Source of the DNA: Methanolobus zinderi
Lineage (GTDB): Archaea; Halobacteriota; Methanosarcinia; Methanosarcinales; Methanosarcinaceae
Reading direction: 5' to 3'
NCBI RefSeq assembly: GCF_013388255.1
Contig: NZ_CP058215.1
Span: 434,001 to 498,000 of the forward strand
Length of the DNA stretch: 64,000 nucleotides
This document shows, piece after piece, positions 1 to 64,000 of the stretch (its first letter is position 1; the number at the start of each line of letters is the position of its first letter). Both the position numbers and the translations under genes were made by a program. A model generated the notes under the pieces. The model did not search any database and was not told where the DNA came from. It saw only the letters and a program-made list of their open reading frames with translations.

Positions 1-1715
1 AGCAGGGATTCTATATCTTTCAGTTTCCTGGTATTCACAACATCTTTGGGTTCAAGCCATGCGCGACGTGCCACATCCACCCCATATCTGATATTATTAA
101 AGTTATCAAGCCTGTGCGTGTCAGTGTTGATAGCCACTTTGATTCCCATTTCCTTTGCTATTCTTGCATGGGTATCGTTCAGGTCAAGGCGCTTTGGGGA
201 TGAATTAATCTCAAGTATCTTATCATTATCAAGGGCAGTCTGGAACACTTTTTCCAGGTCAAAATCATAGGCTCCCCTTTTCCCGAACTTCCTGCCTGTG
301 GGATGGGCAAGAATATCCACGTGTTCGTCCTCAAGGGCCGCAACCATGCGCTTTGTCATTGTTTTTTCCTGCTGCTCGAGACCTGCATGCACGGCGGCTA
401 TGACAATATCGAGATTTTCAAGCAAGCGGTTGCTGTAATCAAGTTTACCGTTGGATCTGATATCACATTCCGTACCGGAAAGGATTCTTATACCATCTAT
501 ATTCTCATCGGCCTTCTCAACCTCTCTTGCATGCTCCATGAGTCTCTTATCGGAGAGTCCGTTGGCTATTGCCGTGGATGGAGAATGGTCTGTAATTGCA
601 ATATATTCGTATCCTCTCTCACGGGCATCCAGGGCAAGCTCTTCAATAGTATTTTTCCCATCGCTCCAGGTTGAGTGGACATGAAGATCTCCTTTAATGT
701 CTCCTATCTCTATAAGTTCAGGCAGCCTGTTTTGCATGCCTGCCTCGATCTCTCCTCTGTCCTCCCGAAGTTCCGGTACAGGATAATCAATTCCCAGAAA
801 ATCGTATACCTGTTTTTCCTCCTCACATCTGATAGTGTCATCTGCTTCTGTATTGGTGAAACCGTATTCATTCAGAATGTAGCCTCTCTGGAGTGCAAGG
901 TACTGGAGGTGTCTGTTATGTTTCTTCGAGCCTGTGTAATATTGCAGGAATGAACCAAATGATTCCTCCGGTACTATACGCAGGTCGATCCTTACTTCTC
1001 CCCTGTAAACAACAGAGCAGAAATCATTATTCTTATCGATCACTTCTGTTATATCACTCAGGTTTGCAAAACAGTCAAGCGTTTCTTCAGGATTATCAGA
1101 GAGTGCAAGCAGGTTGATATCTCCCAACGTGTCCTTTCTTCTTCTGAGACTTCCTGCGTCAATAAGCTCTTTAATACAGGGGCATGCATTCAGCTCTTCT
1201 CTGATCAGCTCCACAATGGGGACTGCGGTTGCAAGTGGTGTTCTTTTCCTTTCACTGTTTTCAAGATAGCGTTGCACGGATCGCAGGATATTTTCTTCTT
1301 TGCCGGGTCCCATACGTGGCAGTCTGCGGATGCGGTGTTGCTCTGCAGCTTTCACAAGATCATCAACGGATGTGACATCAAGTCTTTCATAGAACAGCTT
1401 TGCAGTTTTCGGACCGATACCGGGGATGTCCAGAATATCAAGTATGCCCGGAGGGATATCTGCCACAGTTTCTTCGTATTCTCTGAAGGTGCCTGTATCC
1501 AGTATTTCGGCTACCTTTTCTTTAGTTGCCTGTCCCACGCCGGGTATTTTCGGGACACGGCCTTTTTGGTCATAATAGGCACTGAGTTCCTCATCAAGTG
1601 ATTTGATATTCCTTGCAGCTTTTTCGTAGGCTTTTATCCTGAAGGGATTCTCTCCCCTGAACTCCAGTAATGAGGCCATTTTTTTGAAGAATGCAGCGAC
1701 CTCAAAATTATTCAT
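1..1715 (-). CDS. polX: DNA polymerase/3'-5' exonuclease PolX (C-terminus cut by window edge)
   Basis: My own minus-strand translation gives 571 residues before the left edge, close to the usual PolX length of about 570-575, so only a few residues are missing. Two helix-hairpin-helix motifs (KIPGVGQAT near residue 56, DIPGIGPKTA near 96) are followed by the family X nucleotidyltransferase core (AGSLRRRKDTLGDINLL, residues about 187-203) and the third metal-site region VRIDLRIVP (D244). A PHP domain starts at GDLHVHSTWSDG (about 342) and carries the H-x-H and later NTDTH metal motifs. Family role: gap-filling repair synthesis plus PHP-dependent 3'-5' exonuclease. The second catalytic aspartate of the usual GDID is Asn here (N201). 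ATG 1715 gives a family-like N-terminus and has GGGA about 9 nt upstream; the in-frame ATG at 1724 is the alternative. Confidence 0.93.
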   Translation of the reverse strand, partial: MNNFEVAAFFKKMASLLEFRGENPFRIKAYEKAARNIKSLDEELSAYYDQKGRVPKIPGVGQATKEKVAEILDTGTFREYEETVADIPPGILDILDIPGIGPKTAKLFYERLDVTSVDDLVKAAEQHRIRRLPRMGPGKEENILRSVQRYLENSERKRTPLATAVPIVELIREELNACPCIKELIDAGSLRRRKDTLGDINLLALSDNPEETLDCFANLSDITEVIDKNNDFCSVVYRGEVRIDLRIVPEESFGSFLQYYTGSKKHNRHLQYLALQRGYILNEYGFTNTEADDTIRCEEEKQVYDFLGIDYPVPELREDRGEIEAGMQNRLPELIEIGDIKGDLHVHSTWSDGKNTIEELALDARERGYEYIAITDHSPSTAIANGLSDKRLMEHAREVEKADENIDGIRILSGTECDIRSNGKLDYSNRLLENLDIVIAAVHAGLEQQEKTMTKRMVAALEDEHVDILAHPTGRKFGKRGAYDFDLEKVFQTALDNDKILEINSSPKRLDLNDTHARIAKEMGIKVAINTDTHRLDNFNNIRYGVDVARRAWLEPKDVVNTRKLKDIESL

Positions 1716-1744
1716 TGCAACCATTCCCGATGAACTATTGTCTT

Positions 1745-2419
1745 TCAGGATTTTTTAGTCTTTTGTAGCTCAAGAGCTTTTTCAATGGTCTCTTTGTGTA
1801 TATCGGCAGACCTGTGGATCCCGCCCTGAATACCTCTTACAGCCCTGCAGGGATACTGCTGGATCAGCAGTCCCGCCTTTGAGGGAGCTTCCTCAACCTT
1901 TGTACCTATCAGTTTTTCAGCCATATGCCAGGTGCTTCCGCATGGTGCACCTCTTATGACATTAACGGCGGATATCCTGCCGTTCTCAGTCTTAACTTCA
2001 AGTTCGGGTCTTGCAAGCTTTGAGGTGAAATCCGAAATGGCTGGATTGTCAGAGAGCGTACAGCAGATCTCCTCAATCTCGATATGCATTCCGTACTTTT
2101 TTGCTATCTGCTCAAGCTCATGCACAGGAGCCTTTGCGGCTCCTCCCGGAACAATAAGTGATTTTACACCTGCCTTTCCTGCCAGGTGCGCGATACCAGC
2201 GGTAACGTCAGGATGCAGGGAATAGCTTATCAGAATATCGGATTTGAATACGGACTCATCCAGGTCTATGTTCTCAAGAAATTCTTCGGGTTCGTCGATA
2301 AACTCAGGAAGCTGTTCAGGAAGAGCTGCGGAAACAACATCAAGTTCTGTTTTTGAAAGAATTGTTTCGATAAGCCTTTTACCGTACTTTCCTCTTGTAA
2401 TGACTCCGATTGTGCTCAT
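1745..2419 (-). CDS. DUF166 family protein
   Basis: A 224-residue soluble protein that I place in the archaeal DUF166 family, from its N-terminal glycine-rich segment (GVITRGKYGKRL), the SLIVPGGAAK segment and clustered cysteines (EEICCTL, GAPCGSTW, QQYPCRAV). Some databases label DUF166 members thymidylate synthase; I know of no firm proof of that activity, and the sequence does not resemble ThyA or ThyX. Thymidylate kinase lies about 300 bp away on the other strand, which fits a dTMP link but proves nothing. The conserved cysteines could bind a metal or act as nucleophiles. The ATG at 2419 follows a GGGGAAAAGAT segment. The gene stops (TGA) 30 bp before the PolX start, so the two are probably co-transcribed. 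Confidence 0.75.
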   Translation of the reverse strand: MSTIGVITRGKYGKRLIETILSKTELDVVSAALPEQLPEFIDEPEEFLENIDLDESVFKSDILISYSLHPDVTAGIAHLAGKAGVKSLIVPGGAAKAPVHELEQIAKKYGMHIEIEEICCTLSDNPAISDFTSKLARPELEVKTENGRISAVNVIRGAPCGSTWHMAEKLIGTKVEEAPSKAGLLIQQYPCRAVRGIQGGIHRSADIHKETIEKALELQKTKKS

Positions 2420-2516
2420 GAAGATCTTTTCCCCGGGAGGGATTGTTCTGTTTATTTAAATATGCCTTGGCAGGATTTTTATATTAATAAATTGTATTTT
2501 ATTTGAGGAGAATAGT

Positions 2517-2645
2517 ATGGATCAGTGCAATATGTATAAAGTATACTTCAGGTGTAATGTTTGCGAACATACTTTTGAGGAAAACCCGGAACAATTCCCT
2601 ATAAGATGTTTCCAGTGCAGTTCTGAGAACGTTTCGCGCCTTTAA
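2517..2645 (+). CDS. 42-residue zinc-ribbon protein
   Basis: A very short gene with a good Shine-Dalgarno (GAGGAG, 2505-2510), an ATG start and a TAA stop. The protein is M-D-Q-C-N-M-Y-K-V-Y-F followed by two CxxC pairs (RCNVCE and RCFQCS) about 20 residues apart, as in a single zinc ribbon, and ends SSENVSRL. TATA-like sequence (TTTTTATATTAATAAA) lies just upstream. It sits between the divergent DUF166 gene and thymidylate kinase, 66 bp ahead of the latter. Function unknown; such mini zinc ribbons often serve as nucleic-acid or protein adaptors. The ribosome-binding site, spacing and paired cysteines make it a convincing gene despite its size. Confidence 0.8.
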   Translation: MDQCNMYKVYFRCNVCEHTFEENPEQFPIRCFQCSSENVSRL

Positions 2646-2711
2646 TTTCAAATCTTTAATATTACATTTATACACATAGGCTAAATATAATATTCTCTTT
2701 TTTAGTACTGC

Positions 2712-3323
2712 ATGTCATCAAAGGGAAAACTCATAACTCTGGAAGGTATCGACGGTTCAGGTAAATCCACGGTTGCAGGTCGTCTGGCTTCAAATCCCGA
2801 ATTTTCCGATTTTGTCTTTACAAGGGAACCCACCGGAAGCTGGATAGGCGAGGCTGTTGATCGTGCAATTCATTCGGACACGGACCATCTGGCAGAGCTT
2901 ATGCTTTTCGCCGCTGACCATGCGGAGCATATATCAAAACTGATCAGGCCGTCACTGGACAGTGGCAGGCATGTCATATCCGATCGCTACTCAGCAAGTC
3001 GCTATGCATACCAGGGGATGACACTTGCCGACAGATTTGATGACCCGCTGGACTGGGTACGCAATTTACACAGGGACTGGACAATAGAACCTGATCTTAC
3101 GATACTCTTCGACGTAGATCCCGGGACAGCGGTTGCAAGATGTGGCAGCAGAGGGGACAAGACCAAATTCGAGAAGATAGGTTTTCTGGAAGGTGTGCGT
3201 GCTAACTATCTGAGGCTTGCGAAAGAAAACCCTGATTCATTTGTTATAATTGATGCGGGGAAGAGTATAGATGAGACCGAAGCAGAGCTTATTGATATAA
3301 TACATTCTTTTTTGAAGCGCTGA
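2712..3323 (+). CDS. tmk: Thymidylate kinase
   Basis: 203 residues, the normal length for Tmk. It phosphorylates dTMP to dTDP with ATP in the cytosol. The P-loop EGIDGSGKST lies at residues 11-20, the dTMP-binding FTREPTGSWIG segment near 36 and the DRYSASRYAYQG motif near 95. The lid segment CGSRGDKTKFEK is charged. Start ATG 2712 has no strong Shine-Dalgarno; a TATA-like TTTATAC about 40 bp upstream suggests a short-leader or near-leaderless transcript. It follows the small zinc ribbon on the same strand but probably has its own promoter. Neighbourhood with the DUF166 gene hints at a dTMP supply locus (inference). Confidence 0.95.
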   Translation: MSSKGKLITLEGIDGSGKSTVAGRLASNPEFSDFVFTREPTGSWIGEAVDRAIHSDTDHLAELMLFAADHAEHISKLIRPSLDSGRHVISDRYSASRYAYQGMTLADRFDDPLDWVRNLHRDWTIEPDLTILFDVDPGTAVARCGSRGDKTKFEKIGFLEGVRANYLRLAKENPDSFVIIDAGKSIDETEAELIDIIHSFLKR

Positions 3324-3433
3324 CATGAAGTCTATTACCATCTATTATTATAAGCATCTTCTTATTTTTATGTATAAAAAGATTCTTAATATATGATCAA
3401 TATATTATGCCTAATTATAGTTATACGCAATTT

Positions 3434-3468
3434 CAATCTGTATTGATTGTTCCGGGTCGGGTCCGGAA
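3434..3468 (+). promoter_or_regulatory. Two adjacent hairpins upstream of the PAS kinase
   Basis: CAATC (3434-3438) pairs with GATTG (3445-3449), and directly next to it TTCCGG (3450-3455) pairs with CCGGAA (3463-3468) around a 7-nt loop. Both lie 23-57 bp before the kinase start, downstream of AT-rich promoter-like sequence near 3390, so they are probably in the 5' leader. They could shape translation or be a protein-binding site. No known riboswitch class is recognised. Confidence 0.3.
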
Positions 3469-3490
3469 TATATTTGGGCGTGGGTAATTG

Positions 3491-5707
3491 ATGATTGATT
3501 CATATATTGTACAGAATTCCCCGATAGGGATATTTGTTGTAGATAAAAATGACAGCTTTACAGTCTTTAACAGGTCAATGGAGTCGATCTGCGAAGTCTC
3601 GGCAGATGATATTATAGGAGGGGGCCTGGATCATGTATTTTCCGAACACTTTCCTGTCTGGGAGAATGAGCTCAAAGAACTTTTCCAGGAAGCAAAATCT
3701 TCCCTTGAGACGGTCGCAGAGGAGAATATTCCCTTTTCAGATCGGGGAAAGGAGCTGAATTTGAGTTCGGTGACATTTTTTCCGGTAGTTGATGACTCGG
3801 GATTCTATGATGGTATGGTGTGCTATGTGGGGGAGATCTGTGAAGAAGGTTTCAGGGAAAAAGGTTTACTGGATGAGATATCAGGTGCCAGTAAAGAGGT
3901 ATCTGTTGAAAAGGATATTCCTGTTGTCATTTTCAGGTGGTCTGCTGAAAAGGGAAGACCTGTGCTTTTCGTATCCGATAACATATCTCAGGTCGGTTAT
4001 ACAAAAGAAGAGCTGGAATCGGGGACTATAAAGTATATTGACATCGTACATCCGGAAGACAGGAAAATGCTGCTTGCGGATTTTGAGTCTTTTGAGACGA
4101 CCGACAGGGTCTACTTTTCTGATGATTACAGGCTTTTGAACAGGTCAGGGGATAGCTTCTGGGTAAACGAGATATCCCTGCTTAAAAAGAAAGATGACAG
4201 CTCTTTCATATATGATGGTATTGTGATTGACAAAACTGACAGGAAAAAGGCAGAGCTCTCCCTGAAAGACGAACGTGATCGCCTCGAGAGAATAAGTTCC
4301 GGCATGGGACTTGGTCTTGCGGTAATCTCGCGTGATTTCCGTACCATATGGGCCAACGATGTGCTCAGGGATATATTCGGGGATGTCGAGAACAAGTTAT
4401 GCTATGGGGCTTACAACAAAAGGTCAAAAGTTTGTGATGGGTGTGCCGTGAGGGAAGTTTTTGATAAGGGACTGGACAGGGTTGTAAGAGAACAGCAAGG
4501 CTTCGACAGGAATGGTAATCCAATGTGGTCGGAGATTATTGCAACACCAATAAAGGATAGTGATGGGAACATTACCGCCGCAATGCAGGTAGTTATACCT
4601 GTTACGAAAAGAAAAATGAGAGAACTGGAACTCAATGAGAACAGAGCAAGGATCGAAAGTATACTCCGATCGGCACCTGTGGGGATCGGAGTAATAAAAG
4701 ACGGAAAGTTCGAAGATATTAATGACAGGTGTTCCGAGATACTCGGTTACTCAGGGGAGGAGCTCACAGGCCGGAGCATACGTTCTCTTTTCGACATAGA
4801 TGATACCTACAGCGATGTGGAAGCTGTCCTGAAATCGGGGATAAAAGAAAACGGCGTGGGAACTATAGATACACAGGCAAAGAGGAAGGATGGCAGGATA
4901 ATAGATGTTGAGATCAGTGCCACCCCGATCTATCCGGAAAATCCTTCAAAAGCCATCAGCTTCACGGTTATGGATGTAACAGAGAGCAAGAAAAATGAGA
5001 GGGAACTTAAAAAACATACTCAGGAGCTCGAACAGCTTAATCGTCTCAAGGACCTTTTCTCTGATATTATTCGCCATGACCTCTTAAATCCTGCAGGAAC
5101 CATCAAGGGCTATACGGAAATACTGGAGGAGATGGAGGATGACGAGAACAAGCTTCATCTCTTAAAGATGATACAGGACAGTAATAAAAGACTCATCGAG
5201 CTTATTGAGAATGCTTCCAAATATGAGAAACTGAATTCTATTGATGAGATCGATTATTTCGACGAAGATCTTGTTGCTGTCTTTGAAGAAGTTGTCAGGG
5301 ACTTCGGGCAGGCTCTTGCAGACAAAAATATAGATGTTAATCTGTTTTCAGAAGGGCCCTGTGTCTATGCCGTAAATCCTCTGGTGAGTGAGGTTTTTGC
5401 TAACCTGCTGTCCAATGCCATCAAGTACGGTCCGGAAGGCGAAAGGATAGATATTGCTTTTCATGATAATGACAATACATGCAAAGTCACCATTAGCGAT
5501 CAGGGGGACGGTATCCTGGATGAGGATAAGTTATTTGTCTTCGATCGTTTTAAGCGTCTCGATAAAAAGGGTGTCAAGGGCACTGGTCTGGGACTTGCAA
5601 TCGTTAAGCGTATTATGGAACTTCATGGTGGAAGTTACGGGGTTGAGGACAACCCTGAAGGAAAAGGTAGTGTTTTCTGGGTCACATTCAGCAAAAGCTG
5701 CCTGTAA
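3491..5707 (+). CDS. Cytosolic multi-PAS sensor histidine kinase
   Basis: About 738 residues with no convincing membrane segment. Four PAS-type modules: about 4-110 (NSPIGIFVVDKNDSF), 145-250 (PAS_3-like, SDNISQVGYTKEEL), 270-380 and 385-500 (SAPVGIGVIKDGKF). Then a HisKA dimerisation helix with H529 (IIRHDLLNPAG) and an HATPase domain (NLLSNAIKYGPEGE, GTGLGLAIVKRI). The third PAS holds C304-x10-C315-x2-C318, a cysteine arrangement I associate with redox- or metal-sensing PAS domains. Expected role: autophosphorylation in response to a cytosolic signal; no partner response regulator is adjacent. ATG 3491 is preferred over the TTG immediately before it. The gene is monocistronic and converges on the small gene at 5719. 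Confidence 0.92.
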   Translation: MIDSYIVQNSPIGIFVVDKNDSFTVFNRSMESICEVSADDIIGGGLDHVFSEHFPVWENELKELFQEAKSSLETVAEENIPFSDRGKELNLSSVTFFPVVDDSGFYDGMVCYVGEICEEGFREKGLLDEISGASKEVSVEKDIPVVIFRWSAEKGRPVLFVSDNISQVGYTKEELESGTIKYIDIVHPEDRKMLLADFESFETTDRVYFSDDYRLLNRSGDSFWVNEISLLKKKDDSSFIYDGIVIDKTDRKKAELSLKDERDRLERISSGMGLGLAVISRDFRTIWANDVLRDIFGDVENKLCYGAYNKRSKVCDGCAVREVFDKGLDRVVREQQGFDRNGNPMWSEIIATPIKDSDGNITAAMQVVIPVTKRKMRELELNENRARIESILRSAPVGIGVIKDGKFEDINDRCSEILGYSGEELTGRSIRSLFDIDDTYSDVEAVLKSGIKENGVGTIDTQAKRKDGRIIDVEISATPIYPENPSKAISFTVMDVTESKKNERELKKHTQELEQLNRLKDLFSDIIRHDLLNPAGTIKGYTEILEEMEDDENKLHLLKMIQDSNKRLIELIENASKYEKLNSIDEIDYFDEDLVAVFEEVVRDFGQALADKNIDVNLFSEGPCVYAVNPLVSEVFANLLSNAIKYGPEGERIDIAFHDNDNTCKVTISDQGDGILDEDKLFVFDRFKRLDKKGVKGTGLGLAIVKRIMELHGGSYGVEDNPEGKGSVFWVTFSKSCL

Positions 5708-5718
5708 CCCGTATCAAC

Positions 5719-5952
5719 TCAGAGTTCGTTCTTATCGGCAAACTGGATAAGTGCCTCGCCAAGTGAACGTGCGTATTTTGGATTCAGGTTAAAGCGTCCT
5801 TTTTTCTGTCCGCCCCTCTCCTTTGCGATCTCTATGTATTCGTTCTCGTATCTCTCGCTTGAGGCAAGGCTTACTGTCAGGTACCAGCCTGCTCCCATCT
5901 TTATCTCTGCGTAACCTTCGCCTACTTCTATATTATCTTCTTTATCTGCCAT
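5719..5952 (-). CDS. Small conserved-looking protein of unknown function (77 aa)
   Basis: The protein is acidic at its N-terminus (MADKEDNIEVGEG), then has an alternating beta-strand-like core (GAGWYLTVSLASSERYENE) and ends in a helix (NPKYARSLGEALIQFADK). The layout faintly recalls PC4-like single-stranded nucleic-acid-binding modules, but I cannot establish that. GGTG precedes the ATG by about 5 nt. It lies 33 bp downstream of the HisA-like gene on the same strand, so the two are probably one operon. Codon use and a clean TGA stop support a real gene. Confidence 0.65.
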   Translation of the reverse strand: MADKEDNIEVGEGYAEIKMGAGWYLTVSLASSERYENEYIEIAKERGGQKKGRFNLNPKYARSLGEALIQFADKNEL

Positions 5953-5985
5953 ATTTACACCGTGATAACAGGATTATCAGTAAAT

Positions 5986-6693
5986 CTATTGTACCATTTC
6001 CGGGGGGATGGATCCGTTATGAAGTGCTGTTGCCACAAGGGCTCCTTTAATACCGATCCGCTCGAGTGTCTCAATATCCTCTTTATTGCGGACTCCCCCG
6101 CCAAGAAGCACATTGTGGTCTGAGATGGAAACTATTTTACTTAAGAATTGTGAATCCACACCACTTGACGTACCGACCCTGTCAAGGTCAAGTATTATTA
6201 TATCCTGCAGATCAAGATCATTGAGTATCCTCACGATCTCAAAGGGATCGTCCGGCATATCAGGGTCGCTGCTGAGTATCTTTCCATTTTTCTTATCAAT
6301 GCTTACCACCACGCGTCCGGGATGTGCGGCGGCTACTTCCCTGATAGTTTCAAGTGAGGCTGTTTCGGTTCCAAGTACCACTGTCTGCACGATCTCCAGG
6401 ATGTCATCCGTTTCTGACGGTGAGCTGATCCCGGGGTCCACCATGGTCCTGGATTTTTTGGCGATGTCTTCCATGACTTCGAAGTTCTTTTCCCTCTTGC
6501 CGATATCCTCAAGCAGGTTAAGATCGGCAATGTATACTTCACGGGGTTTTATAGTTTCAACTACCTTAATAGGATCCGAACTGTTGCATATGCGGCTGGA
6601 AAAGTGGATGGCCTTATATTCATGCCTGTTTCCACCCTGTGCGTGCACAACTGTCCTGTTAAAAATATCAAGAACTAAGAGGATACGAAACAT
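5986..6693 (-). CDS. HisA/HisF-related TIM-barrel protein
   Basis: About 235 residues, related to ProFAR isomerase (HisA) but outside the histidine pathway group (COG1411-like). Visible barrel features: RILLVLDIFNRTVVHA at the first strand, YIADLNLLEDIG, DPGISSP, the phosphate-binding LLGGGVRNKEDI near the C-terminus and GALVATALHNG at the last strand. Members occur near C1-cofactor genes; here it is divergent from mfnB, suggesting a role in methanofuran or methanopterin metabolism (inference). ATG 6693 matches the family N-terminus and leaves 44 bp to mfnB; ATG 6708 adds five residues. The stop is TAG, followed two codons later by an in-frame TGA. Confidence 0.8.
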   Translation of the reverse strand: MFRILLVLDIFNRTVVHAQGGNRHEYKAIHFSSRICNSSDPIKVVETIKPREVYIADLNLLEDIGKREKNFEVMEDIAKKSRTMVDPGISSPSETDDILEIVQTVVLGTETASLETIREVAAAHPGRVVVSIDKKNGKILSSDPDMPDDPFEIVRILNDLDLQDIIILDLDRVGTSSGVDSQFLSKIVSISDHNVLLGGGVRNKEDIETLERIGIKGALVATALHNGSIPPEMVQ

Positions 6694-6737
6694 ATTTAAT
6701 TCATACATATGTCATGCTATAAAAAAGAGGTTATACA

Positions 6738-7436
6738 ATGAAATTACTCGTCAGTCCCATTAGCCCTGAAGAGGCAATCGCAGCACACCAAGGTGGTGCT
6801 GACATTATTGATGTTAAAAACCCCAAAGAAGGCTCACTGGGTGCCAATTTTCCCTGGGTTATTAAGTCTGTGAAGGACGCTATTGATTCCCGCAAACCCA
6901 TCAGTGCGACCATCGGGGACTTCAACTTTAAGCCGGGTACCGCATCCCTTGCGGCCCTGGGTGCTGCCGTTGCCGGTGCGCACTACATCAAGGTTGGTCT
7001 CTATGATGTGCAGACAGAGGAACAGGCACTTGAGATGCTGACCAATATAACAAAGTCGGTCAAGGATCTGGATCCCGATAAGAAAGTTGTTGTATCAGGC
7101 TATTCCGATTACAAGAGGATCAATTCTATCTCCCTGCACCTGCTTCCGGCAATAGGTGCACAGGCAGGCGTGGATGTTGTAATGGTCGATACCGGTATCA
7201 AGGACGGTCGCTCAACCTTTGAGTTCATGGACGAAGATGAGCTCACCCGTTTCACAGGTGCCATCCGTGAGCAGGGCCTTGAATCCGCACTTGCAGGCAC
7301 GCTGAAGTTCGAGGACCTTCCGGTGCTCAGACGCATCAATCCCGATATTATCGGTGTGCGCGGCATGGTATGCGGAGGCGACAGGACTTCCTGCATTCAG
7401 GAAGAACTGGTTGTCAAGCTGAAAAATGAGATGTGA
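6738..7436 (+). CDS. mfnB: (5-formylfuran-3-yl)methyl phosphate synthase
   Basis: 232 residues, the standard MfnB length. MfnB makes 4-(hydroxymethyl)-2-furancarboxaldehyde phosphate from two glyceraldehyde-3-phosphate molecules, the first step to the furan ring of methanofuran. The N-terminus (KLLVSPISPEEAIAAHQGGA) is typical. The residues known from the Methanocaldococcus enzyme are visible: K27 in DVKNPKEGSLGA, the Schiff-base lysine, and K85 in HYIKVGLYD. GAGGT lies near the ATG, and TATA-like CTATAAAAAA sits only 10-20 bp upstream, so the leader must be very short. Divergent from the HisA-like gene across a compact shared promoter. Confidence 0.95.
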   Translation: MKLLVSPISPEEAIAAHQGGADIIDVKNPKEGSLGANFPWVIKSVKDAIDSRKPISATIGDFNFKPGTASLAALGAAVAGAHYIKVGLYDVQTEEQALEMLTNITKSVKDLDPDKKVVVSGYSDYKRINSISLHLLPAIGAQAGVDVVMVDTGIKDGRSTFEFMDEDELTRFTGAIREQGLESALAGTLKFEDLPVLRRINPDIIGVRGMVCGGDRTSCIQEELVVKLKNEM

Positions 7437-7537
7437 GCTGTTCTCATCTCGCCTTTTATTTTCCGGTATATTTTTTAATCCCGCCTGACCATTAATATTT
7501 TAGCAGATGCTTTATACTTCTACCGTGGTGATTCAAT

Positions 7538-9778
7538 TTGACCGAAGAGATTACCGTCAATGTGGGACAGGCATATCCGCGTGATGTCGGCAGGGGCATT
7601 GCGAGGCTCGATAAGGACCTCATGCAGAGCATAGGGGTTATCAGCGGCGATATCGTTGAGATCGGGAACAAGGAGAAGTGTTATGCAATTGTCTGGCCCG
7701 GCTACCTGGACGATGCAGGTAAGAAGATAGTCAGGATAGACGGAAATCTCAGGACCAATGCCAGGGTGGGTATAGATGACTGGGTAACTGTCAGAAAGGT
7801 TTCGGTAAACGAGGCTGACAGGGTTGTCCTGGCACCCACAAGGGAGACCCATCTTGTCGGAGGCGCACGTTTTATTCTCAGGATACTCGAGGGTCGTCCC
7901 ATTACAAAAGGACAGACCATCAGGGTTGAGACGGTCAATAATCCCATTTCTTTCGTAGTAATGACAACAAAGCCATCCGGTCCCGTGATAGTCAGCAGGA
8001 ACACCCAGATACAGCTCAGGGAAAATACTGTGGTGCAGGAAGGTGTTGCGGGGCAGATCACCTATGAGGATATAGGTGGTCTCAAACGTGAGCTAGGGCT
8101 TGTGAGAGAGATGATCGAGCTGCCTCTCAAGCACCCGGAACTGTTCGAGAAGCTTTCCATCGATCCGCCAAAAGGTGTTCTGCTCTTCGGTCCTCCTGGG
8201 ACGGGTAAGACCATGATCGCAAGGGCGGTTGCAAGCGAGACAGATGCCAATTTTGTATCGGTAAGCGGCCCTGAGATCGTGTCAAAGTACTATGGGGAAA
8301 GCGAGCAGAAACTCAGGGAGATATTCGAGGAAGCCGAAAAGAACGCTCCTTCCATCGTGTTTATCGATGAGATCGACTCCATAGCCCCCAAACGTGACGA
8401 GGTCGTGGGTGAGATGGAACGCAGGGTGGTCGCACAATTACTTTCTCTTATGGACGGGCTTACCTCCAGAGGCAAGGTTATCGTGATAGCCGCTACCAAC
8501 CGCCCCAATTCCATAGATGAGGCTCTGCGCAGGGGCGGCAGGTTCGACAGGGAAATTGAGGTCGGCATACCTGATGCGGATGGCAGGCTGCAGATTCTCT
8601 TTGTGCATACTCGTGGCATGCCACTGGAGGATGATATTGACCTCGAGGAAGTTGCGGGGATGACCCATGGTTTTGTGGGTGCTGACGTATCTTCCCTGTG
8701 TAAGGAAGCAGCAATGCATGCTCTCAGGCGTTTGCTCCCGGATCTTAAGATCGATGATGTGGAGGATGAGATTCCACCGGAGTTCATGGAAAAGCTCATA
8801 GTCACAAGGAAGGACTTCGATGAGGCACTTAAGAACATCGAGCCTTCAGCAATGCGTGAGGTGTTCGTAGAAGTACCGTCTGTAAAATGGGAAGATATAG
8901 GCGGGCTGGACAATGCCAAGCAGGAGCTGGCAGAGTCCGTGGAATGGCCGCTGAAGTTCCCGGAGATATTTGATGCCGTGCGTACAAGACCACCAAGAGG
9001 TATCATGCTCTTTGGTCCGCCTGGTACGGGTAAGACCATGCTTGCAAAGGCAGTGGCAACCGAAAGTGAAGCTAATTTTATCAGTATCAAGGGTCCCGAG
9101 CTGCTCAGCAAGTATATCGGGGAGTCCGAACGTGCGGTGCGTGAGACCTTCCGCAAGGCAAAGCAGGCAGCTCCCACTGTGATATTCTTTGATGAGATCG
9201 ATGCCATGGCATCTGAGCGTGGCTCAAGCACCGATGCCCATGCAAGCGAACGGGTGGTAAGCCAGATCCTCACCGAGATCGATGGTGTGGAAGAGCTTAA
9301 GGACGTGGTCATAGTGGCAGCTACCAACAGGCCGGACATCGTGGGCCCCGCCCTGCTGCGTCCGGGTCGCTTTGACAGGCTGATCTATGTAAGTGCACCT
9401 GACAAGAAGGGAAGGGAGATTATTTTTGGCATACACCTTAAGGATAAGCCGCTTGCAGATGATGTGGATGTCCATGAGCTTTCGGATATGACAGACGGCT
9501 ATGTGGGTGCTGATATCGAGGCGATCTGCCGTGAGGCCTCCATGCTGGCACTGCGTGAGCTTATCACGCCCGGGATCAGCCGGGAAGAGATCAAGTCCAG
9601 GCTGGCAGACATAAAAATAAGCTCAGAACATTTCCTCAAGGCCATAAAACGTGTTAAACCTACAACTTCCCGCTCGGCCATGAGCTTCTATGAGCAGGCA
9701 TCCGAGGCGTTTGCAAGATATGCGGCAAACGATGAGGAAAAAATGCCTGATCTGGATGCAGGTACAGGCTATCAGTGA
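7538..9778 (+). CDS. CDC48/VCP-type AAA ATPase
   Basis: 746 residues with the full CDC48 layout: an N-terminal substrate domain (about 1-185), then D1 with Walker A GPPGTGKT at about 218 and Walker B FIDEID near 275, then D2 with Walker A at about 493 and IFFDEID near 550. Both arginine-finger regions are present ([11 protein letters not shown] in D1, [11 protein letters not shown] in D2). Family role: hexameric unfoldase that extracts and unfolds proteins, feeding the archaeal proteasome. The start is TTG at 7538, chosen because GGTGAT lies about 6 nt upstream and the reading frame opens there with the conserved [17 protein letters not shown]. Downstream it converges on a chemoreceptor; monocistronic. 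Confidence 0.96.
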
Positions 9779-9803
9779 TTTTTAAAAAAGAAAAAAGGAC
9801 TTT

Positions 9804-11951
9804 TCAAAGTCCTTTCATGTTCTTTGGCTCCGGAAGCATATCCGGCTGGATGTCCAGTTCCTCCTGTGAGAGCACGAACTTCTCTACCATTTCCTGCATG
9901 GCTGCTGCCATACCGGCAAGTTCCTGGGAATTTGTGGCAAGCTCCTGCATGGAGGCGCTTTGTTGTTCCACGGCTGCGGATGTTTCCTCAGTTCCGGAAG
10001 CAGCATTCTGGGAGATAGAAGCTACCTCATCCACGGATGCTGTGATCTCCTCGATTGATGCGGATTGTTCCTGTGCAGCGGCTGCTATGTTCTGTGCCAT
10101 AATGGCCACTTTACTGCTCTCCTCTACAATACTAAGGACGGCTTCAACAGTTTCTTTCAGGGCATTTGCACCGGATTCTACGGTTTTAGTGCCTTCTTCC
10201 ATGGAATCTACTGCTATGCCTGTGCTGGACTGGATCTCAAGGATAAGTTCAGCGATCTGGCTTGCTGCATTGCCGGAATCCTCTGCAAGTTTTCTGACCT
10301 CATCTGCGACTACAGCAAAACCTTTCCCATGCTCTCCCGCCCTTGCAGCCTCAATTGCGGCGTTGAGTGCAAGCAGATTTGTCTGGTCTGCAATGTTGGT
10401 AATCAGGTTGACAATTTCTTCGATCTGCTTTGATTTGGCATCAAGTTCCCTGATCGCAACTGCCGAACTGCCTGTTGATTGCCTGATCGCATTCATCTGG
10501 GTCAGCATGTTTTCAGACTGATGACCAACATTTTTGATAAAATCACTTGTTGAAGTTGCTGATTCTGCTGCCTTTTGAGCATTGCTGGCAATTTCCTGGA
10601 CATTATTGGTCATGTCGGTCATTGCCCTTGCGACTTCCTCGGTCTTATAGGACTGGTTATGGGATCCTTCGGAAATATCGCCCACAGTCTGGGATATCTG
10701 GTTAGTAGCAGCTGTGATCTGCTCGATTGATGCGGACATCTCTTCAGAGGTTACCGCTACGTTCCGGGCATTTGTACTCACCGAGCTTATGATTTCTGTA
10801 AGCGTTCTCATGATCTCGTTCAGGCCTCTCGGGATAGCTTCAAAATCAATTCCCACATTGGTATCTGCCCTCGTATCGAGTCTTCCGTTGAGCATATCCT
10901 CTGATATCTGTTTGAAATCCGAAACAATATCGTTGATTGGTTTTGTTATCGATCTTGCTATAATAAAAGCAATTCCTGCCATGGCAATAATACCGACGGC
11001 TGATATTGCTATAAGCTGGTTTCTCAGGGCCACTGCTCCGGCAACTATCTCTTCTTCAGGGACCATAAGGACAAAACCGAAATCGGAAGTTTCCACAGGC
11101 TGGTATACCATGTTCACCGTCTTGCCGGTTGTAGGATCAGTAACTCCTTCTATACGTCCTCCTGCTCCGTTTCTTATATCCTCTGCCATTTGGTCCATTT
11201 TCGGATTATTGAATTCGGAGAGGGATTTTGTTCCTATCCATTCTTTTTCAGTAGGATGAGACATGAAAACGCCGGAATTACTTACCATGAATGCATAACC
11301 TGTATCAAATACTGTTATTCGGGACACTTCATCGTCTATATAATCAAGAGCTACATCCACTCCCGCTATTCCCACAAAGCGATTGTCCTTCATTATTGGT
11401 GATACATAACTGATCATCATGGTACCGTCATACATGAAAGGCTCCAGTATAACATCATCTTTCAGGGATTTGGGCAACTGGTAATAATCATCTGTCTCAT
11501 ATCCTGCAAGAGGATCAAGGGCTACGGATCCATCGATCTTGCTCCAGTAGGGTATGAATCTTCCTGTGCTGTCATGTCCTTCCGTGTTTACAAAATCCGC
11601 ATCATTACCATCAAAGGCATTGGTCTCATACGCCACATAGGTACCCAGCAAACCGGGATTCTCTTCAAGTGTGCTCTTAAGTATTGCATTCACTTCTTCC
11701 CGATCACTGCTTTCGTAATTCTCCATGGTGCCTGCCAGGGTTTCTGCAAGCAGTTTGTTCGAATATATATCACCGTCATATTTGTAGGCATAACTCTGGG
11801 CCATGCTTTCGGTCTGGACCTTTGCTGATTCAATTTCTTGCTCGGTCACTTTGTCGACAATCACATACGTGCTTATGGCCATCAGCAAAGTGATACTAAC
11901 CACAATATATATAAGTAATTTATTTTTGATATTTAAGTTTTGTAAATTCAT
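9804..11951 (-). CDS. Methyl-accepting chemotaxis protein with extracellular dCache domain
   Basis: 715 residues. Transmembrane helix at about 13-32, an extracellular double-Cache sensor (about 35-300; [30 protein letters not shown]), second helix about 308-330, HAMP ([17 protein letters not shown]) and the long MCP signalling coiled coil. The kinase-contact hairpin is recognisable ([20 protein letters not shown], then [13 protein letters not shown]). The Cache domain probably binds a small ligand outside the cell. No cheA/cheW genes lie in the window. GAAGGTATTCG precedes the ATG and a TATA-like ATTTTATAG lies about 30 bp upstream. Confidence 0.95.
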
Positions 11952-12276
11952 GCGAATACCTTCTAATTCAACTTGACTATAAAATTATTGTAATCTATAT
12001 CAGAGGTTAGTAGTGATTTTTTATATTTAATAATTACTATATTTTTCTTTTAAGTAGTAATTATAAGATAGTATGAACAGTAAAATACATATACTAGATA
12101 TGAAAATTTAAAATCGTTACATTTATATACTTAATTTTTAACTCAATATCAGGATCTGTTTGGTATTGTTTGCCAGTTTGTCAGCCAACTAGCAAAAATA
12201 CTTTAAGCCCGGTGCATATATTAATCTATAAAACCATTCGATTTTGTAATCACTGTTATCGAATAAGGGGAATCTC
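11952..12276. promoter_or_regulatory. Divergent AT-rich intergenic region with hairpin before HARP
   Basis: 325 bp without an ORF. It holds the promoters of the chemoreceptor (left) and of HARP (right; TATA-like CATATATTAAT at 12214-12224). A perfect 7-bp inverted repeat, ATTCGAT (12236-12242) and ATCGAAT (12258-12264), begins near the expected transcription start and ends just before the HARP Shine-Dalgarno (AAGGGG, 12265-12270). It could be an operator or a leader hairpin. Nothing else stands out. Confidence 0.45.
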
Positions 12277-12987
12277 ATGTTAAGACAGCGTTTTGTTCTG
12301 GATACCACCGCATTGACCGACCTGCAGGCAAGGGAGAAAATGGGCATTGAAAGTATGTGTGGCGGGATGCGTAAGATTCTGGAGCTGATAGCTTCAGCAA
12401 GGCTGCAGCTTGGTATAAGTTGTTATGTGCCTTTTCCATCGGTGTATACTGAAATGCAGGAATTCGCACAGAACAATGTTTGTGATCAGGATGTGATCGC
12501 AAAGATCGATACATGGCTCGTGAAAAAAGCCCCTGACAGATATAACGTGCAGATCCCCTCAAAAGTCTTCCATGAGTACGTGTCCTACATGCGTGAACGT
12601 ATAAACAAGGGGATGACAATAGCAGAAGAAAACATATGGGATTCTTCCACGGAATGCCTGTTCATAACAACAAAAGCCAATGACAAAAAGGACATAGATG
12701 CTGATATCGAAAGGAAGGTTATCGGGGGTTATATCGGTAAGTTCAGGAACAAGTATCGTTCTGCCATGCGCTATGGCATACTTGACAGTGCTCCTGATAT
12801 TGATGTTCTCATCCTTGCAAAGGAGCTTGACGCTGCGGTGGTTGCAAGTGATTTCGGAATTCAGAAATGGGCTGAGGAACTCGGGGTACGCTTTGTTCCG
12901 GCAAGCACCTTCCCTATGATACTGCGGGAATATCTGGAACATGCTTCCGAAGCAAACATCATTCCCATCGAGGACTCGGAAGTTTAA
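12277..12987 (+). CDS. HARP: protein-only ribonuclease P (PIN domain, formerly RNA ligase partner)
   Basis: 236 residues. It matches the Homolog of Aquifex RNase P family (UPF0278): an N-terminal PIN metal motif [10 protein letters not shown] (D9) and the C-terminal acidic pair in [21 protein letters not shown], with a spike-like helical middle. Family activity: 5'-end maturation of pre-tRNA without RNA. In archaea, HARP generally coexists with the RNA-based RNase P, and published deletions in other archaea were viable, so its role is probably auxiliary. ATG 12277 has AAGGGG about 6 nt upstream. Downstream, 79 bp away, is S-adenosylmethionine synthetase with its own TATA-like element. Confidence 0.92.
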
Positions 12988-13066
12988 ACATTCTTGAGTC
13001 TCATAACATCACATTGTTATACTAATTGTAGAACCAAGGAAAATGCAGGTATATGGGGGTATATCT

Positions 13067-14281
13067 TTGAGAAACATAACAGTAGAGGAATTCAGGGCAA
13101 GCTGTGCGGCAGCACAACAGCTTGAGATAGTGGAACGGAAAGGTATGGGGCATCCTGACAGTATTTGTGATGCTGTAATGGACAACATATCAGTAAGACT
13201 CTCTGAGGAATATCTGCAGGAATTCGGGGAAATACTGCATCATAATATCGATAAATGCCTGCTCGTGGCAGGTGAAGTAACAGGTATCTTTGGTGGTGGC
13301 ATGGTAACCCATCCCATGTTGCTTGTTATCGGGGACCGCGCCACGTTCTCGGCAGAGGGAAAGGATATCGATGTCAACAGTATAGCCGTTGATACCGCAG
13401 GCCGGTGGTTTGATGAGAACCTGCGATTCGTGGAACCCGAATTCCTGGACTACCAGGTGGAACTGAAACCGGGTTCTGCAGAACTGACCGATATTTTCAG
13501 AAGGAAGGAGAAAATGCTGGGCTCCAACGATACTTCCGCAGCTGTTGGCTATGCTCCTCTTTCTTTCACCGAGAAAATGGTTCTGGATACTGAAAAGTAC
13601 CTGAATTCTCCTGATTTCAAGGAGAAATATCCCGAGTCCGGGGAGGACATCAAGGTAATGGGTGTGAGAAAAGACAGTGACCTTGACCTGACAGTGGCAA
13701 TGCCTGTGGTCGATCGTTTTCTTGATTCTGAGGAGCACTATTTCCGTGTGAAGGAAGACCTCACAGACGCTATCAATACTTTCATAGCCGATTATGTGGA
13801 GGAAAACAAGGTTTCTATGGACGTGACTTTCTCGCTTAACAATCTTGACATGCCGGGTCGTGGAATGAACGGGATATATACCACCGTCACAGGTACATCA
13901 GCAGAAGACGCCGATTGCGGACAGGTGGGCCGTGGTAACAGGGTAAACGGAATAATCCCTCTGAACCGTCCCGTGAGCAGCGAGGCTGCTGCGGGAAAGA
14001 ACCCGGTGAGCCATGTGGGTAAGATATACAATGCTCTCTCGCATCGCATAGCCGACAGGATATACACAGCCGTTCCCGATGTGGAGGAGGCATATGTCTG
14101 GCTTTTGAGCGATATCGGCGCTCCTATAGACCGACCCAAGGTGGCTGCTGCACAGATCATAATGAAAAAGGGTAGCGTGGAATCCGTACAGGACGAAGTT
14201 ACCGAAGTAATAGACAGGGAACTGGAGAATATAGGTGAGTTTACAATGGAACTTGCCAGGGGAATGGTACCCCTCTACTGA
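13067..14281 (+). CDS. S-adenosylmethionine synthetase, archaeal type
   Basis: 404 residues from the chosen start. Archaeal MAT makes S-adenosylmethionine from methionine and ATP and is only remotely related to bacterial MetK. Visible family segments: VERKGMGHPDSICDAVMD near residue 24, GDRATFSAEGKDIDV, GSNDTSAAVGYAPLSFTE and GQVGRGNRVNGIIPLNRP. The frame stays open upstream to an ATG at 13043, but GGGGGT at about 13055-13060 sits 6 nt before TTG 13067, which gives the family-typical N-terminus (M/L)RNITVEEF; I therefore take TTG as the start. It ends TGA, immediately abutting the stop of the convergent prenyltransferase gene. Confidence 0.95.
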   Translation: MRNITVEEFRASCAAAQQLEIVERKGMGHPDSICDAVMDNISVRLSEEYLQEFGEILHHNIDKCLLVAGEVTGIFGGGMVTHPMLLVIGDRATFSAEGKDIDVNSIAVDTAGRWFDENLRFVEPEFLDYQVELKPGSAELTDIFRRKEKMLGSNDTSAAVGYAPLSFTEKMVLDTEKYLNSPDFKEKYPESGEDIKVMGVRKDSDLDLTVAMPVVDRFLDSEEHYFRVKEDLTDAINTFIADYVEENKVSMDVTFSLNNLDMPGRGMNGIYTTVTGTSAEDADCGQVGRGNRVNGIIPLNRPVSSEAAAGKNPVSHVGKIYNALSHRIADRIYTAVPDVEEAYVWLLSDIGAPIDRPKVAAAQIIMKKGSVESVQDEVTEVIDRELENIGEFTMELARGMVPLY

Positions 14282-15133
14282 TCAGGCACCTGCAATAAAG
14301 GATATCAGGGCAAAGGCCATTGCAAGTTTGAACATCCGGGATGATTTTCCCGGATTGTTCTTCCCGAGAATCTCGTAGACAGCAACAGCGAACAGCAGGT
14401 CGGCAATAGCTACCAGGAACAGGTATCTGACACTCATTATGGACTGAAGGTACGGCAGGGGACTAGTGATCACGGCTACAAGGCCTATCAGAGCCGCTAT
14501 ATCTGCAGCTTTTCCGGGGCCGATGACTATTGGGAGTGTGCGTGCACCGTCCCTCATATCGCCATCAATATCTTCTATATCTTTCACGATCTCCCTGGCA
14601 ATGGTTGCAAGGGTGGCAAGCAGGAAGAGAATGAACACGTCTTCCAGACCTCCTCTCTCAAAAAAGACCGCTCCTCCGAAAAGGAAGGTAGATCCCGTAA
14701 GGTAACCCACAGCCAGATTTCCGAGAAATGCCGTGCGCTTAAGTGTCCTTGCATAGTATATCAATAATAGTGAATTGATAAGTGCAATAATTCCACAGAC
14801 CGGATTGATCATAAAAGCGAACAAGGTGCCAAGTGCAAACAGAGCCAGTGAAAAGTAAAGAGCTGTGGACAGGCCAATTCTGCCGGAGGGTATCGGTCTG
14901 TCAGGTTTGTTGATCCGGTCGATATCAATATCATAATAATCATTGATGGCGTTTCCTGCTCCGGTTATCAGGAATACTGTGAGAAATACCAGTATTGATT
15001 CAAAAAAAGGAAATGCTATGCCTGCAAAACCTCCGGATATCAGGATATTGTAAACAATTAATACTCCTATTGTTGCTGCTATTGCAGCCATGGTGCAGTT
15101 TCCGGAACGTATCAACCTGAGATATGCATTCAT
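14282..15133 (-). CDS. Digeranylgeranylglyceryl phosphate synthase (UbiA family)
   Basis: 283 residues, about eight to nine hydrophobic helices. The first prenyl-diphosphate/Mg motif is complete ([20 protein letters not shown], near residue 65), and the second is [17 protein letters not shown] near residue 188. Family role: attaches the second geranylgeranyl chain to GGGP in archaeal membrane lipid synthesis. Another UbiA prenyltransferase function is possible, but the RPIPSG context and archaeal setting favour DGGGP synthase. It starts 13 bp after the nadA stop on the same strand, so it may be the third gene of a nadX-nadA transcript. Its stop lies next to the convergent MAT stop. Confidence 0.88.
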
Positions 15134-15146
15134 ATTTTTTCAAGGC

Positions 15147-16067
15147 CTATCTGTTTCTTTTTACCGCAAGCATCCTGTCAAGTGCAAGTTTTGCTTTTAC
15201 TCTTATGTCCTCGGGTACCGTGATGACATACTGCATCTGTTCCAGAGAATTCAGCAGAGTAACAAGATCAATGGCCTTCATTTCCGGACATACTGCAAAT
15301 TCCGATGCATAATAGAATCGCTTTTCCGGATTCTCCTTCTCCAGCCTGTGAAGTATACCTTTTTCCGTGGCGATTATGAACTCAGTTTTTGAGGATTCTT
15401 TTGCATAGTTTAACATTCCCGTAGTACTGAAAACCCTGTCAGCCATTTCAAGTACATCCCTGCGGCATTCTGGGTGTGCAAGTACTTCAGCTTCGGGATG
15501 TGCCTGCTTTGCACTGATGATGTCACTGGCCAGCATCTGGTTGTGGGTCGGGCAATAGCCTTCCCAGGGAATTATTCTTTTAGTGCTGTTTCTGGCCACA
15601 TAGTCCGCAAGGTTCTTGTCCGGTACAAAGAGTACTTCTTCCTCTTCAAGGGAATTTACCACTTCAACTGCATTTGCTGATGTGCAGCAGATATCGCTCT
15701 CTGACTTGACATCTGCTGTTGAGTTCACATAACAGACAACGGCAGCATCCGGGTATTTTTGCTTCTCGGCTTTCAGTGCCTCTGCGGTGACCATGGATGC
15801 CATGGGGCAGCCTGCATGGATCTCAGGCAGCAATACGGTCTTGTGTGGACTCAGTATGGCAGCACTTTCTGCCATGAAGTGAACTCCGCAGAACACTATG
15901 ATATCCGCAGCCTGATCTACAGCCTGCTGGCTGAGTCCCAGTGAATCACCTGTAAAATCGGCAATGTCCTGTATCTCACCTCTTTCATAATTGTGAGCCA
16001 GGATCACTGCGTTTTTCCTGGTTTTAAGATCTTTTATTTGCTCTATAGTTTTTTTTATGTCCTGCAT
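15147..16067 (-). CDS. nadA: Quinolinate synthase A
   Basis: About 306 residues from the chosen start, the usual archaeal NadA size. It condenses iminoaspartate with DHAP to quinolinate using a [4Fe-4S] cluster. Three internal repeats are visible, with cluster cysteines in [20 protein letters not shown] and [10 protein letters not shown]; substrate motifs [13 protein letters not shown] and [12 protein letters not shown] are intact. The frame opens upstream to 16106, but GGTGAT sits 3 nt before ATG 16067 (MQDIKKTIE), which decides the start. It follows nadX by about 90 bp, and nadC is divergent, so all de novo NAD genes are together. The stop is TAG and coincides with the normal family end. 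Confidence 0.95.
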
Positions 16068-16160
16068 GGGATCACCGATAGATAGTGCTTTCCTGCAATC
16101 ATTCACAGTTCCTGCTCTTAGATGAAGTGTTCTCCGGAATGAAAAAATCTGTGCCCTGCT

Positions 16161-16976
16161 TTACGTTCCTATCTGGAAGGGATTCACAATCTTTTTCAGG
16201 GTAGCGATCGCAGAAAGTGGTGCCAGAAAGCTGCTTCTGGGGTTTGCGGGAGAAGGTATATTCTCGACCCTTGTTGTGAATTCTCCGAATGCACCTTCAA
16301 CTGTAATTTCGTGGATATTGCGGGTAAGTGCAGGATTTGCAACTATCCTGACCTTTGTTTTATCAAAACCAATTCCTGCAAGGCTTAAACTTGCTGCCAC
16401 GTTTACATTTGCAGGGAAAGCGCTTACAGCTTCACTCGCGGGTCCTTCGAAAAGCACAGTCTTGCCTGTTATCTTATCAAGGTCTATGTCATTTCTGATA
16501 ACAAAGGGTGCTCCGGCAAGTCCTCCCGGTGGTTTTTGCGTTGTCAGGGTCACAGAATATATTTCTTCAACAGCTGCCGATTTGAGTCCGTCAAGACCCA
16601 CAATGGCACCTGAAGGCAGGTAAACCTTACAATTATTGTCCTTTGCCAGTTTCTCTATGGTCCTGTGGAGCTTATCATCTGCAAGGGCTCCCACACTCAT
16701 GATCATTACATCGCAGTGTGCTGCAAGTGCAACAGGTATCATCTCATAGACGGCTTCCTGTGAAGCACATTCTACCAGAAGATCAATCTGTCTGGACATC
16801 TCCATCACTTCAAGAGTTTCAGGTCTGCAGTTCTTCAGTGAGCTTTTCAGCTTTTCTACACCTTCTGTATGCCTGTCATAAACGGCAACCAGCTCGGCTT
16901 CGATCATGCCATCATCAACGGCTCTGCAAATGCTTGTTCCAATGGTACCGCAGCCTATCACTCCTATTCTGAGCAT
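16161..16976 (-). CDS. nadX: L-aspartate dehydrogenase
   Basis: 271 residues. NAD(P)-dependent oxidation of aspartate to iminoaspartate, replacing the flavoenzyme NadB and handing product to NadA next door. Rossmann motif RIGVIGCGTIGTSICRA is at the N-terminus, then LLVECASQEAVYE and PSGAIVGLDGLKSA (family catalytic region), and LSLAGIGFDKTKVRIVANP in the C-terminal domain. The frame opens to 16997, but GGGAGAT lies about 5 nt before ATG 16976 and this start gives MLRIGVIGCG, as in homologues. First gene of a leftward nadX-nadA operon; divergent from nadC with a 129-bp shared promoter region. Confidence 0.94.
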   Translation of the reverse strand: MLRIGVIGCGTIGTSICRAVDDGMIEAELVAVYDRHTEGVEKLKSSLKNCRPETLEVMEMSRQIDLLVECASQEAVYEMIPVALAAHCDVMIMSVGALADDKLHRTIEKLAKDNNCKVYLPSGAIVGLDGLKSAAVEEIYSVTLTTQKPPGGLAGAPFVIRNDIDLDKITGKTVLFEGPASEAVSAFPANVNVAASLSLAGIGFDKTKVRIVANPALTRNIHEITVEGAFGEFTTRVENIPSPANPRSSFLAPLSAIATLKKIVNPFQIGT

Positions 16977-17105
16977 TATGATCTCCCGGAATCGCACTAT
17001 CGATTCTCATTTTCATTACAGCTTATATTGATTGCTTAAGTAGGTTTTCCTTAATACATTAAAAGCATATAAATCTCTTGAAGCTAATTACTGCGAGGTG
17101 AAAGC

Positions 17106-17930
17106 ATGCTGAGATCTGATGTTGAATATTATCTAAGGGAGGATCTTGGATACAATGATATCTCCTGTACACTTGTTCCTGACAGGGAAGTCCGGGCTGT
17201 TATTTTCACGAAGGAGGACTGTACCCTTGCAGGTCTGGATATTGCTATGGAGTTCTTCAATTATCTGGGCATACTTGCTGAAACCGAATATAAGCAGGGT
17301 GACACTGTTAAAAAGGGAAGTCGGATATTTTCCCTGCGTGGAAGCTCCGTATCCATACTCAGGTCTGAGCGCGTGGTGCTGAATTTCCTGGGGCATCTGT
17401 GCGGTATAGCAACACTTACACGTAGCTGTGTCGATACCGTCAGGAAGTTCTCGGATACAAAGGTCGCATGTACAAGAAAGACCACTCCTGGACTGCGTGA
17501 GTACGAGAAGAAGGCGGTAATCGCAGGCGGTGGCGACCCTCATCGTTTCAATCTCTCAGATGCGGTCATGATCAAGGACAATCATGTTAAGATGATGGGT
17601 ATTGAATCAGCAATTGAATCCGCAAGGAAAAAAGCAAGTTTCACCCAGAAGATAGAGGTGGAGGTGGAATCCACAGATGATGCTCTGCTGGCTGCAGGAT
17701 TTGGAGCTGACATTATCATGCTTGACAATATGGCCCCCGCTACTGTCATAAAAACCATGGAAGCCCTGAGAAAAGCATCTGTACCCGAACATATAATAAT
17801 TGAGGTTTCAGGGGGCATAGGCCCCGGGAACCTTGAAGAATATGCAAAGACAGGTGTCGATGTAATATCAATGGGATCTATTATACATCAGGCTCGGTGG
17901 GTGGACATAAGCCTTGAGTTCACTTCTTAA
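17106..17930 (+). CDS. nadC: Nicotinate-nucleotide pyrophosphorylase (quinolinate phosphoribosyltransferase)
   Basis: 274 residues. Converts quinolinate and PRPP to nicotinate mononucleotide, completing the local pathway after NadX and NadA. Signature segments: EDLGYNDISCTLVP, LNFLGHLCGIATLTR, ARKTTPGLR-type CTRKTTPGLREYEKKAV, GGGDPHRFNLSDAVMIKDNH, EVEVESTDD and IIEVSGGIGPGNLEEYA. Start ATG 17106 is preceded by GAGGTGAAAGC, a strong Shine-Dalgarno. A TATA-like CATATAAATC lies about 40 bp upstream. No downstream operon partner; the next gene begins about 130 bp later. Confidence 0.96.
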   Translation: MLRSDVEYYLREDLGYNDISCTLVPDREVRAVIFTKEDCTLAGLDIAMEFFNYLGILAETEYKQGDTVKKGSRIFSLRGSSVSILRSERVVLNFLGHLCGIATLTRSCVDTVRKFSDTKVACTRKTTPGLREYEKKAVIAGGGDPHRFNLSDAVMIKDNHVKMMGIESAIESARKKASFTQKIEVEVESTDDALLAAGFGADIIMLDNMAPATVIKTMEALRKASVPEHIIIEVSGGIGPGNLEEYAKTGVDVISMGSIIHQARWVDISLEFTS

Positions 17931-18063
17931 CCTACTTTGTAAAAACATATGCATGATATGGCAAATGTGAATTTGCTCATAATCATAAGGTTTATATTAA
18001 ACTCCACATATTTATCACACAACGCAAATAATGGTAATAAATATTCTATAAACCTGAGGGAAT

Positions 18064-19329
18064 ATGCTTAATTTTAGGAAAACAATCATACTCGCATCAC
18101 TGTTTCTGTTTTTTATCCTGGTGTCTGCAGGTGGTGCCTCCGGTAAAGTACTGTATAACGATACGATCTCAGAGGGTGACGGTTATCAGATCAATGATTA
18201 CGTGATCGATGTAGCCGAAGTCTTCCCAAGTCAGGAATCTGCTATAATACAGATATATGAAGGAGACGCCAAGGACCCCAAGTATGATAAACTGATCTCT
18301 GAGGATGGTTCGTTTGAGTTCGAAATAGAAGGTGAGGATGTAGAGCTGACCGTGATCTCAGTGTATTCAGGTGTCATACCCCAGGCAAAACTGTTGATAA
18401 CTGTGACAGATGATGATTTCATCAACAGCAGAACACTTGGTGTTGTGGACGGAGGTCACAGTGAAGCAGAATTCTCCGGTACCCCGGTAATTGAGATCAC
18501 CAAGACAGTAGAGCCTTCAACTGTTGATGTGGGAGATACTGTTACCGTGAAGATATCCGCAAAGAACACAGGTGATGATAAAGCGACGAAAGTTGTTTTT
18601 ACAGACAATATCCCTCCTAAATTCATTCTGGAGCAGACATTCGTATCACCTTCGGGTCAGATATCTCTTCAGGAAGGCGAAACCCGTCTGGTCTATACAT
18701 ACGTAATGAAGGCTACAGAAGCCGGTACTTATACGTTCGGACCTACCACTGCGATCTATTCCAATTCAATAGATGAGGATATGCCCCAGGCTTCTTCCAA
18801 CAGGCCCACTGTTACGGTCACAGGGTCATCTGCAACAAAGAATGCAAGTCTTGATATTTCCATGGAGGTCGACAAATACACGGTTGACAGGAATAACGAT
18901 CTTCAGGGTGTTGTCAGGATCAAGAACACCGGTGATGCCCCGGCAAATGCTGTAACTGTAAAGCTGATAGTCCCGGATGGAATTGAATATACTGGCGGTG
19001 ATTCAAGTATTGAGGTAATATCAGGTGTTCCCACAATATACCTGGAATCTTTCGGAGTGCAGCAGGAAAAGGAGATACTTTTCGATATGAAGGCTGCTGA
19101 AGAAGGAACCTATACACTGACCGCTGAGAGTTCTTATCTGTTCAACAACGGAGTGGATTCCCAGATTCAGGAAGCCAGCTCCTCACTGACGACGAATCAG
19201 ATCTATGTGACAAAAGGCAAATACGATCACCTTTTCGAACAACCTGTATACGTTTATCTGGTACCTCTGGTTCTGATCGGTGCAATAGCGGGCTGGATAT
19301 ATCACAGGCATAAACAATATAAGTTCTGA
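18064..19329 (+). CDS. Membrane-anchored surface protein with DUF11-type repeats
   Basis: 421 residues: signal peptide (about 1-26, KTIILASLFLFFILVSAGGA), a unique beta-rich N-terminal domain (about 28-140), then DUF11/CARDB-like modules with the pattern EPSTVDVGDTVTVKI and AKNTGDDKATKVVFTDNIPP, a second around VKLIVPDGIEYTGGD, and a C-terminal helix (VPLVLIGAIAGWIYH) with a basic tail RHKQYKF. The protein is therefore displayed outside the cell and held by its C-terminus. It may help build or decorate the cell envelope (inference). GAGGGA precedes the ATG. The tubulin-like gene follows after 76 bp. Confidence 0.85.
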   Translation: MLNFRKTIILASLFLFFILVSAGGASGKVLYNDTISEGDGYQINDYVIDVAEVFPSQESAIIQIYEGDAKDPKYDKLISEDGSFEFEIEGEDVELTVISVYSGVIPQAKLLITVTDDDFINSRTLGVVDGGHSEAEFSGTPVIEITKTVEPSTVDVGDTVTVKISAKNTGDDKATKVVFTDNIPPKFILEQTFVSPSGQISLQEGETRLVYTYVMKATEAGTYTFGPTTAIYSNSIDEDMPQASSNRPTVTVTGSSATKNASLDISMEVDKYTVDRNNDLQGVVRIKNTGDAPANAVTVKLIVPDGIEYTGGDSSIEVISGVPTIYLESFGVQQEKEILFDMKAAEEGTYTLTAESSYLFNNGVDSQIQEASSSLTTNQIYVTKGKYDHLFEQPVYVYLVPLVLIGAIAGWIYHRHKQYKF

Positions 19330-19405
19330 TAGGTCCGATTATGGAAAAGAATAAGTATATATTGTATAAAAAAAATTATATTTAATTTAGATCAGGAGGA
19401 CTTAG

Positions 19406-20512
19406 TTGCTCAACGTACTCATCATCGGAAACGGGCAGTGCGGAAACCGTATACTTGATGCCATTAACAGGGAGGCATTCGGGAAAAAAAGCCGCTTTGC
19501 CAAGTTCTACTCCCAGCAAAAATACAAAAGCAATGTAGAGACCATTGCCATCAACACTGCTATCAATGACTTAAAAGAGATGAAATTCACAAAGGCAAAG
19601 GACAGGATCCACATTCCTCACCTGCATGGTGTGGGAGCCAACAGAAATGTTGGAAAACATGTCTTTGAGGATAATAAGGCTCACATCATGAAACAGATAG
19701 AGGAGAGAGGTAACTTCGATGTTGCCTTTGTGCTGACCTCAGCTTCAGGAGGTACCGGTTCTTCCTTTAGTCCCATGCTCATAAAGGAATTCAAGGAAAA
19801 ATTCGATTTCCCGGTCTATGCTCTTGTGGTTCTTCCCTTCAGGGAGGAAGGTACACTCTATCTTCAGAATGCCGCTTTCTGTCTAAGGGACATACGCGAG
19901 AGCGGTGTGGACGGGATCATACTTGCCGACAACCAGTTCCTCAAACAGATGGGAGGCAATGTCGAATCCGCCTATAATGGCATAAACGATATGATTGCCA
20001 GGCGTCTTCTCTTCCTGCTGGATGCTCTTGACAGTGAAATGATGATGGTCACAGACCTTGGTGATTTCAAGACCGTTATGAGTGGCGGTGCGGGACTTGC
20101 GACCATAGGCTTCTTTGAGGCAGATTCCGAGATGCCGGTCAAGAGTGCTATCAGGCAGGCTCTGTCACCATCCGGACTTCTGTTTTCAACGGATGTCTAT
20201 GATGAAGCAAGCAGGTCCATGGTGATAATCAAAGGTGACAGGAAATATCTGAGCATTGACGATATCTCCGCCGAGGTGGAAAAATTATCCAGCTCAGTAG
20301 GTCATGTTTTCAAAGGTATCATTGTCCGGAACGAAGAGTTCCCTCAGGTGCTCACTGTACTTACATTAGAATCCGCATCCGAGCTTGAGAACCTTTATTC
20401 GATAGCAGTTGATGCGATAAATTATGAGAAGCAGAAAAAGGAACGTGTGAGTAACGAGAAGGAAGTGGACCGCGCATTCTCACAGATAGACGGTATGGAT
20501 CCTTCTTACTGA
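19406..20512 (+). CDS. Tubulin/FtsZ superfamily GTPase, CetZ-like
   Basis: 368 residues. The N-terminus VLIIGNGQCGNRILDAI is the tubulin-type nucleotide motif (GQCGN, as in eukaryotic tubulins and CetZ, not the FtsZ GGGGxN). The T4 loop reads SASGGTGSSFSPML in place of the canonical GGGTGSG, and the later segments LVVLPFREEG and NQFLKQMGG-NVESAYNGIND fit the family. CetZ proteins polymerise with GTP and control cell shape or motility in haloarchaea. The TTG start at 19406 is decided by AGGAGG at 19394-19399. The C-terminal 25 residues are charged and probably disordered. The altered T4 loop could mean changed GTPase behaviour or a separate subfamily. Confidence 0.88.
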   Translation: MLNVLIIGNGQCGNRILDAINREAFGKKSRFAKFYSQQKYKSNVETIAINTAINDLKEMKFTKAKDRIHIPHLHGVGANRNVGKHVFEDNKAHIMKQIEERGNFDVAFVLTSASGGTGSSFSPMLIKEFKEKFDFPVYALVVLPFREEGTLYLQNAAFCLRDIRESGVDGIILADNQFLKQMGGNVESAYNGINDMIARRLLFLLDALDSEMMMVTDLGDFKTVMSGGAGLATIGFFEADSEMPVKSAIRQALSPSGLLFSTDVYDEASRSMVIIKGDRKYLSIDDISAEVEKLSSSVGHVFKGIIVRNEEFPQVLTVLTLESASELENLYSIAVDAINYEKQKKERVSNEKEVDRAFSQIDGMDPSY

Positions 20513-20660
20513 TCACTGCTCTTTTTCCTCATCTTTTTTTTAATAACATCCCTGACTTTTGAGTATAAGCTTTGAAGTGGTATTTTCTATCAGGTTCAAA
20601 AAAATCACATACATTGAAATAGTGTAACTCCAAATCTATCTTGGAAACCCTGTGTTTAAA

Positions 20661-21356
20661 ATGAACGGCAAGTCAAATATTATTGAGATCAGAAACCTTT
20701 CCAAGATATATTCCAATGGTGTGGAAGTACGTGCACTGGATGGTATAGACCTTGATATCAGTAAAGGAGAATTTCTGTCTATCATAGGACCATCGGGTTC
20801 CGGAAAAAGTACTCTTTTGCATATGATAGGCATACTGGATACTCCTTCGGAAGGTAAGATAACCATAGATGGCCGTGTTATTACTGAAATGTCGGAAAAA
20901 GAGCGCTCACAGGCACGAAACGAAATACTGGGTTTTATATTCCAGTATCACCATCTTCTGCCTGACTTTTCCGCAGTAGAGAACGTGATGATGCCGCTTC
21001 TGATTGCAGGAAAGAGTAAAAAGGAGGCAAAAAAAATAGCATCCGGCCTGCTTGATGATGTCGGCCTGGGTAACAGGATGGACCATCGTCCCAATCAGTT
21101 ATCCGGGGGACAGGCACAGAGGGTCGCCGTTGCCCGCGCACTTGCGAACGGTCCCAGTATCGTTATCGGGGACGAGCCAACCGGTAATCTCGATACGAAA
21201 TCCAGTGATATGATATACGAGCTGCTAAGAAAGCTCAATCGTGATAAAGGCCAGACCTTTATACTGGTGACCCATGATGAGAAAATGGCAAAAAAGACCG
21301 ATCGTATAATCAGGCTTGTAGACGGAAAGGTCTACGAAGATAATGACGTTGATTGA
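20661..21356 (+). CDS. ABC transporter ATP-binding protein, LolD/MacB type
   Basis: About 231 residues with Walker [11 protein letters not shown]-loop FIFQYHHLLPDF, signature LSGGQAQRVAVARAL, Walker [13 protein letters not shown] and the switch His in LVTHDEK. It belongs to the MacB/LolD/FtsE class of ATPases, which drive FtsX-fold permeases and move or shear substrates at the outer leaflet. No permease is adjacent; the closest candidates without an ATPase are the LolC/E-like permeases at 25867 and 27692. Possible starts are GTG 20652 or ATG 20661; I take the ATG. A TTTTCTATCAGG stretch about 80 bp upstream may hold the promoter. The PPC gene follows after 10 bp, so the two are co-transcribed. 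Confidence 0.92.
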   Translation: MNGKSNIIEIRNLSKIYSNGVEVRALDGIDLDISKGEFLSIIGPSGSGKSTLLHMIGILDTPSEGKITIDGRVITEMSEKERSQARNEILGFIFQYHHLLPDFSAVENVMMPLLIAGKSKKEAKKIASGLLDDVGLGNRMDHRPNQLSGGQAQRVAVARALANGPSIVIGDEPTGNLDTKSSDMIYELLRKLNRDKGQTFILVTHDEKMAKKTDRIIRLVDGKVYEDNDVD

Positions 21357-21366
21357 TGGTGAATCC

Positions 21367-21810
21367 ATGGAATATGAAAAAGGATCAATAGGAAGGGTAT
21401 TTACCGTGAGGATGGACCACGGGGATGACCTGCTTTACGAACTTGAGAATCTCGCAAAGACTGAAGATATAAGGTCCGCAGTATTCGTGCTGCTTGGAGC
21501 TGTCAGGGAAGCAAACCTTGTTGTTGGTCCTAAAGAAAGTAAAGTTCCTCCTGAAATCCAGTGGGAAAATCTGGATGAAGTTCATGAGGTCATAGGCGTC
21601 GGTAACATCTTCTTAGAAAATGAAAAGCCAAAGATACATCTTCACTCCGCAGCAGGCAGGGGCAAAGCTCCTGTTGTCGGATGCATGCGGGGCAAAAGTG
21701 AGATCTTTATGGTGGTGGAGGTCTTTATTATGGAAATATCCGGGATATCTGCTATCAGATCATTCGATGAGGGCAGAGGATTCGCACCGATTATCTTTGG
21801 CAGCAGATAG
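21367..21810 (+). CDS. PPC (DUF296) domain protein
   Basis: 147 residues, a single PPC/DUF296 domain. Visible: SAVFVLLGAVREANLVVGP, GVGNIFLENEKPKIHLHSAAGRG (the HxH metal-site segment) and a C-terminal FAPIIFG. Archaeal and bacterial stand-alone members form trimers and bind zinc; their function is not well established, and the plant AT-hook DNA-binding role does not transfer because no AT-hook is present. The frame opens at 21343, overlapping the ATPase stop, but GGTG at about 21358 places the start at ATG 21367. Co-directional with the ABC ATPase. It ends TAG, with an in-frame TGA four codons later. Confidence 0.85.
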   Translation: MEYEKGSIGRVFTVRMDHGDDLLYELENLAKTEDIRSAVFVLLGAVREANLVVGPKESKVPPEIQWENLDEVHEVIGVGNIFLENEKPKIHLHSAAGRGKAPVVGCMRGKSEIFMVVEVFIMEISGISAIRSFDEGRGFAPIIFGSR

Positions 21811-21813
21811 ATC

Positions 21814-22197
21814 TCAGCAACCTGAGCTTAGATCTTTAAGTTGTGCAAGAGCTTCTTCGATCTCCCTGTTCTTTTTAAGGAAATCAGTCTCAAAGGTTTC
21901 AACGATATAATCAAAAGGTACTACAAGCTTGTAGTACTTCAGTGGCCTGCCCTTATCGTTGTTCTTTTTCTCATTGCGCTCCTCGATCCATTCCTTCTCC
22001 CTGAGGGGGCGCATGGCAATACTTACCTCTGGCTGCCTGAGACCGGATGCTTTTTCGATATCCTGTGATGTCAATTCCTCTCCGCAGACCAGACAGGCTA
22101 TACATATGGATTCTGTCCGCGGCACACCCAATCCCTGCAGTAATTCAATGATCTCATACCCTTTTCCGTCTAAAAGACTTAATTCTGCATATTTCAT
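21814..22197 (-). CDS. Winged-helix transcriptional regulator
   Basis: 127 residues. After KGYEIIELLQGLGVPRTES there is a predicted helix-turn-helix (TSQDIEKASGLRQPEVSIAMRPL) with the wing segment RNEKKNNDKGRPLKYYKLV, resembling archaeal MarR/ArsR-like regulators. The C-terminus (EEALAQLKDLSSGC) is helical and ends in a cysteine; CIACLVCGEE adds a C-x2-C-x2-C cluster that might bind metal or sense redox state. It is divergent from enolase, which lies 143 bp away, so it may control enolase or itself (inference from position only). It converges on the PPC gene with only 3 bp between stops. Confidence 0.8.
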   Translation of the reverse strand: MKYAELSLLDGKGYEIIELLQGLGVPRTESICIACLVCGEELTSQDIEKASGLRQPEVSIAMRPLREKEWIEERNEKKNNDKGRPLKYYKLVVPFDYIVETFETDFLKKNREIEEALAQLKDLSSGC

Positions 22198-22340
22198 TTA
22201 ACTACTATAATACTTTTAAGTTTATATAATTTATGTGAATATAAATGGCTTCTGTTATCCATGCGCCATGTTTAATCATGAACGGTAACAATATATACGG
22301 TAATTGCAAAGTAGGTGTATAAATTTAAAGGTGGATCAGG

Positions 22341-23615
22341 ATGGCGTATATTAGCGAAGACAATAAATACAGAATTCAAAAAATTCAGGCAAGAGAGATA
22401 CTGGATTCAAGAGGAAATCCTACAGTAGAAGTGGATGTTCTTACGGCATCTGGCTTCGGCAGGGCAAGTGTTCCCTCCGGGGCATCCACAGGAACTAACG
22501 AAGCACTTGAGTTGCGCGACAAGGAAGAACGTTACGGTGGAAAAGGTGTACTTGACGCAGTTGATAACGTAACCACCATCATCGAGAACGAACTTCTGGG
22601 TATGGATGTGAGGAATCAGCGTGAGATCGATGCTTTGATGCTTGCCCTTGACGGCACGGATAACAAGATGGAGCTTGGCGCTAATTCAATACTCGGCGTT
22701 TCCATGGCAGTCGCAAAGGCTGCAGCAGACTCCCTGAACACACCATTATACAGGTACCTTGGCGGAGTTAATGCGTATACTCTGCCTGTTCCCACAATGA
22801 ACGTGCTCAATGGTGGAAAGCATGCAGGTAACGAGCTGTCCATTCAGGAGTTCATGATACAGCCAAAGGGTGCCGAATCCTTTACAGAGGCCCTGCGCAT
22901 GGGAACCGAGACCTATCATGCACTTGGCAAGGTACTGGAAGACAAATACGGTGCATCAGCCACCAATGTAGGTTACGAGGGCGGTTATGCACCTCCACTT
23001 GAGATGACCAGTGATGCCCTTGATTCACTTATCAAGGCGGTCGAAGAGGCAGGATACGGCGAAACCGAGATCACCCTTGGTCTTGATGCTGCAGCATCCG
23101 AGTTCTTTGACGGAGAGAACTATTCCATAGACGGAAAACTGCTCCAGCCTGCAGAACTTGTGGATTACTACCTTGATCTCATCGAGACCTATCCGATAGT
23201 ATTGATAGAAGATCCGTTCCATGAGGAATCCTTTGAGGACTTCGCAGCCCTGACATCTGAGGCATGGGAGACCATTATCGTAGGTGACGATCTCTTTGTG
23301 ACCAACGTCGAACGTCTTGCAAAGGGTATAGAAATGTGTGCAGGTAATGCACTCCTTCTCAAGGTCAACCAGATAGGTTCCGTTTCTGAAGCCCTGGATG
23401 CAGCACACATGGCAATGCGTAACGGCTACAGTGTGGTTGTAAGCCACCGTTCCGCAGAGACCGAGGATACTACAATCGCTGATATATCCGTGGCGATCGC
23501 TGCTGACCTTATTAAGACAGGAGCACCTGCAAGAAGTGAAAGAACTGCAAAGTACAACCAGCTTCTCAGGATCGAGGAAGACCTGGGAGATGTTGCACGC
23601 TACATGCAGCTCTGA
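22341..23615 (+). CDS. eno: Enolase
   Basis: 424 residues, full length. Interconverts 2-phosphoglycerate and phosphoenolpyruvate in gluconeogenesis and glycogen breakdown. All landmark segments are present: ILDSRGNPTVEVDV, the SVPSGASTG-type loop, EGGYAPPLE, LIEDPFHEESFEDF, VGDDLFVTN, LLKVNQIGSVSEALDA with the catalytic lysine, and VVSHRSAETED. The ATG is preceded by GGTGGATCAGG. AT-rich TATA-like sequence (AAGTTTATATAA) lies about 115 bp upstream and another, TATAAATTTAAA, directly before the Shine-Dalgarno. Monocistronic; converges on the LarA-like gene with 22 bp between stops. Confidence 0.98.
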   Translation: MAYISEDNKYRIQKIQAREILDSRGNPTVEVDVLTASGFGRASVPSGASTGTNEALELRDKEERYGGKGVLDAVDNVTTIIENELLGMDVRNQREIDALMLALDGTDNKMELGANSILGVSMAVAKAAADSLNTPLYRYLGGVNAYTLPVPTMNVLNGGKHAGNELSIQEFMIQPKGAESFTEALRMGTETYHALGKVLEDKYGASATNVGYEGGYAPPLEMTSDALDSLIKAVEEAGYGETEITLGLDAAASEFFDGENYSIDGKLLQPAELVDYYLDLIETYPIVLIEDPFHEESFEDFAALTSEAWETIIVGDDLFVTNVERLAKGIEMCAGNALLLKVNQIGSVSEALDAAHMAMRNGYSVVVSHRSAETEDTTIADISVAIAADLIKTGAPARSERTAKYNQLLRIEEDLGDVARYMQL

Positions 23616-23637
23616 TCTTTCTTTTTCTTTTTAAATC

Positions 23638-24855
23638 TCAATCCAGAAGAGGGACGGTAAGGCTACCCTGTGGCAGGATGACTGCATAGGGTTCTTTCCC
23701 CTTATTTCTTATTTCCGCAACCGCCCTGTCAAAGGTTTCCTGTATATTTTTGTAGGGTTTGAGTTTGGCCTTTTCCAGTATATCATCGTCAAGATCCGAA
23801 ACAGCCCACATTTCCGCATAGATGCCTATCTGTGCCATTTTAGCGGCTTTGTGATACCCCAGTTTGTAGCCTTCTTCTATCCTGTCCATTACATCTTTAC
23901 ATCTTTTTGAAGAACAGAGCAGATCAAGGAAAGTATCATCACCCACACCATCCCTGCATTTGGATACCAGGATGATGACTCCTCCTTCTTCAAGTGCCAG
24001 CTTTCCATTTTCAAGCGCTTTCTGGGACTGGTACAGGTCTATATCCATGGGGTAGGGAGCTGCCGTAAGGACAATATTGCCTTTCCTTTTGCATCTGGCA
24101 CCGAATACTTCGTTTGCCTTCTCAACTGCAATATCAAAGGTCCTGAAAAGGTCACCTGCGATCATTGCATACAGTCCATGATCTGCTGTCAGTACGGTCT
24201 GTATGGAGAAGATGTTCAGGTCCTTAAGTAATTTCATAGCATCATCCATGTCTTCTGCAACAGGGTTCTCCTTTACAGCAAGGGGCTGTGCAGCGTCAGA
24301 GAGTGCATGCTTGTGGTTCATCTCGATCGTCTTATATGAAGCCACGCCCGGCAGGAATGATTTTCTCCCTCCGGTATAACCTGCAAAATAGTGAGGTTCC
24401 ACGCTTCCGATGGGAATGATGTTCTTGCTTTCTTTCACCATCTTGTTGAGATACATTTCCGTGCCATTGCTTGAGATGCCAAGAAATTCCATGTCTTCAT
24501 CCTTGCGGGCATCGTGCACGAATATCCTGTCCCTGAATTCGTCGTACACCTCTCCGAAAATGCACCTGAATTCCTCTTCTGTAGGTCCCCTGTGTGCACC
24601 CGTGGCAACAAGGAACCTGACATCCTTATGGTCCCTGAGGGTGTCTCTCATCTCCAGAAGCACTTTTGCTGTAGGTGTCGGTCTGGTGGCGTCATTCACA
24701 AGTATTAACAGTTTGTCGCTACCGGCTACGAAATCCTTCAGGGAATCCATCTCCACAGGGTTTTCAAGTGCTCTGGAAATTATTTCGGATTCGGTTTCCA
24801 CTTCTACTTCATTAGGTTGAATAACTTCGTGATCTATGTCTACGTTCAGATCCAC
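23638..24855 (-). CDS. LarA family (DUF2088) nickel-pincer racemase-like protein
   Basis: 405 residues from the GTG at 24855. Motifs of lactate racemase family LarA are present: VNDATRPTPT, LVATGAHRGPT, GSVEPHYFAGYTGGRKSFLPG (with the family His and Lys of the nickel-pincer site) and DIDLYQSQKALENG. LarA enzymes use a nickel-pincer nucleotide to racemise or epimerise 2-hydroxy acids; the substrate here is unknown, and no LarB/C/E cofactor genes are in the window. The N-terminus looks short: in frame upstream lies KVKIPYGKDY, typical of the family, preceded by GGGTGA and an AUC in the start position (24888). Divergent from the LysE-type exporter. Confidence 0.87.
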   Translation of the reverse strand: MDLNVDIDHEVIQPNEVEVETESEIISRALENPVEMDSLKDFVAGSDKLLILVNDATRPTPTAKVLLEMRDTLRDHKDVRFLVATGAHRGPTEEEFRCIFGEVYDEFRDRIFVHDARKDEDMEFLGISSNGTEMYLNKMVKESKNIIPIGSVEPHYFAGYTGGRKSFLPGVASYKTIEMNHKHALSDAAQPLAVKENPVAEDMDDAMKLLKDLNIFSIQTVLTADHGLYAMIAGDLFRTFDIAVEKANEVFGARCKRKGNIVLTAAPYPMDIDLYQSQKALENGKLALEEGGVIILVSKCRDGVGDDTFLDLLCSSKRCKDVMDRIEEGYKLGYHKAAKMAQIGIYAEMWAVSDLDDDILEKAKLKPYKNIQETFDRAVAEIRNKGKEPYAVILPQGSLTVPLLD

Positions 24856-25129
24856 GTAATCTTTTCCGTAAGGTATCTTTACTTTGATAAAATCACCCTC
24901 TTGATTAAGAACAGTTCAGTTAGACTGAAACCATCCGGCCTGTATCCAACCTTTAAGAATAGATACACTTCTATTGGTTATGGTCGGGTTTTGATCCCGG
25001 TATGATTATGTCAGTGGTCAATTTCTATACAGATAAGCTTGCTTATATCATTTTTGTACTGTACATCTGAATGATATATCCGGTATGTCCGAAATGAACA
25101 CTTGTGTCACAACTTTTATTTAACATAGA

Positions 25130-25148
25130 CCAGGATTCTGAATCCTGG
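25130..25148 (+). promoter_or_regulatory. 19-bp palindrome at the LysE gene start region
   Basis: CCAGGATTC-T-GAATCCTGG is a perfect 9-bp inverted repeat with a 1-nt centre. It sits about 10-25 bp downstream of a TATA-like TTTTATTTAA (25114-25123), where transcription should begin, and its last two bases are the first bases of the GGTGAG Shine-Dalgarno for the TTG start at 25156. It may be a repressor operator over the start site, or an RNA hairpin hiding the ribosome-binding site. Confidence 0.55.
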
Positions 25149-25155
25149 TGAGTAT

Positions 25156-25782
25156 TTGATAGAACCCGCACAGCTCCTGTACTTCATTGCAGCATCCGTG
25201 GCCCTCACGCTTCTGCCGGGTCCGGATATACTTTTCGTACTGACCCAGAGCATCTCACGCGGAAAAAAGGCTGGCATGGCAACAGCAGGCGGTCTGTGCA
25301 CAGGATTGTTGTTCCATACTACTGCCGCAGCACTGGGTGTATCTGCTATTCTTTATAATTCCGCCCTTGCTTTCAGTATTCTGAAGTATGCAGGTGCAAT
25401 ATATCTGCTCTACCTTGCATACAAATCACTGAAGGAAGATGACCGTTTCATATCTTCCGGTGTAGAGGGGGAGAAGGACCTTTCTCTTCTGTACAGGAGG
25501 GGAATATTCATGAATTTGCTGAATCCCAAGGTCTCTCTGTTCTTCCTGGCTTTTTTGCCGCAGTTCGTGAACCTGGATGCAGGCAATATTCCCTACCAGA
25601 TGATATTTCTTGGTATGGTCTTCCTGATTCAGGCGCTGGTCGTGTTCTTCATGGTTTCAATGTTTGCAGGATATATCGGTGTTAAGATCATGGAGAGACC
25701 GGGGGTTGGCAGGTATGTCAACTGGGCAAAGGCAGGCATATTCTCCTTTATAGGGCTGGAGCTTGCAATTTCCGGCAGATAA
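25156..25782 (+). CDS. LysE/RhtB family exporter
   Basis: 208 residues with about six hydrophobic helices. The family signature is clear: LTLLPGPDILFVLTQSISRGKKAG near residue 17, then TGLLFHTTAAALG, YAGAIYLLYLAYKSL and NLLNPKVSLFFLAFLPQFV. These proteins export amino acids or related small metabolites across the cytoplasmic membrane. The start is TTG at 25156 with GGTGAG upstream, overlapping a 19-bp palindrome that suggests tight control. It is divergent from the LarA-like gene, so a shared 2-hydroxy-acid or amino-acid substrate is conceivable but unproven. Confidence 0.92.
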   Translation: MIEPAQLLYFIAASVALTLLPGPDILFVLTQSISRGKKAGMATAGGLCTGLLFHTTAAALGVSAILYNSALAFSILKYAGAIYLLYLAYKSLKEDDRFISSGVEGEKDLSLLYRRGIFMNLLNPKVSLFFLAFLPQFVNLDAGNIPYQMIFLGMVFLIQALVVFFMVSMFAGYIGVKIMERPGVGRYVNWAKAGIFSFIGLELAISGR

Positions 25783-25866
25783 GTCCTGCTTTATCTGTTT
25801 TCAGTGCACATACGAAACATATTATAAGTGGACATACCAACTATCATTACAGATTCCGGGACAATC

Positions 25867-27036
25867 ATGTACGAACTTCAAATAGCCCTGAGGCATATCA
25901 GTGCACGCAAAAGGCTGACTTTCTTTGCAATTTTCGCCGTAGCTCTGGCCATAGGTGTAATTGTTGTTCTGATGTCCCTTATGAGTGGATTTACAGATGA
26001 GCTCATATCTACAACTGTGGAGAATTCTCCTCACATCATCATAAGTCCCCAGGAAGATGATCAGGAATTCATTCACTTTTCCGGTTATTATTCAGAAGTG
26101 ATCAGAAACACTGAAGGTGTCATGGCAGTGTCCACTGTTTTTTCGGGACAGGCTGCATTGCAGTACCGGGATAACGCTGAAGGCGTGGATCTCCTGGGTA
26201 TAGATCCGGTGGCAGAGAATGCTGTTGTGAATATTGAAAATGACATTGTTTCAGGGGACCTTTTTGAGATCTCAAGAACTAATAACGGTATTGTGATCGG
26301 TGACAATCTTGCGGAAGACCTTGATGTTGTCGTAGGGGACAATGTGGATGCAGTTATTCCGACAAGCGAACCAAGATCCTTCCGGATAGTGGGAATATTT
26401 GACAGTGGTACACCTGCAGATGAAAGTACTGCATATGCACGTTTTGATACCGTACAGGATTTCTTTGGTGAGAGCGGGGTTGCCAGTAACATGAACGTAA
26501 GGGTCAGGGACCCCTACCAGGCAGATGTAATCGCACAGTCCATAGAATCCGATACCGGCCTTGATGCAGTGAGCTGGATCGAGGCTAACAGTCAGATACT
26601 TGAGTTAATCAACACTCAGGTAGCAATCGTATGGGTCTTTTACGGACTTATCTATGCGATCGCAGGCTTTGGAGTTGCGAACACCCTTATCACTGTCGTA
26701 ATGGACAAGAAAAAGGAGATTGGTATGTTGATGGCCATGGGCACATCCAGAGGGCATATAACAAGGATCTTCCTGCTGGAATCATTGATCCTGGGAACCA
26801 TGGGTGTTCTATTGGGATGTGTTTTCGGATATCTGGGCACAGTTCTGCTTTTAGCTTACCCCATAGACATACCAAGTGAGACGTATTACGGGCTGACCAC
26901 GCTTCCTCTCAAGCTGGATCCGCTTAACTTTGTCTATGCGATCATCTTTTCCTTCCTGATCAACATAGTCGCAGCCGTCTATCCTGCAAGGCGTGCCGCC
27001 CGGCTGGATCCGGTTGAAGCTATCGAAAGTGAATGA
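25867..27036 (+). CDS. ABC transporter permease, LolC/E-like (FtsX fold)
   Basis: 389 residues. N-terminal helix after the basic segment RHISARKRLTFFAIFAVALA, a large extracellular domain (about 45-265), then three C-terminal helices (FYGLIYAIAGFGVANTLITV, LLLESLILGTMGVLLG-like, NFVYAIIFSFLINIVAAVYP) with the cytoplasmic coupling segment KKKEIGMLMAMGTSRGHI and terminal PARRAARLDPVEAIE. This is the type VII ABC permease layout. The ORF opens at GTG 25828, but ATG 25867 (MYELQIALRHI) matches the paralogue at 27692-28864. No ATPase is adjacent; the LolD-like ATPase at 20661 is the nearest unpaired one. Starts about 85 bp after the exporter. Confidence 0.92.
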   Translation: MYELQIALRHISARKRLTFFAIFAVALAIGVIVVLMSLMSGFTDELISTTVENSPHIIISPQEDDQEFIHFSGYYSEVIRNTEGVMAVSTVFSGQAALQYRDNAEGVDLLGIDPVAENAVVNIENDIVSGDLFEISRTNNGIVIGDNLAEDLDVVVGDNVDAVIPTSEPRSFRIVGIFDSGTPADESTAYARFDTVQDFFGESGVASNMNVRVRDPYQADVIAQSIESDTGLDAVSWIEANSQILELINTQVAIVWVFYGLIYAIAGFGVANTLITVVMDKKKEIGMLMAMGTSRGHITRIFLLESLILGTMGVLLGCVFGYLGTVLLLAYPIDIPSETYYGLTTLPLKLDPLNFVYAIIFSFLINIVAAVYPARRAARLDPVEAIESE

Positions 27037-27095
27037 TATGATCCGTATCTTTTCACTTACTTTTTCTTCTGTATGTTTTGTTCGTATGGAGACGA

Positions 27096-27106
27096 AATAT
27101 TTTTAT
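27096..27106 (+). promoter_or_regulatory. BRE/TATA promoter for the structured element
   Basis: GACGAAATATTTTTATC (27091-27107) reads as a BRE-like purine-rich segment followed by an archaeal TATA box. The predicted start, about 25 bp downstream, falls at 27127-27131, exactly where the perfect 10-bp stem of the next element begins. Confidence 0.5.
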
Positions 27107-27128
27107 CCTATAATGTCGTTTGTATAAT

Positions 27129-27224
27129 TGCGAACGGGTTTTCTAGTACCTCTCCACACAAACCAATGTCACCAACCTGTGCATTCAACCCTTCTTCCCG
27201 TTCGCACTCCTATGTTACTTTTTT
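27129..27224 (+). ncRNA. Candidate small structured RNA or structured leader
   Basis: TGCGAACGGG (27129-27138) and CCCGTTCGCA (27197-27206) form a perfect 10-bp stem enclosing 58 nt. The enclosed sequence is pyrimidine- and A-rich with repeated ACCAA/CAACC and an ACCTCTCC stretch that could pair with Shine-Dalgarno-like sequences. A TATA box lies at the right distance upstream and an oligo-T tract (27219-27224) follows, as in archaeal terminators. No ORF of note lies inside. It does not match tRNA, C/D box or H/ACA patterns that I can see. It may be an independent sRNA or the 5' leader of the pyrophosphatase-like gene that starts at 27250. Confidence 0.45.
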
Positions 27225-27249
27225 GTAGTATCTTTACCAATATGCTCAC

Positions 27250-27669
27250 ATGAGAATTCTGGTAGAGACCCCCAAGTACAGTTTTCTGAAATATCACAAG
27301 GTAGGGTCTAGATTCAATATAGAGTTCTTTTCCCCGATACCGGTCCTTTTTAATTATGGATTTGTGGAAAACAGTCTGAGCGAGGATGGCATGGAAAAAG
27401 ATGTTATCATCGTCGGTCCTCGTATGGAGCAGGGCACTGTTCTTGAAAGATCACATTTTGACGGTATCGTTCGTTTTACTGACGATTCGTTGCGTGATGA
27501 CAAACATATAGTGTATATCGATGGCCCCTTCCCGGTAACTCTGTTCTCGCTCTACTTCCGTCTGTATGCAATGTTCAAGTTCTTTCTATATCTGTTGTTT
27601 GAAAAGAAATTAGCAAGATGCAGATTTGAAGGTATTGACTTTCCTGTCTCTACCCGGGGTTTTGAGTAG
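27250..27669 (+). CDS. Short family I inorganic pyrophosphatase-like protein
   Basis: 139 residues; usual family I enzymes have about 165-180. Similarity covers the fold: VETPKYSFLKYH at the start (compare EIPKGS..KYE), SPIPVLFNYGFVENSLSEDG (compare PFNYGFIPGTL..DG), DVIIVGP and FDGIVRFTDDSLRDDKHI (compare GVL.M.DD...DDK). Relative to the E. coli enzyme, the aspartates equivalent to D65, D70, D97 and D102 are present, but the D67 position is Met (DGMEKD). The C-terminus is hydrophobic (LFSLYFRLYAMFKFFLYLL), so membrane association is possible. Activity on pyrophosphate is uncertain. No Shine-Dalgarno is evident; ends TAG. Converges on the LolC/E-like gene at 27692. Confidence 0.7.
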   Translation: MRILVETPKYSFLKYHKVGSRFNIEFFSPIPVLFNYGFVENSLSEDGMEKDVIIVGPRMEQGTVLERSHFDGIVRFTDDSLRDDKHIVYIDGPFPVTLFSLYFRLYAMFKFFLYLLFEKKLARCRFEGIDFPVSTRGFE

Positions 27670-27691
27670 CTCCCTGCAAAGATATTCTTTT

Positions 27692-28864
27692 TCATTTTGC
27701 AGATATCGCCGTCACAGGGTCAAAACTGGCTGCACGCTGTGCGGGGTAGATCCCTGCAATCAGGTTCAGCAGGAAGACGGCAGTTATTATGATGAGCACG
27801 TCCAGTGGTCTTATTATTACAGGTATGTACGAAATGCCTTCCAGTGTTCCTTCGTATGCTCCCTGGGGAACCTCATAGTTGCCTATGGCAAGTGCAATAA
27901 TAATGCCTGCAACTGTGCCAAGTAATGCACCTGCAAGTCCCAGCAGGCCACTTTCCATCAAAAAGATCATTCTTATATTGGATTTATTGGCACCCATTGC
28001 CATGAGGATGCCTATCTCTCTGATTTTACCCATCACGACCATGTTAAGCGTACTTACCACTCCGAATGATGCAATAAGCAGGATAAAACCCAGTGTAATG
28101 TTGTTGGATGTGCTTTCAATAGCAATGGTTCTCAGTATCTCGGGATTGGTCTCGGTCCAGCCGCTTGCATCGTAGCCTTCTGCCTGTATAGTGGATGCGA
28201 CCTGTTGATCCTGATTATAGTCCACCAGCCTCAGGGATATGCCGTTGATGACATTGCCCGTATCAAAGAATCTCTGGGCCGTCTCAAGGGATGTATAGGT
28301 CAGGCTTTCATCCACTGGTGTCCCGGTATCGAATATCGCTATGACTTCCAAAGAAAGCGTATTTGCATTCGGGAACGATACTTCCACCGAATCCCCTGGC
28401 TCAACTTCGAGATCATCTGCAAGGTCGTCCCCGATCATGATGGTATTTGTGGAATATGCAAGCTCTTCAAAGCTTCCCACGATCACATCCTGTTGAACGT
28501 GGGCAACCGCCTCTTCCTCCGGGGGGATGACACCTTTAAGCGCCGCGTTATTGGTATTGTCCCTGAACTCGAAAGAAGCTTCCCCCACCAGGTATGGAGA
28601 TGAAGCCACCACTTCATCCATGCTGTTTATCTTAGTGACAATGTTCTGGTAGAGGTGGATGTAGTCATCACCTTCCCGGGGCGACACTGTTACATGGGGC
28701 AGGTTGGCTACGGTCTTGTCATAGAGTTCCTGGGTAAAACCTGCCATGAACGCCTGTGAAACAAGTAAGATCATTACGGCCAGCCCGATAGCTGCAACTG
28801 AAAGTATAGTCTGACGTTTTCTTGCTACTATATGCCGGATTGCGATGAAGAGCTCGTAACGCAT
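27692..28864 (-). CDS. ABC transporter permease, LolC/E-like (FtsX fold)
   Basis: 390 residues, a clear paralogue of the permease at 25867: RYELFIAIRHIVARKRQTIL at the N-terminus, an extracellular domain of about 230 residues, the coupling segment GKIREIGILMAMGANKSNI, and terminal PAQRAASFDPVTAIS. Three C-terminal helices are visible. The second gene of a leftward pair: it starts 7 bp after the stop of the PGF-CTERM surface protein, so they are surely co-transcribed. That pairing (surface protein plus FtsX-fold permease) mirrors the COG1361/MacB cassettes further right. The ATPase partner must be encoded elsewhere, possibly at 20661. Confidence 0.92.
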   Translation of the reverse strand: MRYELFIAIRHIVARKRQTILSVAAIGLAVMILLVSQAFMAGFTQELYDKTVANLPHVTVSPREGDDYIHLYQNIVTKINSMDEVVASSPYLVGEASFEFRDNTNNAALKGVIPPEEEAVAHVQQDVIVGSFEELAYSTNTIMIGDDLADDLEVEPGDSVEVSFPNANTLSLEVIAIFDTGTPVDESLTYTSLETAQRFFDTGNVINGISLRLVDYNQDQQVASTIQAEGYDASGWTETNPEILRTIAIESTSNNITLGFILLIASFGVVSTLNMVVMGKIREIGILMAMGANKSNIRMIFLMESGLLGLAGALLGTVAGIIIALAIGNYEVPQGAYEGTLEGISYIPVIIRPLDVLIIITAVFLLNLIAGIYPAQRAASFDPVTAISAK

Positions 28865-28871
28865 CCGGTGT

Positions 28872-29993
28872 CTACCACCTTTTCTTCAGCCTGAGAACAA
28901 AAATGGCTGCAACGATGATAACAATTGAATGGGTCCCGAGGAAACCGGGACTTTGATTTGTGGTCTCAGTTTCGTTAGTAGTATTTGTCACATTGCGTGG
29001 TGCTTCGGCTTCAATGATAGTTTCTTTGACATCAAGCAGGTCACCATCATTGCCTATGACCTCTATGCTCAACCTGTAGGTCCCTTCCGGAAGTCTTTCT
29101 TCCCATATTGCCTCTACCGTTTCGTCATCACCACTGAGAAGTATAGGGGAATCCCGGACAATGCTCTCAATAATAGTTCCACTACCATCGTTATTCATGA
29201 CCGTGAATCTTACCGAACCTTCGAAGGGAACCTGTGAAATGCCATCTATGGTTGCGCTGGCACCAATTTCATCCTGATAGGTATCACTTATGAAAACATC
29301 ATCCTTTGCAGTGAATTCCTGCATGGATCCAATGACATCGGATGGAGTGTACATTTTGACCTTAACCCGGCCTTTGTATTCCCTGCCGTTTTCCAGCAGT
29401 GTATTCCACTGTTCACTTACCTCCAGTGGCACTGTGTTCAGGGCAACTCTCTCCTGCTCGTTCATGTATATAACGTCAGAGCCGTCTACAAGCATGTAGT
29501 TTACATCAACGAGAACAGGCTGTACAGGAGTGATCATAAGGCTGAAACCCTCGGAATTGGCAATGAGATCATCGACAGTTACCCTCGGGATGACCTGCCT
29601 GCCATGTACAAAAGAGTAAGTATTGGTGTACAGTTCGCAGTCATCTTTCAATATCCGTACATCTACTGTGTATCTGCCGTCATCCCTGGTGTCCGTATCC
29701 CACTCGAAGACCTTTATTGCGTTTGAGCCGGGAGCAACTCTTCTGACCGGAAGCGTCTTTTCATCAAGTACTTCGCCTTCATGCTCTAGCGAGAGTTCAA
29801 GTTCCATTCCTTCAAGCTCTGTTGCGGAATATACTGTCAGGTCACCACTCTCGATGTCAGAATAGAAATCAGTGATACCTATTCCGGTATCTTCAGGACA
29901 TTCCTGGGCAAGTGAGCTACCGCTAAAAGCAAGCATCAACAAGAAGGATATCAGGAAAACAAGAAAAAGTCGCATTTTCAGCAGTTTAAGCAT
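28872..29993 (-). CDS. Surface protein with PGF-CTERM-like anchor
   Basis: 373 residues. Signal peptide (about 1-30, MRLFLVFLISFLLMLAFSGS), beta-rich repeats resembling Ig/CARDB folds (VFEWDTDTRDDGRYTVDVRI; PEGTYRLSIEVIGNDGD), a Thr/Asn-rich linker (NVTNTTNETETTNQS) and a tail PGF-x-G-hydrophobic helix-RLKKRW. That tail is the layout of PGF-CTERM sorting signals, which archaeosortase A removes while a lipid anchor is added. Two cysteines sit near the mature N-terminus and in DDCELY. GGAG precedes ATG 29993. It heads a two-gene operon with the FtsX-fold permease and may be that transporter's extracellular partner. Stop is TAG, at the natural tail end. Confidence 0.8.
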   Translation of the reverse strand: MLKLLKMRLFLVFLISFLLMLAFSGSSLAQECPEDTGIGITDFYSDIESGDLTVYSATELEGMELELSLEHEGEVLDEKTLPVRRVAPGSNAIKVFEWDTDTRDDGRYTVDVRILKDDCELYTNTYSFVHGRQVIPRVTVDDLIANSEGFSLMITPVQPVLVDVNYMLVDGSDVIYMNEQERVALNTVPLEVSEQWNTLLENGREYKGRVKVKMYTPSDVIGSMQEFTAKDDVFISDTYQDEIGASATIDGISQVPFEGSVRFTVMNNDGSGTIIESIVRDSPILLSGDDETVEAIWEERLPEGTYRLSIEVIGNDGDLLDVKETIIEAEAPRNVTNTTNETETTNQSPGFLGTHSIVIIVAAIFVLRLKKRW

Positions 29994-30128
29994 TTTGAGG
30001 CTCCTGTAATTTAAATCAAATTTATTCAGTGATAGTATTTATAGCAATGCATTTTTATGAAGAGTACTTCTTTAAATTTTAATATAGAATAAATTACAGG
30101 ATGTCTGTTCCGGAATTAAGGAATATGT

Positions 30129-30860
30129 ATGGATGCTACAGGTGAAAAATACCATAAGATCATCGAAAGACTGGAATCACTTTCCGATCCCGGTGCAATA
30201 GAGGGAATGGCCGGTTTTGGCATAACTCCCGGGAAGGCCTTTGGTGTGTCCATCCCCGAGTTGCGCAGGCTTGCCAAGGAATCAGGCAGGGATTATGATC
30301 TGGCTCTTCTTCTATGGGAGAATAATTACCGTGAAACCCGTATCCTTGCCAGCATGATCTGTCCGCCTGATATGGTTACAGAAAGACAGATGGAAGAGTG
30401 GGTAAGGGAATTTGATTACTGGGAGATATGTGATCAGTGTTGCATGAACCTTTTTGGGAAAACTCCTTTTGCATATGAAAAAGCTAAAGAGTGGAGTTCA
30501 AGAGAAGAAGAATTCGTGAAGAGGGCGGGTTTTGTGCTCATGGCCCGCCTGGCGGTGAGTGATAAAAAAGCAGGCGATGATGTATTTGAGCAATTTTTCC
30601 CTTTTATTGTACGCGAGTCCTGTGATGCCCGCAACTATGTTAAAAAAGCTGTTAACTGGGCGCTCCGGCAGATAGGAAAAAGAAATCTGTATCTTAACTC
30701 AAAATCTCTTGAAGCCGCGAATGAACTGCTTTCAATCGACTGCAAGGCTGCGGGATGGATAGCAAGGGACGCTATCCGGGAACTAACCAATGAGAAGACT
30801 ATAAAAATAATAGAGAAGAAAGCCCGGTCAAAAAAAATAAATCCGGGAAGTAAAACCTGA
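30129..30860 (+). CDS. AlkD-like DNA alkylation repair protein (HEAT repeats)
   Basis: 243 residues, all-helical. It resembles the AlkD family of HEAT-repeat DNA glycosylases: GVSIPELRRLAKESGRD, ETRILASMICPPDMVT, FDYWEICDQCCMNLFGKTP, KRAGFVLMARLAVSDK and NYVKKAVNWALRQIGKRNL, the last a strong family signature. The expected W/D/R triad residues are plausible in the YWEICD and WALRQIG segments. Role: excision of bulky or cationic alkylated bases. Start ATG 30129. It converges on the MacB permease at 30867 with 6 bp between stops. The basic tail (KKARSKKINPG) fits DNA contact. Confidence 0.88.
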   Translation: MDATGEKYHKIIERLESLSDPGAIEGMAGFGITPGKAFGVSIPELRRLAKESGRDYDLALLLWENNYRETRILASMICPPDMVTERQMEEWVREFDYWEICDQCCMNLFGKTPFAYEKAKEWSSREEEFVKRAGFVLMARLAVSDKKAGDDVFEQFFPFIVRESCDARNYVKKAVNWALRQIGKRNLYLNSKSLEAANELLSIDCKAAGWIARDAIRELTNEKTIKIIEKKARSKKINPGSKT

Positions 30861-30866
30861 ATTAAA

Positions 30867-32030
30867 TCACTCGTACCTGAGCGCATCCAGTGGTTTCATC
30901 CTTGAGGCCTTCCATGCAGGATACATTCCGCCAAGCAGGCTCGTACCCACTCCGAAGAAGACTCCTTCCAGGATATAGATAATGTTAGAGAACTTCAGTA
31001 TGTAGGCTGAATCGTCCATAATGAAGGAGATTATCATATAACTGCCTCCAAGGGTCAGCAAACCGCCTATAAGGCTTGCGGCAACTCCCAGGAAGAGTGC
31101 TTCCAGCAGGAACATTTTCAGTATATCCTTTCTGGATGCGCCCACCGCCTTCATGACTCCTATTTCCTTGGTACGCTCCATGGTAGACATGAGCATAACA
31201 TTCAGGATACTGACGCCGGCCACAAGCAGGGAAATTGAACCGATACCCATGAGGAAAAGCGAGATTGCGTCAAAGACACTGTCGATACTTTCGGTAATCA
31301 TATTGGTGGCAAAGACTGTTATGAGCTCATCTTTCCTGTTGATCCTGTCCTCGATGTCCTGCTGGACGGTTTCCAGTTCATTGATGTCATCGACTGTTAT
31401 TATTGTCGAGCTGTACCCTTCGTCTTCATCCGGGTAGAGTTTTTCATACATCTCGGAAGAAGTGAATATCCCGCTGTCAGTATCGATATCAAAACCGAGT
31501 CCCCGTTCCTTTAGAATGCCGACGACCCTCAGTTTGGAATCATCAATCACTATTTTGCTGCCGACACTGATCTCCAGGTTTTCAGCCACACTTGAACCGA
31601 CAACACAATCTGTGGAGCCGGATTTGAAATATCGACCTTCATCAAGCTCGGCAAGGCTCTCCAGTCCCTCTTCTTTAATATCGTAGACCGAAGCAAAGCT
31701 CTCTTCGTTCTTATATTCCACTCTTTCCCCGTGGGATCTGAGAGGGATTATCTCGTCAATACCGGCTACCTTTCTGATCTGGTCGATCTGCTTCTCGGTT
31801 ATTGATTCCTCTCCGGGTGCGGGGTATATCATGAGCTTGTCACCGACATCCGCAAAGGAATCGGTAACGGACAGTTTCATGGTATTACCCAGTATGCCCA
31901 TGGAGGAAATCGCGATGACTCCTATGATTATACCTATGGCTGCAAGTATTGTCCGGATGGACTGCCGTTTGAGATTTCTTCTGGCAAGCTCGGCATACAT
32001 GTTATTTTTCAGGGGATCAGCAATTCTCAT
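30867..32030 (-). CDS. MacB-type ABC transporter permease (cassette C)
   Basis: 388 residues: N-terminal helix (SIRTILAAIGIIIGVIAISS), MacB periplasmic-core-like extracellular domain (about 45-265), three C-terminal helices and the coupling segment MERTKEIGVMKAVGASRKDI, ending PAWKASRMKPLDALRYE. Start ATG 32030 lies inside the upstream ATPase gene (14-bp overlap) with GGTGAT upstream, so translation is coupled. A GTG at 32033 is the alternative. Together with the ATPase (32017) and the COG1361 protein (32725), it forms a complete type VII transporter. It is more distant in sequence from the permeases at 36758, 37980 and 41308 than those are from each other. Confidence 0.93.
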   Translation of the reverse strand: MRIADPLKNNMYAELARRNLKRQSIRTILAAIGIIIGVIAISSMGILGNTMKLSVTDSFADVGDKLMIYPAPGEESITEKQIDQIRKVAGIDEIIPLRSHGERVEYKNEESFASVYDIKEEGLESLAELDEGRYFKSGSTDCVVGSSVAENLEISVGSKIVIDDSKLRVVGILKERGLGFDIDTDSGIFTSSEMYEKLYPDEDEGYSSTIITVDDINELETVQQDIEDRINRKDELITVFATNMITESIDSVFDAISLFLMGIGSISLLVAGVSILNVMLMSTMERTKEIGVMKAVGASRKDILKMFLLEALFLGVAASLIGGLLTLGGSYMIISFIMDDSAYILKFSNIIYILEGVFFGVGTSLLGGMYPAWKASRMKPLDALRYE

Positions 32031-32703
32031 CACATATCACCCCGTCCTGCAGCCTTATGGTTGTATTTGAGAAATCCTCAAGCTTTGGATCGTGTGTTAC
32101 AACGATAACCGTCGTTCCTGCACTATTTAGCTCCTGCAGGAGTTTCATTACACTGTTTCCTGTTTTGGAATCAAGGTTTCCGGTAGGTTCATCGGCAAGC
32201 AGGATTGGAGGGTCATTTGCCAGCGCCCTTGCTATTGCCACTCTCTGCTGCTGACCGCCGGAGAGTTCGTTGGGCTTGTGCTCTTCGTATTCCGGAGGCA
32301 GTTGTGCCCTTTCGAAAAGTCTCATTGCCTTTTTCCTGCGCTTTTCCGGAGATGTGCCATTGAATAACATGGGCATTTCCACGTTCTCAAGGGCAGTTAG
32401 TGTCTGGATGAGGTTGAACTGCTGGAATATGAACCCGATGTTGTTGCGTCTGATCGATGTTAGTCCGTTGTCATCCAGTTTCGAGATGTCCGTGCCGTTT
32501 ATCAGGATCTTACCGCTTGTGGGCAGATCAAGACAGCCGACCATATTTAGAAGTGTGCTCTTTCCCGAGCCCGATGATCCCATTATTGTGACAAAGTCTC
32601 CTTCTTCAATGGAAATGTTCACCTTGTTCAGGGCGTATATTTTGTTCTTCCCGAGGGTGTAGATCTTTGTCACATCTCTGAGTTCTACAATGGGTTCTGG
32701 CAT
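32017..32703 (-). CDS. MacB-type ABC transporter ATP-binding protein (cassette C)
   Basis: 228 residues. Walker [14 protein letters not shown]-loop FIFQQFNLIQTL, signature LSGGQQQRVAIARALA, Walker [17 protein letters not shown] and the switch histidine in VVTHDPKL, all intact. MacB/LolD class by its LDSKTG and FNLIQTLTALENVEMP segments. It energises the overlapping permease gene. The ATG has CGGTG upstream and lies 21 bp after the COG1361 gene stop. Confidence 0.95.
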   Translation of the reverse strand: MPEPIVELRDVTKIYTLGKNKIYALNKVNISIEEGDFVTIMGSSGSGKSTLLNMVGCLDLPTSGKILINGTDISKLDDNGLTSIRRNNIGFIFQQFNLIQTLTALENVEMPMLFNGTSPEKRRKKAMRLFERAQLPPEYEEHKPNELSGGQQQRVAIARALANDPPILLADEPTGNLDSKTGNSVMKLLQELNSAGTTVIVVTHDPKLEDFSNTTIRLQDGVICDENC

Positions 32704-32724
32704 ATCAGCACCGATACCTGATAC

Positions 32725-33933
32725 TTATTCCCCGGAGGGCTCAATTTCTTCGTCTTCGAAAGCTTCTGCCTCGTCCCTGCGCTTTTTCCATGAATATCCG
32801 ATCAGTGCCACAATGGCAATTGCAAATATTCCTGCAACGGCCCAGAGCGCCAGGGAACTTCCGCTATCTTCCTCGCTGTTACCTGCAAAAACCTGCTGTC
32901 CGTCTATAGCGATATTCTCTTCAATGGAAATGTAGGCATTATCAGGGTCTCTGAACTCTATCAAAACCGGGATACTGGAGACATCCCCTGACAGTACACT
33001 TGCCGAGAGTTCAAAACTGCTGAAGTCATCAGCTTCAAGGGTTCCGATAAAATACTTTGCGTAGGGCTGGACCGGAACAACTGACTCCGACTTTGGGATT
33101 GATACGATGACATTCTTTGCATCGGTTGTCCCGAAGTTGTTGAGATCTCCTGAGAATGTGTACTTGTTACCGCTTTTTTCCATCTCTATGGAGGTAAATA
33201 TAAGCGAGTTCTGGTCTATGATGTCAACCTGTCTTGTGGTCTTTCCGGCATTGTGGAAGTTATCTCCGTTGAAATAGGATACAGTAAAAGATACGTTGCT
33301 GGTCTCTGAATCGGAGTTCATCGTATTCATGAAAAAAGTCGCTGTTGACTTATTTCCTCCCGGGATGGCACCGATGAATACTTCAGAGGGACTGAAGACA
33401 ATACCCTCTGCCTCGGGACTAACAATCACACTATTTACTTCATTCGGTCTCTGATTCACTACTTCTACATTCACAGAAGATACTTCGTTCATCAGGGTGG
33501 ACGGCAGGTCGGATATGATAAGCTTCAGGTCCCTGTCATCTATCTTTACGGGTATCCTGGAATTGAAGTCATACGCAGTACTCCCACCGGTAATTTCAAG
33601 GTCAAGGAAATGAACTCCATTAGGTGCATCATCTTTGGCCTTTACGTTGAACGTAAGCTCAAGTGTGTCTCCAGGTCCTACAAGACCTACATCCGTATAG
33701 CTTTCTCCAAGTATTTCAATAACCTCATTCCCCTCAATTGCTGCATTGGCAATATATGCATTCTTTTGCATTGTTATCGTTATAGTCCCGGTATCTCCGG
33801 GCATCAGGACTTCAGGTTCCATTGAATAGCTCAGTGTGACCGCCGGTGTTATCTCAGTATCTGCAAGAGCAAAAGAGGAACAGGCAGCCAGAATCAAAAA
33901 GGCTGCCATGATAGTTTTTACAATCGTTTTCAA
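32725..33933 (-). CDS. COG1361-type extracellular protein with C-terminal anchor (cassette C)
   Basis: 402 residues: signal peptide (about 1-24), beta-sandwich repeats of the COG1361/NEW3 type (MEPEVLMPGDTGTITITMQK, NGVHFLDLEITGGSTAYDFN, VSFTVSYFNGDNFHNAGKT), one C-terminal transmembrane helix (ALWAVAGIFAIAIVALIGYS) and a cytoplasmic KKRRDE...-acidic tail. The same architecture occurs in the two rightward cassettes, always next to a MacB ATPase. It could serve as the extracellular adaptor, taking the place MacA has in bacteria (inference). The start is TTG 33933, whose bases overlap the TGA that ends the read-through Yip1 frame; GGTG lies 8 nt upstream, inside that frame. Confidence 0.85.
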   Translation of the reverse strand: MKTIVKTIMAAFLILAACSSFALADTEITPAVTLSYSMEPEVLMPGDTGTITITMQKNAYIANAAIEGNEVIEILGESYTDVGLVGPGDTLELTFNVKAKDDAPNGVHFLDLEITGGSTAYDFNSRIPVKIDDRDLKLIISDLPSTLMNEVSSVNVEVVNQRPNEVNSVIVSPEAEGIVFSPSEVFIGAIPGGNKSTATFFMNTMNSDSETSNVSFTVSYFNGDNFHNAGKTTRQVDIIDQNSLIFTSIEMEKSGNKYTFSGDLNNFGTTDAKNVIVSIPKSESVVPVQPYAKYFIGTLEADDFSSFELSASVLSGDVSSIPVLIEFRDPDNAYISIEENIAIDGQQVFAGNSEEDSGSSLALWAVAGIFAIAIVALIGYSWKKRRDEAEAFEDEEIEPSGE

Positions 33934-34559
33934 ATTAATGCACCGAATATTCTCAATTGGTATAGTGTATAAAGGATGTATATTATGATAGGTACTCCCA
34001 CGGTGATTGCCGCATCTTTAACGGACAGATTCCTGGAATGTACCATTGCGAATATCCAGATGTTTGCACTCTATAGTAAAAACAGTATCCCTATGATTCC
34101 AGATATCTGCAGGGAAGGGTCGGATAAGAGTGCTTCCTGCAGAAGCTGGGGATCCTGAGTCGACCAGTCGATATTTGAATATACCCTGGTAGTGAAATAG
34201 GTGCCTATCAAAGAGCTTGCTATTGAAGGTATGAATCCGTAGGATACGAACTCAAGTACCTTTTTAAAGTCGCCTTCACCGTTGAATACCATTGATATCA
34301 GGTAGAATATTCCACTATAGATCACCCACATGACAAAGGCCACAAAAAAAGCAACAATTGCTCCAATAGCTGCTCCGATTCCTGCAAAAGCTGCAGCTTC
34401 TTCCGGCAATGCTCCCATGACCCCTTGTGCAATTATAAAAGCACTGGCTGCTGATATGATAGCTAATATAGCTATTATTATCAACGGAGTCTTAAATTCA
34501 ACTTTCTGATCACTTCTTTTCTTGAAAAACCCATTCGGGTCAGTAAGTACTTCCAGCAT
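33930..34559 (-). CDS. Yip1-family membrane protein with in-frame UAG (read-through likely)
   Basis: The frame from ATG 34559 encodes 162 residues (MLEVLTDPNGFF..., helices around LIIIAILAIISAASAFIIA and VAFFVAFVMWVIYSGIFYLI), then meets TAG at 34073-34071 inside what should be the next transmembrane helix (SGIIGILFLL-stop). Beyond it the same frame continues without interruption for 46 residues: SANIWIFAMVHSRNLSVKDA, then AITVGVPIIIYILYTLYQLR, and ends at TGA 33932-33930. That extension supplies the remaining helices of a Yip1 protein, and its TGA overlaps the next gene's start. Full product 209 residues. UAG might be read as pyrrolysine, known in this family; alternatively the gene is a recent nonsense mutant. 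Role unknown; it heads the cassette C operon. Confidence 0.7.
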
Positions 34560-34581
34560 TTTTTACCACGTCCATTTGTTC

Positions 34582-34620
34582 AGACACAATGTCTCTATAA
34601 TCAAACTTGACGATTTATAG
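34582..34620. promoter_or_regulatory. Divergent control region of cassettes C and A
   Basis: Between Yip1 (minus) and the cassette A ATPase (plus). AGAC-ACAAT-GTCT (34582-34594) is a 4-bp-arm inverted repeat. CGATTTATAG (34611-34620), followed by TCG, matches elements before cassette B at 39235 and 39282 (CGATWWATAG). Possible TATA-containing operator shared by the paralogous cassettes. Confidence 0.35.
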
Positions 34621-34786
34621 TCGAACCTTTTCATCATCTATATATTTATACTTTTGCCTGTTTCGGGGATTTTTAGCCAGATTTCTCCAAATAAAGTATT
34701 TATATTTTCAAACATCTCTTCTTTTATCGGAAAATTAGCAACTTCCAGGAGTGCTTCCGGTCTGTATCCTGAATTCCGGGGAAAAT

Positions 34787-35491
34787 ATGGGTGAAGAGAA
34801 TAAAGGCTCAGGAGAAAATGAATCCGTAATAGAACTTGTTGATCTGTGCAAGAGCTATCAGGTGGGTGATATGGAGGTCCCTATCCTGAAAAGCATAGAT
34901 CTCTCTGTTAAAAAAGGCGAATTTGTTGCCATCATGGGTCCGTCAGGTTCGGGCAAAAGTACTCTTATGAATATGATCGGCTGTCTGGACAGGCCTACCT
35001 GCGGCAAGGTTGTTGTGATGGGCAAGGATGTCAACCAGCTTTCAGAGGTTGAGCTTGCAAGACTGCGTGGCTTTGAGATCGGCTTTGTGTTCCAGACATT
35101 CAATCTGGTTCCGAGGCTCAGTGCCATCCAGAATGTTGAACTGCCTACATATGCCAACAAGAAGGAGGGAATTGATGGCAGGAAAAGGGCGCAGGAACTG
35201 ATCGAACTTGTAGGATTACAGAATCGTATGAACTACAAACCCACAGAACTTTCCGGCGGTCAGCAGCAGAGGGTGGCAATAGCAAGGGCACTGATCAATG
35301 ATCCTTCTCTTATACTTGCCGACGAACCCACCGGAAACCTGGACTCGAAGACCGGTAACGAGATTATGAATATTTTCACTGACCTTCACGATAAGGGAAG
35401 AACTATCATCATGATCACACATGACCCGGAGCTTACAGGATATGCGGATCGTGTGGTCCACTTAAGAGACGGAGTAATAGGTGCAACATAA
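34787..35491 (+). CDS. MacB-type ABC transporter ATP-binding protein (cassette A)
   Basis: 234 residues from ATG 34787. Walker [14 protein letters not shown]-loop FVFQTFNLVPRL, signature LSGGQQQRVAIARALI, Walker [17 protein letters not shown], switch MITHDPEL. Nearly the same over its length as the cassette B ATPase at 39325 (both begin with a short charged lead, then KSYQxGxMEVPILxxIDL), so the cassettes are duplicates. The frame is open to 34751, but GGGGAAAAT before ATG 34787 and the following GEENKGSGEN linker favour this start. Followed after 9 bp by the COG1361 gene and then two permeases. Confidence 0.95.
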   Translation: MGEENKGSGENESVIELVDLCKSYQVGDMEVPILKSIDLSVKKGEFVAIMGPSGSGKSTLMNMIGCLDRPTCGKVVVMGKDVNQLSEVELARLRGFEIGFVFQTFNLVPRLSAIQNVELPTYANKKEGIDGRKRAQELIELVGLQNRMNYKPTELSGGQQQRVAIARALINDPSLILADEPTGNLDSKTGNEIMNIFTDLHDKGRTIIMITHDPELTGYADRVVHLRDGVIGAT

Positions 35492-35500
35492 GGAGGAAAC

Positions 35501-36745
35501 ATGCTGAATTCATCAGTTCCCGGAAAGATTTTGAAATACGCAATTAGTTTTGCAATTATACTTCTCTTATTGAGTATGCCTGCCACAGCAGCAGAGGGCG
35601 CGGACCTGCAGGTGAGCATACTGCGTTATGAACCCATACCCGCCGAGATCGGGGAGTATGTCACTGTCTGGGTAAAGTTGGAAAACCTGGGTTATGCGAG
35701 AGGTGACGATGTCAAGATCCGCATGGTTCCCGAATACCCATTCTCTCTTGATTCCCAGAGCAATGCCATAAAGGAAATAGGCATACTGACGCCTGATAAT
35801 GCGGCAGTTGAAGAATTCCGTCTTTTTGTGGATAACGATGCCAGGGAAGGTATAGAGACCATCGAGGTATGGTATCAGGAAGATACGGACAATACCTGGT
35901 ATAAAGAAGAGTTTGATATCCAGGTCGGCTCCACGACCTTTGACAGCAGGGGCAATGTGCAGCTTCAGGGCAGTCCTGGCATAGAACCCGAGGTCTTTAT
36001 GCCCGGTGACCGTGGGACAGTGCAAATAATGCTTATGAATATGGCCACCACGAATACCGTGACAGTGGATGGTGAGGAATATGATACGAATGCGCGTGTC
36101 CAGTCCGCAACCCTTGAGGCTCCGGAAGGGATAGTAGTTACCACGGACACTTATTACGGTAACGGGGTAATAGGACCGGGTGAGTCTCTCAACCTGACCT
36201 ATAATGTGATGGTTGAGGATGATGTGGAGGATGGTACATACTATCTGCAACTCTCAACCGTAGGAAGCTCACATGTCTATAACAACAACTGGCGAATTCC
36301 GCTCGAGGTAGACTCCTCTGCGGTAAGAGTTATTCCCTCGACCCCGCTCAGGATCGAGGATGGTGAAGGGACCATCGAGTTCGATGTGGCCAATATTCAT
36401 CCCAATGTGCTTTCATCGGTAAGCATACAGCTTGAGGCGGAAGGCTTTGAATTCTCCCCGGCTGAATACTTCATAGGCACGATGGATCCCGATGAGTTGT
36501 TCACAATAGAATTTGATGCGAATGCCATTGACCCGGAAGATGAACTCTCCTCAGAGCTTGTCATAAGTGCGGACTACAGGAACGGAATGAACGACCATGG
36601 CAGTGTTGTAAATGTCCGGGAGATCGAGCACGCACTGGTTGAGGAAGACAATCAGCTGGGTATTGCCATCGGTGTCCTGATAGTGGTGGCAATAGCTGTT
36701 GCAGGATATATGATGTATCGCCGCAGGAAGGAAAAAGAAGAATAA
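35501..36745 (+). CDS. COG1361-type extracellular protein with C-terminal anchor (cassette A)
   Basis: 414 residues. Signal peptide about 1-29 (ISFAIILLLLSMPATAAEGA), then NEW3/COG1361 beta domains: VSILRYEPIPAEIGEYVTVW, PEVFMPGDRGTVQIMLMN, GTYYLQLSTVGSSHVYNNNW, FEFDVANIHP-type segments, a transmembrane helix (GIAIGVLIVVAIAVAGYMMY) and RRRKEKEE. About 420-residue paralogue in cassette B matches it segment by segment. AGGAGG sits just before the ATG, and the gene lies between its ATPase and permease, which argues for a physical role in the transporter. Candidate extracellular adaptor or substrate chaperone (inference). Confidence 0.87.
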   Translation: MLNSSVPGKILKYAISFAIILLLLSMPATAAEGADLQVSILRYEPIPAEIGEYVTVWVKLENLGYARGDDVKIRMVPEYPFSLDSQSNAIKEIGILTPDNAAVEEFRLFVDNDAREGIETIEVWYQEDTDNTWYKEEFDIQVGSTTFDSRGNVQLQGSPGIEPEVFMPGDRGTVQIMLMNMATTNTVTVDGEEYDTNARVQSATLEAPEGIVVTTDTYYGNGVIGPGESLNLTYNVMVEDDVEDGTYYLQLSTVGSSHVYNNNWRIPLEVDSSAVRVIPSTPLRIEDGEGTIEFDVANIHPNVLSSVSIQLEAEGFEFSPAEYFIGTMDPDELFTIEFDANAIDPEDELSSELVISADYRNGMNDHGSVVNVREIEHALVEEDNQLGIAIGVLIVVAIAVAGYMMYRRRKEKEE

Positions 36746-36757
36746 GGTGCTGGCTTA

Positions 36758-37972
36758 ATGCTGAGTCTGAAGCAGTCTCTGGAGATATCTCTGGGAAGTA
36801 TCGGCAGCTCCAAACTGAGGTCTGCACTTACTACCCTTGGTATTATCATAGGGGTTGCTGCGGTCATTGCCAATGTATCACTGGGAGCAAGTTTCAATGA
36901 GTTCTTTAACGACGAGATAGGTGCAGTGGGCTCCAACTTCATTGTTATCTATAGTCAGAATGATAATATCTTTTTCGAGAACCAGCTTGAACTGATAAGG
37001 AATACACCCGGGGTTGTAGGTGTGTCTCCCATAAATCAGCAAATGGCCCAGGTTACCTACCTTTCGACCTCGCGTCAGATAGATATTCAGGGAGTGAACT
37101 CTGACTATGCCGAAGTTGCTAATTTTAATATGGATTCAGGTACCTTTCTTGATGATAACGACCAGTATGTGGCAGTACTGGGTGCCGAGGTTGCGAATGA
37201 GAAATTCGACAGGAAGATATCCGTAAAGAATCCGATTGAAATTACCTTCAGGCGAGAGGATGGTGGAGTAATTACACAAAAATTCATCGTCAAGGGCGTG
37301 GTCCAGGATCCAAACACAACCTTTGCCCAGACAGGGGTCGAACCCGAGATCCGCATTTTCATTCCCATCGATACCATGAATGAGATACTGGGTGTTGACT
37401 ACTACGGTGGTTTCTTCGTAAAAGCCGAGAGTCTTGAAGCCGTGGGTCCGACAGGTGAGGAAATAGATAAACGTCTGGCACGCAGTCTGGGGGTTCCCAG
37501 CAGGGACCTTGAGAATGATGATGCGAAGCCCTATGTTCTATTCGATCAGCTTGAGATATTAGAGCAGACCAATCAGCTCTCAACCGCACTTACGGCTTTG
37601 CTGACCTCGGTTGCACTCATTTCATTGATAGTTGGTTCCATCGGTATCATGAACATCATGCTGGTGACAGTAGCTGAGAGGACAAAGGAGATCGGACTGC
37701 TCAAGTCTCTGGGCTACACAAAAAACGATATACTGGCACTTTTCATTATCGAGTCAATGGTAGTGGGGCTGATTGGCGGAATACTCGGGACTGCCATGGG
37801 TATAGGGGCGGCACTTATTGTTAATAATTACCTGGAACTACCCAATATCTTCCCGGTTGAACAGATATTTATTGGCTTTGCGGTAGCCATTATAGTCGGC
37901 CTGATAGCAGGTGTATATCCTGCCAATAAGGCAGCTAACATGAATCCGGTAGAGGCATTGAGGAAGGAATAA
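36758..37972 (+). CDS. MacB-type ABC transporter permease 1 (cassette A)
   Basis: 404 residues. N-terminal amphipathic lead MLSLKQSLEISLGSIGSSK, first helix in LTTLGIIIGVAAVIANVSLG, a MacB-type extracellular core (about 45-275, with LDDNDQYVAVLGAEVANEKF), helices at about 285-310, 330-355 and 370-390, coupling segment AERTKEIGLLKSLGYTKNDI, and ending PANKAANMNPVEALRKE. Starts 12 bp after the COG1361 gene. The second permease follows 7 bp later, so cassette A probably forms a heterodimeric transporter. Closest relative in the window is the cassette B permease (41308), not its immediate neighbour. Confidence 0.95.
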   Translation: MLSLKQSLEISLGSIGSSKLRSALTTLGIIIGVAAVIANVSLGASFNEFFNDEIGAVGSNFIVIYSQNDNIFFENQLELIRNTPGVVGVSPINQQMAQVTYLSTSRQIDIQGVNSDYAEVANFNMDSGTFLDDNDQYVAVLGAEVANEKFDRKISVKNPIEITFRREDGGVITQKFIVKGVVQDPNTTFAQTGVEPEIRIFIPIDTMNEILGVDYYGGFFVKAESLEAVGPTGEEIDKRLARSLGVPSRDLENDDAKPYVLFDQLEILEQTNQLSTALTALLTSVALISLIVGSIGIMNIMLVTVAERTKEIGLLKSLGYTKNDILALFIIESMVVGLIGGILGTAMGIGAALIVNNYLELPNIFPVEQIFIGFAVAIIVGLIAGVYPANKAANMNPVEALRKE

Positions 37973-37979
37973 GTTCACT

Positions 37980-39194
37980 ATGATAGACATCAGGCAGGCA
38001 TCTGGAATTGCAGTCGGAAGCATCAGGAGTGCAAAACTGCGCTCGACCCTGACCACACTGGGGATAATCATAGGTGTGGCTGCGGTTGTTGCCAATGTCT
38101 CACTTGGTACGAGTTTCAACCAGTACTTCACCGATGAGCTCGGCTCCCTTGGTTCCAATTTCATTATCATCTACAGTCAGGATGTCAATATCTTCTATGA
38201 CGAACAACTTGAGGTCATACGGAATACTCCCGGAGTGGTGGGTGCATCGGCCTTTAACCAGCAAACAGCAGCGGTTACCTATCTTTCGGCTACGCGCCAG
38301 ATTGATGTCCAGGGGGTGGGAGAGGATTCACAGGACATATCCAACCTGGTAGTGGATGAGGGTAATTTCCTGACCGATAAGGACAGGTATGTTGCTGTTC
38401 TTGGAAGGGAGGTTGCCGAGGAGAAGTTCGATAAGGAAGTGTCTATCAAGAACTATATTGACATAACCTTCCGCAGGAACGATGGCAGCACCGTCACCCG
38501 TAAGTTCCGGGTCAAGGGAATACTCGAAGGTGAGGACAATACTTTCGTACAGGGTGGTCCTGACAGGGATGTGAGCATCTATATTCCAATCGATACCATG
38601 AATGAGATTCTTGGGGTCGAGGATTACAGTGGTTTTTCCGCCAAGACAGAATCAGCGGAAGATGTCAGGGAGGTTTCAGAACAGGTGGATAAACGGCTTG
38701 CAAGAAATCTCGGTGTTTCCGCACGTGAACTCGATAATGAGGATGCAAAACCATATCGTATCTTCGACCAGGCTGATATTCTGGAACAACTGGATTCTCT
38801 TGCAAATTCCCTCACGATACTGATCACGGTTATCGCACTTGTGGCTCTGATAGTCGGCTCTATCGGTATCATGAACATCATGCTTGTAACCGTAACCGAG
38901 AGAACAAAGGAGATCGGACTTTTCAAGGCATTGGGTTTTACAAGGTCCGATATTCTGACTCTTTTCATGCTGGAATCGGTAATTGTCGGAATAATAGGCG
39001 GTATTCTTGGCACACTTCTGGGAATGATCGGTTCTTTTGCTGTTGAAACCTACCTCGATATTCCCAGGGTGTTTCCACCTTATCTTATACTTCTGGGCTT
39101 TTTCATATCCTTTGTCGTAGGACTTGTGGCAGGTGTGTATCCTGCAAGCAGGGCTTCCAGACTGAATCCGGTGGAAGCTTTGCGACATGAATGA
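37980..39194 (+). CDS. MacB-type ABC transporter permease 2 (cassette A)
   Basis: 404 residues with the same layout as the preceding gene: MIDIRQASGIAVGSIRSAK, LTTLGIIIGVAAVVANVSLG, extracellular core with LTDKDRYVAVLGREVAEEKF, coupling segment TERTKEIGLFKALGFTRSDI, and ending PASRASRLNPVEALRHE. It shares most of its conserved blocks with the permease at 36758 but differs throughout the extracellular core and last helix, so the two have diverged since duplication. Last gene of the cassette A operon; a 130-bp gap with promoter motifs follows before cassette B. Confidence 0.95.
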   Translation: MIDIRQASGIAVGSIRSAKLRSTLTTLGIIIGVAAVVANVSLGTSFNQYFTDELGSLGSNFIIIYSQDVNIFYDEQLEVIRNTPGVVGASAFNQQTAAVTYLSATRQIDVQGVGEDSQDISNLVVDEGNFLTDKDRYVAVLGREVAEEKFDKEVSIKNYIDITFRRNDGSTVTRKFRVKGILEGEDNTFVQGGPDRDVSIYIPIDTMNEILGVEDYSGFSAKTESAEDVREVSEQVDKRLARNLGVSARELDNEDAKPYRIFDQADILEQLDSLANSLTILITVIALVALIVGSIGIMNIMLVTVTERTKEIGLFKALGFTRSDILTLFMLESVIVGIIGGILGTLLGMIGSFAVETYLDIPRVFPPYLILLGFFISFVVGLVAGVYPASRASRLNPVEALRHE

Positions 39195-39234
39195 TGCTGG
39201 TCATTTATAATCTACCTTTTTTTGGCTAACCTGT

Positions 39235-39291
39235 CGATTTATAGAAATGCTTAAGTACTTTTAGCATGTAGTCTAATTTGTCGATAAATAG
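39235..39291 (+). promoter_or_regulatory. Promoter region of cassette B with repeated CGATWWATAG
   Basis: CGATTTATAG (39235-39244) and CGATAAATAG (39282-39291) repeat the element found at 34611 before cassette A. Between them ATGCT...AGCAT forms a short inverted repeat. The second copy lies 34 bp before ATG 39325 and could contain the TATA box. Same-spaced regulatory elements before both paralogous operons suggest common control. Confidence 0.35.
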
Positions 39292-39324
39292 TCAGGTTTT
39301 ACGACGAAAACTAGAGGTATATTA

Positions 39325-40038
39325 ATGGTTGGCAGTAGTTTGAATGGTTCGGATTCGGATTCCATATGGAATGTAATTACAATAAATGGTCTGAAAAAGA
39401 GTTACCAGCTTGGTGAGATGGAAGTTCCCATTCTCCACGGTATCGATCTCAATGTTAAAAAGGGTGAGTTTGTCGCTATCATGGGTCCTTCCGGTTCAGG
39501 CAAAAGTACTCTGATGAATATGATAGGATGTCTTGACAGACCGACAGGCGGCAGTGTCCGGTTGATGGGAAAGGACACTGCTTCCATATCGGATAATGAA
39601 CTTGCGGAACTGCGTGGTTTTGAGATTGGCTTTGTTTTTCAGAACTTCAATCTGATCCCACGCCTGAGTGCATATGAGAATGTGCTTCTCCCCACCTATT
39701 CAAACTCGAAGAAGAATATCGATGCAGCACAGAGAGCAAAGGACCTGCTGACTCTGGTAGGTCTTGATGACAGGCTGCATCACAAGCCAACCGAACTTTC
39801 CGGTGGGCAGCGCCAGAGGGTTGCAATAGCCCGCTCGATGATAAACGACCCTTCCCTGATACTTGCGGATGAGCCTACGGGTAATCTGGATTCAAAAACA
39901 AGTGAAGAGATCATGGGGATCTTCTCCGAACTTCACGGTAAGGGTTGTACTATTGTTATGATCACACACGATCCTGAGATGAAAAAATATGTGGACCGGG
40001 TCGTGCTGATAAGGGATGGAAAGATCGAAAATAATTGA
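39325..40038 (+). CDS. MacB-type ABC transporter ATP-binding protein (cassette B)
   Basis: 237 residues. Walker [14 protein letters not shown]-loop [12 protein letters not shown], signature [16 protein letters not shown], Walker [17 protein letters not shown], switch VMITHDPEM. Close paralogue of the cassette A ATPase, including the short N-terminal tail before [21 protein letters not shown] 39325 follows AGAGGTATATTA. Ten base pairs after its stop comes the COG1361 gene, then a single permease, so cassette B lacks the second permease of cassette A and may work as a homodimer. Confidence 0.95.
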
Positions 40039-40048
40039 AGTGGTTGAT

Positions 40049-41284
40049 ATGGCTGAAATAAAAGATTCTATTCGGAAGATTATAGGTTCAATACTTTGTA
40101 TCGGATTGTTATTCTCTGCACTTATGGCCCCTGCATCGGCAGACTCGGCTGCAAATCTCAAGGTGGATATTATAGAATACGATCCGTTCCCTGCACAGAT
40201 CGGTGAATATGTTGATGTGTCTGTAAAGGTCGAGAATATCGGTTATGGCCGTGCGGATGCAGTATCCATGAAACTTGAGCCCGAATATCCTTTCTCTCTG
40301 GACTCAGAAAAGAATGCGATAAAAAAGGTTGGTATTCTTTCACCCGAAGATGCTGCGGTAAAAGAGTATCGCCTCTTCGTGGATGATGGCGCCAGGGTCG
40401 GTACAGGCAGCGTTGACATATATTACCAGACCGATTCAGGCGACACATGGTTCAGGAAAACCTTTGACCTGAAAGTCGGCTCGGCTTCATTTGACAGTAA
40501 AGGCACTTTACAGCTTGATTCTGTGACAAGCGATCCTGAAGTTTTCATGCCGGGTGACAGAGGTACAATAAGTTTTACTCTTACCAATACCGCGACAAGC
40601 AACTCTGTGACTATAGATGGTGTCGAATATGACACAAATGCCAGGGTGCAGTCTGCGGTTCTGAAAGGTTCTGAAGGTATAGAAATCAAAAGTGACAGTT
40701 ACGAAGGTTCCGGTGTGATCGGTCCCGGTGATTCCCTATCTTTAAGTTACAATGTTGAGGTAAGCGAAGAAACCGGGGATGGTACATACTATCTTCAGCT
40801 CTCGACGGTGGGAAATTCCTACGAGTATAACAGCAACTGGAGAATCCCCCTCACAGTTGATTCTTCAGCAATTAAGGTAATACCTTCAAAACCACTGGTA
40901 ATCACGAATGGTGAAGGTAGTTTCGAGTTCGATGTGGCTAACATGCATCCCAATACACTCAACTCAGTAAGTGTAAGATTGTATTCTGATGAACTTAATT
41001 TTGCCCCTGAGGAGTACTATATAGGTTCAATGGATTCGGATGAGCTGTTCACCATTGAGATCAAGGCAACAGGTGACGGTGAAAAGGAAGCCTATCCTGT
41101 ATCAATTGAGGTTGAGTACAAAAACGGGATCAACGAGCATGTAACCGAAATAGGTAGCCGTGAAGTGACAACGGTCTCCGAGAATGAAGGCGGTAACAAT
41201 ACTGTTGCAGCAGGTCTGGGTATAGCTGTTTTGCTGGGACTACCTGCTGTGTTCCTGTACAGACGCAGAAAGCAGAATAACTGA
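40049..41284 (+). CDS. COG1361-type extracellular protein with C-terminal anchor (cassette B)
   Basis: 411 residues from ATG 40049. Signal peptide with KIIGSILCIGLLFSALMAPA, then domains matching the cassette A protein in order: VDIIEYDPFPAQIGEYVDVS, DPEVFMPGDRGTISFTLTN, GTYYLQLSTVGNSYEYNSNW, FEFDVANMHPNTLNSVSV, and a terminal helix (VAAGLGIAVLLGLPAVFLY) with RRRKQNN. The frame opens at 40016 inside the ATPase gene, but the signal peptide and GGTTGAT before ATG 40049 settle the start. Expected to sit on the outer face beside the MacB permease encoded next. Confidence 0.87.
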   Translation: MAEIKDSIRKIIGSILCIGLLFSALMAPASADSAANLKVDIIEYDPFPAQIGEYVDVSVKVENIGYGRADAVSMKLEPEYPFSLDSEKNAIKKVGILSPEDAAVKEYRLFVDDGARVGTGSVDIYYQTDSGDTWFRKTFDLKVGSASFDSKGTLQLDSVTSDPEVFMPGDRGTISFTLTNTATSNSVTIDGVEYDTNARVQSAVLKGSEGIEIKSDSYEGSGVIGPGDSLSLSYNVEVSEETGDGTYYLQLSTVGNSYEYNSNWRIPLTVDSSAIKVIPSKPLVITNGEGSFEFDVANMHPNTLNSVSVRLYSDELNFAPEEYYIGSMDSDELFTIEIKATGDGEKEAYPVSIEVEYKNGINEHVTEIGSREVTTVSENEGGNNTVAAGLGIAVLLGLPAVFLYRRRKQNN

Positions 41285-41307
41285 TGGAAGTTTCAGGTGG
41301 ATTCACT

Positions 41308-42522
41308 ATGCTCAGCCTAACACATTCCGTTAAAATGGCACTGGGTAGTATCGGCAGTTCTAAAATGAGATCTGCACTTACCACCCTTGGTATTGTCATC
41401 GGTGTTGCAGCGGTGATCGCCAATGTTTCTCTGGGAGCGAGTTTCAATGAGTTCTTTACAGAGGAAATAGGTTCGGTGGGTAATAATTTCATTATTGTAG
41501 AAGGTAAAAAATCCAATCTTTTCCATGATAGTGAATTGGAACTGATAAAGAATACCCCCGGAATAACCGGTGTCTCTCCTTTAAGTCAGGAGGTAGCCGA
41601 AACCAGGTTCATCTCCACTACCCGACAGATACAGGTACAGGGTGTTTCCCAGGATTATGAGCAAGTCGCGAACATCGAAATGGAGTCCGGAAGTTTCCTT
41701 GATGACAATGACAAATACATGGCGGTTCTGGGACATGATGTAGCCTATGAGAAATTCGATAAGAAGATATCGGAAAAGAATACCATTGAGCTGACGTTCA
41801 CAAGAGCGGACGGCGAGGTTGTGACCCAGAAGTTCAAGGTCAAGGGTATAATACAAGATCCCGATACCACCTTTGTTCAAAGCGGTATCGAGTCCGATGT
41901 CAGGATATTCATCCCCGTTTCAACCATGAACGAGATCATGGGAGAAGATTACTATTGGGGATTCTTTGCGGCTGCATCAAGTCTGGAATCCATAGATGAT
42001 GTTACTGACGAACTTGATAAAAGGCTTGCAAGGGACCTTGGTGTTTCATCCAGGGATATTGATAATGAAGATGCAAAGCCATATGCCCTGATGAACCAGG
42101 CCGAAATACTGGAAGAGGTCGATCAGCTGTCTGCTGCCCTTGGATCTCTGCTTACTTCAGTTGCGTTGATCTCACTGATCGTGGGTTCCATTGGTATCAT
42201 GAACATCATGCTGGTAACCGTTACTGAAAGGACAAATGAGATAGGTATCATGAAATCCCTGGGTTACAAGAATCATGAAGTACTTTCCCTGTTCATTGTG
42301 GAATCAATGGTAGTGGGACTGATCGGAGGTGTACTTGGCACAGGTCTTGGGGTACTTGGTGCCTATCTGGCAGACAGTGCCATGGGACTGCCGTATATCT
42401 TCCCTCTTGACCTGATCTTTGTGGGAATGTTCGTATCGATCATCGTAGGGCTGCTTGCAGGTGTATATCCTGCCAACAAGGCTGCAAAGATGAATCCTGT
42501 GGACGCGTTAAGACATGAATGA
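41308..42522 (+). CDS. MacB-type ABC transporter permease (cassette B)
   Basis: 404 residues. The N-terminus MLSLTHSVKMALGSIGSSKM and LTTLGIVIGVAAVIANVSLG align with cassette A permease 1, as do LDDNDKYMAVLGHDVAYEKF and the coupling segment TERTNEIGIMKSLGYKNHEV; ends PANKAAKMNPVDALRHE. The frame opens at 41284, overlapping the previous stop, but GGTGGATTCACT before ATG 41308 and the paralogue alignment fix the start. Sole permease of cassette B. The following small membrane protein begins 21 bp later and may belong to the operon. Confidence 0.95.
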   Translation: MLSLTHSVKMALGSIGSSKMRSALTTLGIVIGVAAVIANVSLGASFNEFFTEEIGSVGNNFIIVEGKKSNLFHDSELELIKNTPGITGVSPLSQEVAETRFISTTRQIQVQGVSQDYEQVANIEMESGSFLDDNDKYMAVLGHDVAYEKFDKKISEKNTIELTFTRADGEVVTQKFKVKGIIQDPDTTFVQSGIESDVRIFIPVSTMNEIMGEDYYWGFFAAASSLESIDDVTDELDKRLARDLGVSSRDIDNEDAKPYALMNQAEILEEVDQLSAALGSLLTSVALISLIVGSIGIMNIMLVTVTERTNEIGIMKSLGYKNHEVLSLFIVESMVVGLIGGVLGTGLGVLGAYLADSAMGLPYIFPLDLIFVGMFVSIIVGLLAGVYPANKAAKMNPVDALRHE

Positions 42523-42543
42523 AATTAGAGTTGAGGAGTTAAT

Positions 42544-42780
42544 ATGATAGACAGTCTATTTATCGGAATTCCCTTTCTGATGGTCTTTCTCTTCTTCGGG
42601 ATAGGCATAGTAGGGACCATTTTCTGGATATGGATGCTCGTGGATTGTGCCATGAAAGAACCCTCACAGGGTAATGATAAGCTGATTTGGGTGATCATAA
42701 TCCTCTTTACCCATCTCCTGGGAGCTTTACTGTATTTCTTTGTGAGAAGGCCACAAAGGATTCGGGAATATGGCAGATAA
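42544..42780 (+). CDS. PLDc_N-type small membrane protein
   Basis: 78 residues: two hydrophobic helices around a short polar hinge (FGIGIVGTIFWIWMLVDCAMKE ... KLIWVIIILFTHLLGALLYFFV) and a basic tail RRPQRIREYGR. This is the phospholipase D-nuclease N-terminal (PLDc_N) pattern, a stand-alone membrane module of unknown role. GAGGAG lies just before the ATG (GTTGAGGAGTTAAT). It follows cassette B by 21 bp and could be an accessory of that transporter (inference). Confidence 0.8.
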   Translation: MIDSLFIGIPFLMVFLFFGIGIVGTIFWIWMLVDCAMKEPSQGNDKLIWVIIILFTHLLGALLYFFVRRPQRIREYGR

Positions 42781-42870
42781 GGATCGTCTGATTCCGCTTT
42801 AAAAGCTGGAATGATCAGATATTTAAAATTGATTCGTAAAAACATTGGATTTATTTACAGAGAGACAACA

Positions 42871-43524
42871 ATGCGTGAACAAATAGGTGCACTGGCGAAT
42901 TTCGTGAACGTTGCTTTCAGGAAGCAGACCTACCTGAATATTCTGTATTTGCTGTTCACATTTCCCCTTGGTACCGCTTACTTCGTATTTCTGGTAAGCG
43001 GCCTGTCACTGGGATTCAGTCTGGTGATCATATGGGTAGGCATTCCCATACTCATACTGATATTCCTGGCCTGGTGGGAAATTGCATCATTTGAACGTCA
43101 GCTTGCGATATGGCTTCTGGATGTGAATATATCTCCAATGTCCCGGGGTCCGGCTACTGATGACAGTATTGTTGGCAAAGGTGTGAAAAGATTGAAGAAT
43201 CCCGTTACATGGAAATCCCTGCTTTATCTTATCCTGAAATTCCCCATGGGTATCCTGTCCCTTGTGGTTACGGTAGTTCTTATAACATTGACACTGAGTA
43301 TGGTGCTGTCTCCGGTATTGTATCACTTCAGTCCCATATACATTGGCCCGTTCCTGGTAGATACTCTGTCTGAAGCTCTTGTCACGGCAGTTATAGGCAT
43401 ATTTGTGGGGATTGTTTCATTGCATCTTATGAACCTGCTTGCAGAGCTGGCCGGTCATATGGCAGTGTTGCTGCTTGGAAGTTCACAGGGGAATGGCAGA
43501 GAGGTTTCTGAGCAGGAAAACTAA
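42871..43524 (+). CDS. Membrane protein with putative sensor domain (PF13796-like)
   Basis: 217 residues from ATG 42871. Four main hydrophobic stretches: LNILYLLFTFPLGTAYFVFL, SLVIIWVGIPILILIFLAWW, LILKFPMGILSLVVTVVLIT and AVIGIFVGIVSLHLMNLLAE. The spacing, the WWEIASFERQLAIWLL segment and the repeated FP-(L/M)-G resemble the putative sensor domain found fused to histidine kinases; here it stands alone. An earlier in-frame ATG (42811) exists, but the intervening ATATTTAAAATTG looks like a TATA box, so I prefer the later start. Likely an independent gene next to regulators. Confidence 0.72.
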   Translation: MREQIGALANFVNVAFRKQTYLNILYLLFTFPLGTAYFVFLVSGLSLGFSLVIIWVGIPILILIFLAWWEIASFERQLAIWLLDVNISPMSRGPATDDSIVGKGVKRLKNPVTWKSLLYLILKFPMGILSLVVTVVLITLTLSMVLSPVLYHFSPIYIGPFLVDTLSEALVTAVIGIFVGIVSLHLMNLLAELAGHMAVLLLGSSQGNGREVSEQEN

Positions 43525-43564
43525 TCTTTATTTTTTAGAATTTGACAGGTTTAGAAAAAAGTAG

Positions 43565-43852
43565 CTACTGCTTACCGGCTTTTTCATTAAGCTTCTTATA
43601 AAAGTCCAGTATCAGTTGTGTTTTTTCATCCTCAAGATTGAGACGGAATGTACGTATCTGCTTTCCCAGAGGTTTCTCGATAACTATCCCGCTTTTAATG
43701 AGTGGGGATATAACCCTTGCCACACTGGAATGGGAAAGGCCTGTCTCTTCTGCAATTCCCGAAAGATATGTTGACTCGTCCCGGTGTGAAATCAGGTTTT
43801 TCAGAACGGTCATCTGGGCTGTCTTTCCAAAAATCTCTTCCAGCGCATCCAT
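43565..43852 (-). CDS. Winged-helix regulator, ArsR/MarR-like
   Basis: 95 residues: a single winged helix (AQMTVLKNLISHRDESTYLS, recognition helix TGLSHSSVARVISPLIKSG, wing VIEKPLGKQIRTFRLNLED) and a C-terminal dimerisation helix. Small DNA-binding regulators of this type repress or activate nearby promoters. Divergent from the response regulator at 44004 with a 151-bp gap and convergent with the membrane sensor gene. Ends TAG, with an in-frame TAA nine codons further on. Confidence 0.8.
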   Translation of the reverse strand: MDALEEIFGKTAQMTVLKNLISHRDESTYLSGIAEETGLSHSSVARVISPLIKSGIVIEKPLGKQIRTFRLNLEDEKTQLILDFYKKLNEKAGKQ

Positions 43853-44003
43853 TTTAATCTTTACTAAGATATTCGGTTATGGATTATAAGGTTTTCTTTT
43901 ATTCGGACAGCCGGTCTAATCAAGATATAAGCTCTTTGATATTTGGAAAGGTTTTAATAGCATCATCAGGGTATTTATATTGATAATTCCAGGTAGTATT
44001 ATC

Positions 44004-44516
44004 ATGGATACGGAAAACATTGACCCCAAAACCCTTGCACTCATGGAAGAGAACCCCGGTATAAGCACCGCAGAGATTGCCAGCTCTCTTGATCTGGATG
44101 AGAGCATAGTGCAACAGAGAATCGATTTCCTCAGTGATACCCGTGAGAAGCTGCTCATAGTTGATGAGGAGCTGGATGCCCTGACCGCACTCAGGGTGGC
44201 ACTGGAATCTGAGGGCTATAATGTGGTTGTTGCTCTGGATGGCTTTGAGGGACTTGAAAAGGCAAAGACTGAAAACCCCGATGCTATCCTGCTTGACATA
44301 ATGATGCCAGGAATGGATGGATTTGAAGTCTGTAAGCGCTTGAAGTCAGACCCTTCCACAAGGCACATACCTGTTATCATGCTGACGGCAAAAGGCGAGA
44401 CCGACGACAAGGTAGAGGGACTTGAACTGGGTGCGGATGACTATGTGACAAAACCTTTCAACCTGAAGGAATTGAAGGCCCGCATAAGGACCGTGCTCAG
44501 AAGAACTAAGTTCTGA
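44004..44516 (+). CDS. Response regulator with N-terminal helix-turn-helix and receiver domain
   Basis: 170 residues. Residues about 5-45 (TLALMEENPGISTAEIASSL ... IVQQRIDFL) look like a helix-turn-helix of the archaeal winged-helix kind, followed by a complete receiver domain: EKLLIVDEELD, phospho-acceptor D98 in LLDIMMPGMDG, VIMLTAKGE and K150 in VTKPFNLKEL. DNA-binding plus receiver is the reverse of the usual bacterial order. ATG 44004 is preferred over the upstream in-frame start at 43980. The partner kinase gene begins 32 bp after the stop, so phosphotransfer between the two products is very likely. Confidence 0.88.
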   Translation: MDTENIDPKTLALMEENPGISTAEIASSLDLDESIVQQRIDFLSDTREKLLIVDEELDALTALRVALESEGYNVVVALDGFEGLEKAKTENPDAILLDIMMPGMDGFEVCKRLKSDPSTRHIPVIMLTAKGETDDKVEGLELGADDYVTKPFNLKELKARIRTVLRRTKF

Positions 44517-44548
44517 ATCTCTCCTTCGATAAATAATCATTTCATCCC

Positions 44549-46324
44549 ATGCTGGATAAAAAAAGTAGATGGAACCTTATAGTATTTGCAGTGATAGTAC
44601 TGCTTCTTATCGGCTCAATCGTCTTTTTCTGGATGAGGGCCAATGTTGAGGTAAGATCCATCGTAGAGGATCAGTATCAGAACCAGCAGTTGATCCTTAC
44701 ACAATATATTTCTTCATCCCTTGAGGAGCTGCTCAATGAAAGAGTGCTGCTGCTGGAGGTGATGGCCAGGAACGAGCAGGGGGTACCTGAGGACCTCTTT
44801 GTCTCGGATTTCGAAACCATCTATAAGGCGGCCGAAATATATCACGTACTCGAGTTCATCGATGCCAATGGTACGGTCGTATCCGGCTATCCTTCGGAAA
44901 ATGTACCCTATGGCTACAATCTCCATGAGAACAACAATGAATGGGCTTTTGAAGAAGTGAGAAGGACCGGTGAGGTATATATTTCCGAGCCCAGGATGAC
45001 AATGGAAGGCATCTATGGCTCCTTTGTATGGGTTCCTGTTTTCGAGGATGGTGAGTTCAGGGGTACGATCTTTGGAATTGTTTCCGATGAGAACATTATC
45101 CGCCAGTTTGATGCAACGTCAAACAGCTCGAACTCTGTTTATCTGCTCAACAGTGAAGGTGAGATAATCTATGATCAGTCTGGCACCTATGAGAAAGGTA
45201 CTGACTACTTCGATTACATCAGTGGCTATGAAGTAGAGCGTCTGGATATAGTCCAGGCCCAGATAAGCGGTCAGGAAGGAAACGGAAAGTACCCTGATAC
45301 AGGCTCGGATCAGGGCCAGGATATTCTTATTTCATACTCCCCTGTTTCATGGTACAATAAGAACTGGTCCCTGGGTCTTACAAGTCCGGGCAGTGCTGTT
45401 GACAGGCTGATCGTATCTGTTTATGTGAAGCTCTTTACCGTTGCAGGCCTTTCAGTGCTTTTCATACTCTTTCTGGGATCACAGGTCTACTTCATACTGC
45501 TTAACTGGAACAGGAGCCTTGAAGATGAAGTGGAGAAAAAGACTCATGAGCTCAAGCAGTCCAACGAGTCCCTGATAGCTGCAAACCTGAAGCTCAAGGA
45601 ACTTGACAGGTTAAAGACCGAATTCCTGTCCATGGTTTCCCATGAACTGAAGACACCTCTTACGGCGATGAAAACTTCCAGTGAGTTCCTGCTTGAGGAA
45701 AAATGTGATCAGGATACGAGAAAGCAAATGCTTGCCCTCATTAACAGAAATGTTGACAGGCAGGCCAGAATGGTGGACGACCTTCTGGATATCTCAAGGA
45801 TAGAATCCAACCGGATGAATTTCGAGATGGAGAACATCAACCTCGGTGAGGCCCTGGATCATTCCCTGGAGAATATCTCAAAACCCGCCCGGGATAAGAA
45901 CATTGATATCAAAGTAAACATGCCTGAGCCTGCTCCGAAGGTGTACGCCGATAAGGACAAACTCATCCAGGTATTTGTCAATCTGCTCAGTAATGCCGTC
46001 AAGTTCACTCCGGTCGGTGGGGAGATACGCGTATCTGCAAAAGAGCTTGCCGCAAAAATAGAGGTAAGTGTGAGTGATAACGGTATTGGCATCGATCCTG
46101 AGAATCTTGAACATATATTCGATAAGTTCTACCAGATCGACAGCACTTCTACGCGCAAAGTAGGCGGATGCGGCCTCGGCCTTGCCATAAGCAAAGGAAT
46201 AGTCGAGGGCATGGGTGGCTCCATCAGAGTTGAAAGTGAAACCGACAAAGGCAGCACATTTATCTTCACACTTCAGAAAGCGGATTACAATCTGAATAAT
46301 GATGATTTGAATAACAGAGAATGA
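44549..46324 (+). CDS. Membrane sensor histidine kinase with extracellular Cache domain
   Basis: 591 residues. Transmembrane helix about 10-29, extracellular sensor (about 32-285) with single-Cache features (YISEPRMTMEGIYGSFVWVP, FGIVSDENIIRQFD), second helix about 292-315 (LFTVAGLSVLFILFLGSQVYFI), a coiled coil, HisKA with H365 (VSHELKTPLTAMKTS) and HATPase (NLLSNAVKFTPVGGE, DNGIGIDPENLE, GCGLGLAISKGIVEG). It should pass an external signal to the response regulator encoded directly upstream. The downstream YbjQ-type gene starts 16 bp later and is probably in the same operon. Confidence 0.94.
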   Translation: MLDKKSRWNLIVFAVIVLLLIGSIVFFWMRANVEVRSIVEDQYQNQQLILTQYISSSLEELLNERVLLLEVMARNEQGVPEDLFVSDFETIYKAAEIYHVLEFIDANGTVVSGYPSENVPYGYNLHENNNEWAFEEVRRTGEVYISEPRMTMEGIYGSFVWVPVFEDGEFRGTIFGIVSDENIIRQFDATSNSSNSVYLLNSEGEIIYDQSGTYEKGTDYFDYISGYEVERLDIVQAQISGQEGNGKYPDTGSDQGQDILISYSPVSWYNKNWSLGLTSPGSAVDRLIVSVYVKLFTVAGLSVLFILFLGSQVYFILLNWNRSLEDEVEKKTHELKQSNESLIAANLKLKELDRLKTEFLSMVSHELKTPLTAMKTSSEFLLEEKCDQDTRKQMLALINRNVDRQARMVDDLLDISRIESNRMNFEMENINLGEALDHSLENISKPARDKNIDIKVNMPEPAPKVYADKDKLIQVFVNLLSNAVKFTPVGGEIRVSAKELAAKIEVSVSDNGIGIDPENLEHIFDKFYQIDSTSTRKVGGCGLGLAISKGIVEGMGGSIRVESETDKGSTFIFTLQKADYNLNNDDLNNRE

Positions 46325-46340
46325 ATAAAGGAGGAATACT

Positions 46341-46658
46341 ATGCTGGTAACAACAACAAACGATATAGATGGTAAGGAAGTCGAGATAATAGGTGTGGTT
46401 TTCGGAAACACTGTCCGTGCAAAGCACCTTGGAAGTGACATTGCCGCAGGCCTGAAGAACCTTGTTGGCGGTGAGCTGAGAGGTTATTCGGATATGCTTG
46501 CACAGGCCAGAAAAGAGGCTCTTACCCGGATGATCGACCAGGCAAAGAATATGGATGCAGATGCCGTTGTGAATGTAAGGTTCACCACATCACAGACAAT
46601 GGCGGGTGCTGCAGAGTTGCTCGCATACGGTACCGCAGTAAAGATCAAAAATGCCTGA
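46341..46658 (+). CDS. YbjQ/UPF0145 family protein
   Basis: 105 residues, the normal length for this family: LVTTTNDIDGKEVEIIGVVF at the start, VRAKHLGSDIAAGLKNLVGGE, the highly conserved YSDMLAQARKEALTRMIDQA and DAVVNVRFTTSQTM. Family members form pentamer-like rings; the function is unknown, with hints of metal or heavy-metal association. AAAGGAGGAATACT directly before the ATG is one of the strongest Shine-Dalgarno sites in the window. Third gene of the response regulator/kinase operon, so it may be controlled with them. Confidence 0.93.
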   Translation: MLVTTTNDIDGKEVEIIGVVFGNTVRAKHLGSDIAAGLKNLVGGELRGYSDMLAQARKEALTRMIDQAKNMDADAVVNVRFTTSQTMAGAAELLAYGTAVKIKNA

Positions 46659-46664
46659 TATGTT

Positions 46665-48272
46665 TCAATAGCGACATATGGGAACTGTGAAGCTGAAGGT
46701 GCTTCCTTTTCCTGGTTCACTTTTTAGATGCATTTTTCCGCCAAGCATTTCAACAAGTTCATAGGCCAGGGATAACCCGAGCCCTGTTCCGTTATATCTC
46801 CTGTTAAGGGATGAATCCGCCTGGCAGAAAGGCCTGAACAATTTCTGCTGCTCTTTTTCTGAGATCCCGATTCCGGTATCAATTACGGATATTCTGATAA
46901 AATCCCGGCCAAAGGATGAGACTTTTACAGTTACATCTCCGCCAGGAGGGGTGAACTTGATTGCATTATGGGTGAGATTATAGATAATAGTCCGGACCTT
47001 ATCTTCATCTGAATATATTTCATCAATACTATAGTTGATGTCAAATCTCAGGGTCAAGTTTTTCTTTTTTGCAACAGGCATCAGGAAACTCTCGATCTCA
47101 TTTATCACAGCAGCGAATGAGAAATCATTTTCCACAATCTCAAGTGTTCCGTTCTCGATCTCACAAAGGCTTATCATGGAATTTACCATTTTGAGCAGCT
47201 GGTCTCCACTATCTTCTATTACCTTTGCATACTTTCTTTGTTCTACTGTCAGTGAACCTGAATTATCTTCATGCAGAACCTGTGAATAGCCTATTATGTG
47301 GTTGAGCGGTGTCCTGAGCTCATGGCTGATCGTGGATATAAATTCCTTTTTAGTCCTGTTTGCGTTTTCAGCTATGAGTTTGGCCATTATAAGTGTCTTT
47401 TCAGCTTTTTTCCTCTCAGTGATATCTTCTCCTGATGTCAGAAGACCTTTTATATTCCCGTTCTCGTCATCTAATAGGATGTTGTGCCACTGAAAGGTCC
47501 TTATTCCTCTATCCGGTATATAAACGGATGACTCGAAATGCTGGGGTAGGTCAATTTCCCTGTTCATCACTTTTCTATATTTCTCAATTTCTTCTTCTCT
47601 TGAATACTCCGGGGAATAGATATCGAACCAGTTTTTTGAGAGGGCTTCATCTTCCCTGAAGCCGAGCATCTCGCATCCTTTTTTATTTATAAGGTTGATG
47701 TTTCCCTCCCTGTCTATCATAAGTATTGCTACGGCTACGACATCAAGATATTTCTGTGCAATGTCTCTTTCTTCCTTGAGTCTGGACTCGACCTGCTTGA
47801 GTTTTTTGATATCCACCATCAATCCGTTTATTCCGACTACTTTTGATTCCTTTATGATCGCACGGGATGTTGTATGCACATAGCCGATATCGCCCGATTT
47901 TTTGATTATGCGGAACATGTAAGGCTTTTTTTCTCCGGAGATTGTCCTTTCGATATCTTTCAGGAGTCCGGGAAGGTCTTCCGGGTGAACATGTTTAGTA
48001 AATGGTTTTCCGAGAACCTCTTCTCTTTTGTATCCGGTAATATTCTCAATAGCAGAATTAAGATACATGAAAACACCATTTTCATCCACTGCAAAAAGTA
48101 CATCATTGAGATTCTCAAGTCTTTCTTCGTAAAAGTTACGGGTTAGCTGCAGTTCCAGTTCCCTGGATTCCAGTTTCCTTTCAAGATCGAGGATATGCTT
48201 TTCCAGCAGCTCTTTATCATTATTGCACTTCGGCCTTTCTTCGCTACCGGTGCATGAGTATTGAGGTTCCAT
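46665..48272 (-). CDS. Cytosolic PAS-PAS sensor histidine kinase
   Basis: 535 residues. N-terminal coiled coil (about 20-50, KELLEKHILDLERKLESREL), PAS 1 (about 55-160, LFAVDENGVFMYLNSAIENI) with PAC, PAS 2 (about 172-290, ILMIDREGNINLINKKGCEM), HisKA with H317 (ISHELRTPLNHIIGYS) and HATPase (NLTHNAIKFTPPGGD, DTGIGISEKEQQ, GTGLGLSLAYELVEM). No membrane helix, so the signal is intracellular. No response regulator adjoins on this strand. It converges on the YbjQ gene with 6 bp between stops. An AT-rich 370-bp region lies upstream. Confidence 0.93.
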   Translation of the reverse strand: MEPQYSCTGSEERPKCNNDKELLEKHILDLERKLESRELELQLTRNFYEERLENLNDVLFAVDENGVFMYLNSAIENITGYKREEVLGKPFTKHVHPEDLPGLLKDIERTISGEKKPYMFRIIKKSGDIGYVHTTSRAIIKESKVVGINGLMVDIKKLKQVESRLKEERDIAQKYLDVVAVAILMIDREGNINLINKKGCEMLGFREDEALSKNWFDIYSPEYSREEEIEKYRKVMNREIDLPQHFESSVYIPDRGIRTFQWHNILLDDENGNIKGLLTSGEDITERKKAEKTLIMAKLIAENANRTKKEFISTISHELRTPLNHIIGYSQVLHEDNSGSLTVEQRKYAKVIEDSGDQLLKMVNSMISLCEIENGTLEIVENDFSFAAVINEIESFLMPVAKKKNLTLRFDINYSIDEIYSDEDKVRTIIYNLTHNAIKFTPPGGDVTVKVSSFGRDFIRISVIDTGIGISEKEQQKLFRPFCQADSSLNRRYNGTGLGLSLAYELVEMLGGKMHLKSEPGKGSTFSFTVPICRY

Positions 48273-48639
48273 GTATGAACAAAAATCCTTTTTTATCTTT
48301 TTGTTTCTTTAATATTAAAACTATTTATAATTTTGTTAGAAATTTTGTATATGTGTATGTCATAAATCCATAAATAAGCTTCAGGGTAGCTTTTTTAAAG
48401 AATAATCTTACCTGAATAGAATAAAATATAGTGATATTTATTTAATTATACCAATCGACTGATATTCTATTATCTGTTTTTATCCGATAATAAAGTTAAT
48501 TTCGTATGGTATTCAATATAGTCTCTGACAAAAGATGAGATTTTCAGTGTCATTAAAATGAGTTCAGGTCAAATAAGAAAAAAATCTCTTATATGAGATC
48601 TGTTTTACCTTACTTATTGGCCTTATTTATGAGAATACA
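48273..48639. other. AT-rich intergenic region without recognisable gene
   Basis: About 367 bp between the PAS kinase start and the 3' end of tRNA-Ser. It is strongly AT-rich, carries promoter-like TATA sequence for the leftward kinase, and downstream of the tRNA (on the minus strand) has T-rich stretches fit for termination. I see no ORF with a ribosome-binding site and no convincing RNA structure. Confidence 0.6.
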
Positions 48640-48755
48640 CGCCGAGGTTGGGATTCGAACCCAAGCACTCCTCCCGGAGAAACCGGTCTCGAGCCGGTCG
48701 CGTTTGGACTCCGTGACTTTTCCGTCATCGGATTAGTCCGCTCTGCCACCTCGGC
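48640..48755 (-). tRNA. tRNA-Ser(CGA) with extra sequence in the D arm (probable intron)
   Basis: On the minus strand the acceptor stem GCCGAGG/CCTCGGC, discriminator G (no encoded CCA), anticodon arm ACCGG-CTCGAGA-CCGGT with anticodon CGA, a long class II variable arm (CTCC-GGGA-GGAG) and T arm TTGGG-TTCGAAT-CCCAA are all intact, giving tRNA-Ser. The gene is 116 nt, about 29-30 nt longer than expected. The extra sequence lies in the D loop, right after GCAGAGCGGACTAA. Without it, the molecule has a normal length of 86-87 nt. D-stem pairing after removal depends on the exact splice points. Confidence 0.88.
48704..48732 (-). other. Probable archaeal tRNA intron (bulge-helix-bulge)
   Basis: Within tRNA-Ser, exon segment GGACT pairs with AGTCC near the insert's 3' end. 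A 3-nt bulge AAT follows GGACT and a 3-nt bulge AAA follows AGTCC. Between them CCG-A-TGAC pairs with GTCA-CGG around a GGAAAA loop. This is the bulge-helix-bulge layout cut by archaeal tRNA-splicing endonuclease. Boundaries are uncertain by 1-2 nt. A D-arm intron is an unusual position for a euryarchaeon. Confidence 0.6.
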
Positions 48756-48798
48756 ACGTTGCTTCTGATAGTTTTTATCTATTATATAAGTATCGAGA

Positions 48799-50016
48799 TT
48801 AGAAATCAAAGAGGGAACTCTGGCTCTTTTTATGGTCGTTGCCTTCGTCCTTTTTTTCCTCCGGCATCTCTATCCAGCCGTACTTTCCTCCGCCTCCGGG
48901 ATACAGAATTACCTTTTCTTCCCTGAAGGCGGTAATTGCATCCACGATTCTCCTGTCAACAAAATCCATGTTTTCAGGTTCCACATGAAGCAGTACATTC
49001 AGCTCATCTCCGAATTTTTCCAGCAGAGCGTTCCATGCGGTCTGCACTCCCTTGGTATTGATGCTCGCATGTCCGAGTGCCATCATTATTATTTCCGAGA
49101 GCGGCATCAGATGGATATAGGGCGGCCTGTGGTCAGGATGCTGTGGTTCTGAGAGATCCGCAAGCTCGTTCACCCGGTCCACCACTCCTTTTTTGATACG
49201 TCCTCCGCAGATATTGCATTTCCATCTGTTAGATATACTGTCTTCAAGGGAATAATGGGTAAAACACTTGATACATGCGGATTCGTTGTACTTGCCTTCC
49301 TGCGGATAGAATCCGATGTTCATTGTGACTCCGTAATCATTCTCCCTTATAATCGCTTTTTTCAGGCCTTCGAATGAAACTTCGGGAAGCTCTATCCGGT
49401 TGAATTCCCTTGCTAGTTTATTGGAATAGGGGGAATGCGCATCGGAGTTTGTGAGGAATGTAAGTCTGTGAAGCTCACTTATGCGGTCTGCGTAATCGCT
49501 GTCTGCACTCAGACCCAGCTCGAGAAAAGAAACATAATCCTTCATGTCTCCATAGCAGCTTTCAAGGGAATCATGGTATGCATACATTGCCGTCCAGGGG
49601 GTGAATGCATGACACGGTCCGATGAGTGCTCCAAGCTCCTTTGCTGTCTCTGCTATCTCGCTGCCGTCAAGGCGAACAGTGGGACGGCCGTCTGTTGAAA
49701 GGTTACCATATTTTCCTATTGATTCAGCCAGTTCCTGTGCCTTTGATACGGATGGCAGTATCAGCAGGTGATGCACACGGTTCTTGTCCTCTATTTCAGT
49801 TGTTATTGAAAAAGTAGTATTTTCGATGACGATATTCTCATCATCGATGGCATGACTTCTAATCTCCTTCATCCATTGGGGATGGGTGCAGTCGCCAGTG
49901 GCGACCAGGTCAATGCCTTTTTTTGAAGCCTCTCTTGCAATTGTCGGCAGGTCCATTTTGCCGGAACATGCCATTGAATATTTAGAATGTATGTGCAGAT
50001 CGGCGTTTATTTTCAT
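48799..50016 (-). CDS. Endonuclease Q-like PHP-domain nuclease
   Basis: 405 residues. PHP metal motifs ADLHIHSKYSMACSGKMDLP at the N-terminus, ATGDCTHPQWMKEI and LTNSDAHSPYSNKLARE; then a four-cysteine zinc finger (CIKCFTHY ... WKCNICGG) and a C-terminal domain. The same order occurs in archaeal EndoQ, which nicks DNA 5' to deaminated bases (uracil, hypoxanthine, xanthine) and AP sites. Co-location with primase and GINS genes supports a DNA-repair role. ATG 50016 lies 9 bp after the PAC2 gene stop, so it is the last gene of the long leftward operon. The acidic/basic tail (EEKKDEGNDHKKSQSSLFDF) ends in a PCNA-binding-like QSSLFDF. Confidence 0.88.
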   Translation of the reverse strand: MKINADLHIHSKYSMACSGKMDLPTIAREASKKGIDLVATGDCTHPQWMKEIRSHAIDDENIVIENTTFSITTEIEDKNRVHHLLILPSVSKAQELAESIGKYGNLSTDGRPTVRLDGSEIAETAKELGALIGPCHAFTPWTAMYAYHDSLESCYGDMKDYVSFLELGLSADSDYADRISELHRLTFLTNSDAHSPYSNKLAREFNRIELPEVSFEGLKKAIIRENDYGVTMNIGFYPQEGKYNESACIKCFTHYSLEDSISNRWKCNICGGRIKKGVVDRVNELADLSEPQHPDHRPPYIHLMPLSEIIMMALGHASINTKGVQTAWNALLEKFGDELNVLLHVEPENMDFVDRRIVDAITAFREEKVILYPGGGGKYGWIEMPEEKKDEGNDHKKSQSSLFDF

Positions 50017-50025
50017 CGGACACCT

Positions 50026-50799
50026 TCAGCCTATGTATCTGAGGTCATCATCCTTGATATTGGCATCCGATATTCCCTGTTGCTGCTGTTCTACCTCTTT
50101 GAGCCTGGCAACGATCTTTTCCATTTCCTTTGCACGCTCTTCAAGAGGACCTTCATCGATTTCGATATCGAATATCCCGCATATGACCTTCAACAGCGAC
50201 TGGGCACTTTTCGGATCAACAAGGTATCCTGAGGTAAGTCCCATCAGGCATGCTGCATCGATATTCCTGAATTTGCTAAGACCCAGTATAAGTCCGGAAG
50301 CACCAACGATTCCTCCTCCTGGCTCGTTTTCCTTGAAAACAACACCTGTTTCTTTGAGCTCGTCAATGAGTTCCTGGTTATTTACAGCTCCAAGTACCTC
50401 ATCTGAATAGGTTAGTTGTCCGGTGGGGAAACCTCCGAGGGTATAGATTCTCTGGGTCCCGAATTCCTCTGCAATGTCCAGGTACAGGTCACAGAGTTCA
50501 TAGTGTCCTTCTCCGGTGGAACTCTGGTGGTCTCCGACAAGTACCAGAATATCGCACTTTTCAATGGAACAGATATACATCTCATTATTGACAGTATGGA
50601 TCTCACTGTTCTCGTCCACCAGTACCTGTGGTGGAAAATGATGTGAATAGATCTCGAGGGTCTTCTCGGCATCCAGTTCTTCGATCAGGTGCTCTGCAAC
50701 AAGTTTTCCGACATGTCCTACGCCTGGAAGCCCTACAAGAAAAACAGGATTATTAAGCTGAACTTCCTCTCTTAATCGAATTACTTTTGTCCCCTTCAT
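50026..50799 (-). CDS. PAC2-family (proteasome assembly chaperone-like) protein
   Basis: 257 residues. NNPVFLVGLPGVGHVGKLVAEHLIEEL at the N-terminus, then DILVLVGDHQSSTGEGHYEL, IYTLGGFPTGQ and GIVGASGLILGLSKF: the ATP-grasp-unrelated PAC2 fold shared with eukaryotic proteasome assembly chaperones. A C-terminal helix (ERAKEMEKIVARLKEVEQQQQ) is a likely coiled coil. The archaeal role is not settled. The gene is in a conserved archaeal cluster after nop10 and aIF2-alpha; its ATG overlaps the nop10 TGA (ATGA), so translation is coupled. Confidence 0.9.
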   Translation of the reverse strand: MKGTKVIRLREEVQLNNPVFLVGLPGVGHVGKLVAEHLIEELDAEKTLEIYSHHFPPQVLVDENSEIHTVNNEMYICSIEKCDILVLVGDHQSSTGEGHYELCDLYLDIAEEFGTQRIYTLGGFPTGQLTYSDEVLGAVNNQELIDELKETGVVFKENEPGGGIVGASGLILGLSKFRNIDAACLMGLTSGYLVDPKSAQSLLKVICGIFDIEIDEGPLEERAKEMEKIVARLKEVEQQQQGISDANIKDDDLRYIG

Positions 50800-50960
50800 A
50801 GATCATTCTCCTTTATGGCTAATCTGCGATATTTCCCATATGGGTCTTCGGGGGAAAATTTAGCCGGTCTGGGATCCACTGTAAGTGAGCCGCATACCGG
50901 GCATTTTTCTTCAAGTGTGTATCTGCCGCAGTTCTTACACCTGTAGATCTTCAACCCCAA
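50796..50960 (-). CDS. nop10: H/ACA ribonucleoprotein subunit Nop10
   Basis: 54 residues. The protein reads (M)GLKIYRCKNCGRYTLEEKC, then PVCGSLTVDPRPAKFSPEDP and YGKYRRLAIKENDL: the two CxxC pairs of the Nop10 zinc ribbon and the conserved PxPxKFSPEDPYGKYRR tail. Nop10 binds Cbf5 in the archaeal H/ACA particle, which makes rRNA pseudouridines. The start is TTG at 50960 (M-G-L-K); TTG 50954 is an alternative two codons in. It begins 7 bp after the aIF2-alpha stop and its own stop overlaps the next ATG. Confidence 0.95.
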   Translation of the reverse strand: MGLKIYRCKNCGRYTLEEKCPVCGSLTVDPRPAKFSPEDPYGKYRRLAIKENDL

Positions 50961-50967
50961 AGATACA

Positions 50968-51768
50968 TCACGCCTTTACAGCATCATTATGTCTGTGGAA
51001 TTCGCCTTTCCCACCAAGTTCTTCGATAGTATCAACGGCAATATCTGCTGATTTCTTCAGCACGGATTCCGCCTTTTTATAATCCGGAGCTATGACCTTT
51101 ATTCTGTATCTTGGTGCACCGGTGTAACTGATGTCGATACGCACGTCATCCTCGTCATCGACCTTATTGGCTGCTTCAAGGGCAGTCCTTATTACTTCGA
51201 TTCCCTCGGGAAGATTACATGTCAGATCGACATAACCTGCGATGTCCACAAAGGGCAGCTTGATGTTGTTCTGAGCGACCTCGGCAATGCTGCTGGCAAT
51301 TTTCTTCTTGAGTTTGATGTCGCTGAAGGCATTGACTCCGGTCATGGCAGCTTCTTCGAATGCGGCATACTGGCTTCCGAAGTTCTCAACCAGTTTCTGG
51401 CTGACCTTCTGCATCTCATCTTTATCGGTCTTTGTCTCTTCTGCCACGAACTGAAGCCACTTGGCAGCTTTCTGCTCGTTCTTCCATTCCTGGATCTTGG
51501 CACGCTTCTGATGCTCGTTAACATCTTTTAGTGACAGGTCTATATGCCTTCTGGATGAATCCACGTTAAGTACTTTACAGACGATCTTCTGTCCTTCACG
51601 TACGTGGTCCCTGACATATTTGACCCATCCGGCCTTGATTTCGGAGATATGGATGAATCCTTCTTTTCCATCATACTCCTCGAGTGTTGTGTATGCACCG
51701 AAGTCGGTTACGTCCTTTACGGTACAGACAACAAAATCTCCGCTTTCTGGCCAATTGTTTCTATCCAT
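50968..51768 (-). CDS. Translation initiation factor aIF2 subunit alpha
   Basis: 266 residues. S1 domain at the N-terminus (FVVCTVKDVTDFGAYTTLEE ... GFIHISEIKAGWVKYVRDHV, then RRHIDLSLKDVN), a helical middle and a C-terminal alpha/beta domain (DIAGYVDLTCNLPEGIEVIR, VRIDISYTGAPRYRIKV). Together with beta and gamma subunits it delivers initiator tRNA. The gene order S27e, aIF2-alpha, Nop10 is a well-known archaeal cluster. ATG 51768 lies 11 bp after the S27e stop, with AAAGTGATTTATA before it. Confidence 0.97.
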   Translation of the reverse strand: MDRNNWPESGDFVVCTVKDVTDFGAYTTLEEYDGKEGFIHISEIKAGWVKYVRDHVREGQKIVCKVLNVDSSRRHIDLSLKDVNEHQKRAKIQEWKNEQKAAKWLQFVAEETKTDKDEMQKVSQKLVENFGSQYAAFEEAAMTGVNAFSDIKLKKKIASSIAEVAQNNIKLPFVDIAGYVDLTCNLPEGIEVIRTALEAANKVDDEDDVRIDISYTGAPRYRIKVIAPDYKKAESVLKKSADIAVDTIEELGGKGEFHRHNDAVKA

Positions 51769-51779
51769 TATAAATCACT

Positions 51780-51956
51780 TTAATCAAGAACTTCAAGAAT
51801 ATGTGTTGTGATTGTTGATTTTCCGCCGGTTGGTTCTGCGAGTGTCCTTCCGCATACAAGACATGTTACCTTCTCGCTCGCGCTTCCGAAAATGACCTGC
51901 TCGTTCTCACAGTCATTACATTTGACACGCAGGAATCTGCTCTTTGGTTTGTTCAT
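51780..51956 (-). CDS. rps27e: Ribosomal protein S27e
   Basis: 58 residues: [20 protein letters not shown], then [20 protein letters not shown] and [18 protein letters not shown]. The two CxxC pairs (CNDC and CLVC) form the S27e zinc finger, and the basic N-terminus plus GGKS motif are typical. It lies between L44e (5 bp before) and aIF2-alpha (11 bp after) as in many archaea. ATG 51956; GAG-GTGATG sequence at the L44e 3' end may act as its Shine-Dalgarno. Ends TAA. Confidence 0.96.
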
Positions 51957-51961
51957 TCACA

Positions 51962-52240
51962 TCACTCCGCAAATTCGAACTTCTTTGCTCTGAAACAGGG
52001 TCTCTGATGGGACTTGTTGCACTCTGTGCACTTGTACCTCAGCCATACTCTCTTGGTGGGTTTGTCTCCTCCAGGCACCTTTGAGAATTTACCGCTGTTG
52101 CCGATTCCTGTCTGGCGTTTCTTCTGTCTTGAGATATGTGTTAATGACGATGCTTTACCCTTCCTCACTCTTTCCGCGACGACTTCTGTGTGCTTCTTGC
52201 ATGAAGGGCAATATGTTTTGAATCTCTTCGGGATCTTCAT
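51962..52240 (-). CDS. rpl44e: Ribosomal protein L44e
   Basis: 92 residues, family-standard length. [20 protein letters not shown] (first zinc CxxC), the very conserved [20 protein letters not shown] segment, [20 protein letters not shown] and [19 protein letters not shown] (second CxxC and lysine-rich end). Large-subunit protein at the E site. AAGGTGTAG precedes the ATG. It follows the GINS gene by 25 bp and heads the translation part of the operon. Confidence 0.97.
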
Positions 52241-52265
52241 TTCTACACCTTAAATAAGTTTTAAG

Positions 52266-52967
52266 TCAATTAGTAGTGATCATCTGTGCTACGTTGCGTT
52301 TGACTAGTCCTTTTGCATTCAGGGCCGGTAAAACAACAACATCTTCCGCACGCAATGTATAATTTCGATTATCCATAGCCTTGAAAGTAGGCAGGTCCTC
52401 CAGTATTCGCACAACAACGAATTCTTCATTTATATTACTTTTGCCTATTGCCTCTTTTTCCTGCCTGTCCATGGCAGTTTCCGGCGAAGCACCTGTTTCT
52501 CCCTGACCTGACTTTTCAGCTATTGCATTTTTCCCGGCACTCTCTTCAGTTATACTTGGCTTCCTGTCCTCTTTAACTTTACTGCCGGCATGCGGGTCGA
52601 GTATCGGTTCAAGTAATTCCTGTCTGGCGGTGTTAATTGTTGAAAGGACAGCATCATATACTCTTCTTTCCTCGGGAAGGAGTTTATGTATGTCCTGCGG
52701 AGGTCTGTTGGAAAAGGCAGTTGTTGTGGCTGTCACAATTGTTTTTTTAAGCCGGCGGATGAATATGACCTCCACATCCGTCATGGCGCTCTGCAGCTCA
52801 TCCTCCAGCATCTTCGATTCCACTGATCTGGGGTTGTTGATCTTGTCGATCTCTTCCTCAAGCTCCTTCACATATTCCGCTACTTCCTCGAAAAAGTCCG
52901 GATGGATTCCTTTTATTGAAGAGCTGCCCTCTTCACGGAGTGTGTTCTTAAGCTCAGTGCGATCCAT
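52266..52967 (-). CDS. GINS complex protein (Gins51-like)
   Basis: 233 residues from ATG 52967. Helical N-terminal A domain (HPDFFEEVAEYVKELEEEID, FIRRLKKTIVTATTTAFSNR, LPEERRVYDAVLSTI), then a low-complexity acidic/basic linker (about 135-180) and a C-terminal B domain (VVVRILEDLPTFKAMDNRNY, LRAEDVVVLPALNAKGLV). A-then-B order fits archaeal Gins51. Part of the replicative helicase with MCM and Cdc45/GAN. The frame opens further upstream to 53042, but that overlaps PriS deeply; MDRTELKNTL is the natural start, leaving a 14-bp overlap with priS. Confidence 0.9.
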   Translation of the reverse strand: MDRTELKNTLREEGSSSIKGIHPDFFEEVAEYVKELEEEIDKINNPRSVESKMLEDELQSAMTDVEVIFIRRLKKTIVTATTTAFSNRPPQDIHKLLPEERRVYDAVLSTINTARQELLEPILDPHAGSKVKEDRKPSITEESAGKNAIAEKSGQGETGASPETAMDRQEKEAIGKSNINEEFVVVRILEDLPTFKAMDNRNYTLRAEDVVVLPALNAKGLVKRNVAQMITTN

Positions 52968-54183
52968 ATTCTGCTGCACCTCTGCACATGAAGTAGACTG
53001 CGGCGTATTCGGGGAGTTCCTGAACGCCCTCCTCCAGCACAAAGTCCTTTCCTTTCATCTGAACTGCAAATGGTTTTATAACTTTTATCTTTACCGTTCT
53101 GTCGCCAAACACAATAGCATCGTTCAAAGGTTCGAAATCTTCAAGTTCATCGATACCCAGTGCCGTCACCTTCATTCCGGACTTCCCGTGAAGTGAGCCG
53201 GGCAGACGGATGAGTCGCTTGATATCTGCGGTTACAGGCTCGTCCACCTGGGTGCTGCCGAAATTGACCTTTGACATCTCAGCGGCTTGTTTTATTAACA
53301 GGCTGACCACGTCCTGGAAATCGTCGATGTGTCCGAAATCCAGCCTTCCATGGTCTACTATGTTCCTGAGCACTTCCGGCTTCTTTGATATTTTCTTAAG
53401 CTCCTGGAATCTTTTTGCATTACTTCTTCCAAAGCCCTTGAGTTCTCTGAGTTCCCGGAACATGTTCTTGTCTTCCTTGACGGACTCGGCTATTAGATAC
53501 TGTACTATATAATGTGCAATTCTTTTTCCCCAGCCGCTGTCATAGTTCTTCAACGCATATTTGTAGGGCACAGCGGTCTTACCTTTGAAAGTATCAGTAC
53601 CGCTTCCGTGTTCTCCAACTAGCCACTCTTTACTGTAATGCATCTCTGGATTGAGCTTCCCGCTGATATAGTCCACGATTTCACGTCTTTCCGGACTTCC
53701 AAGAGAGAGTACCGAGGGGTCACTGATGTGGAAGTGATATCCTCTGCCACCGGAAAATACAGCGTGGACATCGTTCTCGTCAAAGCCGAAATCACTGACA
53801 AGAAAATCCAGCAGCCTTAGTGTTTCCCGTTTTCCTTTCTCAAGCATATCGCCGTATGAGTTTATCTTTCCTGGAAGATGGTCAGAGTCTATATCGAAGA
53901 TCAGATCTGCCTTAAGCCAGTTCTTCTCTTTCATCTTACGAGCTCCTGGATACTCGTAATAGGCAACCGAATAATATGCGTGCGCAGGTGCAATCCCTCT
54001 AAGATAATCACGCAGTTCTCCTTCTGATCCGAACTCCTTGTGCCTTCTCATGAAAGGATCGCCTGTGGTAAACTCAAGGAATCCCCATTCCCTTGATGTG
54101 AACTCAGGTGGCAGTCTCAGTTCTGCCTGCGAATAGTATTCCTGGAATCTGGATACAAGAAAAGAGCGTGTTTTCTCATTCAT
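52954..54183 (-). CDS. priS: DNA primase small (catalytic) subunit PriS
   Basis: 409 residues. Catalytic Asp pair in ADLIFDIDSDHLPG (near residue 95), SGGRGYHFHISDPS with the phosphate-binding SGGRGxHxH motif, DIKRLIRLPGSLHGKSGMKV with the third acidic residue region, and a zinc-type pocket of the small subunit. Synthesises RNA/DNA primers with PriL, which is not in the window. First gene of the leftward replication/translation operon (priS, GINS, L44e, S27e, aIF2-alpha, nop10, PAC2, endoQ). The 79-bp gap to the divergent rqcH contains both promoters. Confidence 0.97.
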   Translation of the reverse strand: MNEKTRSFLVSRFQEYYSQAELRLPPEFTSREWGFLEFTTGDPFMRRHKEFGSEGELRDYLRGIAPAHAYYSVAYYEYPGARKMKEKNWLKADLIFDIDSDHLPGKINSYGDMLEKGKRETLRLLDFLVSDFGFDENDVHAVFSGGRGYHFHISDPSVLSLGSPERREIVDYISGKLNPEMHYSKEWLVGEHGSGTDTFKGKTAVPYKYALKNYDSGWGKRIAHYIVQYLIAESVKEDKNMFRELRELKGFGRSNAKRFQELKKISKKPEVLRNIVDHGRLDFGHIDDFQDVVSLLIKQAAEMSKVNFGSTQVDEPVTADIKRLIRLPGSLHGKSGMKVTALGIDELEDFEPLNDAIVFGDRTVKIKVIKPFAVQMKGKDFVLEEGVQELPEYAAVYFMCRGAAEYGSH

Positions 54184-54280
54184 GGGTACGTGTTCTCCGG
54201 CTGCCTGGCTCTGGCGCGTAGGTCTAATTGACTTTATTTGACATAAAACTTATAGTCTCCGTTTGCATTATACTCCCGGC

Positions 54281-56275
54281 ATGAAGAAAGAAATGACGAG
54301 TGCCGATGTGGCTGCGCTGGTTCTTGAACTTGGCTCAGGTGAGAATTCTATTATAGATGCGAAGATCGGCAAGGTTTACCAGCCCGCAACCGATGAGTTG
54401 CGTATTAGTATATTTGTTTTCCATAAGGGCAGGGACAACCTTATTATCGAGGCTGGAAAACGTGCACATCTGAGTGAACACATTCGCCAGAGTCCCAAAA
54501 TTCCACAGTCTTTCCCCATGCTTCTGAGAAAGCATATTATGGGTGGACGTATCACTTATATAAAACAATATGATTTTGACAGGATAATCGAAATCGGTGT
54601 GGTCCGTGGAGGAGTGGATACCATACTGGTTGCAGAGCTGTTCTCTCCGGGAAATATTGTTCTGCTTGATTCGGAAAGGAAGATTATCTTGCCCATGAAA
54701 CCCGTGACCTTCAGGGGAAGGAGGATTCGCAGTGGTGAGGTCTACCAGTATCCGGAAGCCCAGATAAGTCCTGTTGATGCAGGAGAAGATGATCTCAGGG
54801 AGGAATTCAGATCATCTGATTCGGACGTTGTAAGAACAATTGCCTCGAAATTCAATCTTGGAGGAGTGCTTGCAGAAGAGGTATGCTTGAGATCCGGGGT
54901 TGACAAGAAACTTCCTGCAAAGGAGCTGGATGACAGTTCAATATCCGCTCTTGCGGATTCATTCAAAAGCCTGTTCACACCCTTGCTTGAAGGTGAGCTG
55001 AAACCCTATCTTATTAAAAAGGATATAAACGGTGAGACCAAGCCCTTTGATGCGGTTCCTTTTGAACTGGAACTTTACTCTGATCTGGAAAAAGAGTCCT
55101 GTCCTTCTTTCAACAAAGCCCTTGATGAGTTCTTCGGTAAAAAGGCAGCCGAAGAGGTCAGGGAAGTAGAAGAAGGGGTAAAGAAGGAAAAGGTGGACGT
55201 TTTTGAGAGACGTCTTAAAAAACAGCAGGAAGCAATTGAGAAGTTCGGTGAGGATGCCGACAGGCAGATCGAGATAGCTGAAAAGATATACGCTCATTAT
55301 GTCGATATCGAAGAAACTATGGATGTGCTCGACCAGGCCCGGGACAAGGGCTACAGCTGGGATGAGATCAGGAAAACTATTAAAAAAGCAAAGGACAGCC
55401 TGCCTGCTGCGAAGAGGATCGTGAGCATTGATTCATCCTCCGGGAAGATAGTGCTTGACCTCGAGGGTACGAAAGCTACTATCGATCTGAGGCTCTCGAT
55501 ACCCCAGAACGCCCAGCAGTATTATGATAAGGCAAAGAAACTGAATAAGAAAAAAGACGGTGCTCTCAAAGCTATAGAAGAAACAAAGCTTGCCATGCAG
55601 AAGAGAGAAAAGAAAGCATCTTCAGAGAAGCGGAAGGTCCGTCTCAAGAAACACTGGTACGACCGTTTCAGGTGGTTCTTCACTTCAGACGGTTTCCTTG
55701 TGGTCGGCGGAAGGGATGCCGAGACCAATGAAGAAATTGTCAAGAAGTATATGGACAAGAACGACGTGGTCTTCCATACTCAGGCGCCGGGTGCACCAAT
55801 GACTGTTGTAAAGACAGAGGGCAGGGATGTTACCGAGCAGGCACTTCAGGAAGCTGCGGAGTTTGTGGTCTCATATTCAAGTATCTGGAAGTCAGCACAG
55901 TTCAGTGGAGATTGCTACTGGGTAAAGCCGGAACAGGTTTCAAAGACGCCGGAATCCGGTGAGTACCTGAAGAAAGGTTCATTTGCTATACGTGGAGAAC
56001 GTAACTATTATCGTGACGTCCAGGTTGGTGCTGCTTTAGCACTGGAGCTGGATAAGGAGACCAGGGTGATCGGTGGCCCTGTATCGGCTGTACGGGAAAA
56101 CGGCAAACATGTTGTGGAAATTGTTCCCGGGAAGTTCAACCAGAACGATATAGCGAAAAAGATATACAAGATCTACGTTGATAAATTAAAGGAAGTTAAT
56201 TTTGTAAAGCAAATTGCCTCCCCTGATAAGATAGCCATGATGGTTCCTCCGGGTGAGTCTGATATTAAAGTGTGA
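54281..56275 (+). CDS. rqcH: RqcH/NEMF-type ribosome quality control factor
   Basis: 664 residues from ATG 54281. NFACT-N domain (MTSADVAALVLELGSGENSI ... GGRITYIKQYDFDRIIEIGV), helix-hairpin-helix-like middle, a long coiled coil (about 290-330 and 415-465, KKQQEAIEKFGEDADRQIEI), then NFACT-R (FRWFFTSDGFLVVGGRDAET, VFHTQAPGAPMTVVKTEG, SGEYLKKGSFAIRGERNYY). It binds stalled 50S-peptidyl-tRNA and in bacteria adds alanine tails. Archaeal members are often misannotated as fibronectin-binding protein. The frame opens at TTG 54263, but ATG 54281 fits. Pelota follows after 64 bp. Confidence 0.95.
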   Translation: MKKEMTSADVAALVLELGSGENSIIDAKIGKVYQPATDELRISIFVFHKGRDNLIIEAGKRAHLSEHIRQSPKIPQSFPMLLRKHIMGGRITYIKQYDFDRIIEIGVVRGGVDTILVAELFSPGNIVLLDSERKIILPMKPVTFRGRRIRSGEVYQYPEAQISPVDAGEDDLREEFRSSDSDVVRTIASKFNLGGVLAEEVCLRSGVDKKLPAKELDDSSISALADSFKSLFTPLLEGELKPYLIKKDINGETKPFDAVPFELELYSDLEKESCPSFNKALDEFFGKKAAEEVREVEEGVKKEKVDVFERRLKKQQEAIEKFGEDADRQIEIAEKIYAHYVDIEETMDVLDQARDKGYSWDEIRKTIKKAKDSLPAAKRIVSIDSSSGKIVLDLEGTKATIDLRLSIPQNAQQYYDKAKKLNKKKDGALKAIEETKLAMQKREKKASSEKRKVRLKKHWYDRFRWFFTSDGFLVVGGRDAETNEEIVKKYMDKNDVVFHTQAPGAPMTVVKTEGRDVTEQALQEAAEFVVSYSSIWKSAQFSGDCYWVKPEQVSKTPESGEYLKKGSFAIRGERNYYRDVQVGAALALELDKETRVIGGPVSAVRENGKHVVEIVPGKFNQNDIAKKIYKIYVDKLKEVNFVKQIASPDKIAMMVPPGESDIKV

Positions 56276-56339
56276 TGTAGAATATGACTGTCAGGTTTTA
56301 TAAGCAGTCAGGTTTCATGTATTTGCAGGTAGTTCATCA

Positions 56340-57380
56340 ATGCGCGTAACAAAGAGAAGTCTGAAAGGCAGAGAAGGTGAGATTGCCATAACTCCCGAGA
56401 CTCTGGATGACCTGTGGCATCTCAAGTACATAATAGAGAAAGGTGACCTTGTTTTCGCTCTGACAAAGAGAAAGGCAGATACCTCCAGTGATAAATTAAG
56501 ACCTGAAAAGGTGGAGAAAAAGAATGTCAGGCTCGGGATCAGGGTAGAGGATCTTGAATTCCATAGATTCTCCAACAGGCTCAGGATACATGGTGTCATC
56601 GAGCATGGCATGGATTCGGGTTCCTATCATACTATAAATGTTGAGGACGGTACCAATGTTTCCATAATCAAGACCTGGAAAAAGGATCAACTGGAGCGTG
56701 TGGATGAAGCTGAAGCATCTTCTAAACGTCCGAAGGTTGTTATCGTTGCTATTGAAGAAGGAGATGCGGACATAGGTCTTGTACGCCATTACGGTATCGA
56801 ACAATATTCTCATATAACCCAGTCCTCCGGAAAAGGAGAGGGCACTCTCAGGGAGGTGTTTTTCAACGAGATAGCCGACCAGCTGGTTCATGCAGCTTCC
56901 GGTTCGGAGGCCATAGTTGTTGCAGGTCCGGGTTTCACCAAGGATGATTTTATGAAGTTCCTGGATGAAAAGGATCAGGAGCTGGCTTCAAGGGCAATAG
57001 TTGAAGATACGGCATCAGTAGGTATATCCGGATTCCAGGAAGTATTGAAAAGAGGCGCAGTCGACAGGATCATGGAAGAGTCCAGGATTGCCAGGGAATC
57101 CAAACTTATGGATGATCTGCTCAGGGAGATATCAACCGACGGAAAAGCTGCCTATGGTTCGGAGGAAGTGGAGTCTGCACAGAACTTTGGGGCGATTGAA
57201 ACACTGCTCGTGGCCGATGAGTACCTCCGTACGGAAAGGGAAAAAGGTAACATTGATAATTTCCTCCAATCGGTTGAGCATGCAAGGGGAAATATTGTGA
57301 TCTTCAGTACAATATTTGAACCCGGGGAAAAACTACTTTCTCTTGGAGGCATCGCTGCACTCCTGAGGTTTAAAATATAA
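56340..57380 (+). CDS. mRNA surveillance protein pelota
   Basis: 346 residues, full length. N-terminal Sm-like domain (TKRSLKGREGEIAITPETLD, DDLWHLKYIIEKGDLVFALT), central eRF1-like domain (PKVVIVAIEEGDADIGLVRH, GSEAIVVAGPGFTKDDF) and C-terminal domain (GAIETLLVADEYLRTERE, IFSTIFEPGEKLLSLGGIAA). Pelota with its GTPase partner aEF1-alpha rescues stalled ribosomes. Placed directly after rqcH, with which it forms a two-gene rescue module: pelota splits the stalled ribosome and RqcH handles the blocked large subunit. A 630-bp gap follows. Confidence 0.97.
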   Translation: MRVTKRSLKGREGEIAITPETLDDLWHLKYIIEKGDLVFALTKRKADTSSDKLRPEKVEKKNVRLGIRVEDLEFHRFSNRLRIHGVIEHGMDSGSYHTINVEDGTNVSIIKTWKKDQLERVDEAEASSKRPKVVIVAIEEGDADIGLVRHYGIEQYSHITQSSGKGEGTLREVFFNEIADQLVHAASGSEAIVVAGPGFTKDDFMKFLDEKDQELASRAIVEDTASVGISGFQEVLKRGAVDRIMEESRIARESKLMDDLLREISTDGKAAYGSEEVESAQNFGAIETLLVADEYLRTEREKGNIDNFLQSVEHARGNIVIFSTIFEPGEKLLSLGGIAALLRFKI

Positions 57381-58011
57381 TCATTGGTGAAAAATACACT
57401 TATCTCTTTATTTTTTATTCTTTCATTCACTGTACCTGTTTGTTTTCCATCAGGTACATAATAAGTTTTATTCTGGAGTACATTTGAAAAAAAAGCCTGT
57501 TTAAAAATATTTATTATATTTAATCTTTTGGGATACTTTTATAAGAAAGGTTACTCTCTCATTCTACTTAATAAACATTTCGGGACGGTTGTGCATAAAT
57601 AAATCACAATTGCAGTTAAAAGGCCTGTTTTGTTTATTATATTTATATAGTTATATTTATTATTTGTAAAAATAATTTATAATTGCTTTTTTTCATAAAA
57701 AAATGTTTTAAAGAATTTTATTCTCAATTCTAGGCTATTATATGTATTAAATACAAGATTAAACTGATAATAACTCTTTTCACTATTAGTCATAATCAAA
57801 AATGATATATACCTCTTTATCAAAGTCATTATCAGGAGGTGAAACTGGTACATTGGAGAAAGTGAACGTAATACATTTGGAAACTATATTCATAAATAAA
57901 TTAAGGCTGTTTGGTTTTGAAAGCCTTCAATGTTAGTTATAACGAATAGTAAAAAAACATTGGAATTAATTTACAATTATCTAAAATCTATGTTAGGGAA
58001 GTGATTAAACT
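57381..58011 (+). promoter_or_regulatory. Long AT-rich leader/promoter region of the acetate transporter
   Basis: 631 bp with no sizeable ORF. It is strongly AT-rich with several TATA-like tracts (for example TTTATTATATTTATATAG near 57635). A near-consensus Shine-Dalgarno, AGGAGGTGA (57834-57842), is followed 11 nt later by TTG 57853 and a 27-codon frame ending TAG at 57934-57936. AAGGCT (57903-57908) and AGCCTT (57922-57927) form a hairpin over the end of that frame. Highly expressed methanogen catabolic genes often carry long leaders, so this is most likely transcribed 5' UTR with regulation. Confidence 0.45.
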
Positions 58012-58572
58012 ATGGATGGAGAAGTAGTAATTAAAGATACGACCGCAAGCCCTGCACCATTGGGTTTCTTTGGTCTTGGATTTGCAGCAACGTTCCTTGG
58101 ATTGATGATCATGGGAATGTTCGCTGATGCTGTAATGGTGATTTCAACAGCTATATTCCTGGGTGGTTTTGCCCAGTTGTTCGCAAGTCTTGAGCTATGG
58201 AAAAAAGGCGACACCTTCGGTGCATCTGCATTCGGTGCATTCGCATTGTTCTGGTTCTCATGGGCATTTATTCAGATAGCAACAACCATAGGAATATTCG
58301 GTGGAATAATGGACCCAATGAGTGCAGGTGCAGGTTTCTGGTACCTTATTATCTGGGGTATTGTAGCAACTCTGCTTACAATAGTAACTCTCAAGATCGG
58401 TGTAAAAGGCATAACACTTGTATTTATACTGCTTGACCTTACATTCTTCAGCATTGCACTCATACCAGGTATGATCGCAGGTGTAATCACCCTTCTCCTT
58501 GGTCTTGCATCACTCTATCTTGCTGTTGCACTGATCATGGACGAAGTCGGTAAGATAAAGATACCATACTAA
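58012..58572 (+). CDS. Acetate transporter, GPR1/FUN34/YaaH (AceTr) family
   Basis: 186 residues with six hydrophobic helices. The family signature appears as SPAPLGFFGLGFAATFLGLM near the N-terminus (compare NPAPLGL), and GGFAQLFASLELWKKGDTFG, AFGAFALFWFSWAF and IVTLKIGVKG follow family order. Members carry acetate or succinate with protons; the Methanosarcina homologue is linked to acetate uptake. In a methylotroph it may import acetate for biosynthesis or export it. GGGAAGTGATTAAAC precedes the ATG. The long leader suggests strong, regulated expression. Confidence 0.93.
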   Translation: MDGEVVIKDTTASPAPLGFFGLGFAATFLGLMIMGMFADAVMVISTAIFLGGFAQLFASLELWKKGDTFGASAFGAFALFWFSWAFIQIATTIGIFGGIMDPMSAGAGFWYLIIWGIVATLLTIVTLKIGVKGITLVFILLDLTFFSIALIPGMIAGVITLLLGLASLYLAVALIMDEVGKIKIPY

Positions 58573-58635
58573 ACACAAAAATAGAACTGAACAGAAAAGT
58601 CCGGCTTATGCCGGCAAACCTTTCTTTCTTTGTTT

Positions 58636-59553
58636 TTAATTCTCGTTTTTATCTTCTTGCAGAGTGCAGAACATTGCCCTTTGAGTGGATTCTATGGACA
58701 TCAGTTCTTTTCCGTCCATATAGATATGTATGAGTCCGCCTGACTCTGAGACAGTTATCGCTATGGCTACAGTGTCCCTTGTGATGGCGGCAGCAGAAAC
58801 ATGGCGTCCACCAAGTCCTTTGTCCAGGCGTATATCCCGGGCATCAATATCCAGATATCTGCCGGCAGCTTCCATTTTCCCATCATCGGATATGACAAAG
58901 ACGCCGTCAAGTTGTGAGAACTCCTTTACCGACTCCCAGTTCTTTTTATTGAGGAGGTCCCGGTCCTCATCCCTGTGACCAGCATAGGGATTGAGAATTA
59001 TCTGGTGAGAGCGAGCCATAACTTCTTCCACATCTCCCAGAATAAAGGCCGTACCGACAGGTTTTCCTTCACGTCCGGTGCTTGATATATCAAAGGCAAT
59101 TTTCAGGACCGTACGCATCACTTCCGCGGGTACTCTTTCCTCGCATGTCTTCAGTGACTGCACAAGCCGGTTATCCTCAAGGTTATGAACAATTATCCCG
59201 ATGGAGTCCGTAGTCTCAATGACACCCACCACCAGTCCCATTTCCAGTTCCCCAAGCATATATTCGGTGGCGGATAGATCTTCCAAATGATCTATCTTCC
59301 CGGTAGCCTGTTGTGTGATGTCATCGGCTACTCCCCTGACTTTTTCTTCCCTGGCTTTGCTGGTGGATACCAGATGATCGATAATACTCTTTGTTCGCCT
59401 TGAACTGAAGAATACAGGTATATCTGTGTCGATACCATCAAGACTGATATCTCCGGACACTATTATTGCAGTTGCTTCCAGATCTTCTGCCAGCTTTACT
59501 GCAGATTTCAGAATTGTCTTGATTCTCTCCATTTTGTCCCTCTTGTATGCCAT
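58636..59553 (-). CDS. dacZ: Diadenylate cyclase (DacZ-type c-di-AMP synthase)
   Basis: 305 residues. The N-terminal half (about 20-130) is the archaeal PK C-like domain (DLEATAIIVSGDIS); the C-terminal DAC domain carries the DGA-type motif QLDGVFVISDDG and the RHR-type motif GLGGRHVSAAAITRD, both with one conservative change. DacZ makes the essential second messenger c-di-AMP, linked to osmolyte and potassium control in archaea. Start ATG 59553 (or MERIKT seven residues later). Divergent from thpR by about 105 bp; convergent with the acetate transporter. Confidence 0.9.
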   Translation of the reverse strand: MAYKRDKMERIKTILKSAVKLAEDLEATAIIVSGDISLDGIDTDIPVFFSSRRTKSIIDHLVSTSKAREEKVRGVADDITQQATGKIDHLEDLSATEYMLGELEMGLVVGVIETTDSIGIIVHNLEDNRLVQSLKTCEERVPAEVMRTVLKIAFDISSTGREGKPVGTAFILGDVEEVMARSHQIILNPYAGHRDEDRDLLNKKNWESVKEFSQLDGVFVISDDGKMEAAGRYLDIDARDIRLDKGLGGRHVSAAAITRDTVAIAITVSESGGLIHIYMDGKELMSIESTQRAMFCTLQEDKNEN

Positions 59554-59657
59554 TATTCAAGGCAGTAATTATAATATCTTTCATTATAAATAAAAACTTG
59601 CTTGTAGCGTCAACAATATAAATTCTTAGATTAAATGATATTTTGGTGATCTGTTTG

Positions 59658-60200
59658 GTGAGAGTTTTCGTAGCAGTGGATTTGCCTGAAGAGTTACACT
59701 CAAAGGTTGCTGATGTTCAGGCTAAATTTGATGATTTTAAATTCAAGTTTGTTAATCCGGAAATTGTACATATTACCATGAAATTTCTTGGTGAGGTCCC
59801 TGACGAGAGGATCGGGGATATATCAAAGGCGCTTGATTCGGTATCATGTGAACCCTTCGAGGCAACAGTCAGAGGAGTTGGTGTCTTCCCGAAACCTCGT
59901 TTTGCGAAGGTGATCTGGCTCGGTTGTGAGGGTGATTTCGAGAAACTGTATAAGCTTGTGGATGAATCACTGGCAACCTTCCAGTTTTCTAAAGACCTTC
60001 ATCCTTTCAGTGCACATGCAACCCTTGCAAGGATAAAATATCTTCCAAAAAAGAAAAAAGAGGATTTCATGAAGCTGCTCGAGGAATTAAAAGACATAGA
60101 TGTGGGCAGCATGCAGGTAGACTCCATCAGGCTAAAGAAAAGCACTCTTACTCCCACGGGTCCTGTCTACGAAACACTCCATGAAGTGAAACTGGGATAA
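59658..60200 (+). CDS. thpR: RNA 2',3'-cyclic phosphodiesterase ThpR
   Basis: 180 residues, 2H phosphoesterase. VRVFVAVDLPEELHSKVADV start, first HxT motif EIVHITMKFLGEVPDERI, second FSAHATLARIKYLPKKK, and the family tail IRLKKSTLTPTGPVYETLHE. Hydrolyses 2',3'-cyclic phosphate termini of RNA (and shows ligase activity in vitro), relevant to tRNA splicing. The ORF opens at 59643, but GGTGAT (59645-59650) seven nt before GTG 59658 decides the start. Downstream it converges on apbE. Confidence 0.94.
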   Translation: MRVFVAVDLPEELHSKVADVQAKFDDFKFKFVNPEIVHITMKFLGEVPDERIGDISKALDSVSCEPFEATVRGVGVFPKPRFAKVIWLGCEGDFEKLYKLVDESLATFQFSKDLHPFSAHATLARIKYLPKKKKEDFMKLLEELKDIDVGSMQVDSIRLKKSTLTPTGPVYETLHEVKLG

Positions 60201-60231
60201 CCCTGAAGGATCATCCCTTATCCACTTGTAC

Positions 60232-61257
60232 TTATGTAGTGCTTTCGTATTCTGCAAATCCGCTTGAGCGAACCAGTCTTTTATCAGATGTTATGATTAG
60301 ACATTCTACGTTGTCAAGATCCTCTATCATCTCAAGACCATCCTCTTCTCCCATTACAAACACTGCAGTGGCAAAAGCATCTGAATCCATTGCTGTTTCA
60401 GCTATTACAGTAGCACTGATCAGATCCTGTGAAGGATATCCTGTTCTGGGGTCGGATATATGGGATACTCTGGCAGCATCATTGAAATAGCGTTCATAGT
60501 TTCCGCTGGTAGCAACTGCCATGTCTTCCATGTTCATTACCACAACCGCTTCTCCGGCTCTGTCGGGATTCTGCAGACCAACCTTCCATGGCGTGCCATC
60601 CGGTTTATGGCCGATATATCTTCCGTCACCGCCGGCATTGACAAATCCGGATTCAATGCCGTCCTCCAGCAGGGATTCGATGGCAAGATCCACGGCATAG
60701 CCCTTGGCAACTCCTCCGAGGGTGATCATCATACCTTCATTTTCAAGGGTGATATTGCTGCCCTCTACACTGATTGCGGAATAATTCACAAGTTCCAGGG
60801 TTTGGTTTATCTCTTCAGGAGTTGGATCCTGATAAGTTCCTCCGGGACTATACTTACTCTTCCACAGCTCAAGTATCGGAAGTATGGAAATATCAAATGC
60901 TCCCTGGCTGCTTTCTGAGTAGTGGTCCGACCTGTTGACTACATATAATATATCGGGGTTGGAATTGTTAAGATATCCCTGCTCGTTAAGTGTACTGAGT
61001 TCACTGTTATTATCATAGTTATTCATCAGCCGGTCTACGTACTCTATCCTTTCGAATGCTTTTTCTATGGATGCCTGAGCAGCGGTCTCATCGGAGCTCA
61101 GGACACTTACTGTCACGGTGGTGTCCATGAGACTTCTGGTGGTAGAATATATTTGTCCGGCTTCTGCTTCATCTTCTGCTATTCCCGGAGCATAATTTAT
61201 CATTAATAATCCTGTGAAAATCGCTATCAGGACAATGGCAACAGTTTTATACATCAT
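60232..61257 (-). CDS. apbE: FAD:protein FMN transferase ApbE
   Basis: 341 residues. N-terminal membrane anchor (VAIVLIAIFTGLLMINYAPG; no lipobox cysteine), then the ApbE domain: TRSLMDTTVTVSVLSSDET, AFDISILPILELWK, MITLGGVAKGYAVDLAIESL, GFVNAGGDGRYIG, VATSGNYERYFNDAARVSHI and a Mg-binding DSDAFATAVFVMG. It attaches FMN through a phosphoester to Thr/Ser of RnfD/RnfG-type subunits on the outer face. Divergent from the small protein-mmcA-rnfC operon, it is the expected maturation enzyme for that Rnf complex. ATG 61257 and ATG 61254 are tandem. Confidence 0.95.
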   Translation of the reverse strand: MMYKTVAIVLIAIFTGLLMINYAPGIAEDEAEAGQIYSTTRSLMDTTVTVSVLSSDETAAQASIEKAFERIEYVDRLMNNYDNNSELSTLNEQGYLNNSNPDILYVVNRSDHYSESSQGAFDISILPILELWKSKYSPGGTYQDPTPEEINQTLELVNYSAISVEGSNITLENEGMMITLGGVAKGYAVDLAIESLLEDGIESGFVNAGGDGRYIGHKPDGTPWKVGLQNPDRAGEAVVVMNMEDMAVATSGNYERYFNDAARVSHISDPRTGYPSQDLISATVIAETAMDSDAFATAVFVMGEEDGLEMIEDLDNVECLIITSDKRLVRSSGFAEYESTT

Positions 61258-61294
61258 GTCGTATGAAAAGAGATAATTGATATTTATGTACGAC
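61258..61294. promoter_or_regulatory. Inverted repeat in the apbE/rnf divergent promoter
   Basis: GTCGTA (61258-61263) and TACGAC (61289-61294) form a perfect 6-bp inverted repeat 25 bp apart, right after the apbE start and about 70 bp before the first rnf-side gene. Within it, TTGATATTTATGT resembles a TATA element. Possible operator for joint control. Confidence 0.3.
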
Positions 61295-61361
61295 GGTACA
61301 GTAGAAGGAAAGAAGTTTCCGGTCTATTTCGTTATATCATTTGTTTGAAGGAAGTAATATT

Positions 61362-61775
61362 ATGAGCAATCCCAACACAAAAACAGGTACGGGAGGTAGT
61401 TCAAGTAAGGACAAGTACCTAGTCGTCGCCCTTCATCAGTTAATGGAAGAGTATGGTTGGAGAGGAATCGAAAAACATTTCGGCTTTGTAAAACATCATA
61501 TTATTTATGTCAAGCCTGATTCTCCTCTTGATAAGATCGAACTCAAGGCAAATGTTCTTGGTAACCACATGGATGTGGACTTTTTTGGCGTAACTCCTAA
61601 AAAAGGGCTGCTTGACAGGGTTTTCGACTTCAATGTAAGAGTTGTCCGTAAGTCATTCGAGATAAGTAAGTATGTTTCAGATGACATGAAGATCCTCAAC
61701 GAGCAGAGCCTGAGAAACAATGTTGTTATAGTTATCAAACAGCTCGAAGAAGCGGCGGAGAAGAAGGAGCAGTGA
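61362..61775 (+). CDS. Small protein of unknown function preceding mmcA
   Basis: 137 residues. Low-complexity Gly/Ser/Thr-rich start (MSNPNTKTGTGGSSSKDKY), then a folded-looking core: VALHQLMEEYGWRGIEKHFG, IIYVKPDSPLDKIELKANVL, MDVDFFGVTPKKGLLDRVF and a C-terminal helix with EKKEQ. No signal peptide or membrane helix, so it is cytosolic. ATG 61362 has GAAGGA about 9 nt upstream; an in-frame TTG lies further 5'. mmcA begins 8 bp after the stop, so it is translated with the Rnf module. I do not recognise a family; it may be a regulator or assembly factor. Confidence 0.75.
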   Translation: MSNPNTKTGTGGSSSKDKYLVVALHQLMEEYGWRGIEKHFGFVKHHIIYVKPDSPLDKIELKANVLGNHMDVDFFGVTPKKGLLDRVFDFNVRVVRKSFEISKYVSDDMKILNEQSLRNNVVIVIKQLEEAAEKKEQ

Positions 61776-61782
61776 GCTAGAT

Positions 61783-63267
61783 ATGGATAAACTTAATACT
61801 ATTCTGATTGGAATCCTGATCTTTATGTTCGCTGCGGCTGGTGTTTATGCCTTTGCGGGTTACAGTGGTAACGATGCTCTTGCTGTTCACTATATGACCG
61901 AGCAGGAATGGTCGGATGCCTCCTGTGGCGGTTGCCATCCGGGTATGGATGAAGAGGTCGCAGAATCATATCACGTAGAGCAGGATCTTAACAAATGGAC
62001 ATCTCTTATGGAATATGGTGTGGATGTCGATAGTATCGAAGGTGAAGAAAGAGCTCTGACATACGGGCAGGTTCACCCCGGTGGCGGATATATGGAAGAG
62101 TACGGTGTAGATCTCGACTGTATGTCCTGCCATGAGCAGAACGACCTGTACGATTATGAAGCAAGGTCTGAGGCCATAGCTTCCGGTAATTTTGACATTG
62201 CCACTGAGGCCGCTCTTGAAGAAGCGCGTACTGAAATGCAGCAGGAGCCACTATATGTTGTCAGCTATATGCTTGATGTACTGACCCCGCTACCGCTGGT
62301 TACGGAAATACATGATGAGGTTAACGCAGGCCCAAGGGCTGAACAGTGTGCAAGCACCTGTCATATAGATGCAGCCTCACAGACCGGTGTAGCCTGGGCA
62401 GATGAGGACTATGCCCAATACGATGTGCATGCTGATGTGAACTGTTACGAGTGTCATGAAACAGAAGACCACCAGATAGGCAGCCCTGAAGTTATCGATG
62501 CTCCAGAATCAGTACTTGAAGACATGGGAGGTGAGGTTAAGAGTTGTGATTCAGCAGGATGCCACGAAGGCATATCCCATGGTGCGCTGGTGGATGGTCA
62601 CCTTTCGGCTGTTGAATGTGAGACATGTCACATACCCGCACTGCCGGGAACAGGAATCGAAGGAGGGCCTGTGGTCAGTTCCTTTAGCTGGGCCAATGGT
62701 AGCAGGGAAGAGGTGACCTATGATTCCGATTTCACTCCTACCATATCCTGGTATGATGGAATTCCCTACAACAGCCTGCCAGTGAAAACGAACATGAGTG
62801 AGGATTCAATGCTGAAACCATTCAACACCATCACCGGTGTCTGGTGGGATGAAGGCCTTGATGCGGATGTTGCAGCTAATCCGAACACAAGTTCTGCTAT
62901 AGGTGATCCGATCACACCTTCTATTGTACTGGAAGCTGATCAGAACAGCGATGGTGAGGTTACCGTGGATGAGATCCGCTCATTCGATGGAAATTCTGAC
63001 GGTAATCCCGATTATCCGAATGCAGTACTCAGACATGTTGAAATGTACTTCCCTGTAAGCCATAATATTGCAGGTTCAAACACAGGGCTTGCAGAGCCCC
63101 TTGTCTGCGCTGACTGTCATGGAAGCACTGCAACTGCCATTGACTGGCAAGGTCTGGGATATGAAGAGGACCCGGCCGGAGCAGACAGTGACTTTACAGG
63201 ATCGGAAATAGAGGTCTCGATACCGGATCAGGCACCTACCGAGGTAGAAAGGGAGCCGGCATTCTGA
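61783..63267 (+). CDS. mmcA: Heptaheme c-type cytochrome MmcA
   Basis: 494 residues. N-terminal signal/anchor (TILIGILIFMFAAAGVYAFA), then seven haem-binding sites: five CxxCH (CGGCH at 48-52, CMSCH, CYECH, CETCH, CADCH), one Cx3CH (CASTCH) and one Cx4CH (CDSAGCH). Extra histidines for axial ligation are frequent (SYHVEQ, HYMTEQ, HVEMYFPVSHN). In Methanosarcina acetivorans the orthologue precedes the rnf genes and takes part in membrane and extracellular electron transfer, with methanophenazine as a likely partner. The protein lies on the outer face. It ends TGA, 10 bp before rnfC, whose Shine-Dalgarno overlaps this gene's stop. Confidence 0.95.
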   Translation: MDKLNTILIGILIFMFAAAGVYAFAGYSGNDALAVHYMTEQEWSDASCGGCHPGMDEEVAESYHVEQDLNKWTSLMEYGVDVDSIEGEERALTYGQVHPGGGYMEEYGVDLDCMSCHEQNDLYDYEARSEAIASGNFDIATEAALEEARTEMQQEPLYVVSYMLDVLTPLPLVTEIHDEVNAGPRAEQCASTCHIDAASQTGVAWADEDYAQYDVHADVNCYECHETEDHQIGSPEVIDAPESVLEDMGGEVKSCDSAGCHEGISHGALVDGHLSAVECETCHIPALPGTGIEGGPVVSSFSWANGSREEVTYDSDFTPTISWYDGIPYNSLPVKTNMSEDSMLKPFNTITGVWWDEGLDADVAANPNTSSAIGDPITPSIVLEADQNSDGEVTVDEIRSFDGNSDGNPDYPNAVLRHVEMYFPVSHNIAGSNTGLAEPLVCADCHGSTATAIDWQGLGYEEDPAGADSDFTGSEIEVSIPDQAPTEVEREPAF

Positions 63268-63277
63268 GGTGAAAATC

Positions 63278-64000
63278 GTGGAAAGTAAAAGACTGAAAAA
63301 AATACCGGAAAAAGTAACTATCCCCTTAAAACAGCACCAGGGCACTATTTGCGAAGCCCTGGTTAAAAAGGGTGATCAGGTGCTGATAGGTCAGAAGATC
63401 GGTAAATCCACATCATATTATTCATCGGATGTGCATTCAAGTGTTTGCGGAGAGGTTCTGGCTATAGAAGAGGCACCACACCCAAACGGGAACAAGGTTC
63501 TGAGTGTGATCATAGAGCCAACAGACTCCATGGAAACTGTGGATTTTGTCTCCTCAGAGCATGCTTCCCCGGAAGAGCTGATCACGCTCATACAGGAGGC
63601 AGGTATCGTAGAACATTACGGGGCACCGACCCATGCGGTCCTGAAACCGGAGGGTAAGAACATAGATACCGTTCTTATCAATTCAACATCATCCGAATGG
63701 ATAGGTGGCAAGTACAAGACTCCAAAAGAGTATGCTGATCAGATGATAGATGCCCTGAAACTTCTTATGAAGGCTGCAGGTGCTTCAAAGGGAGCTATCA
63801 TAGTGAGAAAGGATGATAAGGAATCCATTGAGGCCTTCGAGGGTGTTGAGGTCAACGGGAAGGCATTAAAAGTTGCTCCCCTTGTGGGAAAGCGCAGACT
63901 GGGACACTATTTCAAAGATCAGGATTCAAATATCCTAGTAGCTTCCCAGGAACGTATCTATGGAAAGAAGATCCTTAATTTCTTTACCTATAATGTAACG
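63278..64000 (+). CDS. rnfC: Rnf complex subunit RnfC (3' end beyond the window)
   Basis: 241 codons are visible from GTG 63278, chosen because AGGTGA (63267-63272) lies 5 nt upstream. KKIPEKVTIPLKQHQGTICE and ALVKKGDQVLIGQKIGKS are the typical RnfC N-terminal biotinyl/lipoyl-like lead. The nucleotide-binding segment differs from bacterial RnfC: EHYGAPTHAVLKPEG stands where GGAGFPTHVK is usual, and DTVLINSTSSEWIGGKY where INGAECEPY is usual, consistent with a methanogen Rnf that uses ferredoxin and not NADH. The iron-sulfur domain would lie beyond the right edge. Second gene of the mmcA-rnf operon. Confidence 0.92.
   Translation, partial: MESKRLKKIPEKVTIPLKQHQGTICEALVKKGDQVLIGQKIGKSTSYYSSDVHSSVCGEVLAIEEAPHPNGNKVLSVIIEPTDSMETVDFVSSEHASPEELITLIQEAGIVEHYGAPTHAVLKPEGKNIDTVLINSTSSEWIGGKYKTPKEYADQMIDALKLLMKAAGASKGAIIVRKDDKESIEAFEGVEVNGKALKVAPLVGKRRLGHYFKDQDSNILVASQERIYGKKILNFFTYNVT

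Follow-up and report, generated by a model that had tools for sequence, protein, structure and literature searches.

An in-frame UAG codon at an otherwise conserved tryptophan of a Yip1-domain membrane protein in Methanolobus zinderi

Introduction

In archaea that bear the pyl genes, UAG serves both as a sense codon and as a stop, according to published reviews (PMC2933860, PMC6471195, PMC9499178). A Yip1-domain gene of Methanolobus zinderi carries a TAG in the middle of its reading frame, raising the question of whether this codon is read as pyrrolysine, ends the protein, or does both. The original prediction offered two readings, the insertion of pyrrolysine into a non-methyltransferase protein or a very recent nonsense change. 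Here we examine this codon in a window of 64,000 nucleotides (positions 434001-498000 of an assembly formed by one contig of 2,704,953 bases, 99.96% complete) and in the genomes of the genus.

Results

The full Yip1 frame lies on the minus strand (34559-33930), starts with ATG and ends, at its 210th codon, with a TGA (33930..33932) that constitutes its natural terminus. Sequence, genus orthologues and structural modeling place an in-frame TAG at codon 163 (34071..34073, minus), directly after the residues GIIGILFLL, in agreement with the original prediction. Codons 1-162 (34074..34559, minus), recognized as an open reading frame with Pfam domain PF04893, are the predicted product if UAG terminates. 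The 46 codons that follow the TAG (33933..34070, minus) are homologous to the Yip1 C-terminus, comprising the second half of a helix at 148-175 and a helix at 180-201. When the TAG is read as a residue, the PF04893 score rises from 67.3 bits for residues 1-162 alone to 82.5 bits (gathering cut-off, 28.6 bits) and the end of the match moves from residue 159 to residue 197. The Yip1 domain thus runs across the TAG, a stop at codon 163 truncates a conserved domain, and the gain in score, together with the homology to orthologues, identifies the open frame beyond the TAG as real coding sequence. In the structure model (pLDDT 90.9), residue 163 falls midway along predicted helix 148-175, which bears out the proposed location of the codon within a transmembrane helix, and termination would be expected to cost the protein half of this helix plus helix 180-201. 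This is the only Yip1 gene in the genome.

Downstream on the same strand lie the genes for a 402-aa COG1361-type secreted or membrane protein with a TTG start (32725..33933), an ABC transporter ATPase (32017..32703; Walker motifs assigned by eye) and a MacB/FtsX-like ABC permease (30867..32033; assigned by eye), the three forming an operon with Yip1. The COG1361 TTG (33933-33931) and the Yip1 TGA (33932-33930) overlap by two bases, and a GGTG (33941..33944, minus), Shine-Dalgarno-like in its spacing of 7 nt upstream of the TTG, lies inside the Yip1 extension, both as originally described. The same overlap occurs in Methanolobus sp. UBA118, and in most other species the Yip1 stop falls just before the next start. 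The intact frame and coupled overlap had been taken to imply maintained readthrough, an argument that does not hold: the UBA118 Yip1 is cut by a TAA, so the overlap, which predates the TAG, is no evidence for such maintenance, and the 46 codons would be intact because the change is young, with no need for selection on readthrough. Internal stops were found in none of the 25 COG1361 orthologues in the genus.

To place the interrupted codon in context, we compared it across Yip1 orthologues gathered with the Pfam model, which yielded matches in 25 of 27 genus genomes, including that of M. zinderi. Judged by this gene, UBA118 (90%) and M. halotolerans (80%) are closest to M. zinderi. Counted from a conserved MLEV/MLQV start, the orthologues in the genus have a full length of about 204-209 aa, and every one that was read at codon 163 has TGG (Trp) and reaches the same C-terminus; none ends at residue 162, and Leu occupies this position only in a distant paralogous group. 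Since all genus orthologues readable at the site have TGG, a single G-to-A transition in the M. zinderi lineage accounts for the TAG, as had been surmised. In an alignment of 36 archaeal orthologues, in which the M. zinderi TAG was entered as W and the non-genus sequences, fetched partly by motif pattern, make a biased sample, the motif W163-S-A-N-I-W-x-F (WSANIWIF) is invariant; the Pfam-derived genus set is free of this bias. The TAG is private to M. zinderi among the 27 genus genomes and 80 further loci, the latter a biased sample found partly with a pattern containing Trp163, and conservation of UAG was not found in either set.

Disrupted Yip1 genes are also found in relatives. The sister species UBA118 (L048:106-735) has TGG at codon 163 and a TAA at codon 139, and M. 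vulcani PL 12/M (L101:3001-3628) carries a frameshift of one base close to residue 95, with the qualification that the former sequence is a metagenome assembly and that draft or metagenome errors are possible in both. In these two genomes the downstream genes are retained beside the broken Yip1, and two further genus genomes lack the cassette, having neither Yip1 nor the orthologous COG1361 gene. Outside the genus, a Methanococcoides metagenome-assembled genome also carries a Yip1 broken by a frameshift (L076:3001-3587). On this comparative evidence, we regard the Yip1 gene as dispensable in the genus. As pyrrolysine could rescue neither a TAA nor a frameshift, the simplest background for the M. 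zinderi TAG is that Yip1 has been lost repeatedly while the rest of the operon was kept.

These losses also lend weight to an alternative, possible but on balance unlikely, in which the TAG simply marks the beginning of gene decay, with pyrrolysine readthrough irrelevant to a protein that is either unneeded or non-functional. The independent breakage in UBA118 and M. vulcani PL 12/M, the missing cassette in two genomes, the invariance of the Trp that was hit and the position of the truncation within a transmembrane helix are all consistent with it. Against it, selection on the M. zinderi gene does not yet look relaxed, and the TAG is its only lesion. The dN/dS of Yip1 relative to UBA118 is 0.14 overall (0.16 for codons 1-138 and 0.13 after codon 163), compared to 0.17 for the intact downstream COG1361 gene, and parsimony assigns to the M. 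zinderi lineage, apart from the nonsense mutation, 9 synonymous and 9 non-synonymous substitutions. This absence of a decay signature, which says nothing about decay itself if the lesion is very recent, indicates that the TAG is recent.

We then searched the genome for the genes needed to decode UAG as pyrrolysine, and found pylT, pylS, pylB, pylC and pylD all present. The pylS gene occurs in 27 of 27 genus genomes, and in M. zinderi pylS, pylB, pylC and pylD are contiguous and adjoin an mtbB gene with an in-frame TAG; names other than PylS were assigned from sequence similarity by eye. A stem-loop scan and BLAST with a known tRNA located pylT on the same contig (G000:C1:182840-182911), about 16.6 kb from pylS, with a CTA anticodon, an encoded CCA and 93% identity to the Methanosarcina tRNA. 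Directly beside pylS, neither ARAGORN nor short patterns found a pylT, and a tRNA-Sec family search returned matches only to other tRNAs, all below the cut-off. A 1.2 Mb sample of the genome contains a second mtbB, two mtmB and one mttB gene with in-frame TAG at known motifs (by eye). The complete pyl set and these methyltransferase genes indicate that UAG can be read as pyrrolysine in this organism.

The arrangement of these genes departs from that reviewed for the family. An uninterrupted pylTSBCD cluster is described as the rule in Methanosarcinaceae (PMC9499178), unlike M. zinderi, where pylS begins at G000:C1:199485. Across M. zinderi and 14 further genomes of the genus, counted among those with both on one contig, pylT lies about 6-88 kb from pylSBCD, and the separation looks genus-wide in Methanolobus.

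To ascertain whether TAG remains a stop signal genome-wide, we applied a simple codon-usage gene caller to the 1.2 Mb sample. The 1042 resulting ORFs end in TGA (47%), TAA (43.5%) or TAG (9.4%; 98 ORFs), and in a relative genome (G004) 10.4% of ORFs end in TAG. Coding scores beyond the stop did not distinguish readthrough from a following gene that happens to be in frame, and homology crossing the stop was therefore used. A 1.2 Mb portion of G004 provided homologues for 71 of the TAG-ending ORFs; in 69 of them the homology does not extend past the TAG, and the two exceptions are Yip1 and a DUF4878-like protein. For the 717 ORFs ending in TAA or TGA there were two weak, gapped crossings, regarded as spurious, and the reverse comparison recovered the same two TAGs plus three TAAs that resemble start-region artefacts. 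A recent paper reportedly describes archaea in which TAG serves exclusively as a pyrrolysine codon; the M. zinderi genome does not fit this type, and genome-wide reassignment was rejected, as TAG ends 9.4% of ORFs and nearly all of these are real stops.

Clear in-frame interruptions of conserved genes in the sample thus number two, both by TAG and none by TAA or TGA. This is suggestive of a better tolerance of TAG and speaks somewhat against a simple decay of Yip1, though it would be seen by chance in about 1 in 10 cases if the three stops arose equally often, and we place no weight on it. It also bears on whether the TAG is a sequencing or assembly error for a true TGG. The codon is one base away from the universal TGG, but the genome is a single contig, 99.96% complete, it contains a second, unrelated TAG interruption, and the lack of convincing TAA or TGA interruptions among the 788 genes with a homologue indicates that random substitution errors are rare. 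We consider such an error improbable.

The second interrupted gene (G000:C1:1063645-1064073, minus) has TAG at codon 114 followed by 28 conserved codons; UBA118 has GAG (Glu) at the corresponding codon, and other sequences mostly encode Pro there. Because this site varies, the DUF4878-like protein is a better candidate than Yip1 for a harmless pyrrolysine. A pair of permease genes, by eye those of a phosphate-type ABC transporter, also occurs twice in the genome (G000:C1:689915-691660 and 826554-828299), an apparent recent duplication. The two copies match in length and score, and in them TAG ends one gene where the next follows in frame.

We also considered whether recoding of the Yip1 UAG is under selection, with either pyrrolysine at residue 163 or a methylamine-dependent choice between short and long Yip1 being functional. 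The pyl machinery is present, the frame beyond the TAG is intact, and expression of the operon's ABC transporter could conceivably be coupled to such a choice. However, the TAG is conserved in no relative and replaces an otherwise invariant Trp, and the Yip1 genes of relatives are broken in ways beyond pyrrolysine rescue. Furthermore, a PYLIS-like structured element was not found downstream of the TAG, where the RNA folds with a z of -1.10 against shuffles, compared to -2.4 for the mtbB control. Selected recoding is therefore, in our estimation, very improbable.

Discussion

Taken together, these data lead us to favor, as reasonably probable, a recent amber change at an invariant Trp of a dispensable Yip1, resulting mostly in termination with partial readthrough by pyrrolysine. 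In this organism, one recent G-to-A transition would have turned Trp163 from TGG into TAG. The codon would then be ambiguous, because the cell has tRNA-Pyl, PylRS and the pyrrolysine biosynthesis genes, with release factor and Pyl-tRNA competing for it without a dedicated signal. Most ribosomes would probably halt, yielding a protein of 162 residues that breaks off halfway through a transmembrane helix, and a minority would insert pyrrolysine and complete a 209-residue Yip1. The mutation would be tolerated because Yip1 is dispensable, possibly aided by partial readthrough.

From the lack of a special fold after the TAG, together with published context-independent readthrough, we infer this competition and its approximate balance, with a product that is probably mostly truncated; the mutation itself would be neutral. 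In M. acetivorans, an amber codon introduced into uidA allowed 20-30% readthrough independent of context (PMC2933860, PMC6471195), and reviews hold that no element is required for UAG readthrough (PMC2933860, PMC6471195, PMC9499178). In a bacterial case, the decoding of pyrrolysine can be conditional on trimethylamine as the growth substrate (PMC8211752), and the readthrough efficiency in Methanolobus could range from near zero (for instance, without methylamines) to high.

The invariance of Trp163 suggests that a pyrrolysine-containing Yip1 may not work, which favors plain loss of function. Both readings first offered for this codon are compatible with the data, the pyl set being complete and the change a single young transition, but a functional pyrrolysine finds no support, given the invariant site, the use of UAG as an ordinary terminator elsewhere, and the breakage of the gene by TAA or frameshift in two congeners. 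A conditional switch, in which methylamines would induce the pyl genes to give full-length pyrrolysine Yip1 and the truncated form would be made otherwise, appears extremely improbable; if it did operate, it would keep ribosomes running into the COG1361-ABC genes and tie envelope transport to methylamine use.

Known systems offer several points of comparison. The methyltransferases MtmB, MtbB and MttB resemble Yip1 in having an in-frame TAG served by the same pyl system in this genome; theirs, however, is found in nearly all orthologues and encodes a catalytic pyrrolysine, whereas the Yip1 TAG is private to one genome. A closer parallel is M. acetivorans Thg1 (tRNA-His guanylyltransferase), which, in the account of Heinemann et al. 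(2009) given by reviews (PMC2933860, PMC6471195), acquired pyrrolysine by neutral evolution. As these reviews present it, Thg1 shares with Yip1 an in-frame UAG within a frame that continues intact, and Yip1 likewise occurs alongside pylT, pylS and pylBCD; its homologues carry a sense codon that differs from UAG by a single change, and relatives do not share the UAG. In contrast, by the same account pyrrolysine was physically observed in Thg1, whereas the Yip1 case is read here from the gene; Yip1 differs, moreover, in that the affected residue is an invariant Trp within a transmembrane helix and relatives have broken copies of the gene. The candidates of a computational survey (PMC3639795), with drift-type clusters, transposases and TetR proteins, similarly have UAG in otherwise normal genes of pyl organisms, which was attributed to neutral drift, but those clusters needed relatives or paralogues sharing the UAG, and Yip1 would have escaped that survey. 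Yip1-like proteins of COG2881/pfam04893 (arCOG02054, PMC5898192) belong to the same domain family, with 4-5 helices, and like M. zinderi Yip1 adjoin ABC transporter and surface-protein genes; the M. zinderi copy is distinguished by its interrupting TAG.

The case is best read as a known kind of evolutionary drift and not as a new mechanism. It is a clean natural instance of UAG ambiguity, a one-step change from Trp to amber at an invariant site, accompanied in sister species by lesions of the same gene that lie beyond the reach of pyrrolysine. For annotation, the gene should be neither fused nor split without protein evidence. If a full-length product exists, membrane proteins would join the short list of non-methyltransferase proteins containing pyrrolysine; if it does not, possession of the pyl genes would not be enough to rescue ordinary nonsense alleles.
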